A DNA stretch of 64,000 nt from Prevotella pallens ATCC 700821 (GTDB taxonomy: Bacteria > Bacteroidota > Bacteroidia > Bacteroidales > Bacteroidaceae), in assembly GCF_000220255.1 (NCBI RefSeq), contig NZ_GL982513.1, forward strand, positions 62,001 through 126,000, in the 5' to 3' direction. The translations under genes were made by a program, and so were the position numbers. A model generated the notes under the pieces. That model ran no database searches, had not been told where the DNA came from, and saw nothing but the letters and a program-made list of their open reading frames with translations. Shown in pieces: positions 1-64,000 of this stretch. Within the stretch, counting starts at the first letter, position 1. Each line of letters starts with the position of its first letter.

Positions 1-88
1 TTATAGTGTTGCGCATTTATAGAGTCAGCGAAAGTAGTATTTATTATCTGATTACAGTAATAATAATTGTATGAGATGTATACTCAAA

Positions 89-2017
89 TTACTTAACAAT
101 TACTCTTACCACTTTACCACTCTTATACTTAACAATGTTCACACCTTTCTGTGCAGTGTCAATCTTCTGTCCTGCAAGATTGTAGCGAGCAACTATTTCG
201 TCTTGAGCGTCTACATTTGCATTCTCAATACCTGCTGTAAGAACTACAACATTAGTCAAATTAGTTTGATTAACAACGAGTTCACTCTTAGGAGTAGCGT
301 TATTGCCTAACTTAGGAGCCACGAAAGCAACTACATGCATATTCTCTGCTTTATATCCAGCAGGAATTGTGTAAGTGAATTGTTGGTCGAAGTTATCATT
401 ATTCCAATTAATGTTATCGCCAAAGATGTTTGTTAAGCACTGACGGAATGTGTTGTTGTGAACATAGTTCTTAATTTTCTGTCCTTTATCAATCTGTGGA
501 CTAACAAGTCCGTCTTCAGTTACATAAACATAAATAGCATAATCCTTAAGGAAGTTTGCAGCGTTCTTAACACCAGTACCCTTAACATCTACTATCAATT
601 GGTCGTTTTGCTCATTTGCAGTTCTATCTACCTTTGCAGCAACATCAAGATTTACGAATGCAGGAAGGTCATTGTTTGTTTGGTCAAACATATTGCCGAA
701 CATTTCAATAGCCTGACTGAATGCAGCCTCTTTGAAGGCAATTGCTGTTGTAAGCTCGCCCTCGATAAGGCTTCTGTTAAATGCTGCCATCGGATAACCG
801 CTAGCACCAAGTGCCTTCATAATAGCGATTGATTGTTTTGTTTGGAAAGGATCGTCAGTCCCCATTGGACCGTGAAGTGCAATCCAAGCCAAATCTTGAC
901 GCTTCTCTTGTAACTGTTTCAAGAGTCTAGAACCAGTAGGACACCAAGTACAAGTAACAGCAGTGAATTGTTCTATAAGCTGCTTTTGTCTTTGAAGTGC
1001 TGTTTCATATAAGTTAATGTCAGATTCGTAAACATCATTAGCTGTGTTTCCTGTTGGCGCAGCACCATCTACTTTAGTAATAGCAAACTTAATTTTGTGT
1101 GAACCTAATGCAATTCCAGTTGTAGGAATTTCTATAACATCAGCCTTTAAATTACCATCTACAGTGCCATTCACTGTTTGCTCTTTAATCTGATTACCAT
1201 CAACAGTAGCTGTTACTGTGTACGAATTGATAGGCGTTGTACCATAGTTGCTAATGTTTAATGTGAACTTTGTATTGTTAGACGCCTTTGTAAATTTATT
1301 GTAAGTAACGCTGTGGAGCATAATATCCTTTGCAGGATAGTCTTTCTCTACTACAGCTTGAATTGCAAGGTTACCATATTTCTCTGAACCAAACTCGTAC
1401 AAGTCTTGGCCACCTTCCATCATAGCATATACCTTCTCTATCGTTCCTTCTTTTTGTAACGATATAGGATAGCATTCAGGAGTTGAGCCTTTCTTCTGTG
1501 TATAAGTAAAACCTAACATTATACCCTCTGCTTTGCTAAAATCGATAGTATAAGGATTGGTAAATGTTACGTCGTTCCAACCTTTCTTCGCATTACTAAT
1601 TTCTTGCTCAGCAACCAAATCGCATCTCATCTTACCACTAGCAGTGCTATAAGTAAACACCTTTAGAGTGATTGCGCCAACGCCATCGGCAGGTATCGCA
1701 ACACGCATACTAATAATCTTACCACCATCGAATGAGCCTGCAATCTCTTTACGAATAGGTGTTACCATTGTAAGTTTACCTTCGTTTTGCGTAAAGCCTA
1801 CACCTTTATCGTTGTAGTTATCGCTAGTGTAATTACCCATATAACGCTGATTAGCAGGCAAGTTTGCACGTGTAGCCTTAAGACTATTATGAGACTTTAC
1901 CGAACTAATTGGTTGAGCGAGGAAAGGTTCTGCCTCGTTCAAGGTTAAGCTACCATTCTGTGCGGTGGCAGCAATTGCCATTGCAAATGCAACGCATGAT
2001 AATAGAAGTTTCTTCAT
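89..2017 (-). CDS. Omp28-related T9SS-exported protein
   Basis: 642 residues with a clear signal peptide (hydrophobic residues 5-16, ending ATAQ). The N-terminal half looks like beta-sandwich material. The middle carries a thioredoxin-like Omp28 segment with a CTWC motif at Cys356 and Cys359, followed by a Trp-rich stretch typical of this family. The last ~45 residues (ARYNLAGQKI... ending VVRVIVK) have the form of a type IX secretion C-terminal sorting domain, so the protein is probably taken to the cell surface or secreted. Omp28 proteins are outer-membrane-associated and of unclear function; the CxxC pair hints at a redox or structural disulphide. Stands alone, transcribed leftwards from a TACTTTTG box at 2193-2186. 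The fold call is from motif recognition only. Confidence 0.85.
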   Translation of the reverse strand: MKKLLLSCVAFAMAIAATAQNGSLTLNEAEPFLAQPISSVKSHNSLKATRANLPANQRYMGNYTSDNYNDKGVGFTQNEGKLTMVTPIRKEIAGSFDGGKIISMRVAIPADGVGAITLKVFTYSTASGKMRCDLVAEQEISNAKKGWNDVTFTNPYTIDFSKAEGIMLGFTYTQKKGSTPECYPISLQKEGTIEKVYAMMEGGQDLYEFGSEKYGNLAIQAVVEKDYPAKDIMLHSVTYNKFTKASNNTKFTLNISNYGTTPINSYTVTATVDGNQIKEQTVNGTVDGNLKADVIEIPTTGIALGSHKIKFAITKVDGAAPTGNTANDVYESDINLYETALQRQKQLIEQFTAVTCTWCPTGSRLLKQLQEKRQDLAWIALHGPMGTDDPFQTKQSIAIMKALGASGYPMAAFNRSLIEGELTTAIAFKEAAFSQAIEMFGNMFDQTNNDLPAFVNLDVAAKVDRTANEQNDQLIVDVKGTGVKNAANFLKDYAIYVYVTEDGLVSPQIDKGQKIKNYVHNNTFRQCLTNIFGDNINWNNDNFDQQFTYTIPAGYKAENMHVVAFVAPKLGNNATPKSELVVNQTNLTNVVVLTAGIENANVDAQDEIVARYNLAGQKIDTAQKGVNIVKYKSGKVVRVIVK

Positions 2018-2185
2018 TTGTTTTTGGTTTAGTTAATATTCGATTTATTACTACTTCTGTTTCTTTTCATTAAAGCGTTCCTATATTTATAAGAATGCAA
2101 TAGTTGTTCTGTTGTCTATATTCCCATATCATAAAGACTATTCTGCACCTTTTTCTGTGATAGTAAATATAATATGATGACATCA

Positions 2186-2193
2186 CAAAAGTA
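2186..2193 (-). promoter_or_regulatory. -7 box (TACTTTTG) for the Omp28 gene
   Basis: Matches the Bacteroidetes TAnnTTTG -7 element on the minus strand about 170 nt before the start codon. I do not see a convincing -33 element. It implies a long untranslated leader. Confidence 0.45.
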
Positions 2194-2357
2194 CAAATAA
2201 AAAATGGAATAACTATTTTTTTTGAATGTTTTTTTCAAATTTGGCTCTATTTGTTGTACTTACTGTGAGCAAAAGCGTTGTAAAAAGCTATTTTTAGTAG
2301 GTAAACTGGTTAATATTACGCCATTAAGCGAATATCATTTGTAGCGATTTTATACCA

Positions 2358-2400
2358 ATTTCGTACTTAGATGTATTGCTTTATGCTATAAGTACGAAAT
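2358..2400. promoter_or_regulatory. 12-bp inverted repeat, candidate operator
   Basis: Perfect arms ATTTCGTACTTA (2358-2369) and its complement (2389-2400) separated by 19 bp. The right arm ends 7 bp before the TACCTTTG -7 box at 2408-2415, so the repeat covers the -33 region of the downstream lipoprotein promoter. That position suits a repressor or activator site better than a terminator, because no U-tract follows. Confidence 0.6.
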
Positions 2401-2407
2401 ATTATTG

Positions 2408-2415
2408 TACCTTTG
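2408..2415 (+). promoter_or_regulatory. -7 box (TACCTTTG) for the small lipoprotein
   Basis: Consensus Bacteroidetes -7 element followed by GCACC, about 90 nt before the ATG at 2507. No clear TTTG -33 element is present; that region is occupied by the right arm of the inverted repeat. Confidence 0.6.
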
Positions 2416-2506
2416 CACCTTATTATATATAAACATTATATATAAATCATTTGCCCATATACAAAGCATTTGATAAAAATAAATATCAACAAAAAGTAAG
2501 AAAGAT

Positions 2507-3055
2507 ATGAAACAAAACCAATGGATAACAGTAGCTATGGCTACCATTGCACTAACATTAGTCAGCTGTGGCACTATAAAAAAATCTGCCACTAATACAG
2601 ATGTTACAACAACACCTACTACCACAACGGAGAACGTAGAAGCAAATACAAACTTTATAAGCATTGCAGAGGCTATAGATATGGTGGAGCACCCGGAAAA
2701 GATAGCTAATATAATGAAGAAATACGACTATAAACTAAAAGAGAACTATGAGATTTACCGCCTGGATAAGTTTTCTAAGATGTATTACAAGAACTGTCGT
2801 CTTGCTAAAATTCTTACCGCCAATAAGTACGAAGACTATCCGAAACCGCTACAAAAGGGCATATCAAGCTATGTAGCTTTAGAAGATGGTGCTATTATTA
2901 TAGGTGTATTCAATCAGACTGCGTACGATAACCTTGTTGCACAAGTGAAAGCTGCTGGGTTCGTGCTTGATATGCCAGGCAACGAAGATGTGTACAAGAA
3001 TGGTAATCGCACTATAGGTTGCAACGAGGGTTTGAAAACTGTTAGGGTGCAATAG
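2507..3055 (+). CDS. small lipoprotein, function unknown
   Basis: 182 residues. The start is a signal sequence with a lipobox (LTLVSCG, Cys at residue 22), so a lipoprotein is expected. It is followed by a Thr-rich linker (residues 31-46) and a compact charged/aromatic domain. I do not recognise the family. It is a single gene with its own promoter and a striking 12-bp inverted repeat upstream, and it ends 87 bp before metG, which has a separate promoter. The ORF, signal and promoter make it a real gene; function is unknown. Confidence 0.8.
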   Translation: MKQNQWITVAMATIALTLVSCGTIKKSATNTDVTTTPTTTTENVEANTNFISIAEAIDMVEHPEKIANIMKKYDYKLKENYEIYRLDKFSKMYYKNCRLAKILTANKYEDYPKPLQKGISSYVALEDGAIIIGVFNQTAYDNLVAQVKAAGFVLDMPGNEDVYKNGNRTIGCNEGLKTVRVQ

Positions 3056-3075
3056 ACCGTAAGATAGCTGCACCC

Positions 3076-3107
3076 TTTGCTAATCTCGCTGATTTGACGT
3101 ACCTTTG
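3076..3107 (+). promoter_or_regulatory. metG promoter
   Basis: TTTG (3076-3079), 20-nt spacer, TACCTTTG (3100-3107): near-perfect Bacteroidetes housekeeping promoter, 35 nt before the metG ATG. Confidence 0.75.
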
Positions 3108-3142
3108 CAAATAAATAGAAACAAAAACAATACATTACAGAT

Positions 3143-5206
3143 ATGGAAGAGAAGAAATTCAAACGAACTACCGTTACGGCTGCATTGCCGTATGCAAACG
3201 GTGGTGTACATATAGGACACCTTGCTGGTGTATACGTTCCGGCTGATATTTACGCACGCTATTTAAGACTTAAAAAAGAAGATGTTGTCTTCATTGGTGG
3301 TAGCGACGAGCACGGCGTGCCTATTACTTTACGGGCAAAGAAGGAGGGAATAACTCCGCAAGCTGTGTGCGACCGTTATCATAAATTAATAAAAGAATCG
3401 TTCAAAGAGTTTGGTATTTCATTCGATATTTACAGCCGCACCACGAGCGAAACACATCATAAGTTTGCATCCGACTTCTTCCGTAAGCTCTACGATGATG
3501 GCAAACTAATTGAAAAGGAAAGTGAACAGCTCTACGATGAGGAGGCAAAACAATTCCTTGCCGACCGCTATGTGGTGGGCGAATGTCCACATTGCCATAA
3601 CGAACACGCTTATGGCGACCAGTGCGAAAAGTGCGGTAGCGACCTTAGCCCTATGGAGTTAATTAATCCGCACTCTACTATTTCTGGCTCAAAGCCCGTA
3701 ATAAAGAAGACCAAGAATTGGTATCTACCACTGAACGATTACCAAGAATGGCTGAAACAATGGATATTGAACGACCACAGAGAATGGCGACCAAACGTGT
3801 ACGGACAATGTAAAAGCTGGCTCGATATGAATTTACAGCCACGCGCTATGACACGCGATTTGGATTGGGGTATACCTGTGCCGGTTGAAGGTGCGGAAGG
3901 TAAAGTGCTTTATGTATGGTTTGATGCTCCCATTGGCTATATATCAAACACGAAAGAGCTTTGCGATAGTAAGCCCGAACAATTCGGCACGTGGCAAAAG
4001 TGGTGGCAAGACCCAGAAACACGCCTTGTTCACTTCATCGGAAAAGACAACATTGTGTTTCATTGCCTCATCTTCCCAAGTATGTTGAAAGCACACGGCA
4101 ACTACATTTTGCCCGATAATGTGCCATCTAATGAATTCTTAAATCTTGAGAACGATAAAATATCTACCAGTCGCAATTGGGCTGTATGGTTGCACGAATA
4201 CTTAATAGATTTTCCTAACAAACAAGATGTGCTGCGCTATGTGCTTACTGCCAATGCGCCAGAAACTAAGGATAACAACTTTACTTGGAAAGATTTTCAA
4301 GAACGCAACAATAGCGAACTGGTGGCTGTGTATGGCAACTTTGTAAACAGAGCACTACAACTAACACAGAAATATTGGAATGGCGTAGTGCCCGTATGTG
4401 GCGAATTGTTGGCGGTAGATTCTCAAACCATTCAGGAATTTAAAGATGTGAAGGAGAAAGTGGAAAGCTATCTCAATGCATTTAAGTTCCGCGAAGCACA
4501 GAAAGAGGCTATGAACTTAGCACGAATTGGCAACCGCTACATTACAGAGTGCGAACCATGGAAGGTATGGAAGACTGATCCGAAGCGTGTTGAAACCATC
4601 TTATACATCTCGCTCCAATTGGTGGCAAACCTTAGCATTGCGTTTGAACCTTTCTTACCTTTCAGCAGTAAAGAGTTACGCAATATGATTAATCTACCCA
4701 AATACGATTGGGCACAGCTTGGCAGTACTGACATTCTTCCTGCAGGACATAAACTGAATGAGCCGCATTTGTTGTTCGATAAGATTGAAGATGAAGCTAT
4801 CGAAGCTCAACTTAAGAAACTCGAAGACACCAAAAAGGCGAATGAAGCTGCAAGCTATGTGGCAGAACCCATTAAAAACGAGGTATCGTTCGACGACTTT
4901 GAGAAGCTCGATATTCGAGTAGGCCATATATTGCACTGCGAAAAGGTAAAGAAGAGCAAGAAACTTTTGATGTTTACCATTGACGATGGAACAGGCACTG
5001 AGCGCACTATTCTTAGTGGTATAGCAGCCTACTACGAACCGGAACAGCTCATTGGCAAAGATGTGCTTTTCGTTGCTAACTTCCCACCGCGCAAGATGAT
5101 GGGTATTGAAAGTCAGGGAATGATACTTTCAGCCGTAAACTTTGATGGTTCACTCAGTGTTACCACTACACTTGGCGAAGTAAAACCTGGTAGCCAGGTG
5201 GGATAA
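3143..5206 (+). CDS. metG: methionyl-tRNA synthetase
   Basis: 687 residues; charges tRNA-Met with methionine. The class I HIGH motif is at residues 23-26 in the context [15 protein letters not shown] Cys-rich zinc knuckle ([18 protein letters not shown]) lies near residues 148-165. The KMSKS loop reads KISTS (339-343), a variant seen in MetRS proteins. The C-terminal ~110 residues after an Ala/Lys-rich linker form the EMAPII/Arc1p-like tRNA-binding domain (starting near [16 protein letters not shown]), which dimerises the enzyme and helps bind tRNA. Full length, monocistronic, ended by a strong terminator. Confidence 0.98.
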
Positions 5207-5252
5207 TTTGTTAGTAAACAAATACAAAATCTTACAAGATACACTACAAAGA

Positions 5253-5293
5253 CAGCCGATTGTTTCAGGAGAAACGGTTGGCTGCTTTTTTTA
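5253..5293 (+). terminator. metG rho-independent terminator
   Basis: Stem 5253-5265 with 5272-5284 (13 bp including three G-U pairs), 6-nt loop, then CTTTTTTTATT. It lies 46 nt after the metG stop. Confidence 0.85.
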
Positions 5294-5538
5294 TTCTATA
5301 TCATATTAAACTAAAAACAACACCATACAATTTTCCACAAATCACCAAAGTTTGTATATGCTTTTTCATCACATCACATTATATTATAACACTTCACCAA
5401 TGTGTTTTGCCCACATAAAACAGAGCCTCTGCAAAATATAAATAGAGCAATTATAAGCATCGTCTACTGGTTATTTAGCCACCTAATGGAACATCTCTAT
5501 TTCCAGAAAAAACATTCATATTTTTGCTACTCTCGTTT

Positions 5539-5614
5539 CAGATATCTGTAACAATCGTCACAGATATCTGTCGCACTCGTTACAGATATCTGTTAGTTGC
5601 GTTTTAGACATCAC
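5539..5614. repeat. 22-bp phased palindrome array A (CAGATATCTG)
   Basis: Palindromic decamers begin at 5539, 5561 and 5583 (CAGATATCTG) and a degenerate one at 5605 (TAGACATCAC), exactly 22 bp apart. The linkers are related (TAACAATCGTCA, TCGCACTCGTTA). It lies in the 560-bp gap between the convergent genes metG and the M16 peptidase; apart from the array and the metG terminator I see nothing else in that gap. Confidence 0.9.
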
Positions 5615-5771
5615 AAAAAACCACAACCCATATAAGGCACTATTATAACAGTTTTAACAGCTAAGCAGATTTGCTATTGTCGGTATAAATAATAGCTTGC
5701 TATACAGCACCCATTACTAACCTGTTTGGGGTATAGGCTATAGCTATTCACAAATGCTAAAACGGGTCTAT

Positions 5772-7022
5772 TTATTTGTAGATAAGTGTCGTAAGTTTAT
5801 CGTTCACAAATAAATCGTTTGCTACATTCTGAATATCAGTTGCCGTAACAGCATCTATTTGTGCATAAAGACTCGTTATATCTTTCTCCCAACCAAAGTG
5901 CAAAAAACTCTTTCCAAAGTCTAAAGCAAAATTCTCTCTACTATCGCATGCTATACCTATTTGTCCTTTAATCTGGTGCTTTGCTCTATCCAATTCAGCA
6001 TCAGATAGGGGGTCTTGCATCACCTTATCAAACTCTTTTCGCACCAACGCAATACATTTATTGGTATCTTGTGGGTCGCAACCAAAATAAGTACTCCACA
6101 TACCCATTGCGCTAAACGATGCGAACGTACTTTCAACCGAATAAACCAATCCATTCTGTTCACGCAACGAGAGGTTTAAACGCGTACTCATACCAGGACC
6201 ACCAAGAATATTGTTCAGCAAATAGAGTGCAATTCTCCGCTCATCGTGTACCGAATAGCTACGTGTGCCCATCATAACGTGTGCTTGATGTGTTTTCTTA
6301 TCAACCACAATAGTAGATGGTTCGTACGTATCTTCTATCTTTGTTAGTGTGTTTGTAGCATCTTCCGTGTAGCCTATACAGAGAGCATTAGGAGGCACAA
6401 TGCTCTCTGTGTGCTGTTGCAATAGCGCAACCACTTGGCTAAACTCCACATTTCCATACACAAAGAATATGGCATTGTCTGGACGATAATATTTGTTTGT
6501 AAACCGTTGCGCATCGTCAGATGTAAATTGTCGCACCACTTCGTTCGTACCCAAAATGCTATGTCCTAATGGAAGTCCTTTAAATAGCAAGTTCTCAAAC
6601 TCATCGTATATAAGTTCGGCAGGACTATCGTTGTACGATTCTATTTCATCGCATATCACTTCAACTTCCTTCTCTATTTCTTTCTGTGGATAGACACTTC
6701 TAAAAACAATATCAGAAAGTAAATCTACAGCCAGTGGAAACTGGTCGCTAAGAATAGCAGAATGGTAAACAGTGGTGGTTTTAGTGGTGTAAGCATTCAG
6801 GTCTCCCCCCACATTTTCAAGACACCTTATAATATCTAAACTATCTCGCCGTTGTGTTCCTTTAAAGGTAGCGTGCTCGCAGAAATGAGCAATCCCCCCC
6901 TCGATAGGTTCTTCGCTAGCCGAGCCTGCATTAACTTCGTATCCACAGTAAACCACTGGCGATGCCGATGGAAGGTGAATAATGCGCAGACCATTCAATA
7001 AACGTGTTGTATTATATTTCAT
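5772..7022 (-). CDS. M16 family zinc metallopeptidase
   Basis: 416 residues counting from the ATG at 7022, which I prefer because it begins MKYNTTRLLNGLRII as in the family; a longer reading to 7091 would run through the promoter of the divergent gene. The inverted zinc motif HFCEH is at His46, Glu49, His50, and the third ligand probably lies in the VICDEIESYND segment about 75 residues later. No signal peptide. The second, non-catalytic M16 half follows. Resembles processing-peptidase-like proteins that degrade peptides. Monocistronic. Confidence 0.93.
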   Translation of the reverse strand: MKYNTTRLLNGLRIIHLPSASPVVYCGYEVNAGSASEEPIEGGIAHFCEHATFKGTQRRDSLDIIRCLENVGGDLNAYTTKTTTVYHSAILSDQFPLAVDLLSDIVFRSVYPQKEIEKEVEVICDEIESYNDSPAELIYDEFENLLFKGLPLGHSILGTNEVVRQFTSDDAQRFTNKYYRPDNAIFFVYGNVEFSQVVALLQQHTESIVPPNALCIGYTEDATNTLTKIEDTYEPSTIVVDKKTHQAHVMMGTRSYSVHDERRIALYLLNNILGGPGMSTRLNLSLREQNGLVYSVESTFASFSAMGMWSTYFGCDPQDTNKCIALVRKEFDKVMQDPLSDAELDRAKHQIKGQIGIACDSRENFALDFGKSFLHFGWEKDITSLYAQIDAVTATDIQNVANDLFVNDKLTTLIYK

Positions 7023-7049
7023 TGCGAGTGCAAAATTACTTATTTTCTT

Positions 7050-7080
7050 TTTGAAATATGACGAATTAGTGGTACATTTG
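7050..7080 (+). promoter_or_regulatory. promoter of the flavodiiron gene
   Basis: TTTG (7050-7053), 19-nt spacer, TACATTTG (7073-7080), 24 nt before the ATG at 7105. It lies inside the short divergent gap with the M16 gene. Confidence 0.75.
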
Positions 7081-7104
7081 CAAAGTAACAAACAAACAGA
7101 TTCT

Positions 7105-8301
7105 ATGATAGAAATAACAAATAAGCTCTACTATGTAGGCGTAAACGACCGTAATAAACAACTCTTCGAAGGTTTGTGGCCCTTACCTAATGGTGTCAGT
7201 TACAACTCTTATCTTATAGACGATGAGAAAGTCGTATTGATAGATACTGTAGAAGTAGACTTCTTCGTGCAGTTCTTAGAGAATATACGCGAGGTCATTG
7301 GCGACCGCAAAATAGACTATCTTGTAATCCATCACATGGAACCAGACCATTCAAGTGGATTAGCACTTCTCAAACAGTATTATCCAGACATTAAAGTTAT
7401 AGGAAACAAAAAGACATTCGACTTGCTGTCTGGTTTCTACGGTATAAAGGAGAATACTATAGAAGTGAAGAATGGTGAGACAATGGAATTGGGAAAACAT
7501 TCGTTACAATTCTTTATGACACCTATGGTACACTGGCCAGAAACAATGATGACTCTCTACAAAGGTGAGAGTTCTGCTCTCTTCTCAGGCGATGGCTTTG
7601 GCTGTTTTGGCGCATTAAATGGTGGAATTATTGATAAAAACATCAATACAGAGCCTTATTGGCTGGAAATGGTACGCTATTATTCTAACATTGTTGGTAA
7701 ATATGGCACTCCTGTACAGAATGCACTGAAGAAACTTGCTGGTGTTAAGTTCGATTATATTTGCTCTACACATGGGCCGGTATGGCACGACAATGTGGAG
7801 AAAGTGGTTGCACTGTACGACAAGATGTCTAAATATGAAACAGAACCAGGTCTTGTCATTTGTTATGGCACAATGTATGGAAACACCGAGCGTGTAGCAG
7901 AACAAATTGCTCGTTCAGCTTCGTCAGAGGGTGTTAAGAATATTGTGATGTACAACATTTCGAAGACTCCGCACAGCTATATTCTCCGCGATATCTTCCG
8001 TTATAAAGGTTTAATAGTTGGCGCACCAACTTATAACAATGGCTTGTATCACGAAATGGAAGTGTTGCTTTCTGAAATAGCCAATCACGACATTAAGAAC
8101 CATTACATTGGTTGGTTTGGCTCTTACGGCTGGGCTAGTAGAGCCGTTACGGCTATTGGTGAATGGAACGAAACACGTGGACATTTCGAAAAGGTGGGCG
8201 AGCCTGTTGAAATGCGACAAGCTCTTACCGAAGAAACAAAAGCCGAATGCTGGCGACTGGGCAAAGAAATGGCAGCAAAATTGTTAGCAGATAAGGCTTA
8301 A
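7105..8301 (+). CDS. flavodiiron protein (FprA family A-type flavoprotein)
   Basis: 398 residues from the ATG at 7105, chosen because the upstream in-frame codons overlap the promoter and the family starts IEITNKLYYVG. The N-terminal metallo-beta-lactamase-like domain carries the diiron motif HMEPDH (His77, Glu79, Asp81, His82), further His ligands in MVHWPETM and in the segment STHGPVWH. The C-terminal flavodoxin domain begins near LVICYGTMYGNTERVAEQ, which binds FMN phosphate. Such enzymes reduce oxygen to water or NO to N2O and protect anaerobes. No rubredoxin domain is fused. The acyltransferase gene follows 4 bp later. Confidence 0.95.
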   Translation: MIEITNKLYYVGVNDRNKQLFEGLWPLPNGVSYNSYLIDDEKVVLIDTVEVDFFVQFLENIREVIGDRKIDYLVIHHMEPDHSSGLALLKQYYPDIKVIGNKKTFDLLSGFYGIKENTIEVKNGETMELGKHSLQFFMTPMVHWPETMMTLYKGESSALFSGDGFGCFGALNGGIIDKNINTEPYWLEMVRYYSNIVGKYGTPVQNALKKLAGVKFDYICSTHGPVWHDNVEKVVALYDKMSKYETEPGLVICYGTMYGNTERVAEQIARSASSEGVKNIVMYNISKTPHSYILRDIFRYKGLIVGAPTYNNGLYHEMEVLLSEIANHDIKNHYIGWFGSYGWASRAVTAIGEWNETRGHFEKVGEPVEMRQALTEETKAECWRLGKEMAAKLLADKA

Positions 8302-8305
8302 ACGA

Positions 8306-9436
8306 ATGAGAATAAGTATAAACACTGCCAACACACAATCGCAAGTTATAAGTATCTTGCGTTTCCCGTTGGTAGTGTTAATACTTTTCATTCACTCTAA
8401 TTTCCACAATATTAGTGCCGATTGGGACGTATTTTGGACAATAAATACAACTGGAATTGGTCCACAGGTGCCATCTCTGGGCGATGTATTTGATATCATT
8501 TCTAATTCGTTAGCAACACTGGCTAATCCGTTTTTCTTCTTCATCAGTGGTTCGTTATTCTTTAAAGAAGGCTTATTCTCTAAAGATTTGTATTTACATA
8601 AGCTGCAACGACGTGCTTTCTCGTTACTTCTACCCTACATTCTATGGATTAGCACTTATCTCTTTCTTTTATCTGTAGCAGAGGGGATATTGCCAAACTG
8701 GACGGCTATTGTGCATAAACCCATAGAAAGTTTTAGCTTTACCGACTGGTTGTTGTGTTTTTGGGATATAAGTAAGATTGGTCCACAAGGCGGCATAGCT
8801 GCACCCTTGGTTATTCCGTTTTGGTACATACGCGACTTAATGGTGATTTGCCTTTTTACACCTATTATATATAAGGTATTGCACTGGCTTGCAAACGAAC
8901 GAAAAGAGATATCTATACTGTTGTTTTTTGCTTTGCTTTATGTCTCGCGTTGGGCTGAAAACCTACCGGGATTAAGCGTTCAAGGACTGTTGTTCTTTTC
9001 TTTCGGAGCATTCTTTAGTATTAAACAAATAAAATTTATAGATGTTATGCGTCCGTTAAAGTGGGGAGGTCTCTTCTTTGCTATATTTGCTTGGCAGATA
9101 AATTGTGCTAACTTAATGTATGCTGGATTGATAGTTTTCACAGTCTCTACAACAACACGCATTTTAGAGCGTCGCAAACAACAAAACAAACTTGCTTTTC
9201 CACTGCCACTTGTTCTAATCAATTCCACTTTCTTTGTGTTTGCCTTTCACTCTATTGTGTTGGGTGGCATTCTCACCATATTGAAGCGTGGAATAGTGGT
9301 ACCACACAACGAGCTCGAAGCATTCCTTATATATATACTAAGTCCGGTTATAATGCTCACCGTGAGCGTGGGTGTATATTGGCTATTCTACAAAATTGCG
9401 CCTCGAATTGTTTCTATATATTGTGGTGGGAGATAA
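8306..9436 (+). CDS. acyltransferase family 3 membrane protein
   Basis: 376 residues with about ten hydrophobic membrane segments. An N-terminal segment ISILRFPLVVLILFIHSNFH carries the R..H pattern expected of the catalytic region of OafA/WecH-like acyltransferases, and PFFFFISGSLFFKE matches the family's SG-rich second helix. These enzymes acylate surface sugars or other periplasmic substrates. It starts 4 bp after the flavodiiron stop and is probably cotranscribed with it, although a functional link is not obvious. Confidence 0.85.
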   Translation: MRISINTANTQSQVISILRFPLVVLILFIHSNFHNISADWDVFWTINTTGIGPQVPSLGDVFDIISNSLATLANPFFFFISGSLFFKEGLFSKDLYLHKLQRRAFSLLLPYILWISTYLFLLSVAEGILPNWTAIVHKPIESFSFTDWLLCFWDISKIGPQGGIAAPLVIPFWYIRDLMVICLFTPIIYKVLHWLANERKEISILLFFALLYVSRWAENLPGLSVQGLLFFSFGAFFSIKQIKFIDVMRPLKWGGLFFAIFAWQINCANLMYAGLIVFTVSTTTRILERRKQQNKLAFPLPLVLINSTFFVFAFHSIVLGGILTILKRGIVVPHNELEAFLIYILSPVIMLTVSVGVYWLFYKIAPRIVSIYCGGR

Positions 9437-9548
9437 ACACACTAACCGAAGTAAATTATAGTTAGTTGGGGCTTTTTAGGTGAATGGAGGAGCTAGTTAC
9501 ACCTTATATAAAATAGACTAAACTCAGGTGTTTTAGCAATAAAAGAAA

Positions 9549-10028
9549 ATGGAAAAAACATATAAGCACAATAAACAAAACAATATCTCTTTCATTAAAC
9601 AATGGATAGAACGTTATAATAATACATCGCACGATTTTTACGACGACTATCATATCGATGAGATTGATAACAGCTTGTCGAAAGCTAAAGAACTCTGGTG
9701 GAATGCTTCGGTTCACATTTATAATGATTTTACCAGCTATATCAAAGAACTTAATCTTGAATATGGAGTTATATTGTGTATTTGCATAAGTAACTTTTAC
9801 ACTAAAACTAATATCCCCCGTAAATGGGATAATGCTATTTTAGAAGGAATTGACACTCCACCATCGCTATATATATACAACAAAAATAATGCTGATATTA
9901 TTAGTTGGCTAAAACAATGCACCTTATTAGAATGCGAATATATAAAAGGAACGGAAGTTTACTACCACGAAATTAAAGATGTAGATGATTGCTATAAAAC
10001 TATATTTATAACTCAAACTAAGCTATGA
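9549..10028 (+). CDS. hypothetical protein, unrecognised
   Basis: 159 residues, acidic and aromatic, no signal peptide or membrane segment. The start sits 112 nt after the acyltransferase gene. The small cytosolic mixed alpha/beta look and isolation in AT-rich DNA are reminiscent of orphan immunity-type proteins, but I see no diagnostic motif and assign no function. Confidence 0.6.
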   Translation: MEKTYKHNKQNNISFIKQWIERYNNTSHDFYDDYHIDEIDNSLSKAKELWWNASVHIYNDFTSYIKELNLEYGVILCICISNFYTKTNIPRKWDNAILEGIDTPPSLYIYNKNNADIISWLKQCTLLECEYIKGTEVYYHEIKDVDDCYKTIFITQTKL

Positions 10029-10270
10029 AACTATAAAAGAATAACCATCGGAAACATTTTAACACACTATTTGGTAACTATTAGAAAGAGGCACCTAACA
10101 AGTATAGGTATGGCGTAAATGTTGTTGCTAAAAAATTCTGTTGGTGAGAAAGTAGATATTCTGTAGAATATTGGCGGAGAAAACTGTAGCTATGCTTACT
10201 GCTTATTTCACAACCAAATAAACAACATCAGCTGTTTAGAAAAGCATGGTGAATGTAGCCACTTTTATCG

Positions 10271-10368
10271 CAGATATCTGTTACGTATTTTTCAGATATC
10301 TGTAACGCTCGTCTCAGACATCTGTAACGTTCGTCTCAGATATCTGTCAGTTGCATTTTAGATATCAT
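10271..10368. repeat. 22-bp phased palindrome array B (CAGATATCTG)
   Basis: Five units start at 10271, 10293, 10315 (CAGACATCTG), 10337 and 10359 (TAGATATCAT), each exactly 22 bp from the last. The linkers resemble TAACGCTCGTCT. Downstream flank (AAAAAACACCGCC...) resembles the flank after array A. It sits in a 638-bp gap between two unrecognised genes. Confidence 0.92.
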
Positions 10369-10541
10369 AAAAAAACACCGCCTTTATGAGGGCACATTAT
10401 AATGCTCAACAGATATTAATTTTGCAGAGAATTATAAACTTCGTTGGTTTATAATCTGCTATAGCCCGATTTAGACATTATTATAAATATATGAGTACAA
10501 TATTTAATGTGGAACTATCGTTATATAAAGGCAGAATTTGT

Positions 10542-10549
10542 TATATTTG
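10542..10549 (+). promoter_or_regulatory. possible -7 box (TATATTTG)
   Basis: TAnnTTTG match about 117 nt before the ATG at 10667; no good -33 element is visible. Confidence 0.35.
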
Positions 10550-10666
10550 TCTACTTGTTAAAAGTGTCCAAAACTCTTTACTACTAAATAGAAGTAGAAA
10601 CAGAAATATCGGCGTTTATGTAGACAAGGAAGAGAACCTATATAACAACACATCTATATATAAGTT

Positions 10667-11560
10667 ATGAAAACAATTAAGACGTTAGTAGACTACACAA
10701 AGTCTAAGAAGAAACACCAGTTAGAAAAGAAAGACTATTTTTATATAGAACCTATAAAAGATATAGAAGAATATATAAGAAATGAGAAATCTGTAGCTGG
10801 TATAGGTTTGGCATTAGACTTTATTTCGTCATGGTTTCATTACAATTATATATATTCTTTCTTAACAACAACCGATAGTGCAACAACCGATTTAAGTAGC
10901 TTAGCCAAATCAACACTTCTTGGAATAGAAGCTAATAACTGGGATTTCTTTTTGGGTAAAAATCACGAAAAATATCATAGTGCTATACCTTTCCAAAATG
11001 CTATCAAACATCTTTCACAGGCTTTACTCTTAGGTTGGGACACATTAGCTATAAACTATGGCAAACTTTTAATCAATATGCTTTATGGTAAACAATATAA
11101 AGGTTGGCATGCGGCATATAAGCATGCTTGGTTTATGCTTGAGATATTTTGTAAATGGCAAGGAATAGAATTAGATTATAGTCGTTTGAACTATCCAGAA
11201 GATATGAAAGTATATGCGCAGGCACTTCAGTATTGGGATACAAACGATAACGACCTATTGTCTAAATTAGTGAACGAACTGGTTGATTTTCATATTGCTG
11301 AATCAGATGAATACGAACGTAAAAATCATATTCCAGACTTCTCTTCAGCAGATTATTTCATTTTCCCCGTAGAGATTCTTCTATGGCTGAACATTCGTGA
11401 GAGAATGAATTTTGCAAAATACATACCCAATAACGACTTACTAAAAATGTCTATAAACAACTGGCAAATACAGAAAGTTGCCATACCTGTAATTGAAGTT
11501 GTTGAAAAAGCAAAAACAAAGTTGCTATCCGAATATCCAAACACACGCTTTGATTTGTAA
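10667..11560 (+). CDS. hypothetical protein, unrecognised, possibly immunity-like
   Basis: 297 residues, soluble, largely helical and rich in Trp, Tyr and Lys. The arrangement (helical N-terminal half, then ADYFIFPVEILLWLNIRERM near the C-terminus) recalls families of toxin immunity proteins, but I cannot name a family. No toxin gene is nearby. Long AT-rich gaps on both sides (640 and 507 bp) and no operon partner fit a transferred orphan gene. Confidence 0.65.
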   Translation: MKTIKTLVDYTKSKKKHQLEKKDYFYIEPIKDIEEYIRNEKSVAGIGLALDFISSWFHYNYIYSFLTTTDSATTDLSSLAKSTLLGIEANNWDFFLGKNHEKYHSAIPFQNAIKHLSQALLLGWDTLAINYGKLLINMLYGKQYKGWHAAYKHAWFMLEIFCKWQGIELDYSRLNYPEDMKVYAQALQYWDTNDNDLLSKLVNELVDFHIAESDEYERKNHIPDFSSADYFIFPVEILLWLNIRERMNFAKYIPNNDLLKMSINNWQIQKVAIPVIEVVEKAKTKLLSEYPNTRFDL

Positions 11561-11979
11561 ACCGAATTGTAAAAGCAATAAATAGACTGTAGCCCTTGCA
11601 CATTCGTTTTAAATACAATTATACACATTCAGAATAGAACACTACGGAATGTACAAAGACTAAGATATGACGACAATTTAACCGAGAAATATATTGGTGG
11701 TTAAAGACAAACAAGGTAATATACCATCACAAATGCCCTTTATTTGCGTAATACCTATTAACCATTTATAGGTAGTGTTTTTCAGAAATATTGTTCCAAT
11801 AAAGAAGATACGGCACATCTATCCATTTTTGCTGATATTTACTCACAACAAATAGCTTTACACATCTGTTGTAAAAAGTTATTATTTGTGTAACACATAG
11901 TGTCTTACAAAACCTTAAGTACCATCTTTACACTATCGCACAATAGCCTATAATGCGATACCTAACTTATACTACACAA
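11561..11979. other. intergenic stretch, no gene seen
   Basis: AT-rich DNA after the orphan gene. A short hairpin-capable sequence (TACCTAT...ATAGGTA near 11750-11774) is the only structure I noticed; no reading frame has a convincing start or family resemblance. Confidence 0.4.
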
Positions 11980-11999
11980 AATACCTAATACGAGGTATT
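11980..11999. promoter_or_regulatory. candidate operator upstream of the HmuY-like gene
   Basis: Perfect inverted repeat AATACCT (11980-11986) and AGGTATT (11993-11999) overlapping the TTG at the -33 position of the promoter. Haem-acquisition genes are usually iron-regulated, so a repressor site is plausible; the repressor is not identified. Confidence 0.4.
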
Positions 12000-12028
12000 G
12001 CACAGCCATTCGCTAATATATACTTTTG
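11998..12028 (+). promoter_or_regulatory. promoter of the HmuY-like gene
   Basis: TTG (11998-12000), 20-nt spacer, TACTTTTG (12021-12028), 40 nt before the ATG. Confidence 0.6.
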
Positions 12029-12067
12029 CACCCGTACAATTAATTTTATATTTAAACACTATTATTT

Positions 12068-12823
12068 ATGAAACTTAAATTACTAATGGCATTAATGTGC
12101 CTTGCTGGGTTATTGTGTGTATCGTGTACAAAGAATGAAGACGGACCTGAGCCCAAACCTGTTCAACCACAAGATGACCCTATCAAAGAGACTCCAATCA
12201 AAGAGTTATCGTTCATAACACAAGAGAAGACGCTTGAAGACTACGACAAGTGGGTGTATGTAAACTTAGAAACGGGAGAAACCGTAATGAAAGAAGATGT
12301 TAGTGAACAAGAGTGGCGAACATATTCTGAAGACGGTAAACAGAAAGACCGATTCGGACAATACGACATAACCAAAACTGTAGAAGCAAGACCATCAAAC
12401 GCTCCTGAAAAATGGCACTTGGCATTCCACGTCTACGATATAAGAACTAACGGAGGCGAAGGATATATGACAGATACAACATCTATTGAAACCATTAAGA
12501 CATTGCCTACAAATGTGAAATGGGTGAGCGACGTTAAAGCATATCTCATCTACGATATGAAAGGAATGATGACTGTTCCTGCTGTATTAGGATATATGAA
12601 GAGCTATGTAAATATGGGACTCTACTATTGGATGCATAAAGTAAAAGGCACAATGGGACAATACGAACTAACTATGTCGAAGTCAGATCCTGAAAAGGCA
12701 CCTGTATTCTTAGTACGATTTAAAGATGGTAGCTACGCAATCATTCAGTTTACAGGCTTAAAGGACGCTACTGGACGAAAGAAAGAAGTTAGCTTCAAAT
12801 ATAAGTTCATTAAGAACAAGTAA
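12068..12823 (+). CDS. HmuY-family haem-binding lipoprotein
   Basis: 251 residues. Lipoprotein signal with lipobox LLCVSC (Cys20), then a Pro/Glu-rich linker. Family features are the opening WVYVNLETGETV, the WHLAFHVYDIRTNGG strand, the MHKVKGTMGQYELTMS segment and the closing VFLVRFKDGSYAIIQFTG plus a lysine-rich last strand. HmuY proteins bind haem at the cell surface in Porphyromonas, Tannerella and Prevotella. In Porphyromonas two His are ligands; homologues in other genera use Met. This protein has a Met-rich central region (residues ~165-200), which suits Met ligation, but this is inference. No HmuR-type receptor gene is next to it. Confidence 0.82.
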   Translation: MKLKLLMALMCLAGLLCVSCTKNEDGPEPKPVQPQDDPIKETPIKELSFITQEKTLEDYDKWVYVNLETGETVMKEDVSEQEWRTYSEDGKQKDRFGQYDITKTVEARPSNAPEKWHLAFHVYDIRTNGGEGYMTDTTSIETIKTLPTNVKWVSDVKAYLIYDMKGMMTVPAVLGYMKSYVNMGLYYWMHKVKGTMGQYELTMSKSDPEKAPVFLVRFKDGSYAIIQFTGLKDATGRKKEVSFKYKFIKNK

Positions 12824-12880
12824 TCTATAACAATATAACATATATATAGAGAGAGGACTAATTGCCTCGAAGGTTATTAC

Positions 12881-12914
12881 TTGCACAAGAAATACAGCGG
12901 TATTTCTTATGCAA
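12881..12914. terminator. 15-bp hairpin between HmuY-like and T9SS genes
   Basis: Arms 12881-12895 and 12900-12914 pair at 14 of 15 positions around an AGCG tetraloop. No U-tract follows, so this may be a processing or attenuation structure in an mRNA shared with the next gene rather than a strict terminator. Confidence 0.5.
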
Positions 12915-12968
12915 GAATACGATATACTTTAAAAGAAATTTAATCAGTAACAATAATTAAAGATAACA

Positions 12969-14189
12969 ATGAAGAAACTATTACGTTTAACAGTGGCAGC
13001 TCTATTGCTTGCCACATCACAAGTGAGCACTGCACAAATAAAAATGGCTCCTAACTATTTCAGAGCAGACCCTGCTGTATACAAATACAGAATGGCGAAA
13101 GTTGTGGAGTGGAAAGATACAGAAGACGAACAAATTACACAGTACGTCTACGACAAGATGGGGTGCCTTGTTAAGGAAGAATACAAAAGAAGTGAGGGTC
13201 CTATGATATATGCATACAACTACACTTACGACCAGCAAGGCTATATGATTCAGAAAGAAGAAGAAGCTTTAAAAACTGAAAATGGTGAGTCGATAATATC
13301 ATCAAGACACAACTATAAACGTAACGAATATGGATATGTAACCGAATATACTCGAGCTACGCATCACGGAACAGAACCTGACGAGAAAACACTGACCGAA
13401 GACGTTGTAATGGAATTCTTTTACGACAACAATATGCGACTCGACCACGTAGATATTCGCCAATTTGATTATCCAACTGATAAACTCGAAGAGAATGTCG
13501 GACGCGTTTGTAAAGTTGAATATAATGATGCTGGACTTGTTAGCTGTGTTAGTCAGATATATCCTGATAACAACGAATTGGTATGGAAAGAAGAATTTAC
13601 ATACGACGAACAAGGTCGGCGCATTTCTATAAAGAAAGTTCCTGGCCCTAATTACACATCACAGCAAATATTATCATGGACGTGGCATTACGATAACGAT
13701 GGCGACATAGATATACACTCAAGTAGCAACGGCTTTAACAAAGAGTTTAAATACGATAAACAGAAACTCGCCGCTGAAACATTTATGCCGCTCGAAGCTA
13801 CTGAAGCAGAATGGGCACTACAAGGTCCGCTTAACTGTACACTCTTTAAAGAATTGCCAATGGAAAAATTCTTTAAGCACGCACCGATAAGCGAAACTAC
13901 CGACGAAACAGAGATAACATACGAAGCTGTTGGTACATCAGACGGCATAAACAATGTTACATCTTCTTCTAACAATTCGTTACAAGCAAACGTTATAGAC
14001 AATCAGCTCATAGTAAATATTCCTACATCTCTTATTGGAAAAACATTGCAAATATTCAGCGCCACAGGTGCATCTATGCGCAGTCTTGTTGCAAATGGTT
14101 CACAAACTACAGTCAATATCGAGAACTTAACAGCTGGAATATACGTTGTTAATGTTGCTAACCAATCTGTAAAGTTCATCAAACGATAG
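12969..14189 (+). CDS. T9SS-exported protein with YD-like repeats
   Basis: 406 residues. Signal peptide (ends VSTAQ). Residues 45-270 contain repeated YxYDxxGxxxxxE units (YVYDKMGCLVKEE, YTYDQQGYMIQKE, YNDAGLVSCV, YDEQGRRISIKK), resembling YD/RHS-type strands. The last ~75 residues (NVIDNQLIVNIPTSLIG... ending SVKFIKR) are a type A T9SS sorting domain, so the product is probably exported across the outer membrane. Lies 145 bp after the HmuY-like gene with no clear promoter of its own, so cotranscription is possible. Function unknown. Confidence 0.8.
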   Translation: MKKLLRLTVAALLLATSQVSTAQIKMAPNYFRADPAVYKYRMAKVVEWKDTEDEQITQYVYDKMGCLVKEEYKRSEGPMIYAYNYTYDQQGYMIQKEEEALKTENGESIISSRHNYKRNEYGYVTEYTRATHHGTEPDEKTLTEDVVMEFFYDNNMRLDHVDIRQFDYPTDKLEENVGRVCKVEYNDAGLVSCVSQIYPDNNELVWKEEFTYDEQGRRISIKKVPGPNYTSQQILSWTWHYDNDGDIDIHSSSNGFNKEFKYDKQKLAAETFMPLEATEAEWALQGPLNCTLFKELPMEKFFKHAPISETTDETEITYEAVGTSDGINNVTSSSNNSLQANVIDNQLIVNIPTSLIGKTLQIFSATGASMRSLVANGSQTTVNIENLTAGIYVVNVANQSVKFIKR

Positions 14190-14261
14190 TATAAGACCCA
14201 TTACTTAGTTTCATACTAAAAAAACAAAACTATCTGTTTGATATAACCAACAGAAAACAAT

Positions 14262-14292
14262 AAAGGGAGAGCCTTATAAGCTACTCCCTTTT
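14262..14292. terminator. bidirectional terminator
   Basis: AAAGGGAG (14262-14269) pairs with CTCCCTTT (14284-14291), with an inner AGC/GCT extension; T-rich on both flanks. Serves the convergent genes ending at 14189 and 14313. Confidence 0.75.
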
Positions 14293-14312
14293 ATTATGCT
14301 ATAAATTTAATA

Positions 14313-14909
14313 CTATCGTTGCTTCTTAAGTATTCGCTGCGCGCAATCTGCTAAGACTACTACTGCCGAGGCAAGAATACATACGTCCTTTATTACCAAT
14401 CTACCGGCACCTGTTAATAACGGGAATCCATGCTCTCCACTACCAAGATCGGGAACCCATACTTCTGGTGTGGTAACAAGAAAAGACAGCGTTCCTATAG
14501 TCATTATTATTACTAACCCTGTTCCAACGAAACCAATCTTAGGGAACCAAATGCCTAACAATGTCAATATACCAAACGACATAATAGCTATACCTAAACC
14601 ACGAGAGAAGGTATAAGTGTTATTCTCTTCGTGCCATTCGTGTTTAACTTTGTTGAATTCTCCCTCTTTCAGCTTATAATCTTTATACTCTGGTGCTTTC
14701 TTCGTATAAAAGAAACTCATGAATGGACTATTAGCAACAAAAGGGACAATGCCTTCTGCCTCATAATTCCAAAATTTCAAACCACCAATCCACACAAAAA
14801 TTATAAAGATTGCAACGCGTACTAAATGAATACCTATACCTTTCAGCGATGCTGCTAATTCGAGTATAAAATGTACGAATGATGCAATTCCTGATGCAAT
14901 TTTACTCAT
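14313..14909 (-). CDS. DUF417 (YkgB/RclC-like) membrane protein
   Basis: 198 residues with four hydrophobic segments. The family signatures IGGLKFWNYEAEGIVPFVANSPF and the C-terminal TTPEVW...GRLVIKD are both visible. Members of DUF417 include RclC, tied to reactive chlorine survival in E. coli, but the biochemical role is unknown. A 45-residue insert (residues 70-105, YTKKAPEYKDYKLKEGEF) loops out between helices 1 and 2. It is followed downstream by a bidirectional terminator; single gene. Confidence 0.88.
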   Translation of the reverse strand: MSKIASGIASFVHFILELAASLKGIGIHLVRVAIFIIFVWIGGLKFWNYEAEGIVPFVANSPFMSFFYTKKAPEYKDYKLKEGEFNKVKHEWHEENNTYTFSRGLGIAIMSFGILTLLGIWFPKIGFVGTGLVIIMTIGTLSFLVTTPEVWVPDLGSGEHGFPLLTGAGRLVIKDVCILASAVVVLADCAQRILKKQR

Positions 14910-14968
14910 AAATGTTTTATTCTAAATTATTTTATCCTGTTTATTAAATATAAATAGCTAATATAATG

Positions 14969-14976
14969 CAAAGATA
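14969..14976 (-). promoter_or_regulatory. -7 box (TATCTTTG) for the DUF417 gene
   Basis: Consensus minus-strand -7 element 60 nt upstream of the start. The remaining 290 bp up to 15269 hold no gene that I can see. Confidence 0.5.
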
Positions 14977-15269
14977 AACATTTATTTTCAAACATCAGCC
15001 GAAATTATTGTATTTATTACAATATTTGCATTCATTTAATTGTCTCTAAAAAAAGAAGCATATAATTATTGTATCACCAATACCTTACAATACTAATTTT
15101 ATTGCGCAACGAAACAGGCTCTATTATAAAACTATGCAGGAACAATCGTTCGTACTTGTGCTTTGTTTTATAACACAAAACAACTTTAAGAATAAACTCA
15201 TCTGCCTTATATGGTTATTTCTTAGCAATAGTTTGCATAACAAGTAAAGCAATATTTAGCAATAAAAAT

Positions 15270-15301
15270 AGGTGTGTTCAACTGATTGTCTGAGCACACC
15301 T
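15270..15301 (-). terminator. C69 dipeptidase terminator
   Basis: Arms 15270-15280 and 15291-15301 (11 bp, one G-U) followed on the minus strand by ATTTTTATT, 35 nt after the stop at 15336. Confidence 0.8.
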
Positions 15302-15335
15302 ACTCTTCTATAAATCGCTTTAGCAATATAACATA

Positions 15336-16775
15336 TTATGCACCGTGGAAAAGATATTCAGCTTGTATATCCTTTGTTAGCTGAGTGAAGATTTTTTCTT
15401 GCAGACGATCGGCAAGTTCCATACCTTTTATAAGTATGCTGTCTGAAAATTCCTGCAGCATATCTTTGGCACGTAACGGTTGTGTCTTGTAAATTCGCAG
15501 ATATTCTTCTTCCATTTCGCGCTGTCGTTGGTCGGTTTCTGCCTCAAACTTCAGGTAAGCTTCCTTTATAATGGGTGCATATTTGTTGTAGTTCACCATA
15601 CCTAAAGTCATTACCTTACGGAATTTCCAATACGCAGAATCTACGCTCGCCTCGTTTGTTCCCTTCGTATAAGCTTCAGGATAAGAGGTTATGCCTTGAT
15701 AGAGCGGAAGGAACAAGCCGAGATCTGCCATTCCCATAGCCACATAATTTACACAGCCAATAGCCTGTGGAAGTTCGGGACGAACTTGTAAAATGTGGGT
15801 TTGAGTGGTGCGGAAGATTGATACCGGACGATAAGGTTCCTTAGGATTGCTGTGCAAATAAGGGTCGTGTTCTGTGTTATCGTAGTGGAAACGGAAAGCG
15901 CGGCGCATGTCTGCAATGCTTATGGGCTGTTCGGCTTTTGCATAAACTGGGAAGGTGTTCTTAGTAACATCGTTCTTTATGCCGGGCGAGAACATTTTTT
16001 GTAATCCCCATACACGTGGATAGTTGTAAGTGGTGTCGAGCTTTATGTCGCGTGCATAAACCTCGTGAAAATCGAATTTCCCTTTCTTTGGGTCGTACAG
16101 TCCGCAGTTTTCAGCAAATTCCAGCAAGTCGTTAGATGCCATGTAGTTTTCTGAGTCTAACGGGTCGTAATCGCGGAAGCGGCTCTGGTTGCCTGTAACA
16201 AAATACTTATCCTTCGGCATACGACAAGCCAGCCAACGGTGTCCGCATGCAGTTTCCAAGTACCATATTTCCTTATTGTCTACAAAGCCTATACCGAAGC
16301 CTTCGGCAATACCATGTTTCTCAATCAACATACCTAACCGTTCTACTCCTTCGCGCGCTGTGCGAACGTATGGCAATACAACATTGAATACAGCGTTTTC
16401 AGCGACTCCTGTCTCTACAAGCGGATCGAACTTTAGCACTGCATCGCTGCTGAAGATGCTTTCAGTAGCACTCATACCCACGCCTGCCGTGTTGAAGCCT
16501 GCGCTTCCCCAGTGGTTTGGCAAGCAATAAGGTGCCAAAGCGCCATAACCTAAGGCTTCTTTAGGAAGTTCGCACCGAAATGGACTGTCTTTCGCTACAT
16601 ACTCCGTTGCACCTTCGACGGTATCCTCGTAAATTTCATAGTTTTTGGCTTCCATAGCGTCCCAGTCTTCCGACCGTGCCACAATCATAGAGCCATCGGC
16701 TGTCATATCTTGTCCCACAATAATAGTGGTGCATTCTGATGGCAAACTGCTTATCAATACTTTGTTTTCTTTCAT
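15336..16775 (-). CDS. C69 family dipeptidase (PepD-like)
   Basis: 479 residues. Ntn-hydrolase of family C69: the nucleophile is expected to be Cys15 in SECTTIIVGQDMTADGS, which would be exposed by removal of a 14-residue N-terminal propeptide. The conserved ARSEDW and GVGMSATESIFS segments follow. Lacks a signal peptide, unlike several Bacteroidales relatives that carry one, so it is probably cytosolic and hydrolyses dipeptides. Monocistronic; a minus-strand TACATTTG box lies at 16817-16810. Confidence 0.93.
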   Translation of the reverse strand: MKENKVLISSLPSECTTIIVGQDMTADGSMIVARSEDWDAMEAKNYEIYEDTVEGATEYVAKDSPFRCELPKEALGYGALAPYCLPNHWGSAGFNTAGVGMSATESIFSSDAVLKFDPLVETGVAENAVFNVVLPYVRTAREGVERLGMLIEKHGIAEGFGIGFVDNKEIWYLETACGHRWLACRMPKDKYFVTGNQSRFRDYDPLDSENYMASNDLLEFAENCGLYDPKKGKFDFHEVYARDIKLDTTYNYPRVWGLQKMFSPGIKNDVTKNTFPVYAKAEQPISIADMRRAFRFHYDNTEHDPYLHSNPKEPYRPVSIFRTTQTHILQVRPELPQAIGCVNYVAMGMADLGLFLPLYQGITSYPEAYTKGTNEASVDSAYWKFRKVMTLGMVNYNKYAPIIKEAYLKFEAETDQRQREMEEEYLRIYKTQPLRAKDMLQEFSDSILIKGMELADRLQEKIFTQLTKDIQAEYLFHGA

Positions 16776-16942
16776 AAATACATTTATTTTAAGATGTAAC
16801 TTCGATAGGCAAATGTATGAAAAATAGTTGAATTGAGTGTATCCTTTTGTTGTTTTCTACTTAATTTACCTAATTGTAGGTAATTAGATTTTCAAAAACT
16901 AAACGCATATATGCTTTGTACCTATTTTCGTTTTTGCCTTAC

Positions 16943-17056
16943 CAATATATTTATGTTACTTTTTCGTTATCCCACCATCTCTCAACTATCGTATATCTCG
17001 CTACACTCACTCGTTGAAATGGATAGACAGACTGAGAGATGGGCTTAAATATATTG
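16943..17056. repeat. imperfect nested inverted repeat
   Basis: CAATATATTTA (16943-16953) matches the complement at 17046-17056, and inside it CCATCTCTCA (16975-16984) matches the complement at 17033-17042. The spacings are unequal on the two sides, so a hairpin would be bulged. Could be a remnant mobile element or a structured RNA; no coding capacity. Confidence 0.4.
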
Positions 17057-17163
17057 ATAATTAATTGTGAACACCTACTTAATGCAAAATAGTTGTATTG
17101 ATTGTTTATACACAAACATTATATGAACATAAGATTGAATTGTTATGTATAGTACGATAAAAT

Positions 17164-17239
17164 ATGACGTCATATTTGTTCGTTTCAGATATCTATCAGT
17201 TGCGTTTCAGATATCTGAGACGAGAGTGACAGATATCTA
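17164..17239. repeat. 22-bp phased palindrome array C (inverted orientation)
   Basis: Units begin at 17164 (ATGACGTCAT, core of an 18-bp perfect palindrome at 17160-17177), 17186, 17208 and 17230 (CAGATATCTA or CAGATATCTG), each exactly 22 bp apart. Linker sequences show the array lies in the opposite orientation to arrays A, B and E. Lies in the 748-bp divergent gap between the C69 dipeptidase and the ThiF-like gene. Confidence 0.88.
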
Positions 17240-17456
17240 AAATGCGACCAACAAACGAATGCTTTTCTGAAATCTTATTTTTGTCTCTGTAACTTATTGT
17301 ATTACATCATCTTGTAACATTTCCCTTTCAGCTTATTCTAATTCGCTTTCCAAGTATGTGAGTGGCTGTATATCAGCCCATACATCTTGCAGGATATCGG
17401 GATAATAGCCTCCGATTATGTTATAAAATCTAAAATAATCAACAATGTAATTGATT

Positions 17457-17474
17457 ATTACACTTTTGTGTAAT
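17457..17474. promoter_or_regulatory. candidate LuxR-type operator upstream of ThiF gene
   Basis: Perfect palindrome ATTACACTTTTGTGTAAT ending 21 nt before the TACATTTG -7 box at 17496-17503, i.e. over the -33 region. The same motif recurs upstream of the barrel gene at 19750, with the LuxR-type regulator gene between the two. Confidence 0.6.
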
Positions 17475-17495
17475 GCATATATGCTTTATTACATC

Positions 17496-17503
17496 TACAT
17501 TTG
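17496..17503 (+). promoter_or_regulatory. -7 box (TACATTTG) of the ThiF-like gene
   Basis: Consensus -7 element 20 nt before the ATG at 17524; the -33 position falls inside the palindrome 17457-17474, which suggests activator-dependent transcription. Confidence 0.6.
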
Positions 17504-17523
17504 CCTAAAATAATTATTTCGTT

Positions 17524-18273
17524 ATGGAAGAAAGATACAGCAGAAACAGGCTCTACGTGAGCAAAAGAGAACAAAGCATTATCAAGGATTATAAGATATT
17601 CCTTGGTGGTGCTGGTATTGGCAGTATTATTGCTGAATGCGCTTTAAGATTTGGTTTCGAACATATCACTATTGTTGATGGAGACAAGGTGGAGGAAAGC
17701 AACCTTAATAGGCAGAACTATACAGAGAATGACATTGGCAGATACAAGGCAGAATGTTTGGCAGAGCGTTTGCAAAGTATCAATCCTGATGCGCAGATAG
17801 ATTACCATACAGAGTTCTTGACTCCTGATAACATCGAAGAGATGCTGAATGGTCATGATGTGGCTATCAATGCATTGGACTTTAAGGACGATACACCTTT
17901 TGTCTTTGATAGGATTTGCAAAGAAAGAAAAATCCCAGTACTGCACCCATACAACTTTGGTTGGGCTGGCTTTGTTACGATTGTAGACCCATTGGGGCAT
18001 TCTTTATCAGAATTGGCAGACGATCCTAAAGGATTTGAATTAAAGGTAGCAGAGTATGTAACCGGGCATGGGGCTTTCTGGAATCAACCTAAAGAGTGGT
18101 TGGATAAAATCGTTACTCAATATAGAGAAGAAAGCGAAATGCTACCACCTCCACAACTGTCCATAGCATCATGGATTGCAGCAGGATTATGCACAACGGC
18201 AATGTACAATCTTGCTACAGGAAAACCTGTAAACTATTTCCCCAAATTCTATCTCTCTTCACTTTTGCCGTAA
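17524..18273 (+). CDS. stand-alone ThiF/MoeB/E1-like adenylyltransferase
   Basis: 249 residues. Rossmann-type ATP site GGAGIGS (28-34), acidic VDGD (51-54), NLNRQ with the conserved Arg (60-64), Lys75 in GRYKAE and Asp119 in NALDF: all positions needed to adenylate a C-terminus or carboxylate. The two CxxC zinc pairs of MoeB/ThiF are absent, and I see no obvious catalytic Cys in the crossover region, so it may adenylate without forming a thioester. No ThiS, MoaD or peptide gene is adjacent. It ends 10 bp before the convergent LuxR-type regulator and shares with the nearby barrel gene an operator-like motif. Substrate unknown. Confidence 0.88.
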   Translation: MEERYSRNRLYVSKREQSIIKDYKIFLGGAGIGSIIAECALRFGFEHITIVDGDKVEESNLNRQNYTENDIGRYKAECLAERLQSINPDAQIDYHTEFLTPDNIEEMLNGHDVAINALDFKDDTPFVFDRICKERKIPVLHPYNFGWAGFVTIVDPLGHSLSELADDPKGFELKVAEYVTGHGAFWNQPKEWLDKIVTQYREESEMLPPPQLSIASWIAAGLCTTAMYNLATGKPVNYFPKFYLSSLLP

Positions 18274-18283
18274 GTTATTATTT

Positions 18284-19024
18284 TCAGAAGAGTTTGTTTA
18301 AGGTAGCTCTTGAAATAGCTTCGGTGATATTCGCCACGCCTAATTTGTCAAAGGCGTGGCGTTTATAGGTTTTGATAGAATCTAACGAACGGCACATTTT
18401 GTCTGCAATTTCCGTCATGGTAAGTCCTGCTGCAGATAACCGCAGCACCTCAATTTCTTCTTCTTTTAAAGACACTCCTTCACACTCCTTCCATCGATGC
18501 CCCTCGAAAGAGTATTTCCAATAGTTTCTGAGCCCATTCTTGTGGAACTCTACATGCCCCACTGTTTTATGTGAAGATAGTGATACGACACACATACCAA
18601 TCCATATCTTGCCCTCATCTGTCAATAGAATGGGAGTAAGCTGGTGATTAATCAACTTACTTTTTGTTCCACTCTTCAGATGAAAATGATATGACATGGA
18701 ACATTGGTATTTATCAACATTGTCGAAAGTATCAAAGAACTTAAAACCACTTCTGTTCAATTCAACAAGCATTTTTTGCTCGTCTTCTGGTACATATTTC
18801 AAATAAAAACTATATCCCAATTCCTTCACCTCCTTTGCTGTATGACCACAAAGAAACAAAGGGTTGTCCGACACATAAAGAAATTCCTGCCTGTAATAGT
18901 CTATCAAATAAACACTCTGATAGGTAACACGAGCAAAAGCCTCTACGGTATGAATCAATGTTGACAATATATTTGAATCATAATCTGGTGCATTATGCAC
19001 AGTGTTCGATGCTATAAAGATCAC
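18284..19024 (-). CDS. PAS-like/LuxR-type transcriptional regulator
   Basis: 246 residues reading from GTG at 19024. The N-terminal ~170 residues look like a PAS-type sensor (SVYLIDYYRQEFLYVSDNP... YVPEDEQ). The C-terminal 64 residues are a LuxR/FixJ helix-turn-helix (LKEEEIEVLRLSAAGLTMTE, then KTYKRHAFDKLGV). An ATG at 19046 preceded by a TAACTTTG box (19074-19067) is in a different frame and runs into a stop after 17 codons, whereas the truncated copy at 19559 begins in frame with MTDIKDFFIAS. Either GTG is the true start or the gene has a small indel at its 5' end. Probably regulates the flanking ThiF-like and barrel genes. Confidence 0.85.
   Translation of the reverse strand: MIFIASNTVHNAPDYDSNILSTLIHTVEAFARVTYQSVYLIDYYRQEFLYVSDNPLFLCGHTAKEVKELGYSFYLKYVPEDEQKMLVELNRSGFKFFDTFDNVDKYQCSMSYHFHLKSGTKSKLINHQLTPILLTDEGKIWIGMCVVSLSSHKTVGHVEFHKNGLRNYWKYSFEGHRWKECEGVSLKEEEIEVLRLSAAGLTMTEIADKMCRSLDSIKTYKRHAFDKLGVANITEAISRATLNKLF
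18332..18361. terminator. GC-rich hairpin inside the regulator gene
   Basis: Perfect 9-bp arms CGCCACGCC (18332-18340) and GGCGTGGCG (18353-18361) followed on the plus strand by TTTATAGGTTTT. Lies 58 nt past the convergent ThiF stop, so it could terminate ThiF transcripts within the regulator's coding region. Confidence 0.45.
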
Positions 19025-19066
19025 AAGTCCCTGCTGTTTTTGTCATGATACTGCACTGTAAAAATG

Positions 19067-19074
19067 CAAAGTTA
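19067..19074 (-). promoter_or_regulatory. -7 box (TAACTTTG) of the LuxR-type gene
   Basis: Minus-strand consensus 43 nt before the GTG start and 21 nt before the out-of-frame ATG at 19046. Confidence 0.45.
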
Positions 19075-19289
19075 GCATATCTTTCTAACATGTCAGCCTA
19101 ATTACATAAAAATATTTAATATAAATGTGTTTTCCGCATCATGCCAACATAAACGTACATATCACACACAGCTTCAATTAGTATGGCATCGATATATTCC
19201 TAATAGTTTCGATAGGATTCAAAAGTTTATATTGAACTGCAATTAAACTTTACTAAAGGGTGCACGGAACAATAAGAACACGATAAATA

Positions 19290-19417
19290 GAGACCTCTGC
19301 CCCCTCATACTATTTGTCTATCTCAAATTTTAACGGTAGCAGTTGGTCAGAAAATAGTCATACATCTAAGAGCATACGGATGAAAGTTGAAAGAATGGTA
19401 GGTTTTGCAGAGGTCTC
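19290..19417. repeat. 128-bp segment bounded by 11-bp inverted repeats
   Basis: GAGACCTCTGC (19290-19300) and its exact complement (19407-19417) enclose 106 bp with no gene. The right repeat abuts position 19418, where the homology between the truncated and the full LuxR-type genes begins, so the repeats may mark a recombination or insertion junction. Confidence 0.55.
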
Positions 19418-19559
19418 AGTCTATCAAATAAATGCTCTGATAGGTAACACGAGCAAAAGCCTCTACGGTTTGCACCAATGTAGAGAGTACATTGGAATCA
19501 TAGTCAGGTGCATTACGCACGGTGTTCGATGCTATAAAGAAATCTTTTATGTCTGTCAT
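19416..19559 (-). pseudogene. truncated copy of the LuxR-type regulator (N-terminus only)
   Basis: Encodes 47 residues starting MTDIKDFFIAS. Its last 40 residues match residues 3-42 of the intact regulator at 35 positions (for example VEAFARVTYQS is identical), then the frame stops within the inverted-repeat junction. The sensor core and the DNA-binding domain are absent. A TACTTTTG box at 19605-19598 could still drive it. Most likely a duplication remnant. Confidence 0.75.
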
Positions 19560-19637
19560 ATATGCTAAACGTGCTAAGGTTCTCTGATATATTTCACTAC
19601 AAAAGTACATTTTTAATGTGGAATACCGCAAAAAGAA

Positions 19638-19691
19638 TACACAAAAGTGTAAAAAACAAAGAGAGAGGAGCAAATTTACACAAAAGTATAA
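19638..19691. promoter_or_regulatory. two candidate LuxR-type operators
   Basis: TACACAAAAGTGTA (19638-19651, perfect palindrome) and TTACACAAAAGTATAA (19676-19691, one mismatch) 38 bp apart centre to centre. The second ends 22 nt before the TATCTTTG box at 19714-19721. Both match the palindrome upstream of the ThiF-like gene. Confidence 0.55.
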
Positions 19692-19713
19692 TAGGTGATA
19701 TTTGCATAAGAAG

Positions 19714-19721
19714 TATCTTTG
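19714..19721 (+). promoter_or_regulatory. -7 box (TATCTTTG) of first barrel gene
   Basis: Consensus -7 element 28 nt before the ATG at 19750; no independent -33 box, as for the ThiF-like gene. Confidence 0.6.
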
Positions 19722-19749
19722 CCGTATAAATCAAGAAACAAAAGAAATT

Positions 19750-22053
19750 ATGAATACTAATAATAAGATACGAAGCATATTAATTATAAAATTTTTTATG
19801 CTTTCACTTTGTACTTTTGCACAAATAAAAGGAATAGTAAGAGAAAAAGATAGTAATTTACCTATGGAGTTTGTAAACGTTACCCTTCTTTCTGCATCTG
19901 ATAGTGCATTTATAACAGGAACCACTACGGACTCTTTGGGTATGTTTATAATTCCAAACACTATAACCAATGGTATTATAAAGGTAAGTTACATTGACTG
20001 TAAAACCCAATTTAGGCAAATAATGCCTAAAGACACCTTATATAACTTCTTCTTACAGCCCAATGAAAACCTTTTAAAAGAAGTTATAGTAAAAAGAAAG
20101 ACCTACTTACATACAGCAAAAGGTATTATTGCTAATATTGCTTCTGGTCCATTGAGCAAACTTGGTAATGGCTTAGATGTGTTATCTCATCTTCCCTTTA
20201 TTATAAACAAGAATGGAAATATTAGTGTTTTGGGTAAAGGAAAGCCTTTAATCTTTATCAATAATAGATTGGTGCGTAATCTAAGCGAATTGAATCAAAT
20301 AAATTCTTCTGATATTAAACGAGTAGAAATCATAACCAATCCTGGAGCTGAATATGATGCTACGATAAGTGCTGTGATAAAAATAATCACATCAAAACCA
20401 ATAGGAGAAGGATTTGGCTGTTTGGCTAATGCAGGTTTAAGTATGGAGCGTAATTTGTCTCATTATAGTGGACTAAACATAAAATATCGCAAGAAAGAAT
20501 TTGACCTTTTTGCGGATTTACAATATAATCGAACATCATCTAAGGCTAAGCAACTCTCGAATCGAAGTTTTTTAGCTCAGCAGGTAAATGAGAACATAGA
20601 TATGCAAACTAACGCTCTTTCTTGGAACGGAACAGTAGGGCTGAATTACGAGCATAGAGATAAGTTAGCAATGGGTGCTATATACAAGTATACATCTTTA
20701 CCCCATGAAAATTTCACAACTAATGATTATGTTGAAGTTAAATATATGGGACATCTTAAAGATTTTATTTCAAACGATAAAAGAAAATCTGTCATATACA
20801 GCCATTATATAAATAGTTATCTCTCTTATTATTTTACAAAAGACGCATATCTAAAGGTTGATTTTGATTATATGAATTCATCTAATGAGAGTAACCAAGA
20901 TTATTCTCTTAATAGCGAGGAAATCCATTCAAAGAATCATAGTAACAATATGCTATATGCGTATCGTGCAAAGGTAATAAGTCCTTTGTTTGGTGGAACT
21001 TTGACATCTGGAACTGATGGAGCTTTTACTACAAATAAAAATCGTTATTCAATACTTGATGGTACAACCTTGCAAAATAGCCTATTACCTGCTTCCAATG
21101 TAGCTAAACAACAACTATATTCATTTTTCTCAGAATATGAAAAACCTTTTGGTACACACTGGGATATAAGTATGGGAATTAGGTTTGAATATATGAATTT
21201 TAATTATTATAACAATAGCAATAATTCTAAAAAAGATTCTCAGAAAGATAAAGGCTTTTATCCTTCTGCTGCCATTAATTATAAAAACGATAATGTACAG
21301 ATGACGCTTGCATATCGTTATACGACATTACGTCCAAGTTATTTTATGCTTAGAAATTCAGTTGAGTATAATAATCCTTATGAATATGAGGGTGGGACTC
21401 CTAATCTTTTACCACAAAAAACTAATATGTTTTCATTTTCATTAGGGTGGAATGATTTTCAAGTAATGGCAAACTATTCTATTATGAAAAATAGCACTAT
21501 GTATGTATACGATAGATACAATGGAAGTGATTCCATTGCCATTTTTCATACTCAGAATATAAAAAGCAACCAAACTTTTGATATTGCTTTATATTATTCA
21601 CCGATATGGTTTAAAATATGGAGACCATCATTTACAATAGATTTTACTAAACCTTTTTTGGTTTACAATAACAGTAAATATAATAAGCCCATTTACTCCT
21701 TGCTATTCGATAATATAATAACCCTGCCTAAGCATTTCCAAATAGGAGTAGATATGAGCTTTAATACATGTGGGAATTTAGATACAGATTTAGCTTCTTA
21801 CTCTCAGAATTTCAATTGTAACATTCATTGTGTAAAAGACTTCTTTAATGAAAAGCTACGATTAAAATTTGCAGTTAATAATTTATTTAACACAAGTCGC
21901 GAAAAGTGGAGTAAAAATACCAATAATATAATTTTAAATAAATGGAACGATGCTAATAGATGTACGTTTATCTTTACAGTAAGCTATCAAATAAATCCAT
22001 CTAAAAATAAATATAGAGGGGAAAAATCAACTACTGAATTAAATAGACTATAA
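19750..22053 (+). CDS. TonB-receptor-like outer-membrane beta-barrel protein 1
   Basis: 767 residues from the ATG at 19750; an earlier in-frame start at 19702 lies ahead of the -7 box and is unlikely. Signal peptide, then a carboxypeptidase-regulatory-like domain (IKGIVREKDSNLPMEFVNV... TDSLGMFII, residues ~25-105), a plug-like region ending VEIITNPGAEYDATISAVIKI, and a ~550-residue barrel of the OMP_b-brl type with NPYEYEGGTPNLLPQKTNMF. Such proteins import or bind ligands at the outer membrane. No SusD partner. Notably AT-rich compared with core genes in the window. Confidence 0.88.
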   Translation: MNTNNKIRSILIIKFFMLSLCTFAQIKGIVREKDSNLPMEFVNVTLLSASDSAFITGTTTDSLGMFIIPNTITNGIIKVSYIDCKTQFRQIMPKDTLYNFFLQPNENLLKEVIVKRKTYLHTAKGIIANIASGPLSKLGNGLDVLSHLPFIINKNGNISVLGKGKPLIFINNRLVRNLSELNQINSSDIKRVEIITNPGAEYDATISAVIKIITSKPIGEGFGCLANAGLSMERNLSHYSGLNIKYRKKEFDLFADLQYNRTSSKAKQLSNRSFLAQQVNENIDMQTNALSWNGTVGLNYEHRDKLAMGAIYKYTSLPHENFTTNDYVEVKYMGHLKDFISNDKRKSVIYSHYINSYLSYYFTKDAYLKVDFDYMNSSNESNQDYSLNSEEIHSKNHSNNMLYAYRAKVISPLFGGTLTSGTDGAFTTNKNRYSILDGTTLQNSLLPASNVAKQQLYSFFSEYEKPFGTHWDISMGIRFEYMNFNYYNNSNNSKKDSQKDKGFYPSAAINYKNDNVQMTLAYRYTTLRPSYFMLRNSVEYNNPYEYEGGTPNLLPQKTNMFSFSLGWNDFQVMANYSIMKNSTMYVYDRYNGSDSIAIFHTQNIKSNQTFDIALYYSPIWFKIWRPSFTIDFTKPFLVYNNSKYNKPIYSLLFDNIITLPKHFQIGVDMSFNTCGNLDTDLASYSQNFNCNIHCVKDFFNEKLRLKFAVNNLFNTSREKWSKNTNNIILNKWNDANRCTFIFTVSYQINPSKNKYRGEKSTTELNRL

Positions 22054-22120
22054 ATGAGTATTGTATTTATAAAGCAACATAATCACACTTTGATGTTAAA
22101 TTTAAGCAAACAACTAAGAA

Positions 22121-22161
22121 TTATACTTTTGCGTAGTGAAAATAAAAAAATATTACCTTTG
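22121..22161 (+). promoter_or_regulatory. promoter region of second barrel gene
   Basis: TACCTTTG (22154-22161) is the likely -7 box. TTATACTTTTGCGTAG (22121-22136) over the -33 region differs from the ThiF/barrel 1 operator motif at 3 of 16 positions; it also contains a TACTTTTG match that could itself be a -7 box. Confidence 0.45.
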
Positions 22162-22248
22162 CAACATCGAAAGACAAGAAAAGTTGTCGGCATATCATGA
22201 TGTTTACTCCAAAATTATAATAAGACAATACATATAATAAATAATATA

Positions 22249-24549
22249 ATGTTTATGAAAAAGAAAATTCTCACGTTGCTCATGTCTGGCTGCTATGGTA
22301 TTCTTGCTGCACAAACTACGGGTACGGTAGTAGATGAAAACAAGCAACCATTACCAGCTGCGACGGTTTCGTTGTTTCGTGAAAGCGAAAATAAGATGAT
22401 TGATGGAGTGGTAACTGATATGAATGGTGGCTTTGAACTGAATACGCATGAAGGAGAGAACTATAGAATAAGGATATCTTTTGTTGGGTATTCTACGCAG
22501 GAAATTAAATGCCAAAACATTTCTAAGCACCTATCGGTAGGTACAATAGTGTTGGAACCAGATAGTAAGCAGCTTAATGGCGTGACAGTGACAGTCAACA
22601 GCGTAACACAAAAAGCTGACCGACAAATTATTATCCCTAATCAGCTTCAGCGAAAGACATCAAGCAATGGTTTTAATTTGTTGCAGCATCTTCAGCTTTC
22701 ACGCATCTCAGTGAATACGCTTGACAGTAAGGTAACTACCACGATAGGAGATGCCGTAGAATTGCGTATTAATGGTGTAAAGGCGGAGATACAGGAGGTG
22801 AAGGCTCTCTTGCCAGCAGATGTATTGAAAATAGAATACTATGATAGTCCCGGTCTAAGATATGGAAATGTAGCTGCTGTAATTGACATTATCTTAAAGG
22901 AAAAGAAGAATGGAGGGAGTATCTCTGGAGAGTTGATGAACACTATCAATCCTTTAGGTATAGGAGATTATCAGCTATCGGGTAATTATCATATAGGTAA
23001 GTCAAACTTCAAGACATCTGTAAACTGGAATCGGCGTGATATAAACTGGTTACGTGAAAACATAGAAACTTTCAATGCAACGACACCCAGTATCAGGAAC
23101 TATGAGATAGGGCAAAAGACAAAGGCACAATATGATAACATCAATCTATCCATAGGATACGATTACATAAATAGCGGAAACATATTGAGTGTTACTTTTC
23201 ATGATTTATATAACAATACGCCGCATGCGGTATCTGATAGAAATTCTAAACTTATCCAGGATAGCAACACATTCGATATCATGGACCGCACCAAGTCAAG
23301 GAGCAACAATCCATCGTTAGATATTTATTATCAACATGAGTTTTCCAAGGATAAGCATCTTTTCTTTGACCTGATAGGAACATATATCAATACTAAAAAC
23401 GACCGTTTATATCGCCAATCTCAGGGAAATGCTGTACAAGAAATAACATCTCATGTCGATGGTAATAAATATTCGGCTATAGCTGAAGTTATTTACGAGC
23501 AGAAAATCAAGTATTCGCGGTTGTCATTCGGTCTGCGACATCAGCAGATGTACACAAAAAATGCATACGATGGAAATACATCCTCAAGTGTAAAGATGAA
23601 TACAGGTGAGAGTTATGCTTTTGGAGAATGGGCCTCAAAGTTAGGGAAACTGGATTATATGGTAGGTGTAGGTGCTATGAGAACCTATGTTAGCCAAGGA
23701 AATGCAAAACAGGTAAAATATATATTTCGCCCGACTATTCTGCTGGGGTATCGTTTCAACAATTATCTGTCAATACGCTATAAAGCCTATATGGGAGGGT
23801 ACGCACCCTCACTTGCCGAATTAAGCGATGTTGAACAACACATAGATATTTACCAAATACGCCGTGGAAATCCAAATCTACAGGCGGTCAGATTTTTCTC
23901 TAATGAACTATCAATTAGCGTAGAAACAAAGTATATCAGTGCAGAATGGTTTACTCGTTATAGCTATGATGATAAACCATATATGGAAGAAACAACCTAT
24001 TCGAATGGCTTCTATGTTAGGAGTTATGCCAATCAAAGAGGCTTCCATCGTCTGAACTCTCAAATAAACCTAAAAGTACAACCTTGGAAGGATTATATAT
24101 CCATTCAATTAACCCCATTTGTCAATCGCTATATCAGCAATGGTAATACTTATACGCATACACATACCAACTGGGGCTTGCGTGCCAACTTAATGGGAAT
24201 GTACAAGAATTGGTATGTAGGTGCCAATCTTGAGACAAGTTTTCATAGCTTGTGGGGGGAGACACTTAACAAAGATGAGAAATCACATAGTATAGTTTTT
24301 GGGTACAATAGAGAAAAATGGGGTGTAGAACTCCAGTTGCAGAACATCTTCAGTTCACGTTATGAAATGTCTGTAGAGAATCTTTCCCATCTTGCTCCTT
24401 ATAATCAAATGGTATGGTCGAAAAATCTATGTAAGGTTTTTGGCATAGACTTTCATTTCAACCTAAACTTTGGAAAGCATGGCTCTGAGGTGAACCAACG
24501 TATTCATAACTCTGATACTGATGCAGGCATTGTACCAACAACGAAGTAG
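22249..24549 (+). CDS. TonB-receptor-like outer-membrane beta-barrel protein 2
   Basis: 766 residues (start could also be the Met two codons later, MKKKILTLLMSG). Signal peptide ends ILAAQ. Carboxypeptidase-regulatory-like domain (GTVVDENKQPLPAATVSLF ... FVGYSTQEIKC), then a plug-like segment with VLKIEYYDSPGLRYGNVAAVIDIIL, then a ~560-residue barrel containing RRGNPNLQAVRFFSNELSIS. Same architecture as barrel 1 but diverged in sequence. Lies 195 bp downstream with its own promoter. Confidence 0.88.
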   Translation: MFMKKKILTLLMSGCYGILAAQTTGTVVDENKQPLPAATVSLFRESENKMIDGVVTDMNGGFELNTHEGENYRIRISFVGYSTQEIKCQNISKHLSVGTIVLEPDSKQLNGVTVTVNSVTQKADRQIIIPNQLQRKTSSNGFNLLQHLQLSRISVNTLDSKVTTTIGDAVELRINGVKAEIQEVKALLPADVLKIEYYDSPGLRYGNVAAVIDIILKEKKNGGSISGELMNTINPLGIGDYQLSGNYHIGKSNFKTSVNWNRRDINWLRENIETFNATTPSIRNYEIGQKTKAQYDNINLSIGYDYINSGNILSVTFHDLYNNTPHAVSDRNSKLIQDSNTFDIMDRTKSRSNNPSLDIYYQHEFSKDKHLFFDLIGTYINTKNDRLYRQSQGNAVQEITSHVDGNKYSAIAEVIYEQKIKYSRLSFGLRHQQMYTKNAYDGNTSSSVKMNTGESYAFGEWASKLGKLDYMVGVGAMRTYVSQGNAKQVKYIFRPTILLGYRFNNYLSIRYKAYMGGYAPSLAELSDVEQHIDIYQIRRGNPNLQAVRFFSNELSISVETKYISAEWFTRYSYDDKPYMEETTYSNGFYVRSYANQRGFHRLNSQINLKVQPWKDYISIQLTPFVNRYISNGNTYTHTHTNWGLRANLMGMYKNWYVGANLETSFHSLWGETLNKDEKSHSIVFGYNREKWGVELQLQNIFSSRYEMSVENLSHLAPYNQMVWSKNLCKVFGIDFHFNLNFGKHGSEVNQRIHNSDTDAGIVPTTK

Positions 24550-24618
24550 CAGATAAACATAAATTTACGTACAGATAAAGAGGTTTCGAAAATCCTTAAA
24601 AGAATAGATGTTATTAAA

Positions 24619-24665
24619 TAGTCAGCCCTTAAAAGCCTAATATTCGGCTTTTAAGGGAATGACTA
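24619..24665. terminator. long hairpin after barrel 2
   Basis: CCCTTAAAAGCC (24626-24637) pairs perfectly with 24646-24657, with outer TAGTCA/TGACTA arms (24619-24624 and 24660-24665). No U-run follows; probably the 3' end of the barrel 2 transcript. Confidence 0.65.
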
Positions 24666-24676
24666 TACTATCCGCC

Positions 24677-24707
24677 TTTGCCTACTATAGCGATTATGCT
24701 ACCTTTG
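24677..24707 (+). promoter_or_regulatory. promoter facing a decayed gene
   Basis: TTTG (24677-24680), 19-nt spacer, TACCTTTG (24700-24707): one of the best promoters in the window, yet the gene behind it is broken. Confidence 0.6.
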
Positions 24708-24713
24708 TGCAAA

Positions 24714-25012
24714 AAACTTATGTTTGTACTTAACGAAACAAATTTTCTCGGGTTTGTTACATTCCTGTAGTTACTATAAAATATCGACCGAACGATAATT
24801 GGTTCTTCCAATTGAACTACAGAAAGAATCTTACCCGGTCAAACTTTGCTCAGTTAAATTTTGGAGTTGTTTACCAAGAATTGCTTTCAATGGGCAAGTA
24901 AATATAAACTATGCTTTCACACCAAATATTTATTTGTTTACTGATTATACCTACTGTACAATCAAAAGAGCATTCACAGCTGGAATATGGGCGTAGCCAC
25001 TTCGTTATTAAA
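24714..25012 (+). pseudogene. remnant of an outer-membrane barrel gene
   Basis: Two frames give barrel-like strands: near 24770-24895 YRPNDNWFFQLNYRKNLTRS then NFAQLNFGVVYQ, and after a frame change VNINYAFTPNIYLFTDYTYC to a stop near 24995. Alternating aromatic/polar residues and N-W-F-F-Q-L-N-Y pattern fit an outer-membrane barrel protein; there is no intact start. The 230 bp that follow hold no recognisable gene. Confidence 0.5.
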
Positions 25013-25244
25013 GGATAGATAAAGCATCAATCTTCTGATATTTCTTGTCTATCAGTGGCCTGTAAGATTTTTGATCGGGAATACAATGGTCATCAGACTT
25101 ACGTTATTTAGATGATTAGGCATTACTTAAAGAACTTAAAAATAGGCATTAAAAACAATAATTTACATAATAAACTATCAAAAGTGAGCAGTATCTAAAG
25201 AATTCTAAGTAAATTTGCACACAATATAGTATAATTATTGTCCG

Positions 25245-26627
25245 ATGAAACATAAGATATATTCCCTTGTGGCAATGCTAACAATGGCACTTGCACTAAC
25301 ATCTTGCTTTAAAGAAGAAGAAAAAGTACCAGATAATAGTTCGCAAGCTACAGCAATTGTTGCTTTCTCTATTAAGGAAGTAAAGATTCTACACGATACC
25401 GTAAATGCAGCTGGAAAAGATACAGTTGTTGTTACCAAGTATAAGCCCACAACATATAGGTTCTATATAAATCAGAATAATGGAACTATCTACAACCCAG
25501 ATTCATTGCCCTATGGAACAAAAGCAAAAGCAGTGCTTACAAACATAACTGCCAAGAGTAATGGAAAAATATTTATAAGACCGCTAACCATTGGTGTAGC
25601 AACGCCTTATAAAGAGAACGACTCTATCGATTTCTCACAGCCACGCATTATCGAAGTTTACTCACAGAATGGAGAATATCGCAAAACATACACCATAACA
25701 GTAAATGTACACAAGCAACGTGGTAACGAATTTAAGTGGAACACACTTAATGATAATACAAATTTTGCATTATTCGATGATGTGAAAATGGTCAGTTATA
25801 ATAAAAAAATGTATGTGTTTGGCAAAAAAGGAAGTCAAACTATATGTTACTTCACAGCAGAGAACGATGGAAACACGTGGACACAAGTCCCAACAACATT
25901 CGGTGCCACAAGTTATAAAAGCGTAATTGCGACTGAAAATGGAATGTTTTTGCTTGACAATGGACAAATTAAACATTCGAACGATGGAGTAACTTGGACT
26001 ACGGTAAGTACTGCTCCACTACAACAATTAGTAGCTGCAGGTGCAACAGAACTGTATGCACTATCGAATAGTAATACGCTTATGGTATCGAAAGATAATG
26101 GTGTAAGTTGGACTAACGAAGCATTAGATGCAAATTCTTCTTATCTGCCAACCAACGGCATTGGTTTTATATATCAACCATCGGCTACAGATAACCAAAT
26201 AAGTAGAGTTACACTTTTCGGCACAAATACAACCAACAATTTCGTAGTGGCATGGACTAAACTAATTGATGGTACGAGTACATCTACAAGTTACAAATGG
26301 TCATTTGTTGAAACCGAAGTAAGTAGTGAGTTTCAACTACCTAAATACAACCATCTATCAGTGATTTATTACAACAATAAGGCTATGGCATTTGGAGTTA
26401 CAGACAATGGCAAGTTTGCTCCAATTAAAGAAAGTATAAACAATGGCATAGTTTGGACAACCAATAAACATTATGTTTATCCAACAGAAACTCCATCAAG
26501 AAACTTTGCAATAGCAGCAGACAGTCAGAAATATATTTGGATTGTTTGTGGCAATAAGGTTTGGAAAGGCAGATTAAACAGTGAAGGTTGGAGTAAACAA
26601 CAAACCGAATTTACAAGAAGTTATTAA
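25245..26627 (+). CDS. DUF6242-type lipoprotein with BNR-like repeats
   Basis: 460 residues. Lipobox LALTSCF (Cys21). Residues ~40-165 form a domain with a paired beta-sandwich look, then several BNR/Asp-box-like turns (NDGNTWTQ, NDGVTWTT, DNGVSWTN) that suggest a beta-propeller. The family is common in Bacteroidales ahead of the uppS-bamA block. Likely surface or periplasmic; function unknown. A TAAATTTG box lies at 25210-25217. Confidence 0.8.
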   Translation: MKHKIYSLVAMLTMALALTSCFKEEEKVPDNSSQATAIVAFSIKEVKILHDTVNAAGKDTVVVTKYKPTTYRFYINQNNGTIYNPDSLPYGTKAKAVLTNITAKSNGKIFIRPLTIGVATPYKENDSIDFSQPRIIEVYSQNGEYRKTYTITVNVHKQRGNEFKWNTLNDNTNFALFDDVKMVSYNKKMYVFGKKGSQTICYFTAENDGNTWTQVPTTFGATSYKSVIATENGMFLLDNGQIKHSNDGVTWTTVSTAPLQQLVAAGATELYALSNSNTLMVSKDNGVSWTNEALDANSSYLPTNGIGFIYQPSATDNQISRVTLFGTNTTNNFVVAWTKLIDGTSTSTSYKWSFVETEVSSEFQLPKYNHLSVIYYNNKAMAFGVTDNGKFAPIKESINNGIVWTTNKHYVYPTETPSRNFAIAADSQKYIWIVCGNKVWKGRLNSEGWSKQQTEFTRSY

Positions 26628-26676
26628 TGACTATAAGGCTCTATCGGGCAAACTGTCAAACTATAAAATAAAAGAA

Positions 26677-27369
26677 ATGAAACGTATCCTTTTCTATATA
26701 TTGTTCCTCTTAGCTTATGTTCCTATTCAGGCACAAGATGGTGAAGAGTACAGAATGGAATTGGGTGCAGGAATAGGAATGATGGGATACTTAGGCGACT
26801 TTAATAGTTCGCTAACAAAAAACCTTCAGCCAATGGGAACTGTATTAGCACGTTATGCGTTTAATCCGTATATGGGCTTAAAATTCAATATTTCGTATGG
26901 CAAGATAAAGGGAAAATCAAGCGACATCAAAACCTATTACCCAAAATTTGCTACAACACCTTACGAGTTTAATAATACATTAATAGATGTAGGAACTACA
27001 TACGAATACAATTTCTGGCCTTATGGTACTGGAAGAGAATATAGAGGAGCGCAACGTTTAACTCCTTTTGTTTTTGGAGGATTAGGTGCTACTTATGTAC
27101 AAATAAAGAACGGAGCCAAAAAATCGGCATTCTCTGCAAATGTCCCAATAGGAATAGGTGTTAAATATAAATTAGGCGAACGAACAAATATTGGATTGGA
27201 GTGGGCTATGCACTTTTGTTTATCTGATGAATTGGACGGACAAAAGGATCCATACGATATAAAAAGTAGTGGAGCATTTAAGAATACCGACTGTTATTCA
27301 ACTTTACAACTTACCGTAACTTATAGCTTTATGGCTAAATGTAGAACGTGTCATAACGAAGACGAGTAA
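26677..27369 (+). CDS. DUF6089-type outer-membrane beta-barrel protein
   Basis: 230 residues from the ATG at 26677; the earlier in-frame ATG at 26581 overlaps the preceding gene and lacks a signal peptide, while MKRILFYILFLLAYVPIQAQ is a good one. The mature part alternates hydrophobic and polar residues as in an eight-stranded barrel (YRMELGAGIGMMGYLGDF, LTPFVFGGLGATYVQI), ending in an unusual KCRTCHNEDE tail. In Bacteroidales this gene sits upstream of uppS and bamA. Part of the envelope biogenesis operon. Confidence 0.85.
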   Translation: MKRILFYILFLLAYVPIQAQDGEEYRMELGAGIGMMGYLGDFNSSLTKNLQPMGTVLARYAFNPYMGLKFNISYGKIKGKSSDIKTYYPKFATTPYEFNNTLIDVGTTYEYNFWPYGTGREYRGAQRLTPFVFGGLGATYVQIKNGAKKSAFSANVPIGIGVKYKLGERTNIGLEWAMHFCLSDELDGQKDPYDIKSSGAFKNTDCYSTLQLTVTYSFMAKCRTCHNEDE

Positions 27370-27430
27370 GATGTAGCTTTCCAGTTTATCGCATCTATAA
27401 ATAAAGAAATAAAAACAATCTTCGAAAAAT

Positions 27431-28177
27431 ATGGTAGAAGAATTAGATATGAAACGCATTCCACAACATATTGCCATAATAATGGATGGCAATGGACGTT
27501 GGGCTACAGAACGCAATAACCCAAGATCGTATGGACATCAAGCGGGAGTAGAAACTGTGCGTCGAATAACATCAGAATGCACACGATTAGGTGTGAAATA
27601 CCTAACATTATACACATTTTCTACAGAGAATTGGAATCGTCCGTCAGATGAAATAGCTGCACTTATGGGATTAGTGCTGACTTCTCTTGAAGACGAAATA
27701 TTTATGAAGAATAATGTGCGCTTCCAAGTTATCGGAGATATTAAACGTTTACCTGTTGCCGTTGCCGAAAAGCTGAAAGAAACGATAGAACATACAGCAA
27801 ACAACAATGCTATGACTATGGTTGTTGCACTAAGTTATTCGGCACGATGGGAACTTACAGAAGCAACAAAACAAATAGCAATAGAAGTACAAAAAGGCGA
27901 GCAGAAAGTAGAAGACATCGACGAGAATATTATAAATAAACATCTTTGTACAAACTTTATGCCCGACCCTGATTTATTGATTAGAACAGGAGGAGAGTAT
28001 CGCATTTCCAATTACTTACTTTGGCAGTTAGCCTATTCGGAACTATATTTTTGCGATACTTATTGGCCAGACTTCAACGAAGCTGATTTGCATACAGCAA
28101 TAGCCGACTATCAAAAACGGCAACGCCGTTTCGGAAAAACAGAGAAACAAATAGAAACAGAACAAAGAAACAAATAA
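27431..28177 (+). CDS. uppS: isoprenyl transferase (undecaprenyl diphosphate synthase)
   Basis: 248 residues. Makes the C55 lipid carrier for peptidoglycan and surface glycans. MDGNGRWAT (18-26) holds the catalytic Asp19, and the closing signatures [20 protein letters not shown] and [13 protein letters not shown] are intact. A start at the second Met (codon 7) is possible. Lies 61 bp after the DUF6089 gene and 12 bp before bamA. Confidence 0.97.
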
Positions 28178-28189
28178 GATACGCTATAA

Positions 28190-30808
28190 ATGAGTAATAC
28201 GAAAAAGGTCTTAATACTATTAGCTTTTATTCTTAGCTTTGGTTTGCAAATAAAAGCCCAACAGAAGATCGTAAATCCAATCATCTCATACGCCGCAAAC
28301 CCACAAACATATAAGTTAGCTGGTATATCTGTGTCGGGAGTAGATGGCTACGAAGATTATGTTTTGATAGGAATATCAGGATTGTCTGTAGGACAGGATA
28401 TAGAAATTCCAGGAACAGCTATAACAAATGCTGTAAAACGCTATTGGAAACATGGTTTGTTCTCTGATGTTTCAATCGCTGTAGATTCTTTGGTAGGAGA
28501 TAACGCATATCTTCATATCTATCTAAAGGCACGTCCACGCATTTCTACCATTAACTATAATGGATTAAAGAAAAGCGAACGCGAGGATATGGAACAGAAG
28601 TTAGGTATTATGAAAGGAGGACAAATAACACCTAATATGATAGACCGTGCTCAGATACTTGCAAAAAAGTATTTCGATGATAAAGGATATAAAGATGCCA
28701 CTGTGCAAATTAGACAACGCGATGATGTTACTGCAAAAAATCAGGTTATTCTTGATATAGACGTAGATAAAAAAGAAAAGAAAAAGGTACGTCATATTTT
28801 TATTGACGGTAATGCACAACTATCCGATAAAATAATAAAAGGAACTTTCTTTAAGAAGGGAGCTTTCACTAAAACAAACGAAGCAGGAAAACTTTCTACT
28901 CTTCTTAAAGCTAAAAAGTTTACTCCAGAACGTTGGACAGAAGATAAAAAGCATTTAATAGATAAGTATTACGAATATGGTTTTCGCGATGCTGCTATTT
29001 TAAAAGATAGTATTTGGAATGCAGACGATAAACATGTAAACGTATATGTTAAAGTAAACGAAGGAAAGAAATACTATATTCGTAATATCACGTGGGTGGG
29101 TAATACTGTTTATTCTACAGATTTCTTAAACTCATTACTCGACATTAAGAAAGGTGATGTTTACAATCAGAAATATCTTAATAAACGTTTGTCGGAAGAT
29201 GAATCGTCTGTTGGTAACCAATATTGGGACCACGGTTATCTTTTCTATAACTTACAACCTACAGAAGTAAACATTGTTGGCGATTCTGTAGATTTGGAAA
29301 TGCGTATCTACGAAGGACAACAAGCACGTATTAAACGTGTGCGCATTAATGGAAACGTTCGTATCTACGAAAATGTAGTTCGTCGTGAATTGCGTACAAA
29401 ACCGGGCGATCTTTTCTCTAAAGCTGCACTAATGCGTACTGCACGCGATTTAGCTTCTATGGGACATTTCGACCCAGAGTCGGTAAATCCAGAACCAAAA
29501 CCAAATTACGAAGATGGTACTGTAGATATAAACTGGAACTTAAAACAGAAATCGAACGACCAAATTCAAATGTCATTAGGTTGGGGACAGATGGGTGCTC
29601 TGCTACAATTAGGTTTAAAACTGAACAACTTCTCTATAGCAAATCTGCTGAAAAAGAATAAAGATCACAAAGGTTTCTTACCTATTGGCGATGGTGAAAC
29701 TATGTCGTTAAATGCTCAAACAAATGGTAAGTATTATCAATCGTATGGTTTGCAATATGCAACAAATTGGTTTGGTGGAAAACGCCCTATTCAGTTTACA
29801 TTAGGTGCAAACTTTTCTAAATCTACCGATTTAAATTCCAGCTATTACAACCGTAGTTATATGGAGAATTATTATAACTATATGTATGGTGTAGGAAATT
29901 ATAATTATAATAACTACGAAAATTATCTCGATCCAGATAAATACATTCAAATATGGGGTTTCTATGCTGGTTGGGGTAAACGTTTAAGATGGCCAGACGA
30001 CTATTTCCAGTTGTCTTTACAATTATCTTACCAACGTTATATCTTAAAGAATTGGCGCTATTTCTTTGTAATGTCTAATGGTACAGCCAATAATTTAAGT
30101 TTGAACATAACGCTCAATCGTAGTTCTACCGACAACCAACTATATCCACGTACAGGTTCCGAATTTTCTGCCTCGTTATCAATTACACCACCATGGTCTA
30201 AATTCGATAAGAAAGATTATAAACATCTTGCCAACGACCGTTTTTCAGCAACTTATCAGGAAGAACAACAAGAAAAATACCGTTGGGTAGAATATCATAA
30301 GTGGAAGTTTAAGGCACGTACCTTTACTGCTCTCAATAATGGCAACAAATGTTTCGTGCTAATGACGCGTATAGAATTTGGTTTATTAGGAAGCTACAAC
30401 AAGTATAAAAAGAGTCCATTTGAAACATTCTATATGGGAGGTGATGGTATGAGTGGATACTCTTCTAATTATGCACAAGAAACTATTGGTTTACGAGGTT
30501 ACGAGAACGGACAACTTACACAACACGGAGAAGGTTATGCTTACGAACGTATGACTCTTGAACTTCGTTATCCATTCCTTTTGGGTAATACCACCATTTA
30601 TGGTCTTGGTTTTGTAGAAGCTGGTAATGCTTGGACAGAAACTTCTAAGTTTAATCCATTCGATGTAAAACGTTCTGCAGGTATAGGTGTACGCATTTTC
30701 CTTCCAATGGTTGGTATGATGGGTATCGATTGGGCATACGGTTTCGATAAAGTATTTGGTAAAAGAGGAGGAAGTCAGTTCCACTTTATATTGGGACAAG
30801 AATTCTAA
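28190..30808 (+). CDS. bamA: outer-membrane protein assembly factor BamA
   Basis: 872 residues. Signal peptide, five POTRA-like repeats across residues ~35-440 (for example YYIRNITWVGNTVYSTDFLNS and ARIKRVRINGNVRIYENVVR), then the Omp85 16-strand barrel ending FHFILGQEF with a C-terminal Phe typical of BAM substrates. Inserts barrel proteins into the outer membrane. A Tyr/Asn-rich loop (YMENYYNYMYGVGNYNYNNY, residues ~557-576) is longer than I would expect. Cotranscribed with uppS and followed by chaperones. Confidence 0.97.
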   Translation: MSNTKKVLILLAFILSFGLQIKAQQKIVNPIISYAANPQTYKLAGISVSGVDGYEDYVLIGISGLSVGQDIEIPGTAITNAVKRYWKHGLFSDVSIAVDSLVGDNAYLHIYLKARPRISTINYNGLKKSEREDMEQKLGIMKGGQITPNMIDRAQILAKKYFDDKGYKDATVQIRQRDDVTAKNQVILDIDVDKKEKKKVRHIFIDGNAQLSDKIIKGTFFKKGAFTKTNEAGKLSTLLKAKKFTPERWTEDKKHLIDKYYEYGFRDAAILKDSIWNADDKHVNVYVKVNEGKKYYIRNITWVGNTVYSTDFLNSLLDIKKGDVYNQKYLNKRLSEDESSVGNQYWDHGYLFYNLQPTEVNIVGDSVDLEMRIYEGQQARIKRVRINGNVRIYENVVRRELRTKPGDLFSKAALMRTARDLASMGHFDPESVNPEPKPNYEDGTVDINWNLKQKSNDQIQMSLGWGQMGALLQLGLKLNNFSIANLLKKNKDHKGFLPIGDGETMSLNAQTNGKYYQSYGLQYATNWFGGKRPIQFTLGANFSKSTDLNSSYYNRSYMENYYNYMYGVGNYNYNNYENYLDPDKYIQIWGFYAGWGKRLRWPDDYFQLSLQLSYQRYILKNWRYFFVMSNGTANNLSLNITLNRSSTDNQLYPRTGSEFSASLSITPPWSKFDKKDYKHLANDRFSATYQEEQQEKYRWVEYHKWKFKARTFTALNNGNKCFVLMTRIEFGLLGSYNKYKKSPFETFYMGGDGMSGYSSNYAQETIGLRGYENGQLTQHGEGYAYERMTLELRYPFLLGNTTIYGLGFVEAGNAWTETSKFNPFDVKRSAGIGVRIFLPMVGMMGIDWAYGFDKVFGKRGGSQFHFILGQEF

Positions 30809-30870
30809 CAACTTAACAATGCTACTCTTTTAGCGGCAGCATACATAAATAACAAGAAAAGATATTAACA

Positions 30871-31389
30871 ATGAAAAAGTTTATAGTATTCTGTTTAATG
30901 GCTGTAGCGTCTATTGCAGCCCATGCACAGAAATTTGCACTCATAGATATGGAATATTTGCTTAGCAATATTCCTGCTTACGAGCGTGCCAACGAACAAT
31001 TAAATCAGGTTAGTAAGAAATGGCAAGCAGAAGTTGAAGCACTTAACACCGAAGCTTCCACAATGTATAAGAATTATCAGAACGAAGTTGTTTTCCTTTC
31101 GCAAGAACAGAAGAAAAAGAAACAAGAAGCTATTATGGCGAAAGAGAAACAAGCAGCCGACTTAAAGCGTAAGTATTTTGGACCAGAGGGCGAACTTTTC
31201 AAAAAACGCACCAGTCTTATTACACCTATTCAAGACGAAATATACAATGCTGTTAAAGATGTTGCCGACCAACGTGGTTATAGTCTTGTAATCGACCGTT
31301 CAAGTTCTACTTCTGGCATTATATATGGCTCGCCAAAGGTAGATATTAGCAACGAAGTATTAGCAAAATTGGGTTATGGTAACCAATAA
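30871..31389 (+). CDS. OmpH/Skp-family periplasmic chaperone 1
   Basis: 172 residues. Signal peptide (ASIAAHAQ), then KFALIDMEYLLSNIPAYERA, a long charged coiled coil with a Lys/Gln-rich tip (QEQKKKKQEAIMAKEKQ), and the closing GYSLVIDRSSSTSGIIYGS strand: the Skp jellyfish layout. Holds unfolded outer-membrane proteins for BamA, which is encoded 62 bp upstream. Confidence 0.93.
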   Translation: MKKFIVFCLMAVASIAAHAQKFALIDMEYLLSNIPAYERANEQLNQVSKKWQAEVEALNTEASTMYKNYQNEVVFLSQEQKKKKQEAIMAKEKQAADLKRKYFGPEGELFKKRTSLITPIQDEIYNAVKDVADQRGYSLVIDRSSSTSGIIYGSPKVDISNEVLAKLGYGNQ

Positions 31390-31456
31390 TAGTTGAGAGA
31401 GATAAAATAAAGTAAACAAAAATAGAAATTTACAAACAATTAAAACACAAAAGAAT

Positions 31457-31960
31457 ATGAAAAAGCTTATTTTAATGTTGATGCTCTGTGCTCCTATGAG
31501 TTTATTTGCACAGAAATTTGGTCATATCGATTCACAAGCTCTCTTGCTATCATTGCCAGAAGCTACTAATGTTCAAAAAGAATTAGAGGCTAAAGGTAAG
31601 GAATACGAGAAACAACTTACCGATATGCAGACCGAATTGCAACGCAAAGCAGAGGAGTACGACAAAACAAAGAGTACAATGAATGCCACAAAACAGGCTG
31701 AAACTGAAAAAGCTCTTCAGGATATGTACACTAAAATTCAACAAACTGCTCAAGACAACCAGAAGGCTTTTAACGAACAACAACAACAAAAGTTGGGTCC
31801 AGTACTCGATAAAGTACGTAAAGCTATCGAAACTGTAGCTAAAACTGGTGGCTATGTTTATATTATGGAAAAAGGTGCTGGCCAACCATTGTATATTAAC
31901 GAAGCCATTAGCAAAGATATTACTGCAGAAGTTAAAGCTCAGCTTGCTAAAATGAAGTAA
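31457..31960 (+). CDS. OmpH/Skp-family periplasmic chaperone 2
   Basis: 167 residues. Signal peptide (SLFAQ), KFGHIDSQALLLSLPEATNV, an extended Glu/Lys/Gln coiled coil, then GGYVYIMEKGAGQPLYINE. Paralogue of the gene 67 bp upstream. A terminator follows it. Confidence 0.93.
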   Translation: MKKLILMLMLCAPMSLFAQKFGHIDSQALLLSLPEATNVQKELEAKGKEYEKQLTDMQTELQRKAEEYDKTKSTMNATKQAETEKALQDMYTKIQQTAQDNQKAFNEQQQQKLGPVLDKVRKAIETVAKTGGYVYIMEKGAGQPLYINEAISKDITAEVKAQLAKMK

Positions 31961-32062
31961 GATATAAGAATGTTTGCGGCTTATGCTGCAAACTCTTATT
32001 AATAAAGTGGGCGTCTGCCCCGTTATTATTTTCCAGAGCCATTAATGCTTTATGGAAAGAGT

Positions 32063-32106
32063 AAGACTACCGCAAAAACTTTGTTCTTGCTGTGGTCTTT
32101 TTTTTA
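32063..32106 (+). terminator. terminator inside the chaperone gene row
   Basis: 17-bp imperfect stem (32063-32079 with 32083-32099) and a run of nine T (32098-32106). Lies between chaperones 2 and 3, so chaperone 3 and murI probably receive less transcript or depend on read-through. Confidence 0.8.
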
Positions 32107-32132
32107 TATAACAAAAAAATAAGTATGCAATT

Positions 32133-32642
32133 ATGATAAAAAAAATCTTCGTTTGTCTTGCATTTGCCGTCATTACAATTACGACAAATGCACAAAACAC
32201 ACTAAAGTTTGCCTACTTCAATTATACCGAAGTGTTAAAATCTATGCCCGAATATGCTGCAGCTACACGTAGTATTAACGATCTTCGTGCAAAATACGAT
32301 GCAGAAACAACACGGTCTGAGAACGATTTCCACACTAAATACGAGGAATTTTTAGAAGGACAACGCAACTTTGCACCATCTATATTAAAAAAACGACAGG
32401 CTGAATTGCAAGAATTGTTAGACAAAAATATTGCTTTTAAAAAGGAAGCTGACCGACTAATTGAACAAGCCGAACAACAAATATACGCACCAGTGCATGC
32501 AAAACTAAAAAAAACAATAGCTAAAATGGCACAAGAAAGTGGTTACGCTTTTATTCTAAATGCCGATAATAATGCACTGCCATACGTAAACAATATGGTT
32601 GGCGAAGATATTACTGTTGCTTTAAAAACTGCCTTGCAATAA
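32133..32642 (+). CDS. OmpH/Skp-family periplasmic chaperone 3
   Basis: 169 residues with a signal peptide (ITTNAQ), KFAYFNYTEVLKSMPEYAAA and the coiled coil, ending GYAFILNADNNALPYVNN. Third Skp-like gene in a row. It lies just after the terminator and only 4 bp before murI, with which it must be cotranscribed. The extra copy may serve a specialised barrel client set. Confidence 0.9.
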   Translation: MIKKIFVCLAFAVITITTNAQNTLKFAYFNYTEVLKSMPEYAAATRSINDLRAKYDAETTRSENDFHTKYEEFLEGQRNFAPSILKKRQAELQELLDKNIAFKKEADRLIEQAEQQIYAPVHAKLKKTIAKMAQESGYAFILNADNNALPYVNNMVGEDITVALKTALQ

Positions 32643-32646
32643 AAGT

Positions 32647-33489
32647 ATGAACAAATTGCTAACACAAACACCGGGTCCAATAGGAGTATTCGACTCAGGA
32701 TATGGTGGACTTACTATATTAAAAGCTATTCGCGAGCTACTTCCACAATACGATTATGCTTATCTTGGCGATAATGCTCGTGCGCCATACGGTACACGTT
32801 CGTTCGATATTGTATATCAATTCACCCGTCAGGCTGTATTAAAACTATTCGAAATGGGGTGTCAATTGGTAATTCTTGGTTGTAATACAGCTTCGGCAAA
32901 AGCTCTTCGCAGCATTCAGCAAAACGATTTACCAAAAATAGACCCACAACGCAGGGTACTTGGTGTTATTCGTCCTACAGCTGAAATAGTAGGAAAGCTT
33001 ACCCAAACAAAACATATTGGTATTCTTGCTACACCGGGAACCACAAAAAGCAATAGTTACAACATTGAGATAAATAAACTTTGGCCCGAATTAGATGTTA
33101 CGGGAGTAGCATGTCCGTTATGGGTTCCTATTGTTGAGAATAATGAAGCTACAGGAGCTGGGGCAGATTATTTTATTAAAAAAAGAATTGACCATATTTT
33201 GTGGTTAGATCCCGATATTGATACTCTAATTTTGGGTTGTACTCACTATCCTATTTTAATGCCAAAAATAAAACAATATGTTCCTGACGGCATAAAAATA
33301 GTATCGCAAGGCGAATATGTTGCAGAAAGTTTAAAAGACTATCTAACACGTCATACAGAAATAGATGCTCGCTGTACAAAAAATGGAACTGCACACTATT
33401 ACACCACCGAAAATGCCGAAAAATTTAAAGAGGTTGCACGCATATTTATAACCGATGATATTGAAGTGGAACATATAGATTTAGAATAA
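32647..33489 (+). CDS. murI: glutamate racemase
   Basis: 280 residues. Converts L- to D-glutamate for peptidoglycan. Catalytic cysteines Cys79 (LGCNTAS) and Cys198 (LGCTHYP), plus the opening GVFDSGYGGLT and GDNARAPYGTRS, are all present. Four bp after chaperone 3; followed by a terminator. Confidence 0.97.
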   Translation: MNKLLTQTPGPIGVFDSGYGGLTILKAIRELLPQYDYAYLGDNARAPYGTRSFDIVYQFTRQAVLKLFEMGCQLVILGCNTASAKALRSIQQNDLPKIDPQRRVLGVIRPTAEIVGKLTQTKHIGILATPGTTKSNSYNIEINKLWPELDVTGVACPLWVPIVENNEATGAGADYFIKKRIDHILWLDPDIDTLILGCTHYPILMPKIKQYVPDGIKIVSQGEYVAESLKDYLTRHTEIDARCTKNGTAHYYTTENAEKFKEVARIFITDDIEVEHIDLE

Positions 33490-33495
33490 CAGATG

Positions 33496-33524
33496 GGTGT
33501 TTCTTGTAAACACCTCTCTTTTTT
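33496..33524 (+). terminator. murI terminator
   Basis: GGTGTTT (33496-33502), 5-nt loop, AAACACC (33508-33514), then CTCTTTTTTG, directly after the murI stop. Confidence 0.8.
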
Positions 33525-33867
33525 GTTCTATATCCGCCCGATATACATTTGCCATAACACATTTTACCTCATAAAAACAAACTATACCTTTACTTTTTCT
33601 CCAGAAAATAAATATAACCAATAATGCAAAACAAATATAATTAGCCCATCAACTAAAGCCAACTCAATGGGCTACGAAAGGCATTTTTGTTCAATATGTT
33701 CATTAATTTTTTGCAGATGTGTTTTTATATTGAGCAAAGTAATTTACTTTTAACGAAAGTAAGGAGAGTATTGCCAGAAATATGATGACACCATAGCGAA
33801 TAAAACCTATCAATATTTAACACCATAAAATATACTTCCCTACCATAAAGAATACTCTGCTTAATTT

Positions 33868-33944
33868 ATAATAAGAAATTAGAAAAACATAATTATACTT
33901 TTTAAATTTCTTATTATTGTTTCTCCATTTTGTAATTACAAAAT
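33868..33944. repeat. AT-rich inverted repeats in the murI-licD gap
   Basis: Perfect 13-bp inverted repeat (33868-33880 with 33905-33917, 24-nt loop) followed by an 18-bp perfect palindrome ATTTTGTAATTACAAAAT (33927-33944). Located downstream of the leftward licD gene; may be its transcript end. The rest of the 555-bp gap holds no gene I can see. Confidence 0.5.
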
Positions 33945-34044
33945 ATTTACTCCCCAATTCAAAACAATAATTGGTTTATAACACTTCTTGCCCCCCTACC
34001 TGCATTTTTGTTTCTTATTAGCTCTTATAAATGAAATTCAGAGT

Positions 34045-34908
34045 TTACGACTTCTTCATTGAAGCAGAGCCTTTATAGTTTTTATACGGCAAATTCATAT
34101 CCATATAGCGAAAATTCTGTGGAGGTATCTCGTTTGGTAGCTCCATATAATTGCCATAACAATAAGAAAGATATGCATCGGGCTGCGCTACTCCCATAAG
34201 TTCAACACCTTCAAACATAATAGGTGTGGGTGTTCCATAAACTTCTTTTGGAAGTATACCTCGTTCGGGGCGATTGTCGTGGTCGGCTGCCAATTTACTA
34301 TTTATATAAGAATATTGCGACTGAATTTTGGTGAGAACACGATGTATTTTTTGTGGCGAAAATATTTTTTGCAGTGTTTTATAAAACAAGCAACCTATGC
34401 CTTTACCGTGTTTGTAGGGGTCGCGCTGCGAATAATAAAGTAGTTTGTTTACAAAGTTATAGCGCATATAATGGAACTTACAGGCAAGTTTGTTATCTGT
34501 AATTCCGTCAATAGGAAATACATCTACAGGAATACCACCTAAGAAATTGAAACTACGGCGTAAAATATAAGTAGTTCGTTTGTCTTGTATGCGTGCAAAT
34601 TGGTATGGATAATGGCAATTCTTTTCATAATCTACAAGTTCATACTCTTTAGGCAACCATTCATTAGCGTGTTTCAACAGAATTTCATAGTCTGGACGTG
34701 GCAATGCAACATCTGCATCGTCGTCCCATGGAATAAAACCTTGATGACGTACAGCACCTAACATTGTGCCAGCAATCATAAAATATTGCAAATTATGCTC
34801 TCTGCAAACTTTATCTATGGCTTTTAAAATGCCCAATATAATGTGTTGCATTTCTTTTGTTTCCTCAGGACTTATGCGTTTTTCGTCTTTCATTTTTGGC
34901 ATATTCAT
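34045..34908 (-). CDS. LicD-family transferase
   Basis: 287 residues. Characteristic LicD block: YFMIAGTMLGAVRHQGFIPW then DDDADVALPR, with aspartates that bind metal in this nucleotidyltransferase-like fold, and GIPVDVFPIDG. LicD proteins attach phosphocholine or similar groups to surface glycans. Lies 21 bp downstream of the lipid acyltransferase gene in the same direction, suggesting joint surface lipid or glycan modification. Confidence 0.92.
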   Translation of the reverse strand: MNMPKMKDEKRISPEETKEMQHIILGILKAIDKVCREHNLQYFMIAGTMLGAVRHQGFIPWDDDADVALPRPDYEILLKHANEWLPKEYELVDYEKNCHYPYQFARIQDKRTTYILRRSFNFLGGIPVDVFPIDGITDNKLACKFHYMRYNFVNKLLYYSQRDPYKHGKGIGCLFYKTLQKIFSPQKIHRVLTKIQSQYSYINSKLAADHDNRPERGILPKEVYGTPTPIMFEGVELMGVAQPDAYLSYCYGNYMELPNEIPPQNFRYMDMNLPYKNYKGSASMKKS

Positions 34909-34929
34909 ACTTGTTATAAAACTGTTTAA

Positions 34930-35877
34930 TTAGTTTGTATGTTTCTTTCTTAGTACTTTTCCATCTACAACTTCCCACTTTTCGTTAAATTCTTCTCGTG
35001 TTCGCTTCCATCTGTTATGACTCCACAGATAGTAGCAAGGAGCATTTTTAATATTTTCTTCGAGCATTCGGAAGTATATATCTGTTATTTCAAATTCTGA
35101 AGTTTTGGTTAGACAATCGGTCATAAGTTTCATTTCGCATTCATAATATCCGCGTTTAGGTCTACGCATATATCCGTAGAAACTTACCTGATTAGTATGT
35201 CGAATTATACGTTCGGCACCTGTAAGCACAGGTGTATCGTGATGAAGAAAATCTACCCAATGATGTATATTCCACCAAAGAGGTGTTTGGTCTGCAATAT
35301 ATCCCACAACAATCGACTTACTATTGCGTTTAAAGCTTATAATTTTTCGTAACGATTCTTGCATTGGAATACAGAGAGCATTCTGTTTTTCGCGTACCTC
35401 TTTAAATAGTTTGTCTATGGTTTCATTCTCTAAAGGGTGATAAAGTTCGCAACATTGCACGTTGTTTGGTATCCAATAAGGAATAGATGTTATCCATTCC
35501 CAATTGCAATAGTGCCCTAAATAGACAGCACATGAGCCACCATTTTTCAGCACTTCGTTAAATTTTTCCATTCCCATAAATTTCATTCTTTTACGAAGTG
35601 TGTTAGGCGACATTGTCATTAGCTTAATGGTTTCTACAAGATAATCGCAAAACCAATGGTAAAATCCTTTTTCTATATCGCGCAATTCCTTATCTGTTTT
35701 GTCAGGAAAGCTTTCTCTAAGGTTTTTCCTAATTACCTTATGGCGGTATTTCACCACCTTTGCAACAATAAAATATAGACAGTCGGACAATATAAAAAGA
35801 ATACGAAATGGCAACAGCGATAGGACGAACCAGAAGCTGTATGCAATTCCGTAGAGTATTTTATTTTTAATCTTCAT
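34930..35877 (-). CDS. lipid A-type (LpxL/HtrB-like) acyltransferase
   Basis: 315 residues from the ATG at 35877, chosen because MKIKNKILYGIAYSFWFVLS is the usual short cytoplasmic stub and membrane helix. The acyltransferase motif HYCNWE (H-x4-E) follows a YLGHYCNWEW strand, and GYIADQTPLWWN is the second conserved block. Adds a secondary acyl chain to lipid A. Expressed from a TACATTTG box at 35961-35954, together with licD. Confidence 0.92.
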   Translation of the reverse strand: MKIKNKILYGIAYSFWFVLSLLPFRILFILSDCLYFIVAKVVKYRHKVIRKNLRESFPDKTDKELRDIEKGFYHWFCDYLVETIKLMTMSPNTLRKRMKFMGMEKFNEVLKNGGSCAVYLGHYCNWEWITSIPYWIPNNVQCCELYHPLENETIDKLFKEVREKQNALCIPMQESLRKIISFKRNSKSIVVGYIADQTPLWWNIHHWVDFLHHDTPVLTGAERIIRHTNQVSFYGYMRRPKRGYYECEMKLMTDCLTKTSEFEITDIYFRMLEENIKNAPCYYLWSHNRWKRTREEFNEKWEVVDGKVLRKKHTN

Positions 35878-35953
35878 TCTGTGTTCTGTTTGTTTATACG
35901 TAATATAAAGGCTGCACCTGCCATATACGTTATCAAACAAAATTATACGAGTG

Positions 35954-35961
35954 CAAATGTA
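35954..35961 (-). promoter_or_regulatory. -7 box (TACATTTG) for acyltransferase-licD
   Basis: Minus-strand match 77 nt before the start codon. A rightward TAACTTTG box lies at 36099-36106, 217 nt before the EamA gene, leaving a long leader without a recognisable gene. Confidence 0.5.
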
Positions 35962-36323
35962 GTTAATTGGTTTGATATAACAATATATTATTTTAATAAA
36001 TTCTATTATTTACTCTTATATCTTCTGTTTTTACTTACTTTCTTTGCCATAAAAGTAAAATATGCCCTATATTATAAGGTTATTGTAGAGTAACTTCGTA
36101 ACTTTGCATACACAAAATGCGGCAAAGACACAATATTGTTATACTTTTTCTACCAAATATTCGTATGTTTAAAACTACGTATAGATAGATATTAGTGTAA
36201 AATATAAGCCAAGAATAGATTTTTTTACTATCTGCAAGGAATAAAGATAATTTAGTGCTACACAAAAAAGCTGTGAACACTATGGCAAACTGTAGCCTTA
36301 TTTCTATAAAAACAAATTGTTAG

Positions 36324-37211
36324 ATGTCAGCTACAATAAAAGGATTTTTAAATGCCAGCATATCAGGCATTACATTTGGACTAATTCCGCTATTTGCTAT
36401 ACCTGTGCTTTCTACAGGTATGCATTCTACATCTGTTTTAATTTATCGTTATGCCTTTGGTTGTCTTGCAATGTTGGGAATGCTTATGTTTCATCGCACC
36501 CGAATGTGGCTTGCTTTTGGCGATTTCTTGCGCATATTGTTTCTCTCTCTTATGTATTCGGCATCGTCTATCACACTTATAGAGGGGTATAATTATATGG
36601 CAAGTGGCATTGCTACAACGCTATTGTTCTCGTATCCAGTATGGACTTGTTTGCTTTCAGTGGTATTTTTGCACGAACAACTATCTGCAACCACAGCCAT
36701 TTCTATTGCAATTGCAGTTGCTGGTGTGTTTTTCCTTTCAGGAATACTCGATGGTGGTGGCAGTATGAAGGGAGTAACCGGATTGTTTTTGCTTCTTGCT
36801 TCAGGGTTTCTTTATGCTGTTTATATGGTAACATTCCCACGAATGCGTATTCGTAAGATGCCATCGCTAAAACTTACATTCTATATTTTCTTTTTTGCTA
36901 TGCTCATACTTACTTTATATGGCACTTTCACTATGGGACATATAGATATTATAGAAACGCATAGCCAACTTCTCCATTTATTCCTGTTAGGTTTAATTCC
37001 TACAGCAATAAGTAACATAACGCTTATTATTTCGCTGAAACAAATAAGCAGTACAATGGCAGCTGTGTTAGGAGTATTCGAACCTCTAACGGCTATGTGC
37101 GTGGGAATACTTATTTTTGGCGAACCAATAACGTTTCCTATCGTAATTGGTTTTGTGCTTATTATTGCCGCTGTACTTATTTTAGTGGTTAGCAAACGTA
37201 AAACAGGTTAA
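36324..37211 (+). CDS. EamA-family (DMT) transporter
   Basis: 295 residues with ten predicted membrane helices in two five-helix repeats; the second repeat ends AAVLGVFEPLTAMCVGILIF, the typical EamA signature. Inner-membrane drug/metabolite transporter; substrate not predictable. Single gene. Confidence 0.9.
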   Translation: MSATIKGFLNASISGITFGLIPLFAIPVLSTGMHSTSVLIYRYAFGCLAMLGMLMFHRTRMWLAFGDFLRILFLSLMYSASSITLIEGYNYMASGIATTLLFSYPVWTCLLSVVFLHEQLSATTAISIAIAVAGVFFLSGILDGGGSMKGVTGLFLLLASGFLYAVYMVTFPRMRIRKMPSLKLTFYIFFFAMLILTLYGTFTMGHIDIIETHSQLLHLFLLGLIPTAISNITLIISLKQISSTMAAVLGVFEPLTAMCVGILIFGEPITFPIVIGFVLIIAAVLILVVSKRKTG

Positions 37212-37268
37212 AGATATTAAGAAATCACGTTCTAATACTAATCCACTAAGAATTGGAAACAAAAATAA

Positions 37269-37294
37269 AGCCGATAAAGGTTTCTTTATCAGCT
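37269..37294. terminator. shared terminator EamA / LTA-synthase-like gene
   Basis: 11-bp arms 37269-37279 and 37284-37294 with one mismatch and a GTTT loop, T-rich on the minus strand exit. Confidence 0.6.
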
Positions 37295-37376
37295 TATATA
37301 TTCATAATAACTTAGTGTTGTCTCTTTATTACAACAAGATATGTTGTTTGTGGAATTTTCTAATCAAATACTGCAC

Positions 37377-39350
37377 TTATCTAAGTTCGTTATTTACCAT
37401 ACGGTACATATATTGGTAAATAATAGCCTTTAGTTCTTGTTCCATTTGTGCTTGTTCAGGCACTTTTCCCAGAAGATTGTGCTGCATTAGCAAGTCTTTC
37501 AAACTATAAATGCCTGTTACTCTATTTCCATCAAACTGCATTGTGTAACCATTCTTTGTATATTGATATACTCCGTTGATATAGTTGAGTGCATAAGTTT
37601 GTTGTGGAGGAGTATTTAAAAGGTCGCAACCAAAAGAGAAGTAGGGTTTGTTATAGCCTAAAATTCCAAATATAGTAGGCATAATATCTATTTGTTGTGC
37701 TATACCAGCACGCATTCCAGGCTTTATTTCGCCCGATGGATCGTAAAGAATAAAGGGCGCACTAAATTCTCCAATATCAGTTTTATATTGTTGATGATTA
37801 CTTTGGTTAGTATGGTCGCTTACCAATATAAATATAGTATTTTTAAACCAAGCTTGTTTTCGGGCAGTTTCAAAGAAACGTCCGATAGCCATATCAGTGT
37901 AACGAATACATTTATGAATAGGTAACTGTTCTTCTTTTAAGCTGTCTTTGTATTTATCTGGCACTACAAATGGGTGATGACTCGAAACAGTAAACAGCGC
38001 TGTCATAAAAGGTTGCTTCATTTCGCTCATCTTTGCACAATAATATTGCAAGAAAGGTTCGTCCCAGATGCCCCAATTTCCATCGAAATCAGCATCACCT
38101 CCGAAGCGTTTATCTTGTGCATAATCCTGTCTGCCATAATATTTTTGGAAACCTATTTTATTGGCAAAAGCAAGGAAGCCCATAGAACCACGATTAGCAC
38201 CATGAAAAAATGCAGTTTGATAGCCCCAACGAGAAAGATATCCTGGAATTCCAGTGTAATCGTTCATTGATGCGGGAGTTAGAATAAAAGGTTCTATGAA
38301 CATTGGAATACCACACAACGAAGATGGCATTCCATCTATACTTTTATGTCCGTTTGCATACGAATATTCAAATACTGTACTTTCTTTAATAAGCTTATCT
38401 ACGTTTGGCGTATAACCTTTGTAGTGTCCACCTTCAAGTTGTTTATTATAAGCACCAATATATTCGCGTCCAAAGCTCTCTACAATTAGTATAACAACAT
38501 TCTTTTTATTGGCTTTTACATTTGCATTGGGAGTATGAATGGGCGTAAAATATTTTGCAGCATTATTAAGTGAAGCGAAAGTATTAGGCACTTTAAATAT
38601 GCTTTTACCAATGGTTCTCATTAAAGCAAAAGGAGTATTCAGCACCAAAGCACATTCAATAGGACGTTTTACATATTCGTTGGCATTACTAATTGTAATA
38701 GGACGCACTCCACTTTGTAATCCGCCACGTGCTCCACCCACACAAAATACAGTTGCAAATGCCAAAGATAGGAAGTTTATTCCTACAAACTGCCATCTAT
38801 TTTTGAGAGTATTGAAGTGGAATATATTGCTTTTGGGCATTCTATAAAGTTTATACATACCCCACACCACAACAACGAAGACCAATACAAAATACCAATG
38901 ATTTACAAGTTCGGTAACAAAAATACTTCCTAAATTGTTCTCGTTATCAAACTCTCTGAAGACGCTTGTTGTAGTTCGTCGCAATGTAAATGGAAAGTAA
39001 ACAGCATCGCAAAGATTTAAGAATAAGCCAATGGCATTTACAATAACAAACAACCAACGACAGAAGCGATGATAGGTGTTTGTTTCTTTAAACCAAAGTG
39101 GAAACAACATTAACAGTATATAGAGAGCATTACTATACACAATGGCTGTAGTGTCGAACATTAAACCACCCTGAAACATTCTTATTAAATGTTCAAAACT
39201 TAAGCCTTCTTTAAATAACGAATAGTTTTCTAACAAATAAGCCACGCGAGCTACAAAATAAACAATGTAAGCTAATAGTATATTAGCTACCACAGCAAAC
39301 ATTGGTTGCAATGCCTTAAATGCTATATTGTTTTTATTTAATGCTATCAT
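37377..39350 (-). CDS. LTA synthase-like sulfatase-family membrane enzyme
   Basis: 657 residues from ATG 39350. Five N-terminal membrane helices (residues ~15-205), then an extracytoplasmic sulfatase-fold domain: metal Glu in VVILIVESFGREYIG, nucleophile region NGHKSIDGMPSS, VSSHHPFVVP and a metal-binding FILVSDHTNQS. Related enzymes transfer phosphoglycerol or phosphoethanolamine to surface lipids or glycans. Four bp after the ABC exporter gene, so they are cotranscribed and probably act on the same exported lipid. Confidence 0.9.
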   Translation of the reverse strand: MIALNKNNIAFKALQPMFAVVANILLAYIVYFVARVAYLLENYSLFKEGLSFEHLIRMFQGGLMFDTTAIVYSNALYILLMLFPLWFKETNTYHRFCRWLFVIVNAIGLFLNLCDAVYFPFTLRRTTTSVFREFDNENNLGSIFVTELVNHWYFVLVFVVVVWGMYKLYRMPKSNIFHFNTLKNRWQFVGINFLSLAFATVFCVGGARGGLQSGVRPITISNANEYVKRPIECALVLNTPFALMRTIGKSIFKVPNTFASLNNAAKYFTPIHTPNANVKANKKNVVILIVESFGREYIGAYNKQLEGGHYKGYTPNVDKLIKESTVFEYSYANGHKSIDGMPSSLCGIPMFIEPFILTPASMNDYTGIPGYLSRWGYQTAFFHGANRGSMGFLAFANKIGFQKYYGRQDYAQDKRFGGDADFDGNWGIWDEPFLQYYCAKMSEMKQPFMTALFTVSSHHPFVVPDKYKDSLKEEQLPIHKCIRYTDMAIGRFFETARKQAWFKNTIFILVSDHTNQSNHQQYKTDIGEFSAPFILYDPSGEIKPGMRAGIAQQIDIMPTIFGILGYNKPYFSFGCDLLNTPPQQTYALNYINGVYQYTKNGYTMQFDGNRVTGIYSLKDLLMQHNLLGKVPEQAQMEQELKAIIYQYMYRMVNNELR

Positions 39351-39354
39351 TGAA

Positions 39355-41214
39355 TTAAATTTCTTGCATATCGTGCAGCTTCTTGTAATATCCATTGAGC
39401 AGCATTAACTCTTCGTGCGTTCCTCTTTCCACTATTTCGCCTTCGTGCATAACGCATATTTCGTCAGAGTTCTTAATGGTGGAAAGGCGGTGTGCAACAG
39501 CAATTGTCGTACGTGTCTTCATTAATTTGTAAAGAGCATCTTGTACTAAGCGTTCGCTTTCTGTATCGAGAGCAGAAGTAGCCTCATCAAGAATAAGAAT
39601 AGGAGGGTTCTTTAAGATTGCACGGGCAATACTAACACGTTGTCGTTGTCCGCCAGACAATCTACCGCCACGGTCTCCAATGTTTGTTTCGTAACCCTTT
39701 TCGGTTTGAGAAATAAAGTCGTGCGCATTAGCTATCTTTGCTGCTTCAATAACCTTAGTGTTGTCTGCCGATACGCCAAAGGTTATGTTGTTTTTGAATG
39801 TATCGTTAAAAAGAATAGCTTCTTGATTTACATTACCTATAAGATGACGTAAATCGTGTATTGATAGTTCTTTAATATTAATACCATCTATAAGTATTTC
39901 GCCTTCTTGCACATCGTAATAGCGAGGAATAAGGTCGAGCAATGTAGACTTTCCACTTCCACTTTGTCCAACCAGTGCTATGGTCTTGCCTTTCGGAATA
40001 ATAAGATTAATGTTACGTAACACCCATTTAGGTTCGGTTGTTCCATTTTCTTTTACCATCGTATCGTATGCGAAACTAACGTTGCGGAACTCTATTTGGT
40101 GGTTAAAACTGTCGATATGTTTTGGTTGTTCCACTTCTTTAATGGCACTCTCTGCCATTAGTATCTTGTCTATTCGTTCCATCGAAGCCAATCCCTTTGC
40201 TATGCTATAGCCTGCTTTGGATATTTCTTTTAGCGGATTGAGAATGCTATACAATATAACAAGATAATATATAAAAGTAGGACCGCTTATTACTGGATAT
40301 TTCCCCAATACTAATGTACCGCCAAACCACAGTACAACAATTATCATTATAGTACCAAGAAATTCGCTCATAGGGTGTGCCATTTGTTGTCGAATGTTCA
40401 CACGCATTATATCGTTGCGATACATAGAGTTTACTTTCTGAAACCTCTGATTCATTATGGCTTCTGCACAGAAAGCTTTAATAATGCGTAATCCGCCCAG
40501 TGTTTCTTCCACTTGGCTCATTGTGTCGCTCCAAAGAGCCTGTGCTGTAATACTACCTTGTTTCAGCTTTCGTCCTACTATTCCCATCAGCGAAGCAAAG
40601 AGTGGTACAAAGAGTAGTGTAAATATTGTGAGTTGCCATGAAATAAACATCAACGTTATGAAATATATCAAAACGAGAATTGGGTTCTTAAACAACAAAT
40701 CGAGTGATGACATAACAGAAGAGTCTACTTCTTGTACATCGCCGCTCATACGTGCTATAATATCTCCTTTACGTTCTTCGCTGAAAAAACTGAGCGAAAG
40801 CGATGTTATTTTTTGATATAGCTGATTGCGTATATCACAAACTACGCCTGTTCTTACTGGTATGATTGAGGCTGACGATAAGAAGTAAGCGCCTGTTTTC
40901 AGAAAAGTCATAAACCCCATTATCAGTCCTATAATTAGTAGCGTTGTTGTTGGTCCGCAATCTGAAATAAATAGCTGTGTATAATAGTTGGCGTTGTTTG
41001 CTAAAACATCTTTCAGCGAACCATCGCTCAATGCCATTACTTGTGTTGCCTTTGCTCCTGTGTCTACTTTAAACAGTATTTGAAGTAATGGAATGAGTGC
41101 TGCAAACGAGAAGATATTTAGAATGGCAGATAGAATGTTGAATACCACCGACCACACTAAATACTTTTTATAAGGTGGAACGAATCTGCGTAATATCTGG
41201 AGAAATTCTTTCAT
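39355..41214 (-). CDS. MsbA-like ABC exporter (permease-ATPase fusion)
   Basis: 619 residues. N-terminal six-helix membrane domain (~residues 15-330) and C-terminal ATPase with Walker A GQSGSGKST, signature LSGGQRQR and Walker B ILILDEATSALD. Layout matches lipid flippases of the MsbA type. Lies between miaB and the LTA-synthase-like gene in one leftward operon. Confidence 0.94.
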   Translation of the reverse strand: MKEFLQILRRFVPPYKKYLVWSVVFNILSAILNIFSFAALIPLLQILFKVDTGAKATQVMALSDGSLKDVLANNANYYTQLFISDCGPTTTLLIIGLIMGFMTFLKTGAYFLSSASIIPVRTGVVCDIRNQLYQKITSLSLSFFSEERKGDIIARMSGDVQEVDSSVMSSLDLLFKNPILVLIYFITLMFISWQLTIFTLLFVPLFASLMGIVGRKLKQGSITAQALWSDTMSQVEETLGGLRIIKAFCAEAIMNQRFQKVNSMYRNDIMRVNIRQQMAHPMSEFLGTIMIIVVLWFGGTLVLGKYPVISGPTFIYYLVILYSILNPLKEISKAGYSIAKGLASMERIDKILMAESAIKEVEQPKHIDSFNHQIEFRNVSFAYDTMVKENGTTEPKWVLRNINLIIPKGKTIALVGQSGSGKSTLLDLIPRYYDVQEGEILIDGINIKELSIHDLRHLIGNVNQEAILFNDTFKNNITFGVSADNTKVIEAAKIANAHDFISQTEKGYETNIGDRGGRLSGGQRQRVSIARAILKNPPILILDEATSALDTESERLVQDALYKLMKTRTTIAVAHRLSTIKNSDEICVMHEGEIVERGTHEELMLLNGYYKKLHDMQEI

Positions 41215-41242
41215 AACTTACCATTGTTAGGTTTATACCATC

Positions 41243-42574
41243 TCATTCTACTACTTCGCCAATAAGTGTTGCCGAGCTAGAACCTGTTATACGCACACGC
41301 ACTGTTTGCCCTATGTGGTGTTTACCACGTGGAATAATTACTGCTTTATTTTGTTCGGTGCGACCCATAAGTTGTTCGCGACTGCGTTTGCTGAAACGTT
41401 CTATCAGCACATCAAACTCTTTGCCTTCGTCTTTCTTATTCTGTGCTGCCGATATTTCGGTTTGAAGTTTTATTAGTTCATTCAATCGGCGCACTTTTTC
41501 CTCTTCCGATATGTTGTCGGGTAAGTGCTTTGCAGCGTATGTGCCCGGTCGTTCCGAATATTTAAACATAAAGGCTGAGTCGAACTGACATTCACGAACC
41601 AACGATAGTGTTAATTCTTGGTCGTCTAACGTTTCGTTGTGATAGCCCACAAATATATCGGTTGTTAATCCGCAATTTGGAATTATACGGCGAATAGCAG
41701 CAACCTTCTCTAAATAATCTTCACGAGTATATTTGCGGTTCATATTCTTCAGCACTGTGTTACTTCCGCTTTGTGCAGGGAAATGAATATGTTTACAGAG
41801 ATTGGGTTCATCGGCTACTGCGTGCAAAATATCTTCCGTCATATCTTCTGGATTGGAAGTTGAAAAACGCACACGCATATCGGGCACGCTTTGTGCCACT
41901 TTTCGCAACAACTCTGCAAACGATGTTCCGTTTTCTGGGCGTTTGCCGTTTGGCAGTAGTCCGTAAGAGTTTACATTCTGACCTAACAATGTAACCTCTT
42001 TAAAACCTCTGTCGTGCAAGTCTTTCACCTCGCGCAATATGCTTTCCACGTCGCGCGAGCGTTCTCTGCCTCGTGTAAATGGCACAATGCAATAGTGGCA
42101 AAAATTGTTACAACCACGCATAATGCTAACAAAGCCCGATACTCTGTTGCCACCAATGCGCTGTGGCACAACGTCTTTATATGTTTCGGTGGTAGAGAGG
42201 TCTACATCCATTGCGTTGTGTCCATTTTCGCAACGTGCTATCATTTCGGGCAAATTAAGATACGAGTCTGGTCCGCATACAAGGTTTGCATGATGGTTCT
42301 CTATTAAATCTTTACGTACACGTTCAGCCATGCAGCCTAATACGCCAAGAATAACCTCGCGTCCCTTTCGTTTCTCTGCGTAGAGTGTTTCTAAACGGTT
42401 GTATATTTTGTTTTCTGCGTTCTCTCGTATGGAACAAGTGTTTATAAAAATTGCGTCTGCTTGACTTTCGTCTTCGCACACATCGTATCCTGCCATCTTC
42501 ATTACAGAAGCAACCACTTCTGAGTCTGCCACATTCATTTGACAGCCGTATGTCTCTATATAGAGTCTTTTCAT
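41243..42574 (-). CDS. miaB: tRNA-2-methylthio-N6-dimethylallyladenosine synthase
   Basis: 443 residues from ATG 42574, supported by the family start MKRLYIETYGCQMN. Radical SAM methylthiotransferase acting on A37 of tRNAs. First cluster ligands Cys11, Cys47, Cys81; radical SAM CxxxCxxC at Cys155, Cys159, Cys162; C-terminal TRAM domain (ENKAVIIPRGKHHIGQTVRVRI...). First gene of an operon with the MsbA-like exporter. Confidence 0.97.
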   Translation of the reverse strand: MKRLYIETYGCQMNVADSEVVASVMKMAGYDVCEDESQADAIFINTCSIRENAENKIYNRLETLYAEKRKGREVILGVLGCMAERVRKDLIENHHANLVCGPDSYLNLPEMIARCENGHNAMDVDLSTTETYKDVVPQRIGGNRVSGFVSIMRGCNNFCHYCIVPFTRGRERSRDVESILREVKDLHDRGFKEVTLLGQNVNSYGLLPNGKRPENGTSFAELLRKVAQSVPDMRVRFSTSNPEDMTEDILHAVADEPNLCKHIHFPAQSGSNTVLKNMNRKYTREDYLEKVAAIRRIIPNCGLTTDIFVGYHNETLDDQELTLSLVRECQFDSAFMFKYSERPGTYAAKHLPDNISEEEKVRRLNELIKLQTEISAAQNKKDEGKEFDVLIERFSKRSREQLMGRTEQNKAVIIPRGKHHIGQTVRVRITGSSSATLIGEVVE

Positions 42575-42602
42575 TAACTTCTTTCCTTGTTTATTCAGCG
42601 TG

Positions 42603-42633
42603 CAAAGGTACGTATTTGTTAGCAGATTAGCAA
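42603..42633 (-). promoter_or_regulatory. miaB promoter
   Basis: Minus strand: TTG at 42633-42631, 20-nt spacer, TACCTTTG at 42610-42603, 28 nt before the ATG. Palindrome array D begins 70 bp further upstream. Confidence 0.7.
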
Positions 42634-42702
42634 GCAATTACACATTCTTATGCGTGGTGTGGAATATGAAAGTTCATTACGAAACAAATGGCATAAAAGT
42701 TT

Positions 42703-42800
42703 TAGATATCTATCGCACAAGTTTCAGACGTCTGCCACGTTAGTTTCAGACGTCTGTAACGAGTGTTTCAGACGTCTGAAACTAAGAGATATGACATCAC
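42703..42800. repeat. 22-bp phased palindrome array D (CAGACGTCTG)
   Basis: Units start at 42703 (TAGATATCTA), 42725, 42747, 42769 (all CAGACGTCTG) and, degenerate, 42791 (ATGACATCAC), each exactly 22 bp apart. The central bases changed from AT to CG together in three units while the symmetry is preserved. The remaining 285 bp to the lactate permease gene hold nothing I can identify. Confidence 0.88.
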
Positions 42801-43085
42801 ATCGTGAAGCATCTCATTTTATGGCGCAACATGTGTTATATGTCATACTCTATTAAGAAATTAGAAACCAAATAGAGTATGGTATATTAAACTAAAACTA
42901 GCCATTATAGTTTTAATATATTTTGTTTTGTTGTTAAGCTAATTAATCAACCTTATAAGGAAGGTGCAGCCTGCTACGTTTGATTAAACAGGCAAGCAAG
43001 ATGGCTGCAATACAACTAAAAAAGGCTAGAACGAATAGTATAAACTACGCTATAATAGCGTTGCGGTTTTATACTCTGTTTTGGG

Positions 43086-44633
43086 TTAAACTGCCAGTAG
43101 TACCATTAGTCCTCCTACGGCAATATATAAAATTGCATACGGAATGGCAGCTTTCAATATCTCGCCATCGCGCCCTTGCATATCGCAGGCTGCAGTGGCA
43201 ATGGCTATGCTCTGTGGCGAAATTATTTTTCCACCAGTAGCACCTGTCGTATTTGCTGCCACAAGCCAGTTGGAGTTACTATAGTTTAGCTGATGAGCTA
43301 CGTTAGCCTGTAGCTTAGCAAACAAAATGTTCGACGATGTGTCGCTACCCGTTACAAATGTTCCTACTGCCCCTATAAGGGGTGCAAACACAGGGTAGAG
43401 TTGCCCCGTAACAGTTGCAAGAGCCGAAGCTATTACTACTATCATTCCAGCATAGTTCATTACCGAAGCTAACGCAACTAAGCTAACAATGGTTATTGCT
43501 GTTTTGCGCAAGTTTACTGTGGTACGAGCCAGAAGCACCAGTAGTTGTTTGGGCGATACACCTTGCACAAAGCCACCTAACACTGTTCCCATAAACAACA
43601 TTATTCCTGCATTGCTAATCCAGCCAAAGTTGAAAGTTGTTCCATCGGCATAAATGGGTAAAGACACGTGCGATACAAGGTGCGACTTTAAAAAGCCATT
43701 AATGCTGGGAAATAATGGTCCAGACAAGAGAATGAACAACAAAATGAAACCGTAAACACTCCACGCACGTAAGGTTTCGCCAACCGTATAGTGTTTTGCA
43801 TTTGCATTATCTTTTTTCGGTGCAAACAGTCTGTTGTAAAGCACTAAAGCAACTATGGCTGCCACACTACCTATAATGGCTGGTGTTTCTGCACCAAGAA
43901 ACATAGCCACTACATATTGTGTTGCTAACGAAATTCCACCTACCCACAACGCTATAAGCAGATTGCGACCAATGGCACTACTACTTCTATTGGTGAGCGT
44001 TAGAATAATAAAAGGTAATATAACAAATAGTGGCGAAAGCTGCACTACGCAATAGGTAGAAATTTCGCGAATAAGTTCGGGCGATGCTACGCCACCTGCT
44101 GCCACCTCGTTAGAAAGTGTTATTACAGGCACACCCACAGCACCAAACCCCGTTGGTACACTGTTGGCAATAAGCGATACCAAAGCCGAAAACATTGGCT
44201 TATAACCTAACGAAATGAGAATGGCGGCAGGAATTGCAACTGCTGTTCCAAAACCAGCCATACCTTCAAGCAATCCGCCAAAGCCCCACACCAACATAAG
44301 TACCATTACACCCTTATCGTTTGAGAAAGATATAAACTGGTTTTTAATAACTTCTATATCTTTGCTTTCCACCAGCACATTATAGCTAAAAATTGCCATT
44401 AATATTATAATCAGAATTGGGAACACTGCTTTCAGCACACCTTCTATAACAGCCCAACCTACACCTATAGTAGTAAAGTTTGATGGTACGAAACCCATAG
44501 CCGGAGCAACAAACAAAGCTAAAGCTATGGTAACAAGCAAAGTAATTAGTGCACTCTTGTGTCCTGCCATCTTTATTCCTAACATCAGAACAAAAAGCAA
44601 TACAATTGGTATAATAGCTATAATTGCATTCAT
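43086..44633 (-). CDS. L-lactate permease (LctP family)
   Basis: 515 residues, about 13 membrane helices. Family signatures include GGLLEGMAGFGTAVAIPAAI and the near-terminal TGATGGKIISPQSIAIATAA. Imports lactate (or glycolate) with protons. Followed by no lactate dehydrogenase gene; monocistronic, with a TATCTTTG box at 44694-44687. Confidence 0.95.
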   Translation of the reverse strand: MNAIIAIIPIVLLFVLMLGIKMAGHKSALITLLVTIALALFVAPAMGFVPSNFTTIGVGWAVIEGVLKAVFPILIIILMAIFSYNVLVESKDIEVIKNQFISFSNDKGVMVLMLVWGFGGLLEGMAGFGTAVAIPAAILISLGYKPMFSALVSLIANSVPTGFGAVGVPVITLSNEVAAGGVASPELIREISTYCVVQLSPLFVILPFIILTLTNRSSSAIGRNLLIALWVGGISLATQYVVAMFLGAETPAIIGSVAAIVALVLYNRLFAPKKDNANAKHYTVGETLRAWSVYGFILLFILLSGPLFPSINGFLKSHLVSHVSLPIYADGTTFNFGWISNAGIMLFMGTVLGGFVQGVSPKQLLVLLARTTVNLRKTAITIVSLVALASVMNYAGMIVVIASALATVTGQLYPVFAPLIGAVGTFVTGSDTSSNILFAKLQANVAHQLNYSNSNWLVAANTTGATGGKIISPQSIAIATAACDMQGRDGEILKAAIPYAILYIAVGGLMVLLAV

Positions 44634-44686
44634 AAGCGATATCCTAAAAATCTAATTTATTGTGTTAATAATTCCATTAATCGCTA

Positions 44687-44694
44687 CAAAGATA
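44687..44694 (-). promoter_or_regulatory. -7 box (TATCTTTG) for the lactate permease
   Basis: Consensus minus-strand -7 element 53 nt before the start. Confidence 0.5.
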
Positions 44695-44910
44695 GTTGTT
44701 TTAAATGCTATTCTGGTAACATTAATGTAGAAATATAATCTTATAGCACATAATAACCACACTGTAGAGCGATGAGATATTCCAAAATAGCTCTTCGTTC
44801 ATCTTTCTATACAAGTTTATCCATAAAAGCACAAGCACTATATGCTGTTCTTAAAACTTTTATTACCTTTGCTGCGGTTTAACAATTTATCTTCGTTTTA
44901 TAATAGAATA

Positions 44911-45300
44911 ATGATACGACAAGATTATTTCATTCGATTGATAGAAGAGTTTGCTACTGCGCTTGCCACAATGATGAAGAAAAAGGAAGACGAGCGCGAC
45001 GATAGTTTGAAAGACTTATACCGACAGTATGTTGGCGATTACACACTGCTGCGCAATATGAGTGTAGACGAACTTATGGAGTATGCTGCAAACGAATGGA
45101 ACAACAACGAGAGGATAGACCGTTTAGAAATGCTGGCAGAACTTCTGTATGCTGAGGGCAGCTACAAAACAAACCCATTACGCAATATGTTGCTAGAGAA
45201 AGCTTATCTGCTGTTCATATATGTAGACGAGAAACAAAATATATACTCTATTGACAGAAAAGAGAAGATAGCCAAATTGCACAGTATTTTAAACGAGTAA
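44911..45300 (+). CDS. small helical protein, DUF6483-like in outline
   Basis: 129 residues from ATG 44911 (the upstream in-frame Met lies before the TACCTTTG box at 44864-44871). All-helical and charged; the opening IRQDYFIRLIEEFATALATM followed by a Lys/Glu coil recalls DUF6483-type proteins, but this is only resemblance. Sits 30 bp before the ABC ATPase gene and is probably cotranscribed. Role unknown. Confidence 0.7.
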   Translation: MIRQDYFIRLIEEFATALATMMKKKEDERDDSLKDLYRQYVGDYTLLRNMSVDELMEYAANEWNNNERIDRLEMLAELLYAEGSYKTNPLRNMLLEKAYLLFIYVDEKQNIYSIDRKEKIAKLHSILNE

Positions 45301-45330
45301 ACAAACTCAATACAAACAAATCGTAAACCA

Positions 45331-46038
45331 ATGAACATAACACTCGAACAATTATCGGTTGGCTATAAAGGCTTTCCACCCGTAGTTTCTAATATAAACG
45401 TAGAGATTAAAAGTGGAGAACTTACTTGTTTAATAGGCTCAAACGGAATTGGGAAATCAACATTGCTAAAAACACTAACAGGATTTCTGCCTAAACTTAG
45501 TGGGCGACTACTGCTCGATGGGCACGACATTAATATGCTTTCGCAACGCGAACGAGCTAAATATATAAGCATTGTGCTTACTTACAAAAGCGATGTACAA
45601 AACCTTAGTGTTACAGAAATGGTAGGAATGGGACGTATGCCGTACACTGGCTTTTGGGGTAAACTTAATACCAGCGACCAAACAATTGTGGCTGAGGCTA
45701 TAGAGATGGTAGGCATAGAACACTTAAAAAACAGAATGATACAAACACTGTCGGACGGCGAACGACAGAAGGTAATGATAGCGAAAGCACTTGCACAGCA
45801 AACTCCCGTTATATTGTTAGACGAGCCTACATCGTTCTTAGACTTCCCATCGAAAGTAGAAATGTTGCAGTTACTTCATCGGTTGGCAAAAGAAACTAAT
45901 AAAGTGGTATTCTTATCCACACACGATTTGGAATTAGCTCTACGTATTGCCGACCGTTTAGTAGAGTTAAACAAAAACGGATTACAAGTAGTGCCTGCCC
46001 AACAAGTGAAAGAAGAAATAAACAAGCTGTTAGAATAA
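45331..46038 (+). CDS. orphan ABC transporter ATPase (FepC/BtuD type)
   Basis: 235 residues. Walker A GSNGIGKST, signature LSDGERQK, Walker B VILLDEPTSFLD and the His switch STHD. Sequence type is that of iron-siderophore/cobalamin importers. No permease or binding protein lies beside it, so it must pair with components encoded elsewhere or be a leftover. Confidence 0.92.
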   Translation: MNITLEQLSVGYKGFPPVVSNINVEIKSGELTCLIGSNGIGKSTLLKTLTGFLPKLSGRLLLDGHDINMLSQRERAKYISIVLTYKSDVQNLSVTEMVGMGRMPYTGFWGKLNTSDQTIVAEAIEMVGIEHLKNRMIQTLSDGERQKVMIAKALAQQTPVILLDEPTSFLDFPSKVEMLQLLHRLAKETNKVVFLSTHDLELALRIADRLVELNKNGLQVVPAQQVKEEINKLLE

Positions 46039-46112
46039 ACGTGGCAAAGGCACTGAAAACACACAAATAAAGTTCTAACCAGTTAATTAGTAAATTGTAA
46101 CTTAACAAAAAA

Positions 46113-46140
46113 GAAAGTGTACCACAGTGGGCACACTTTC
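46113..46140. terminator. bidirectional terminator
   Basis: GAAAGTGT (46113-46120) pairs with ACACTTTC (46133-46140), with an inner CCAC/GTGG; A-run before it gives a U-run for the leftward gene. Confidence 0.75.
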
Positions 46141-46166
46141 CTATGAAATAGTTTAAAGAAAACAGA

Positions 46167-47744
46167 CTATTGAACTATTATCTTTTCCGACTTAATAGTT
46201 CCATCAGCCATTCGTACACTTTTAATATAAATGCCTTTCGTTAGCTTTACAACTCTGCGCCCACTCAAATCGGTGTAGAATGTTTCACCAGTAACAACAT
46301 CGGTAATACCATTAATGCTCGAAACCGTTGTACCATCGCTGTACACAATATCAGTAACAAGTCGTTTATCGCCATCTTGATAGAAAGCTTGCACACCAAT
46401 ACGAGTTGCCTTGTCGTAAATCATTATGGCATGTGCACTACCATGATTCTCAAAATCGTAGCGGGTTTTATCGGAGAAATCGATTGGAATGTCTGTTATT
46501 TCAGCATTTAACCACGGATAAACCGATGGAGTGAAAGTGTACTTCTTATCGTTGAGATAAATATTGTAATACACATTCTTCGAATTCATAAAACTACCTC
46601 GTTCATTATATCTATCAAGACTAAATATAAACCGCTTTGTATCTCCACCCATTTCCTGTATTCCTGTGAATATCGGATTCTTTGGTTTGGCAATATTCTC
46701 AACCAATAGTCTAAAAGTAGGCTGCATCATCACTTGCATCTCTAAATCTATTAAACGATAACCGTAGTTTGCCATAAAACCGTGTTCAGGACAAGAGAAT
46801 GATTGGGTTTTACTATCATAGTTGAAACTTACAAATGGTAACGACTTATAATCGGTTGTACCATCTTGCGAATTATAGCTAACATCGGCTGGCATTACCC
46901 ATTTATAAGCGTGTTTACTTGAAAAGAGCCCCATAAATTGAGCATTATTAAAAATAATCTTGTCGCCTTTAATATCTCCTCTCACCCATGCATCAGGTAT
47001 ATCCGAATCTATATTATTAACATAAACATAGTTACCTTCGAATACAACTTCAGACATACGTTCAAATATCTCTCTGCCACCATTATTGAAAGAGAAGATG
47101 TACTTTTTAGCATTCGCTGTAGACGATGGTGCTATGTTAGTATAGGTACAAAGAGCAGACGACGACACTAAATCGCCAATACCATTCCAATCGCCATCTG
47201 CATTAGTCATTCCTATCAATACATTGTTTTCTGTCTTTATAAGCGAATCGTTGCGCCATACATACTTGACTGTCTGTGAAAGCGAGTCTTTTACATATTG
47301 ATTATTACCATCTACCACTTCAAAGTTCATTCGTGTAGCGTAGTAATTAACATCGTTATCATTTACATAAATAAGTTGTGGAAGTTCTACAGCAATAGTG
47401 TCGCCAATTGTCTTGTGTCCCTTTATCCACGAATTAGTAGGAAAGAAGGTCATGGGATTTTGAATATAGACTGTTCCGTCATTGGCAACAACCACATCAC
47501 GCGCCACACCGTCTTTCTTTCCATCAAATATAAGCCCCCACATAGAGTAAAATCCTTCAGCATAGCTATAAAGATTTTTATAGACTTTACCTTCGGGTTG
47601 TGTTACAATCATCTCTCCGCTTTCTGAGGTTCTTGCAACTTTGTTTGATTGGTTTAATACTTTTCCCCACACATTTTGTCTTTGTGCTTGCACACTCATT
47701 ATTGCCAATAACGAGATGCAGATAATAATAATAGGTTTCTTCAT
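46167..47744 (-). CDS. T9SS-type secreted protein, function unknown
   Basis: 525 residues. Signal peptide (LLAIMSVQAQ). Beta-rich body with no domain I can name. The end (GITDVVTGETFYTDLSGRRV ... KSEKIIVQ) is a T9SS-type sorting tail, so the protein should reach the surface. Divergent from the next gene, with a TATATTTG box at 47805-47798. Confidence 0.8.
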   Translation of the reverse strand: MKKPIIIICISLLAIMSVQAQRQNVWGKVLNQSNKVARTSESGEMIVTQPEGKVYKNLYSYAEGFYSMWGLIFDGKKDGVARDVVVANDGTVYIQNPMTFFPTNSWIKGHKTIGDTIAVELPQLIYVNDNDVNYYATRMNFEVVDGNNQYVKDSLSQTVKYVWRNDSLIKTENNVLIGMTNADGDWNGIGDLVSSSALCTYTNIAPSSTANAKKYIFSFNNGGREIFERMSEVVFEGNYVYVNNIDSDIPDAWVRGDIKGDKIIFNNAQFMGLFSSKHAYKWVMPADVSYNSQDGTTDYKSLPFVSFNYDSKTQSFSCPEHGFMANYGYRLIDLEMQVMMQPTFRLLVENIAKPKNPIFTGIQEMGGDTKRFIFSLDRYNERGSFMNSKNVYYNIYLNDKKYTFTPSVYPWLNAEITDIPIDFSDKTRYDFENHGSAHAIMIYDKATRIGVQAFYQDGDKRLVTDIVYSDGTTVSSINGITDVVTGETFYTDLSGRRVVKLTKGIYIKSVRMADGTIKSEKIIVQ

Positions 47745-47945
47745 AACATTTAACTTTTAAAGAATAATAATGATTTGGGTTATTTGTTCTTTGCTTGCAA
47801 ATATAGTAATTTAATGACAGCAGAACAAACAAAGCAAGCGAAAGATAGATATTTGAATGTAAGGTTGCAAAAATAACTCGTTAGCACACCGCATACAATA
47901 CAAAAGTAAATATGACTACATTATATATATAATATTATTGTTGTG

Positions 47946-47976
47946 TTGTGTAAATAAGAAAAAATATCTATATTTG
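47946..47976 (+). promoter_or_regulatory. promoter of the BNR-repeat protein gene
   Basis: TTG (47946-47948), 20-nt spacer, TATATTTG (47969-47976), 40 nt before the ATG. Confidence 0.65.
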
Positions 47977-48016
47977 CAACACACATATATCGTACATTAA
48001 CTTAACAAATTGAATT

Positions 48017-49348
48017 ATGAAAAAACAACTCGCTAAACAAAACAGATCAGTACTACTATTCTTATTGTTGTTCTTTGTAACTATCAATTCGTACGCCGAT
48101 TGGGAACAGGTTAAACAATTAGATGCAACGTATGCTACCTTTGTTACTAAGTCGGGAAACATTCTCTTATCTGATTTTCGTATAGAAAGAGATGGAGGTA
48201 TCTACATTTCAACCAACGAAGGAGATACGTGGACAAAGACAAACGCAAAAGACTATAATTACAATAAGTTTGTTGAAGTAGGCAACTATATCTTCGCTAT
48301 TGGGTATGGTGCAAATATTGCACGGTCGTCCGATGGAGGACATACTTGGACAGAATGTACTTACGCCAATGCGGTGAGAGATATTTTTAGCGAAGACAAC
48401 ATGCCATATACCGTATGCTATGCGTGTGCATACCACAAAAACAAGCTGTATGTAGCTGACTTCTGTGGGGGTGGTATATTGTATTCTGAAGACTTTGCAC
48501 AAACTTGGAAGAGAACAGACTTATCGTCTTTAAAATATAAAGCAGAAGACGATGATGGCGTTCCTGTTGAAAACACTGAAAACATATACCAACTAGTATC
48601 GTATAAAGGAAAGCTATATGCTTTTGGTGTATATTTTGTTTTCTGTCTCGATGAAACGAACAACACGTGGAAAACTATAAGCGATAAAAGTAACTTTATG
48701 GCTGTATCTACTATATTCGATAATACTTTACTATTGGGTAGAAGCGTACCGAACGATGACTTTAAAACGCCATTCATTCTTACGCTCGAAGATGAAGACA
48801 AGTGGGGCAGTCTGCCAAGACCTACTGGCGTTATGGACAACAACATTAGGGCTATGGCAAGCGACGATACATATATATATGTAGGACTACAAAAAGGGGG
48901 CTTATTCTATACATCTAATAAAGGAAATAAGTGGGTAAACTTCAGTCAGGGTTATCCTAAAATGGAACAGATGGGAAACATATACTTAACGCCTACACAA
49001 CTGTTCGCAACAACAAACTACATATATGTTTCGGTTTACGAACCACAAGGCGTTTCGAAGAAAAGTGGATTATACCGATTTAAGAAAACAGAGCTAACAC
49101 CGGCAGCAGGTATAGAGAGAGCTAACAGAAACAAGAACATTTCCATTTACATAGATGGCTACACGCTGTGTTCGAATATAGAAGACAATGTTACAATAGA
49201 CATTTTTGACGTGAATGGTATTAAGAGGAATATTGCTCTAATTAATGGAAAAGCCAATATAAGTTTCTTAAACAACGGAGTATATACTTACAAACTATGT
49301 ATAGGAAACTATGTTTATAAAGGCAAATTAGTGAAGCATTCAAGATAG
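48017..49348 (+). CDS. BNR/propeller-like T9SS secreted protein
   Basis: 443 residues. Signal peptide (LLFFVTINSYA). Asp-box-like repeats with S/N-E/D-G-x-T-W cores (STNEGDTWTKT, SSDGGHTWTE, SNKGNKWVNF) suggest a beta-propeller like sialidase or photosynthesis-assembly Ycf48-type proteins. The last ~75 residues (ISIYIDGYTLCSNIEDNV... YKGKLVKHSR) form a T9SS sorting domain. The enzymatic residues of sialidases are not evident. Confidence 0.8.
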   Translation: MKKQLAKQNRSVLLFLLLFFVTINSYADWEQVKQLDATYATFVTKSGNILLSDFRIERDGGIYISTNEGDTWTKTNAKDYNYNKFVEVGNYIFAIGYGANIARSSDGGHTWTECTYANAVRDIFSEDNMPYTVCYACAYHKNKLYVADFCGGGILYSEDFAQTWKRTDLSSLKYKAEDDDGVPVENTENIYQLVSYKGKLYAFGVYFVFCLDETNNTWKTISDKSNFMAVSTIFDNTLLLGRSVPNDDFKTPFILTLEDEDKWGSLPRPTGVMDNNIRAMASDDTYIYVGLQKGGLFYTSNKGNKWVNFSQGYPKMEQMGNIYLTPTQLFATTNYIYVSVYEPQGVSKKSGLYRFKKTELTPAAGIERANRNKNISIYIDGYTLCSNIEDNVTIDIFDVNGIKRNIALINGKANISFLNNGVYTYKLCIGNYVYKGKLVKHSR

Positions 49349-49413
49349 AAGTGCTATGCTTGCTACGCTTTGCACTATTCTTTGCGCTTATTAACGCATA
49401 TACAAACGAACAC

Positions 49414-49490
49414 AACCAATTTGGGTTAAACAATAAATATGTATCTTCTAATCTACACTGAAGGTTGTTGTTGATTAATCCAAATTGGTT
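49414..49490. terminator. 16-bp inverted repeat after BNR-repeat gene
   Basis: AACCAATTTGGGTTAA (49414-49429) pairs with 49475-49490 (one G-U), 45-nt loop. Lies between convergent genes; long loop makes termination uncertain. Confidence 0.45.
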
Positions 49491-49549
49491 TGTTAAGCTG
49501 TAACATCATCAAACACTATTATTAATAACTCAATGTATTATTAATAATA

Positions 49550-50017
49550 TTACTTCTTACGACCGAAATCGGCTGGAATTTCTCCCCACTCTTTTGTTTC
49601 CCACTTTATTATTGGTGTAGTAACATTATGGGTACGCAACCATTGTTCTGCTCGTGCTATTATGTTGTGCAGCTCTGTAGTTTTATTGTTGTGTTCTAAA
49701 GTTGTTTTACATTTCTTTTTGTTCACCCACAAAATAGCATTGTACGAGTCGCTGTAAATAACCTTGTTTGTAATGCCCTGTTTTTCCATCAATGCTAATG
49801 CATGGACTATTGCCAGAAACTCTCCTATGTTATTTGTTCCCATTGTTGGACCAAAATGAAAAATGCGCTGCCCCGTAGCAAGATCGATGCATTGATATTC
49901 CATTGGTCCAGGATTTCCCGAACATGCGGCATCTACTGCCCATGCATTTGCATTTACACACAATGGCAAAGGCAACACTGTGTCGTGTCTGTTTTCAGGT
50001 GGATTTTGTAGTTCCAT
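49550..50017 (-). CDS. ribonuclease HI-family protein
   Basis: 155 residues. RNase H fold with active-site acids Asp29 (AVDAACSGNPG), Glu66 (NIGEFLAIVHAL), Asp90 (IYSDSYNAI) and Asp150 (EIPADFGRK). The N-terminus has an 18-residue Pro-rich extension. Degrades RNA in RNA-DNA hybrids. Confidence 0.93.
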   Translation of the reverse strand: MELQNPPENRHDTVLPLPLCVNANAWAVDAACSGNPGPMEYQCIDLATGQRIFHFGPTMGTNNIGEFLAIVHALALMEKQGITNKVIYSDSYNAILWVNKKKCKTTLEHNNKTTELHNIIARAEQWLRTHNVTTPIIKWETKEWGEIPADFGRKK

Positions 50018-50115
50018 TGGTCTTTAATATAATATCTTACATATAGTAAATGTATAAAACAAACAATTGCGACTCTAATGTTCTTCCATTCTCGACATAG
50101 TGATAGAAGAGGTGT

Positions 50116-50610
50116 TTACAAGCCTTTTGTATCGAAGCCTTTTGACTTCAGTTCGGCTATTACACTTTGCATAATAAATGCGCCTGCTTGTTCGCCTACC
50201 TGGAATAAATCGCCCATCAACGTTGGATTTACTTTCGCAATCTTACGTCCTAAGTCTGTTTCGTAGAAGGCAATGTAGTTCTTTAACTCTTCTAGTGTAA
50301 AGTAACGATTGTAAATGGGTGCATAAAATTCTACCATTCGGTTAATAAACAGCTCTCTATATTTAGCTTCTATTTTGGCGAATACATCTTCTGGAATGTT
50401 TGGCAACATATTTTTCAATGTATTCATAAGAACAGGGAACTGTGCTTTCATTGTTTCTTTGGAACCCGATACTTCCAATAATTTGTCTATTGTAGCTACA
50501 TAATCGGCAGAAGGAGCTTCTGCTACTGGTGCATCGTTGTTCTGTGCACTTACATTACAAGGTATAGCCATAAAGATTGTAATGAGAAAACTTAAAAATA
50601 TATGTTTCAT
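50116..50610 (-). CDS. DUF2059 family secreted protein
   Basis: 164 residues from ATG 50610, where MKHIFLSFLITIFMAIPCNVSAQ gives a signal peptide; a longer frame to 50859 overlaps argS and is spurious. The rest is the helical DUF2059 domain (FTLEELKNYIAFYETDLGRK). Periplasmic; function unknown. Lies 80 bp after argS in the same direction. Confidence 0.9.
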   Translation of the reverse strand: MKHIFLSFLITIFMAIPCNVSAQNNDAPVAEAPSADYVATIDKLLEVSGSKETMKAQFPVLMNTLKNMLPNIPEDVFAKIEAKYRELFINRMVEFYAPIYNRYFTLEELKNYIAFYETDLGRKIAKVNPTLMGDLFQVGEQAGAFIMQSVIAELKSKGFDTKGL

Positions 50611-50690
50611 AAGTGTATAACTAAAGTATATGTTGTGCGACCATTTGGCAAGCGTTTCCTTCTCTGCAACAAGAAGGAAACGCTGCTCTA

Positions 50691-52511
50691 CTACATACGT
50701 TCTGGCACTTCTATTCCCAGAAGTTCCATACCGTTCTTTATAACTTTGGCTACATTCTGCGCTAAAACTAGTCGAGTGGTTTTCTCGTCGTCGGTGTCTG
50801 CATTTAGTATGCTGTAATCGTGGTAGAACTGGTTGAATTCTTTTGTTAGTTCGTAACAATAGTTTGCAATACCACTCGGACTGTAGTCTATGCCTGCTTG
50901 CGCAACAACAGCACCAAAGTCGTTCATTTTCTGTATGAGTGCAATTTCTTTTTCGTTGAGCGGAGCATTGTTTGCAACTGTCTTTGGAATGGTTATACCT
51001 TGTGCCGCTGCTTTACGCAAGATACTTCTAATGCGTGCATAGGTATATTGAATGAATGGTCCCGTATTGCCATTAAAGTCGATTGACTCTTCTGGATTGA
51101 AGAGCATATTCTTACGTGCGTCTACTTTCAGAATGAAATACTTCAGTGCACCTAAACCCACAATGCGTGCTATTTCGTTTTTCTCTTCTTCCGTAATATC
51201 GTCCAGCTTGTTCATCTTATCTTCGCTAAGTGCACGAGCGTTTTGTATCATCGAAGCAACAAGGTCGTCGGCATCTACCACTGTTCCTTCGCGGCTCTTC
51301 ATTTTGCCGTTTGGAAGTTCTACCATACCGTAAGAGAAGTGTACCAAATCTTTACCCCACTTGAAGCCGAGACGGTCTAAAAGAATGGAAAGTACTTGAA
51401 AATGGTAGTTCTGTTCGTTGCCCACAACATAAATCATCTTATCTATTGGATAGTCTTTAAAACGCATTTCGGCTGTTCCTATATCTTGCGTCATATAAAC
51501 CGAAGTGCCATCGCTTCTCAAAAGTAGCTTTTGGTCTAAGCCTTCGTTGGTTAAGTCTGCCCACACAGAGTTATCTGGTTTGCGAATAAATAAGCCCTTA
51601 GCCAAGCCTTCTTCCACTTTCTTCTTTCCTTCGAGGTAGGTATTGCTTTCGTAATATATCTTGTCGAAACCTACGCCGAGTGCTTTATAAGTTTCGTCGA
51701 AGCCTGCATACACCCAGTTGTTCATCTTCTCCCATAGTGCACGAACTTCGGTGTTGTTTGCTTCCCACTTCACTAACATTTCGTGGGCTTCTTTCATTAA
51801 TGGCGATTCTTGTTCGGCTTTTGCCTTTGCCTCTTCGTCGTTTAAGCCCTCTTCTTTAAATTTCGCGGTTAGTTCTGCTACTTCTGCTCTATAATGTTTA
51901 TCGAACAGAACATAGAAGTCGCCTATAAGGTGGTCGCCCTTTTTGCCTGCCTGCTCTGGTGTTATGCCGTTGCCCCACTTCTGCCATGCAAGCATCGACT
52001 TACAAATGTGTATACCACGGTCGTTCACTATATTTGTCTTCACCACTTTGTAGCCGTTAGCTTCCATTATCTTTGCAAGCGACCAACCTAAAAGGTTGTT
52101 GCGTACGTGGCCTAAGTGTAGCGGCTTGTTGGTGTTGGGTGATGAATATTCAACCATAGCGAGCGGACTATCTGCCGTTACTTGTTGTTCGCCAAACTTC
52201 GCATTGGCATTTATATCGTTAAGAAGCCCTATCCACGCTGCGGGAGCAATAACAAGGTTCAGGAAACCCTTTACAACATTAAAGTCGGCAATAGCCGTGC
52301 AGTTGTTTTTTAGATATTCGCCCACCTCTTGCGCCGTTGCTTCTGGGCTTTTACGCGAGGTTTTTAGCAACGGAAACATTACCAATGTAAGGTTTCCTTC
52401 AAAGTTTGCTTTCGTCTTTTGCAACTGTATCATTTTTGCTGGAACATCAGCACCATACAGTTCTTTTATGGCAGCCAATGCTGCAACAGCTATTTGGTTT
52501 TCTATCGTCAT
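50691..52511 (-). CDS. argS: arginyl-tRNA synthetase
   Basis: 606 residues. N-terminal Add-1 domain, HLGH motif in EYSSPNTNKPLHLGHVRNNL, and KMKSREGTVVDADDL, then a C-terminal anticodon-binding helical domain (DYSILNADTDDEKTTRLVLA). Charges tRNA-Arg. TAACTTTG box at 52547-52540. Confidence 0.97.
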   Translation of the reverse strand: MTIENQIAVAALAAIKELYGADVPAKMIQLQKTKANFEGNLTLVMFPLLKTSRKSPEATAQEVGEYLKNNCTAIADFNVVKGFLNLVIAPAAWIGLLNDINANAKFGEQQVTADSPLAMVEYSSPNTNKPLHLGHVRNNLLGWSLAKIMEANGYKVVKTNIVNDRGIHICKSMLAWQKWGNGITPEQAGKKGDHLIGDFYVLFDKHYRAEVAELTAKFKEEGLNDEEAKAKAEQESPLMKEAHEMLVKWEANNTEVRALWEKMNNWVYAGFDETYKALGVGFDKIYYESNTYLEGKKKVEEGLAKGLFIRKPDNSVWADLTNEGLDQKLLLRSDGTSVYMTQDIGTAEMRFKDYPIDKMIYVVGNEQNYHFQVLSILLDRLGFKWGKDLVHFSYGMVELPNGKMKSREGTVVDADDLVASMIQNARALSEDKMNKLDDITEEEKNEIARIVGLGALKYFILKVDARKNMLFNPEESIDFNGNTGPFIQYTYARIRSILRKAAAQGITIPKTVANNAPLNEKEIALIQKMNDFGAVVAQAGIDYSPSGIANYCYELTKEFNQFYHDYSILNADTDDEKTTRLVLAQNVAKVIKNGMELLGIEVPERM

Positions 52512-52820
52512 ATTGTTTGTTTTGTTTTTTATTTACGTGCAAAGTTACTAAAAACTTTGTAACTGTAGGCAACTCGCTTATTATAAGTAGTTGGCGTTCT
52601 ATAAATAGCATATATTCTACGGCACATATTTTAAATAGGCTATCCACTCCTATCACTTTTTATGCGGAGCGAAACTATTGAGCGAAACACTACTATGCGC
52701 TGAACACTGAGTGGCATACTAAGGAAGAGGTGCCGAAACACGTGTGCACAACTATTTATTCACTACACGGAGTTACTTCTCTCACGTCTGCAGTTTAATT
52801 TCACACGCAACACATGGCTT

Positions 52821-52902
52821 TACTTACACGTAAGTAAAACTTTATTTACACGTAAGTAGAACTTTACTTACACGTAAGTAAAACTCTACTTACACGTAAA
52901 TA
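52821..52902. repeat. 22-bp phased palindrome array F (TACTTACACGTAAGTA)
   Basis: Four 16-bp units with TACTTA/TAAGTA arms start at 52821, 52843, 52865 and 52887, exactly 22 bp apart with 6-bp linkers (AAACTT/GAACTT/AAACTC). The core is unrelated to arrays A-E. Lies in the 680-bp gap upstream of argS. Confidence 0.92.
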
Positions 52903-52939
52903 ATAGTACGACACTAGTATGAGAATATCATTACATCAG

Positions 52940-52971
52940 CATTTAAACATCGTTTTATCGGCATTTAAATG
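52940..52971. repeat. two-unit 22-bp repeat (CATTTAAATG)
   Basis: CATTTAAACA at 52940 and CATTTAAATG at 52962, 22 bp apart, 38 bp beyond array F but not in phase with it. A third TTTAAA at 52992 is 26 bp further on and out of phase. Confidence 0.5.
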
Positions 52972-53047
52972 TTGTTTCACAGGTATAGCGGTTTAAAACA
53001 AATAGATGTAAGTTTCTTTACTGGCGAATGTTGTTATGGCATTGCAT

Positions 53048-53105
53048 AAAAAAAGTCTTTCCTCGTTAGCAATAGCACGCTACTATTAGCTAACGGGGAA
53101 AGACT
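53048..53105 (-). terminator. ackA terminator
   Basis: 17-bp arms (53054-53070 with 53089-53105, one T-G pair) and a run of A just left of the stem, i.e. U-tract on the minus strand. Downstream of ackA by 87 nt. Confidence 0.85.
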
Positions 53106-53191
53106 ATGGAGCGAAACAAGGATAGAAGTTTGCAACAATCAACAAATGTTGGCTATCCGTTGTTTGCACCCGTTGGTATGAGTGTTGTTGT

Positions 53192-54397
53192 TTACTTTCG
53201 AGCCTCTGACACAAGTTCTTGAGTATCGCGAGCAATCACAATCTCCTCGTCTGTAGGAATCAGAAGCACCTTCACCTTCGAGTCGTCTGCAGAGATAATG
53301 CGCTCAACGCCACGACATTTGTTCTTCTCAGCGTCCATCTTTACGCCTAAGAATTCTAATCCCTGACAAGCATCTAAGCGAAGCCCGGTTTGATTTTCGC
53401 CAACTCCGGCAGTCCAAACAATCATATCTACACCGCCCATAGCAGCTGCGTATGCACCAATATACTTCTTAATGCGATACGAATACATTTTCAAAGCAAG
53501 TATTGCACGTTCATTGCCAGTAGCTTCGGCAGCCTCAATTTCTCGCATATCCGAACTAATGCCAGTAATACCCAATACTCCGCTCTCTTTGTTAAGATAG
53601 TCTGCCATTTCTTGTGGTGCTTTTCCAAGCTTCTCCATCATATATGTTACTGCAGAAGCATCTATATCTCCAGAGCGTGAACCCATCATTAAACCTTCCA
53701 ACGGAGTAAGACCCATAGAGGTATCAATAACCTTTCCGTCTTTTATTGCAGCCATAGAAGCACCGTTACCAATATGGCAGGTAATTATTTTTTGGCTCTT
53801 ATAGTCTACTCCAAGAAATTCGCAAGCACGATGAGAAACATATCGATGACTTGTTCCATGGAAGCCATAGCGACGCACATGGTACTTTTCGTACATTTCG
53901 TATGGAACTGCATAGAGGAACGCATACGGCTCCATAGTGCTATGGAACGCATTGTCGAAAACTGTTACTTGTGGTGTGTGAGGCATTAAAGCGTCTACGG
54001 CTCTAATTCCACGTAAGTGCCCTAAATTGTGCACTGGAGCAAGGTCTATCAAACTTTCTATTCCTTCCTCTACCTTTTTCGTAACAATGCAACTCTTCTC
54101 AAATAAGTCTCCACCTTGCACTACACGGTGTCCAACAGCATCAATCTCGTCCAAGCTCTTCAATGCGCCGTATTTTGGGTCGAGCAAGAGCTGGAATACA
54201 AACTTTACACCTTCCTTATGGTCGGGCATATCGTGCATAATCTTTTCCTTGCTACCATCTTTTAAAGTTACTTTTACAAAGGCTTCGTCGAGTCCTACAC
54301 GCTCTGCACCACCTTGTGCGAGCACACTCTCGTCAGTCATATCGTACAATTTGTACTTGATAGAACTACTACCGCAATTTAAAACTAATATTTTCAT
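53192..54397 (-). CDS. ackA: acetate kinase
   Basis: 401 residues. Acetyl phosphate + ADP to acetate + ATP. ASKHA fold: MKILVLNCGSSSIKYKLYD at the start, RYGFHGTSHRYV, TCHIGNGASM, and DTSMGLTPLEGLMMGSRSGD. Follows pta by 80 bp; the pair makes the fermentative acetate branch. Confidence 0.98.
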   Translation of the reverse strand: MKILVLNCGSSSIKYKLYDMTDESVLAQGGAERVGLDEAFVKVTLKDGSKEKIMHDMPDHKEGVKFVFQLLLDPKYGALKSLDEIDAVGHRVVQGGDLFEKSCIVTKKVEEGIESLIDLAPVHNLGHLRGIRAVDALMPHTPQVTVFDNAFHSTMEPYAFLYAVPYEMYEKYHVRRYGFHGTSHRYVSHRACEFLGVDYKSQKIITCHIGNGASMAAIKDGKVIDTSMGLTPLEGLMMGSRSGDIDASAVTYMMEKLGKAPQEMADYLNKESGVLGITGISSDMREIEAAEATGNERAILALKMYSYRIKKYIGAYAAAMGGVDMIVWTAGVGENQTGLRLDACQGLEFLGVKMDAEKNKCRGVERIISADDSKVKVLLIPTDEEIVIARDTQELVSEARK

Positions 54398-54477
54398 TCT
54401 GCAATTTCTTTATTCTTATTTTATAGATATTGGAGTTAGATGGAGGTATCTCTGTCCTGCTCCTTTTATTTCTCTGG

Positions 54478-55518
54478 TTATGCCTTAGCGTCTTGTGCCT
54501 GACAAGCTGTGATGGCAACCATATAATAGATATCGTCTACCGAGCAACCACGCGACAGATCGTTTACCGGACGTGCTATACCTTGTAGTATAGGGCCAAT
54601 GGCAGTAGCTCCACCAAGACGTTGTATAAGTTTGTAGCCAATGTTTCCCACTTCCAAATTAGGCACAACAAGCACATTAGCCTTACCAGCAACATCAGAG
54701 TCTTTTGCCTTTTTTGCAGCAACAGTTGGGTCGAGAGCAGCATCGGCTTGCAATTCTCCATCAACCTTCAAATCTGGATACTTTTCTTTAGCCAACTTTG
54801 TAGCCTCAACAACCTTGTCGATGATATATACACTTTTGCCCGTTGCCTTGTCTATAGCATCTTTTGCAGAGCCCTTTGTAGAGAAGCTCAGCATTGCCAC
54901 TATTGGATTTTTAAACCCTGCAACGCTCTTAGCAGTTTCTGCAGTGGTATAAGCTATTTGCGCCATTTGGTCGGCAGTTGGGTTTGGTGTTACAGCAACA
55001 TCGCCCATTACAACCACTCCATCTTCACCATATTGCTTTTCGTGTGTTAGAATGAGCATTGCACCACTTACAACACTAACACCTGGAGCACATTTTATAA
55101 TCTGCAATGCTGGGCGAAGCGTGTCGCCTGTAGTAGAGAGAGCACCCGAAATCTGTCCATCGGCACCTTCGGTCTTTATTATCATACAGCCTAAGTACAG
55201 GTTGTTCTTTACCAACTCGCGCGCTTTATCTATTGTCATACCTTTATTCTTACGTAGCTCTGTCAGAAGCTCTGCGTATTCTTCGCTACGAGGATTGTTC
55301 TCAGGGTCCACAATAGTAGCTTTATCTATATGCTTCAATCCCCATTCGCCAGCCAATCTCTTAATGTTATCTGGGTTGCCAATAAGTATTATTTCGGCTA
55401 TGCCATCAGCCAATACTTTGTCTGCAGCTCGTAGTGTTCTTTCTTCCTCTGCTTCGGGAAGTACAATGCGTTGCTTGTTCGCTTTAGCGCGTGCGATGAT
55501 TTGGTTAAGTAAATCCAT
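54478..55518 (-). CDS. pta: phosphate acetyltransferase
   Basis: 346 residues, the short single-domain form. PTA_PTB domain with LPEAEEERTLRAAD at the start, and SGALSTTGDTLRPALQIIK and PNLEVGNIGYKLIQRLGGATA later. Transfers acetyl from acetyl-CoA to phosphate. First gene of the pta-ackA operon. Confidence 0.97.
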   Translation of the reverse strand: MDLLNQIIARAKANKQRIVLPEAEEERTLRAADKVLADGIAEIILIGNPDNIKRLAGEWGLKHIDKATIVDPENNPRSEEYAELLTELRKNKGMTIDKARELVKNNLYLGCMIIKTEGADGQISGALSTTGDTLRPALQIIKCAPGVSVVSGAMLILTHEKQYGEDGVVVMGDVAVTPNPTADQMAQIAYTTAETAKSVAGFKNPIVAMLSFSTKGSAKDAIDKATGKSVYIIDKVVEATKLAKEKYPDLKVDGELQADAALDPTVAAKKAKDSDVAGKANVLVVPNLEVGNIGYKLIQRLGGATAIGPILQGIARPVNDLSRGCSVDDIYYMVAITACQAQDAKA

Positions 55519-55562
55519 AGTATACTTTTATTTTATAAATGTTTTATATCCATTTTGCGATG

Positions 55563-55594
55563 CAAAGATAGCAAATTCACCTCATTACACCAAA
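55563..55594 (-). promoter_or_regulatory. pta-ackA promoter
   Basis: Minus strand: TTTG at 55594-55591, 20-nt spacer, TATCTTTG at 55570-55563, 44 nt before the pta ATG: near-consensus. From 55595 to 55978 I see no gene. Confidence 0.75.
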
Positions 55595-55978
55595 TGAAAC
55601 GTGTTTTTTTACACCTTATTTATATAGACTATTAAAAGATTTAATACAGGCGTTATAAAGAGCATTGTAATTGCCTGTGTACTTTCTGTTTTCTAAGTCG
55701 CACAAAACATTTCTTAAATTGGCTTCTCTGCACATTATAAAAACTATTGTTTATACCCAAAATGCCACACAGCAATATAACCAACGAAAGCATAAGTAGT
55801 GCATTGCGACAAATTCTTATTTCTATTGCTATTCTTTTGTAAGGTAAGTAACACTAAATACTTGCAAATATATAGAAGATATATACAAACGCTATCACTG
55901 ATAATTGATTTAAATCAATAAAACTAATAAAATGGCAATTTTTCTATCTCATTATTTTTATTATTGAATAATAACACC

Positions 55979-56054
55979 TAACTTTGCATCGTGTTTTTCA
56001 TAGTATTAGATTTAAGGTTAACAAAGGTTGGAGTACGGCGGTACTCCTTTTTTT
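55979..56054 (+). ncRNA. candidate small RNA (promoter box to terminator, no ORF)
   Basis: TAACTTTG -7 box (55979-55986), then ~60 nt without a reading frame (includes GTTTTTCATAGTATTAG and AAGGTTAACAAAGG), ending in a perfect 7-bp stem GGAGTAC-GGCG-GTACTCC (56030-56047) and seven T. The predicted transcript of ~60 nt would be free-standing; the next gene on this strand is not in the next several kb. The -33 element is weak. Family not identified. Confidence 0.6.
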
Positions 56055-56209
56055 ATATCCATTAGTGAAGTTGGTGATAGAATGGATATTATTTTGGCTC
56101 AGTAGAAAAGGAATGGAAAGGTTGTAAACAGTTCTTTTTGTTTATTTACGAAGCAAATAGAACATCTCATAAGTCTATCAAAATCGATTAAATTTAGTTA
56201 CGCTTGTTT

Positions 56210-56307
56210 TAGATATCTGTTACGTTTGTTTTAGATATCTGTCGCACTCGTTACAGATATCTGTAACGTTCGTCTCAGATATCTGTCAGTTTCGTTTTAG
56301 ATATCAT
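56210..56307. repeat. 22-bp phased palindrome array E (CAGATATCTG)
   Basis: Five units start at 56210 and 56232 (TAGATATCTG), 56254 and 56276 (CAGATATCTG) and 56298 (TAGATATCAT), exactly 22 bp apart, with linkers such as TAACGTTCGTCT shared with array B. Same orientation as arrays A and B. Confidence 0.92.
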
Positions 56308-56574
56308 ACCAAACAACTACGTTTATAACGTTATATTACAGCACTTAAATGGGATTCAATAATAAGATAACGATGAAAGTTTTTATTTGGCAATGTTTTG
56401 TCCTTAGCATTATTACGAACAATTGAGCATCAATATATTGTTAGAAACTTTATTGTATTAGAGCGTATTTCATTATAGTTAAACTCTTTTACAAACATAC
56501 CCGTTGGCTTCTCTATTAAGTTTGTAAAATATAAAGAACAAAATATGATATATAGTAGATACATACAAAAACAT

Positions 56575-56606
56575 AAAAGGTAGCTATCTCACGACAGCTA
56601 CCTTTT
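56575..56606. terminator. orphan bidirectional terminator hairpin
   Basis: AAAAGGTAGCT (56575-56585) pairs perfectly with 56596-56606 around a 10-nt loop, with T-run exit. No gene ends nearby on the plus strand; the leftward LpxH-like gene ends 305 bp away. Could end a second small RNA or mark a lost gene. The rest of the gap to 56910 is AT-rich without a gene. Confidence 0.5.
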
Positions 56607-56910
56607 TGACTAAACTTAATCTACAAACCTGAGTTTTATTCTAAATGATGAATTAAATGTGTATTTTATATATCATCTGTTTCACCGAAAAGTTTTATAA
56701 GACTGTCATTATATATTACATAATCTCTATTCTAAAAATCATTTACAAATATACACCATTTCATTTAAACCTCCAAAATTATTCAATAAACAGCCATTTT
56801 TTTTCAACGAAATAGCGTTTCATTTGTAAGAAATATAGATAGAGCATATAATAAGGCTATTTTTACAAACACCCGAAAAGCTGTTTAAATATACGCTTCT
56901 ATTGTTTTTT

Positions 56911-57675
56911 TCACAACACAGTCTCGCCTTCAACATAGTCTTCAAGGAAAGTATGCTCACCATCGAATACAAGATAAGTGAACTGCCATATCCAATCGCC
57001 AAGAATAAACATACGTGTTTTCTTATCTAAAGGTAGGTCGAGCTTTATGTGTCTATGTCCATAAACATAGTAATCTATATCTTTGTGGGTTTGCATATAG
57101 TGTTTGGTGTATTGCACCAAAAACTCCTTCTCTTCACCAAGAAACGGAAGCTCTTTGCCGTCTACCCGTTTCAGGCGACTTTTCTTAGCCCATTTCAACC
57201 CTAATTGCATTCCCCACCATGGGTGCAGAAAATTCAACAGACGTTGGCAGAAACGGTTATGGAATATTCGTCGCAGAATTTTAAATAATGGGTCTGGATC
57301 GCCAAGCCCATCACCATGCGCCAAATAGAATACTTTATCGTGTATTTCGGTTGTTAAGTCTCCTCGATGTAAAATCACTCCACATTCTTTTTCCAGATAG
57401 CCATACGTCCAAAGGTCGTGATTACCCGTAAAATAATGTATCTCTACACCCATATCTGTAAGTTCGGAGAGTTTCCCTAAGAAGCGTGTAAAGCCTTTTG
57501 GAACTACATATTTATACTCGTTCCAGAAATCGAACATATCGCCTAACAAATATATTGCCTCTGCCTTATTTTTTATACTATCTAAGAAGCGAACCAATCG
57601 GCGTTCTTGTGTTCGTCTATGCTCTATTGCCAGTGAGCCAAGATGAGCATCGGAAAGGAAATAAACATTCTTCAT
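56911..57675 (-). CDS. lpxH: UDP-2,3-diacylglucosamine diphosphatase (LpxH-like)
   Basis: 254 residues. Calcineurin-like metallophosphoesterase with all motifs: SDAHLG (Asp9, His11), LLGDMFDFWNE, GNHDLW, AHGDGLGD and GHRH. Hydrolyses UDP-diacylglucosamine to lipid X in lipid A synthesis. The Cys/Arg details that separate LpxH from LpxH2 are not certain, so the symbol is by family. 29 bp downstream of the DUF59 gene. Confidence 0.88.
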   Translation of the reverse strand: MKNVYFLSDAHLGSLAIEHRRTQERRLVRFLDSIKNKAEAIYLLGDMFDFWNEYKYVVPKGFTRFLGKLSELTDMGVEIHYFTGNHDLWTYGYLEKECGVILHRGDLTTEIHDKVFYLAHGDGLGDPDPLFKILRRIFHNRFCQRLLNFLHPWWGMQLGLKWAKKSRLKRVDGKELPFLGEEKEFLVQYTKHYMQTHKDIDYYVYGHRHIKLDLPLDKKTRMFILGDWIWQFTYLVFDGEHTFLEDYVEGETVL

Positions 57676-57704
57676 AGTTACAGTAGGGTTAGTGATGGAT
57701 TAAA

Positions 57705-58025
57705 TTAGTCGAAACCTAATTCGACACGTGCTTCCTCCGACATCATGCTCTGGTCCCAAACGGGGTCGAATACAAGTTCTATGTTGGCGGTCTTTACGCC
57801 CTTTACGCCTTCTACCTTTGTTCTAACGTCTTCGAAAATATAGTCGGCTGCCGGACAAGATGGCGAAGTAAAGGTCATATCCATATCTAATGTGCCATCG
57901 TCGTGCAGGTCTATCTTGTAAATCATACCAAGGTCGTATATGTTTACTGGTATTTCGGGGTCGTAAACTGTCTTCAATACGTCTACAATTTCTTCTTCTA
58001 TCTTTGTTTTCTCGTCTTGTGTCAT
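57705..58025 (-). CDS. DUF59/MIP18-family Fe-S assembly protein
   Basis: 106 residues. YDPEIPVNIYDLGMIYKI and MTFTSPSCPAADYI with the conserved Cys in SPSCP are typical of PaaD/SufT-like proteins that help mature iron-sulphur proteins. A TATCTTTG box lies at 58079-58072. Probably cotranscribed with the LpxH-like gene. Confidence 0.92.
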   Translation of the reverse strand: MTQDEKTKIEEEIVDVLKTVYDPEIPVNIYDLGMIYKIDLHDDGTLDMDMTFTSPSCPAADYIFEDVRTKVEGVKGVKTANIELVFDPVWDQSMMSEEARVELGFD

Positions 58026-58071
58026 ATATGTTTGTTATTCGTTTTAACTGTGAAATACTGTCTAATATGTG

Positions 58072-58079
58072 CAAAGATA
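58072..58079 (-). promoter_or_regulatory. -7 box (TATCTTTG) for DUF59-lpxH
   Basis: Consensus minus-strand -7 element 46 nt before the start. The gap to 58257 holds no gene. Confidence 0.55.
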
Positions 58080-58257
58080 GCGATTATATTTTACATTCGT
58101 GTGCATATAGCTACTATTTTCCCTGTTTTAGTATCTCTGTAAGGTTATGCTTTTCTTGTTATACTGAATTGTACGAGTGGTTACTGGCAATGTAGCAAGA
58201 ATAGGTACCCATACTATAGTGCTGGTTTTGCTTAATGAGACTATTGAGAAGCAAAAA

Positions 58258-58288
58258 CCTACGAACGAGTGTTGCCTCAGTTCGTAGG
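58258..58288. terminator. M13 peptidase terminator
   Basis: CCTACGAAC (58258-58266) pairs perfectly with 58280-58288; A-run to the left (U-tract for the leftward gene) and T-run to the right. Confidence 0.8.
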
Positions 58289-58347
58289 AATTTTTTATAT
58301 TGCCTTAAGTAGCTCATCTGCTACTTATAGCGTTGTTGTTGCTGTGT

Positions 58348-60372
58348 TTACCAGATGTGTGCACGTTTGTTTGCTGGTATAAACAGTTTATCGCCTTTCT
58401 TTATTTTGAATGCATCGTACCACGCATCTATTTCTGGGAGAGCTGCGTTTACACGTGCCATATTTGGTGAGTGTGGGTCTACAGTGATGAGATATTCAAG
58501 ATATTCTGGTCGTGCATTGCCTGCCCACACACGTGCCCATGATAGGAAGAAGCGTTGTTCTGGTGTGAAACCATCGAGTGTCTTTAATGGCTTTGTCTTC
58601 ATACTGTTTTGTAAAGCACGGAAGGCGATATTCAAACCACCGTTGTCGCCAATGTTCTCACCCAATGTGAGCTGACCGTTCACTTTCTTGCCGTTTACTA
58701 CTTCTACTTTGCCGAAGTGGTCTACCAATACTTTTGAACGTTCTTGGAAATTCTTCTTGTCTTGTGCAGTCCACCAATCGCGTTGGTTACCTGTTTTGTC
58801 GAATTGTGAGCCTTGATCGTCGAATCCGTGGCTCATTTCGTGTCCAATTACAGCACCTATACCACCATAGTTCACTGCATCGTCTGCATTAGGGTCGAAG
58901 AATGGAGGCTGAAGTATAGCAGCAGGGAAACAAATTTCGTTTGTAGTTGGGTTGTAGTATGCATTGATTGTTTGTGGTGTCATACCCCACTCCATTTTGT
59001 CTACTGGTTTATTCACCTTTCTGTTTAGCTCGTCTTGCAAGAAGAATTCGCTAACGTTCTGCATGTTTGCGTAGAGCGATAGTTTGTCGTTTATTTGCAG
59101 TCCGCTGTAGTCGCGCCACTTGTCGGGATAGCCAATCTTAACAATAAAGTTGTCTAATTTGTCCTTAGCTTGTGCTTTGGTTGCAGCGCTCATCCATGTT
59201 GCTTCTTGTATGCGTTGTGCCAGTGCTTCTTGCAGGTTCTTTACAAGTTCTATCATTCGTTGTTTGCTGCTTTCTGGGAAGTATTTCTCTACATAGAGTT
59301 TTCCTATGGCTTCTCCAAACACGTTAGATACTGTTGCTACTGCACGTTTCCAGCGTGGACGGTCTTGTTGTGCTCCGCTTAACACGCTGCTGAACTTGAA
59401 GCTTTCTGCACGGAAGGCATCGCTTAACTGACTTGTTGCGCCTGATATAACTTTTATTTCGGCGTATGCTTTTAGGTCGTCTAGATTTGTATCGGCTAAA
59501 ATCTTTTCTACTTCGTGTATTGGTTCTGGCTGACCAACGTCTACTGCATCGAATGGAGGGAAACCTGTTTGCAAGAATACGTTACCCCAGTCTATGCCAG
59601 GAAAGTTTAACACGAGGTCGTTATAGCTCATTTTGTGATAGTTCTTATCTATATCGCGAAGCTGAACCTTTGAGTAGCTAACCTTTGCAATGCGCGTTTC
59701 TATTGCCATTATAGCGTCTACCTTTTTTGTTGCGGTTGCTTCGTCGTTGCCTACCATCTTGAAAAGGTTCTTTAGATATGTTTTGTAGGCTTCACGCACT
59801 TTTAGTGTTTGTGGGTCGTTGTTCAAATAATAGTCGCGTGTGCCTAAGCCTAAGCCACCTTGCCCTACAGACACGATGTTCATAGATGCATTGCGCATAT
59901 CGGCACCAACGCCTACTCCGAACATCATAGTGTTTTCGCCACGGCGGTCTAATTCGGCTGTTACTAGCTGATATTCTTTGTTGGTTTTAATTGCTGCAAT
60001 GCGTGCCAGTGTTGGTTTCAGTGGTTCCCAGCCCTCGCGGTTAAGGCGTACGCTATCCATTAGCATGTTGTAGAGCGTGCCTATCTTTTGTTCGAGTGTG
60101 CCTTGCTTTTGTGGTTTGCTTGCATATTCGAGTATTAGCTCTTGTATGCGTTTTTGGTTTTCCTCGTAAAGGTCGGTAAACGCACCGTTGTTTGTGTGTT
60201 CTGCGTCTAATGGGTGGCTTTTAAGCCAGCCGCCGGCTGCATACTGATAGAAGTCGGTTCCCGGCTTTACGCTCAAGTCCATATTCTTCTTGTCGATACC
60301 AGACACCTGACTTTGGGCGCCTGCAGACATAGCAGCCAGCAAGCAAGCTGCTATTAGTGTTCTTTTTTTCAT
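58348..60372 (-). CDS. M13 family (PepO/neprilysin-like) metallopeptidase
   Basis: 674 residues. Signal peptide (AAMSAGAQ). Zinc motif HEMSH (His511, Glu512, His515) and third ligand Glu572 in GENIGDNGGL; INAYYNPTTNEICFPAAILQ is the substrate-binding NAxYxP-type segment, and the C-terminal residues include IW. Secreted or periplasmic oligopeptidase. Monocistronic. Confidence 0.95.
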   Translation of the reverse strand: MKKRTLIAACLLAAMSAGAQSQVSGIDKKNMDLSVKPGTDFYQYAAGGWLKSHPLDAEHTNNGAFTDLYEENQKRIQELILEYASKPQKQGTLEQKIGTLYNMLMDSVRLNREGWEPLKPTLARIAAIKTNKEYQLVTAELDRRGENTMMFGVGVGADMRNASMNIVSVGQGGLGLGTRDYYLNNDPQTLKVREAYKTYLKNLFKMVGNDEATATKKVDAIMAIETRIAKVSYSKVQLRDIDKNYHKMSYNDLVLNFPGIDWGNVFLQTGFPPFDAVDVGQPEPIHEVEKILADTNLDDLKAYAEIKVISGATSQLSDAFRAESFKFSSVLSGAQQDRPRWKRAVATVSNVFGEAIGKLYVEKYFPESSKQRMIELVKNLQEALAQRIQEATWMSAATKAQAKDKLDNFIVKIGYPDKWRDYSGLQINDKLSLYANMQNVSEFFLQDELNRKVNKPVDKMEWGMTPQTINAYYNPTTNEICFPAAILQPPFFDPNADDAVNYGGIGAVIGHEMSHGFDDQGSQFDKTGNQRDWWTAQDKKNFQERSKVLVDHFGKVEVVNGKKVNGQLTLGENIGDNGGLNIAFRALQNSMKTKPLKTLDGFTPEQRFFLSWARVWAGNARPEYLEYLITVDPHSPNMARVNAALPEIDAWYDAFKIKKGDKLFIPANKRAHIW

Positions 60373-60674
60373 GTGTTTGAATGTTATTTATGTTATGTTT
60401 CTATTTCACTGCAATATTATAAATATTTTTTATATGTAGCAAGTTTTCAGGGCTCAAAAAGTGTGTTTGCAAACAGGTTTACCTTATATGGGCAAACTAT
60501 ATGCCTTATTTTACGTGGTTTGAATGGTGTTTAAATATGGTTTTCTGCTTATTGCGGTGCTGCTAATGTATGTATTGTGAATTGTGTGTGCAGGGTGTTT
60601 TTGTTTTTTCGCTATGGTAAAATGGCATTTGCTCTATGGTTCTGTTATATTTTTATAAGCATCTTATTGTATTG

Positions 60675-60754
60675 TTTAAGTTTAAATAGATTGTTGTTTA
60701 AGTTTAGATACATTACTATTTAAATTTAAATAACTATCTATTTAAGTTAAACAC
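60675..60754. repeat. 22-bp phased palindrome array G (TTTAAGTTTAAA)
   Basis: Units TTTAAGTTTAAATA, TTTAAGTTTAGATA, TTTAAATTTAAATA and TTTAAGTTAAACAC start at 60675, 60697, 60719 and 60741, exactly 22 bp apart; the third is a perfect palindrome. Sits in the 612-bp gap upstream of the M13 gene; the rest of the gap shows no gene. Confidence 0.88.
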
Positions 60755-60928
60755 TACCATTTATCGCTAATGAAAACGAAGCGAAGCTATAGTAAAAACT
60801 GTACGAAATGCCTATATAAATGTTGCAACACGTGTTACAGCGTTTTGTTAGTGGCGTGGGGCGTTTGCTTTTAATGGGAGGTTACGAATGGGGTGTTTGG
60901 AAATAGAGTGTTCCACATTTGCAAAATA

Positions 60929-60964
60929 AGAGAGCAGATTAGCTTGTTTGCCAATCTGCTCTCT
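60929..60964. terminator. GntR-operon terminator
   Basis: Perfect 12-bp arms AGAGAGCAGATT (60929-60940) and 60953-60964, 20 nt after the GntR stop; AT-rich exit on the minus strand. Confidence 0.75.
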
Positions 60965-60984
60965 TGTTAGTTTCTACGTGTTTT

Positions 60985-61347
60985 CTACGCTGTGTGGTGT
61001 TCGTTCCACATTTTCTCCACATCGTTTATGCCTATTCCTAACAACGACATTTGCCTGAACACTTCTGGCAACAGTTCGTTCACAAATTCTTTTTTGCGTT
61101 GTGCCAGTATCTGGGGGCGGGCATCGGGTGCCACGAAGTAGCCTAAGCCTCGTTTGTTGTATATTATATCTTCGCGAGCAAGCAGTTCGTATGCCTTTAC
61201 GGCTGTGTTGGTGTTCACCTCCAGCATAATGGCATATTCTCGAACCGATGGTATGCGGTCGTCAGCCCTATAGTTTCCAGCAATAATCTCGTCGCACATA
61301 CGATCTGCCATCTGTTCGTATATTGCTTTATTATTATTAAAATCCAT
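60985..61347 (-). CDS. GntR/YtrA-family transcriptional regulator
   Basis: 120 residues, the short YtrA type: an N-terminal winged helix-turn-helix (IYEQMADRMCDEIIAGNYRA, PSVREYAIMLEVNTNTAVKAYELL) and a short C-terminal dimerisation helix. Usually controls adjacent ABC transporter genes. Here it is the last gene of the operon rather than the first; a hairpin in the preceding gap may tune its level. Confidence 0.92.
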   Translation of the reverse strand: MDFNNNKAIYEQMADRMCDEIIAGNYRADDRIPSVREYAIMLEVNTNTAVKAYELLAREDIIYNKRGLGYFVAPDARPQILAQRKKEFVNELLPEVFRQMSLLGIGINDVEKMWNEHHTA

Positions 61348-61388
61348 AATTAAATTGTTTTTTATGTTGATTGCTGAAGTGTGAGTGT

Positions 61389-61404
61389 GGGCTGCAAGCA
61401 GCCC
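61389..61404. promoter_or_regulatory. hairpin between permease and GntR genes
   Basis: GGGCTGC-AA-GCAGCCC, a 7-bp GC-rich stem in the 78-bp gap, with flanking GTGAG/CTCAC able to extend it. No U-run, so more likely an mRNA stability or attenuation element than a full terminator. Confidence 0.5.
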
Positions 61405-61425
61405 TTTCTCACAAACAATAACTGT

Positions 61426-62262
61426 TTATATATTTAGCCAGCGAGTATTTATAGCCTGCAATCGGCAGTATATTCTATAAGCAAAATAGTAGCAAGCGCA
61501 TGTCTGTACTATCAGCAGTGTTATGTTGAACCAAGAGTCTTGCATCCATTCTGGCGTGTAAACCACATAGTTTGTGTAGCCATAAACAACGTAGGCGTAG
61601 CCAACAAACATACTGAAAAGCGCAATTGAGATAACTATTACAGCCAGAGTTGTTTTCAGCCAAGCTGTTTTTCTAAAGAGCATTCCACCTAACAAATAGA
61701 ATGCATTACCAGATATCAGCGTTAGCAGGAACATAAATCGTATAGGCTTATGAAGTACATTTTCTATAGCAAGAATGCTTGTTTGCAACTCAGTAAATGC
61801 CACATTGAATGAGGAAAGACAGAACGATGCAAAGGTTCCTTTGTGCAAGAGCATGTTTATAAGCATCTGTAACACGTCGGCTACCATTATGCCTGCTACA
61901 ATGATTATGAGTATAAGAACCGTAGATGCTAATACGCGTGCCGTGAACTTTTCTAAATTGGTGGCTGGCAATACTAGTTCGTCTATACGTTGCTGCTTTG
62001 TTTTCAGGTCGCGAATAATGTTCGCACCATATAGCGTAATTAGTATTAACGAGAAGGAATATATGGTTATTCCCAGTTGCAAGAACAAATACTTATATTG
62101 TAACGGTTCTATAGCATCGCCACTTAAAGGGTTGCAAGTAAAAACGCAAAATAAACCAACAAACAACACTACTGCTAAGAATAAGTTGAAGTATTCTTTT
62201 TTTCTAAGCAGTACGAGTCGTGTGCATACGTTGCCAAATCTTTGTATATTGAAAGTCTCCAT
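61426..62262 (-). CDS. ABC-2-like membrane permease
   Basis: 278 residues with about six to seven membrane helices and a cytoplasmic loop (IRDLKTKQQRIDELVLPATN). Resembles ABC-2 type permeases that partner YtrA-type ATPases. Forms the membrane part of the transporter whose ATPase is at 63053-63880. Confidence 0.8.
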   Translation of the reverse strand: METFNIQRFGNVCTRLVLLRKKEYFNLFLAVVLFVGLFCVFTCNPLSGDAIEPLQYKYLFLQLGITIYSFSLILITLYGANIIRDLKTKQQRIDELVLPATNLEKFTARVLASTVLILIIIVAGIMVADVLQMLINMLLHKGTFASFCLSSFNVAFTELQTSILAIENVLHKPIRFMFLLTLISGNAFYLLGGMLFRKTAWLKTTLAVIVISIALFSMFVGYAYVVYGYTNYVVYTPEWMQDSWFNITLLIVQTCACYYFAYRIYCRLQAINTRWLNI

Positions 62263-62305
62263 ATCTATTGTATTGTTTTTTATTGTTCTATAATTCTTTA
62301 CTTAC

Positions 62306-63040
62306 TTATTTGTGTGCTCGTTTGGTTTGGTCGTCTATACTTCCGTTGCCACGCATGGTGCAATTAGGCTTGTTGCGGGTTACGCCAGAGAGCGTTGCCG
62401 AACCGTTTCCTTCTATAGTAAAGTCTACATTGTCGCCCATATCGAAATTAACATCTACCGAAGCGTTACCTTGTATTTCTGTTTGCATGCGGTCTACGGT
62501 TAAGTGGGCAATGTTCATACTTACATTTCCTTGTGCCTTAATCTCGAGTCCTTTCGCTGTAAGCCCTGCTACATCTACACTCGAATTGCCTAACATGCCG
62601 AAGCTGACACTGTCTGCCGTCATAGCTTTGTCTATGTTCAACGATGCGTTATTCTCCAAATAGACATTGTGCAGCGTGGGCATCGTTATATAAACATCTG
62701 TTCGTGTATCCTTCGAAGTAATTACTCCGAAACGTAGTTCGTTCTTTGGGAAGATGCCGTTTTGCGTATCGTTTACCACCAAATTGCTTCCTATTAGTTC
62801 CACTTCCATACTTGTAATCAGCTTTTGTCTGCCCTTTATTATCACCTTATAAGTATTGCCGGGAACAATATGCACCGATGCATTGCCATGTACTTCAATA
62901 TCTTTAAAAGGCATAACCTTAACCTCTTTTGTTATAACCGTGCCTAAATCCTGCTTTTTGTGTACGCACGATGTGAGCAAGAGCGCAAAGACAACCATTG
63001 AAAGACACACATTAAATGTAAAGCCAAATATCTTTTTCAT
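62306..63040 (-). CDS. DUF2807 head-GIN lipoprotein
   Basis: 244 residues. Lipobox LLLTSC (Cys25). The body has repeated GNxS turns (GNASVHI, NNASLNI, GNSSVDV, GNVSMNI, GNASVDV, GNGSATL, GNGSIDD) at ~20-residue steps, the stacked beta-helix of putative auto-transporter adhesin head-GIN proteins. It sits between the ATPase and permease genes of an ABC system (13 bp after the ATPase), an odd place for a surface lipoprotein. Confidence 0.9.
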   Translation of the reverse strand: MKKIFGFTFNVCLSMVVFALLLTSCVHKKQDLGTVITKEVKVMPFKDIEVHGNASVHIVPGNTYKVIIKGRQKLITSMEVELIGSNLVVNDTQNGIFPKNELRFGVITSKDTRTDVYITMPTLHNVYLENNASLNIDKAMTADSVSFGMLGNSSVDVAGLTAKGLEIKAQGNVSMNIAHLTVDRMQTEIQGNASVDVNFDMGDNVDFTIEGNGSATLSGVTRNKPNCTMRGNGSIDDQTKRAHK

Positions 63041-63052
63041 AACAACTTCTCC

Positions 63053-63880
63053 TTATTTATTATTTAACTTACCCAATGTTGCAGCATTGAAGAGTAGCTC
63101 TAAATTAATAATGGTTTCGGGGCTATCTGCCTTTCTACGTGCAATTACAGCGTTGCCCTGCAGTGATGGCTCGGCGTAGAGCACATCTTCGCCCATTTCG
63201 TTGGCATTGCGGTAAGTAAATTCGTATTGTTTGGCAATTTCTTCTACCGATGCATTTATTATCATCTCTGAATTGTTGAGAATAAAAACGTGGTCTAATA
63301 GCTGTTCCACATCGTGCACTTGGTGCGTTGAGATAATTAACGACGAATCGGCAGGCAAGTTACCAGCTATAACCTTACGGAAAAGAGCTTTCGAAGGAAT
63401 GTCCAATCCGTTTGTTGGCTCGTCCATTAATAGCAATTGACAGCACGAAGCAACAGCAAAACTCATGTAAATCTTCTTTTTCTGTCCCATTGATAAGTGC
63501 TTGAAGTTTACATCTGCTTGCATCTCGAAGTCGCGAAGGCAATTCATTAGAATCTCTTCGCTGAAGCGTGGGTAAAAGTCCTGATGTACTTTCACATACT
63601 GCTTCAGCGTGAGATTAGGAAGATTATATTCCTCTGGCACTACATATATTTCTCGAAGCATCTCCGGACGGCGGTCCTTAGACTCCATTCCATCAACGCA
63701 AACGTTTCCATTCTTAGGTCGCAACAATCCAGCTATAAGGTAAAGCAAAGTGCTTTTACCCATACCGTTCTTACCTAACAAACCATAAATGCGGTTCTCT
63801 TTAAGCGTTAAATTCAATCCGTCAAACACCTTGTGCTTGCTTCCAGGATAACTAAATACTAAGTTCTTAACTTCAATCAT
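63053..63880 (-). CDS. ABC transporter ATPase (YtrB-like)
   Basis: 275 residues. Walker A GKNGMGKST (36-44), signature LSMGQKKK, Walker B LLLMDEPTNGLD and His switch STHQ, plus a C-terminal ~60-residue extension. First gene of the ATPase-DUF2807-permease-GntR operon. Confidence 0.93.
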   Translation of the reverse strand: MIEVKNLVFSYPGSKHKVFDGLNLTLKENRIYGLLGKNGMGKSTLLYLIAGLLRPKNGNVCVDGMESKDRRPEMLREIYVVPEEYNLPNLTLKQYVKVHQDFYPRFSEEILMNCLRDFEMQADVNFKHLSMGQKKKIYMSFAVASCCQLLLMDEPTNGLDIPSKALFRKVIAGNLPADSSLIISTHQVHDVEQLLDHVFILNNSEMIINASVEEIAKQYEFTYRNANEMGEDVLYAEPSLQGNAVIARRKADSPETIINLELLFNAATLGKLNNK

Positions 63881-63940
63881 AATCGTATTTCTCTTTAATT
63901 ATTATTCCTTGTTATGCTGTACCACATCATTAGTACACTG

Positions 63941-63972
63941 CAAAGATATTGTGTTATTTTATTATTCGCAAA
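63941..63972 (-). promoter_or_regulatory. promoter of the ABC-DUF2807-permease-GntR operon
   Basis: Minus strand: TTTG at 63972-63969, 20-nt spacer, TATCTTTG at 63948-63941, 60 nt before the ATG. Confidence 0.7.
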
Positions 63973-64000
63973 CTTTTAGTCGATTTTTTTGCCAAAAACA

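Follow-up and report, generated by a model that had tools for sequence, protein, structure and literature searches.

The window (the whole stretch of 64,000 nucleotides analyzed, from Prevotella pallens ATCC 700821) carries a ThiF-like gene, a LuxR-type regulator gene with a separate luxR fragment, and two outer-membrane barrel genes, accompanied by palindromic operators and -7 boxes (Table 1). The consensus of the Bacteroidota -7 box is TAnnTTTG.

Table 1. Features of the ThiF-like, luxR and barrel gene region (positions in the window)
Feature	Position	Strand	Remark
Operator TTACACTTTTGTGTAA of ThiF-like gene	17458..17473	+	22 nt upstream of its -7 box
-7 box TACATTTG of ThiF-like gene	17496..17503	+	TAnnTTTG type
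ThiF-like adenylyltransferase gene, 249 aa	17524..18273	+	PF00899
LuxR-type regulator gene, 246 aa, GTG start	18284..19024	-	PAS-like N-terminus (by fold) and GerE helix-turn-helix
-7 box TAACTTTG upstream of intact luxR	19067..19074	-	
Stretch between luxR and luxR fragment	19282..19425	.	19-nt inverted ends (84% complementary)
luxR fragment, limited to the first codons	19416..19559	-	ATG at 19559
-7 box TACTTTTG of original luxR promoter	19600..19607	-	29 nt from operator 19637
Operator of original luxR promoter	19637..19652	-	1 mismatch; 39-nt partner of 19676
Operator of barrel gene 1	19676..19691	+	1 mismatch; 22 nt upstream of -7 box
-7 box TATCTTTG of barrel gene 1	19714..19721	+	
Outer-membrane beta-barrel gene 1, 767 aa	19750..22053	+	OMP_b-brl_3
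Decayed distal operator TCACACTTTGATGTTA before barrel gene 2	22083..22098	+	By alignment with L046, L048 and L112
Decayed proximal operator TTATACTTTTGCGTAG	22121..22136	+	17 nt (not 22) from -7 box
-7 box TACCTTTG of barrel gene 2	22154..22161	+	
Outer-membrane-barrel-like gene 2, 766 aa	22249..24549	+	Only CarboxypepD_reg domains match Pfam

The ThiF-like protein matched the ThiF/MoeB/E1 family profile (PF00899, 129.3 bits, cut-off 28.1), and none of 21 NCBIfam models for thiamine/molybdopterin equivalogs reached its cut-off (e.g., 100.3 versus 159). Its residues 1-247 aligned with the solved ThiF-like structures 9egb, 9egc, and 9egd (E 2e-98), which no paper found in the open-licence PMC literature searched mentions by name. 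An anti-phage role of ThiF was set aside on the comparison with PADLOC E1-E2 models, which matched over partial length only.

In the regulator, the GerE domain PF00196 scored 40.5 bits (cut-off 23.5), and the domain was matched in all 36 aligned LuxR members. The fold search with its AlphaFold2 model (mean pLDDT 89.1) ranked 3clo and VqmA first and AHL receptors such as RhlR and TraR lower, and the autoinducer-binding domain was absent among the five Pfam families matched at E ≤ 1; a remote relation of the modeled sensor to AHL receptors may exist. At the promoter of the intact luxR, neither the 22-nt nor the 29-nt distance from the box was occupied by an operator. The luxR fragment was 83% identical over residues 2-43, with one stop.

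The first-pass annotation had described a shared operator-like motif, ATTACACTTTTGTGTAAT at 17457-17474 with weaker copies before the barrel genes, and every sequence quoted there was recovered in place: one mismatch at 19637-19652 and 19676-19691 and three at 22121-22136. At up to three mismatches, the window held a mildly raised 5 matches versus 2.22 expected, and 5 of 100 shuffles were as high. As this count is only mildly above chance, the case rests on the whole genome and the relatives, which were examined instead; chance alone as the source of the palindrome was rejected. The genome search that had been proposed found TTACACTTTTGTGTAA in exactly three exact copies in the 3.1-Mb genome, preceding the window thiF, a second thiF (truncated), and a third barrel gene; the -7 box at the third exact site (C1:1950333) scored only 4/6. 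With up to two mismatches, the bare palindrome was mostly background (13 matches versus 11 for the reversed pattern), and operator, 22 nt, and box together gave 5 hits at 4 places, the palindrome at C1:1950333 being scored on both strands. With up to three mismatches the combination gave 11 hits versus 3 for the reversed control. Across 398 same-genus genomes, the own genome included, exact words were found in 15 genomes and the reversed control in none.

Both motifs before barrel gene 1 had been placed 22 nt from its -7 box, which held for the copy at 19676. The copy at 19637 lies 61 nt from that box in the opposite orientation, facing the luxR-fragment promoter, and is luxR's own old operator, stranded before the luxR fragment. 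The leader DNA of barrel gene 1 resembled that of an acyltransferase (FeeM-like) gene in the related locus L045. The barrel itself shared 89% identity with one encoded in a peptide operon of L078 (Prevotella disiens), an operon that also carries radical-SAM and C39-exporter genes. The idea of a regulon joining a modifying enzyme to outer-membrane receptors was kept as a regulon, but given this operon "receptors" is too specific a term. The weaker match before barrel gene 2 was present, in decayed form: alignment with three orthologues revealed a 5-nt deletion at the proximal operator. Relatives of barrel 2, 92-95% identical over full length, occur in L046, L048, L063, L067, L074, and L112, and those in L046, L048, and L112 keep intact operators. 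The 22121 site was rejected as a working operator, being decayed and out of register, and since the sites are decayed and the spacing is 17 nt, barrel 2 is probably no longer part of the regulon in the window strain.

The motif was borne out by its three exact genome copies and by its recurrence among 80 related loci, where a site within one mismatch was found in 67 and paired sites in 61; the other 13 had no such site, and 24 had no box of 5/6 or better 22 nt from one. Distinct site-orientations numbered 357, versus 20 in the reversed control. Operator pairs were spaced by 39 nt (80 pairs) or 38 nt (4 pairs), with no other spacing up to 120 nt. A perfect -7 box stood 22 nt from a site in 65 cases and 29 nt in 23, and no other distance had more than 7; with boxes matching 5/6, the peak at 22 nt reached 89 versus up to 29 elsewhere, a background due in part to the partner operator's own CACTTTTG. 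The 22-nt distance marks target promoters and the 29-nt distance luxR's own promoter: all 26 of the 29-nt cases in these loci front luxR, and the window luxR fragment is the 27th. At position 5 of the half-site, where all four letters were permitted, A occurred 243 times, C 186 times, and T once. The activator-like placement proposed in the first-pass annotation was supported by the 22-nt offset at 17458 and 19676.

An acyltransferase gene of the FeeM/LuxI fold adjoins luxR in many relatives. Its fold list was headed by FeeM (2g0b, Z 15.4), LasI (14.3), and TofI (14.2), with other GNAT enzymes near 13, and FeeM was the best Pfam match in 6/6 members scanned (27.3, 26.3, 23.5, 22.2, 20.3, and 18.7 bits, one of the six above the cut-off of 27). 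The FeeM-like gene was seen in 25 of the 80 loci, in 10 of them broken or partial, and was not found anywhere in the own genome (G000), whereas the identical search matched in 5/5 other genomes; therefore, the full circuit cannot run in the own genome. Near luxR, thiF was detectable in only 31 of the 80 loci, 8 of those weak. Nine regions were also picked by thiF alone, from 13 genomes with hits (G000 and G026 already covered, G523 and G366 left out); luxR lay within 1 kb in all nine, an operator with a perfect box at 22 nt in eight, and an unbroken FeeM-like frame of at least 200 aa in six. L044-L049 and L052 have the operator before thiF at the identical place and spacing.

The core in relatives is LuxR-FeeM-ThiF, and the cargo is exchanged. 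In several loci the cargo comprises a peptide precursor, a radical-SAM enzyme, an outer-membrane barrel, and a C39 exporter; the precursor, radical-SAM, and C39 genes were found in L069, L072, L075, L078, and L104. In L045 and L072 the module has integrase and relaxase genes nearby. Of seven C39 matches in the own genome none fell inside the window, and a by-eye check of frames of at least 80 aa between 10000 and 30000 found no precursor or radical-SAM genes beside the barrels.

The LuxR-type gene had been named as the regulator, and its shared occurrence with the operator and the co-change of operator type and DNA-binding domain (DBD) support this role. Across the 398 genomes, operator and close LuxR occurred together in 13, the operator only in 2, the regulator only in 2, and neither in 381 (Fisher P of 1e-20, kinship not corrected for; the G017 LuxR, 94% over 139 residues, scored as present). 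On the sensor-domain tree, the operator type switched four times, three of them forced, with five mixed-type entries set aside and L112 labeled CCC, since the barrel behind its ACAC pair is a different one. In pairs with at least 75% sensor identity, DBD minus sensor identity averaged +0.2 points for like operators (451 pairs; lowest -17, L113/L114) and -15.6 points for unlike operators (45 pairs, all negative), the pairs overlapping rather than independent and omitting L112, L086, mixed-type entries, entries without sites, and short entries. LuxR pairs unlike in operator thus diverge mainly in the DBD, which ties the regulator to the palindrome. L116 and L128, which by their titles come from a single MAG, have sensors 90% alike and DBDs 58% alike, with CCC and ACAC operators, respectively; as the MAG is rated about 10% contaminated, two strains are possible. 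In most Prevotella entries, a K or R in the recognition helix goes with the operator type, ACAC or CCC; of three independent pairs one agreed and two did not differ, a number that puts significance out of reach. This single residue was rejected as the whole specificity code, as L085, L124/L128, and Muribaculaceae-type entries differ otherwise. If the operator code holds, the window LuxR would prefer TTACACTTTTGTGTAA to TTACCCTTTCGGGTAA and to the decayed barrel-2 site, and an L116-type protein would do the reverse.

Operator, spacing, conservation, DBD co-change, and gene content, all obtained by computation, make it likely that the window LuxR is an activator that acts at the palindrome and governs an exchangeable module, of which the window has a reduced copy and relatives a version with positive feedback. 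Binding, activation, ligand, and signaling are what we infer from them. A LuxR dimer would bind TTAC(A/C)C-N4-G(T/G)GTAA, centered about 41-42 nt upstream of the transcription start, and over the -33 region would recruit RNA polymerase. In relatives it would drive thiF, the feeM-like gene, and the cargo (precursor, radical-SAM, barrel, and C39 exporter, or else another set of genes that begins with a barrel), as well as its own gene from an operator set 7 nt further out, which would give positive feedback as in quorum sensing. The probable ligand of the PAS-like domain is a small molecule to whose synthesis the acyltransferase contributes. The own genome would hold a reduced copy, with thiF and barrel 1 still preceded by the operator, luxR behind another promoter, feeM lost, and barrel 2 out of register. 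Together, this suggests a cell-to-cell signaling circuit, of which the own genome keeps a reduced version.

For the two enzymes, a serious contender, though short of probable, is that FeeM and ThiF tailor the exported peptides and the regulator senses something else. Several loci hold peptide precursors with radical-SAM genes, and passages of PMC12250964 describe ThiF-like enzymes that modify peptides in several families. However, thiF and feeM persist, each behind its own operator, while the cargo changes, even where a barrel is the first cargo gene, and the thiF of L053, although shortened and lacking the NLNRQ segment, still adjoins luxR. More tentative is a quorum-sensing system of Bacteroidota with a two-enzyme synthase, where FeeM would form an N-acyl amino acid and ThiF adenylate its carboxyl for cyclizing or capping; the PAS-LuxR would sense the product and activate both enzymes, itself, and the peptide-export cargo. 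New DBDs acquired together with matching operators would insulate parallel circuits, and the window strain, which has luxR and thiF but lacks feeM, would respond to its neighbors' signals.

It is unlikely that LuxR represses, with the operator-bound protein barring polymerase until a ligand releases it. The operator does cover the -33 region at target promoters, and its position 7 nt further out at luxR's own promoter possibly reflects another mode there, but the fixed 22-nt spacing is what polymerase contact would need, and activators are common among LuxR-type proteins that bind near -42. Very improbably, the motif is no operator and a passenger of duplicated or recombining promoter DNA in a mobile module: different genes have promoter DNA that is similar across roughly 100 nt, and integrase and relaxase genes were noted above, yet site and spacing stay constant while the intervening 22 nt vary between promoters, and both half-sites switch letter together, linked to the DBD change. 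That a different regulator binds the palindrome beside a coincidental luxR is equally hard to credit, for although a plain inverted repeat suits many dimeric regulators and a 64% identical luxR paralogue lies at C1:679057 in the own genome, the DBD-operator co-change, the agreement between operator and LuxR occurrence across the 398 genomes, and the presence of luxR next to thiF in 9/9 regions picked by thiF speak against it.

If this reading is right, members of the Prevotella group have a LuxR-type signaling circuit with its own synthase candidates, an operator code, and peptide cargo; to our knowledge, such circuits are little known in Bacteroidota. The module was not recognized in the open-licence PMC literature searched, mostly as search listings, and a prior description is well possible. 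The rule of site, 22 or 29 nt, and TAnnTTTG would serve as a finder of regulon members and hidden peptide clusters, the natural specificity switches make the regulator's DNA recognition directly testable, and strains are predicted that respond without signaling.

Among known systems, the Bacteroidales GG-leader radical-SAM/PCAT clusters share the precursor, radical-SAM enzyme, outer-membrane protein, and C39 exporter with the window's relatives, while the window retains barrel genes only; the term "LuxR" is absent from the main text of PMC10352776 on these clusters. The N-acyl amino acid synthase FeeM is the top fold match (Z 15.4) and best Pfam match of the relatives' acyltransferase, which differs in its linkage to luxR and thiF and in having only 1/6 members over the cut-off. 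LuxR/LuxI AHL quorum sensing resembles the module in its LuxR-type helix-turn-helix regulator with an operator near -42 and, in relatives, in self-feedback and a linked acyltransferase gene of the LuxI/FeeM superfamily. In contrast to it, the window sensor lacks a Pfam autoinducer-binding domain match and resembles PAS-LuxR by fold, the relatives' acyltransferase is slightly closer to FeeM, a ThiF-like enzyme belongs to the core, and the own genome has no linked synthase-type acyltransferase. VqmA, the PAS-LuxR receptor found in Vibrio and in Vibrio phages, senses DPO and is among the closest folds, combining PAS with a LuxR-type helix-turn-helix. We know of no synthase gene linked to vqmA, whereas here a synthase-like gene is linked to luxR in relatives.

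The first-pass annotation had placed a shared operator-like motif before the thiF-like gene and the first barrel gene of the window, at one offset of ~22 nt from the -7 box, and a weaker match before the second barrel gene, and had tentatively tied these genes to the intervening luxR-type gene. The palindromic operator, of the type TTAC(A/C)C-N4-G(T/G)GTAA, was found at every position claimed; the common offset held for two of the sites but not for the other two (table below). The box TACTTTTG leads into nothing but a luxR fragment. In the window alone the excess was small, with five motif matches compared to 2.22 expected and 5 of 100 shuffles reaching as many. With the box taken as -11 to -4, our assumption after the Bacteroides promoter consensus, the palindrome centers fall near -41.5. 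A short stretch with inverted ends adjoins the luxR fragment and is possibly linked to rearrangement.

Operators and other features in the window (no prefix), its own genome (G000; contigs C1 and C2) and one further locus
Feature	Position	Details
Operator	17458-17473	22 nt upstream of perfect TAnnTTTG box 17496-17503
Operator	19676-19691	22 nt upstream of perfect TAnnTTTG box 19714-19721
Operator	19637	opposite direction; 29 nt from box TACTTTTG at 19600-19607
Operator, 3 mismatches	22121	17 nt from its box
luxR fragment	19416-19559	
Stretch with inverted ends	19282-19425	
Exact operator copy, second thiF	G000:C2:18308-18778	L003, L055
Exact operator copy, third barrel gene	G000:C1:1950333-1950348	L002, L054
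LuxR paralogue	G000:C1:679057-679788	L062
C39 peptidase domains	G000:C2:705576-715363	
Adjoining CCC and ACAC operators	L112: 9864-18240	Segatella baroniae

A genome search for the palindrome, proposed in the same annotation, returned three exact copies in 3.13 Mb. The first fronts the window thiF and the next a truncated thiF copy on contig 2, after which come two transposase genes. The last lies on the 5' side of a third barrel gene; its box scored just 4/6, and its far side carries what we take to resemble RNase P RNA. Operator, 22 nt, and box together, with up to two mismatches, matched five times at four places, namely, these three and barrel 1. The genome also encodes a LuxR paralogue (64% identical) near genes that, named by eye, are presumably barrel-like genes and a gene for a GLPGLI-like protein; one gene near the paralogue follows a 5/6 box that is 22 nt from a weak operator (3 mismatches). 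Four C39 peptidase domains within ~10 kb on contig 2 likely form a peptide-export cluster, at which the operator search listed no match.

The LuxR-alignment search found 194 relatives, and 80 loci were kept. A site within 1 mismatch was present in 67, an operator pair in 61, and a box scoring at least 5/6 at 22 nt in 56 of the 80. Pairs were spaced by 39 (80 pairs) or 38 nt (4 pairs), with no other value up to 120 nt, and distinct site-orientations numbered 357 versus 20 in the reversed control. Perfect boxes lay at 22 nt (65) and 29 nt (23), with no other distance exceeding 7; 5/6 boxes peaked at 22 nt (89 versus up to 29 elsewhere). Each of the 26 rows with a perfect box at 29 nt in these loci fronts luxR, and the window luxR fragment is the 27th. 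The ThiF/LuxR pair recurred in L044 to L050, where operators front thiF and also lie between luxR and the cargo, and the arrangement was present in part in L051 to L053. Among 398 same-genus genomes, counted irrespective of kinship, exact operator-plus-box words matched 15 (control words, 0), LuxR of at least 80% identity occurred in 15, and both occurred together in 13.

Adjoining luxR in many relatives is a gene of ~209 aa with its own operator. Pfam FeeM was the top match in the six members scanned (27.3, 26.3, 23.5, 22.2, 20.3, and 18.7 bits; cut-off 27), and the best fold matches of a model (pLDDT 86.7; 13 sequences) were FeeM (Z 15.4), LasI (14.3), and TofI (14.2); numerous GNAT enzymes besides these scored around 13. 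This feeM was full-length or nearly so in 15 of the 80 loci and partial or in pieces in 10, some of which end at contig ends; the window's genome gave no FeeM-like match in a search that matched five of five other genomes. The thiF gene lay near luxR in 31 of the 80 loci, 8 of them weak. In nine further regions selected by thiF alone, luxR was always within 1 kb, the FeeM-like frame was unbroken (at least 200 aa) in six, broken in one, partial in one, and missing in one, and a perfect-box operator occurred in eight, some half-sites reading TCACAC or TGACAC; in the ninth (L211), feeM adjoins thiF on the same strand. For the window LuxR model (pLDDT 89.1), 3clo and VqmA topped the Foldseek ranking. 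A protein of solved structure (9egb/9egc/9egd) is closely related to the window ThiF, so others have worked on this family. Short, weakly ThiF-like matches follow luxR in loci of Muribaculaceae and similar (L131, L133, L135, L136, L138, L139, L140, and L142), and these proteins may have lost enzyme activity.

Sequence comparison indicates that LuxR regulator and operator type change together. At half-site position 5, with any letter permitted, A occurred 243 times, C 186 times, and T once, and the sensor-part tree (72 labelled rows) required four operator-type changes, three forced by well-supported branches. LuxR pairs with sensor identity of 75% or more were compared as overlapping pairs with no formal test: DNA-binding domain minus sensor identity averaged +0.2 points for like operators (451 pairs) versus -15.6 points (range, -4.3 to -34.8) for unlike ones (45 pairs). 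L116 and L128, one MAG by their titles, share 90% of the sensor and 58% of the DNA-binding domain, with CCC and ACAC operators, respectively; because their genome (G201) is listed at 10% contaminated, they may represent two strains. In most Prevotella ACAC rows the recognition helix is KR, in CCC rows RR; other solutions exist, and the pairs were too few for a sign test on this single residue. In S. baroniae, CCC operators adjoin ACAC operators, and the gene behind the ACAC pair is 92% identical to window barrel 2.

Behind the cargo operator, gene content varies. Five loci (L069, L072, L075, L078, and L104) share one order there: first a short frame for a peptide (GG leader; KGA in L104), then genes for a radical-SAM enzyme, a barrel, and a C39 exporter; the last three genes keep this order in L205, and similar peptide frames occur in L045, L081, and L093. 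In the remaining loci, a barrel often comes first in the cargo, and other genes do so in some. Barrel 1 of the window shares 89% identity with the L078 operon barrel (Prevotella disiens) and with one in L077 that a FeeM remnant precedes. The leader DNA of window barrel 1 is similar to the feeM leader of L045, as if barrel 1 had taken over the place of feeM. Barrel 2 relatives are 92 to 95% identical, and the three that were aligned have intact operators. The window pair is decayed and its spacing 5 nt shorter. In L045 and L072, genes for an integrase and a relaxase are found close to the module, which may therefore move with an integrated, mobilisable element.

We infer binding and activation by LuxR, a ligand, and a product as follows. 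A LuxR dimer near -41.5 would recruit polymerase at the thiF, feeM, and cargo promoters and would act on its own gene from an operator 7 nt more distant from the box. Its ligand is probably a small molecule, which FeeM, perhaps with ThiF, may make. In the window strain, this loop would be cut, with luxR under another promoter and feeM gone; thiF and barrel 1 may therefore answer to neighbors' signals, or the module could be in decay. No account of the LuxR-FeeM-ThiF core turned up in the open-licence papers searched, and it may be described elsewhere. Parts of the module are similar to LuxR/LuxI systems, VqmA, FeeM, and the Bacteroidales peptide clusters.
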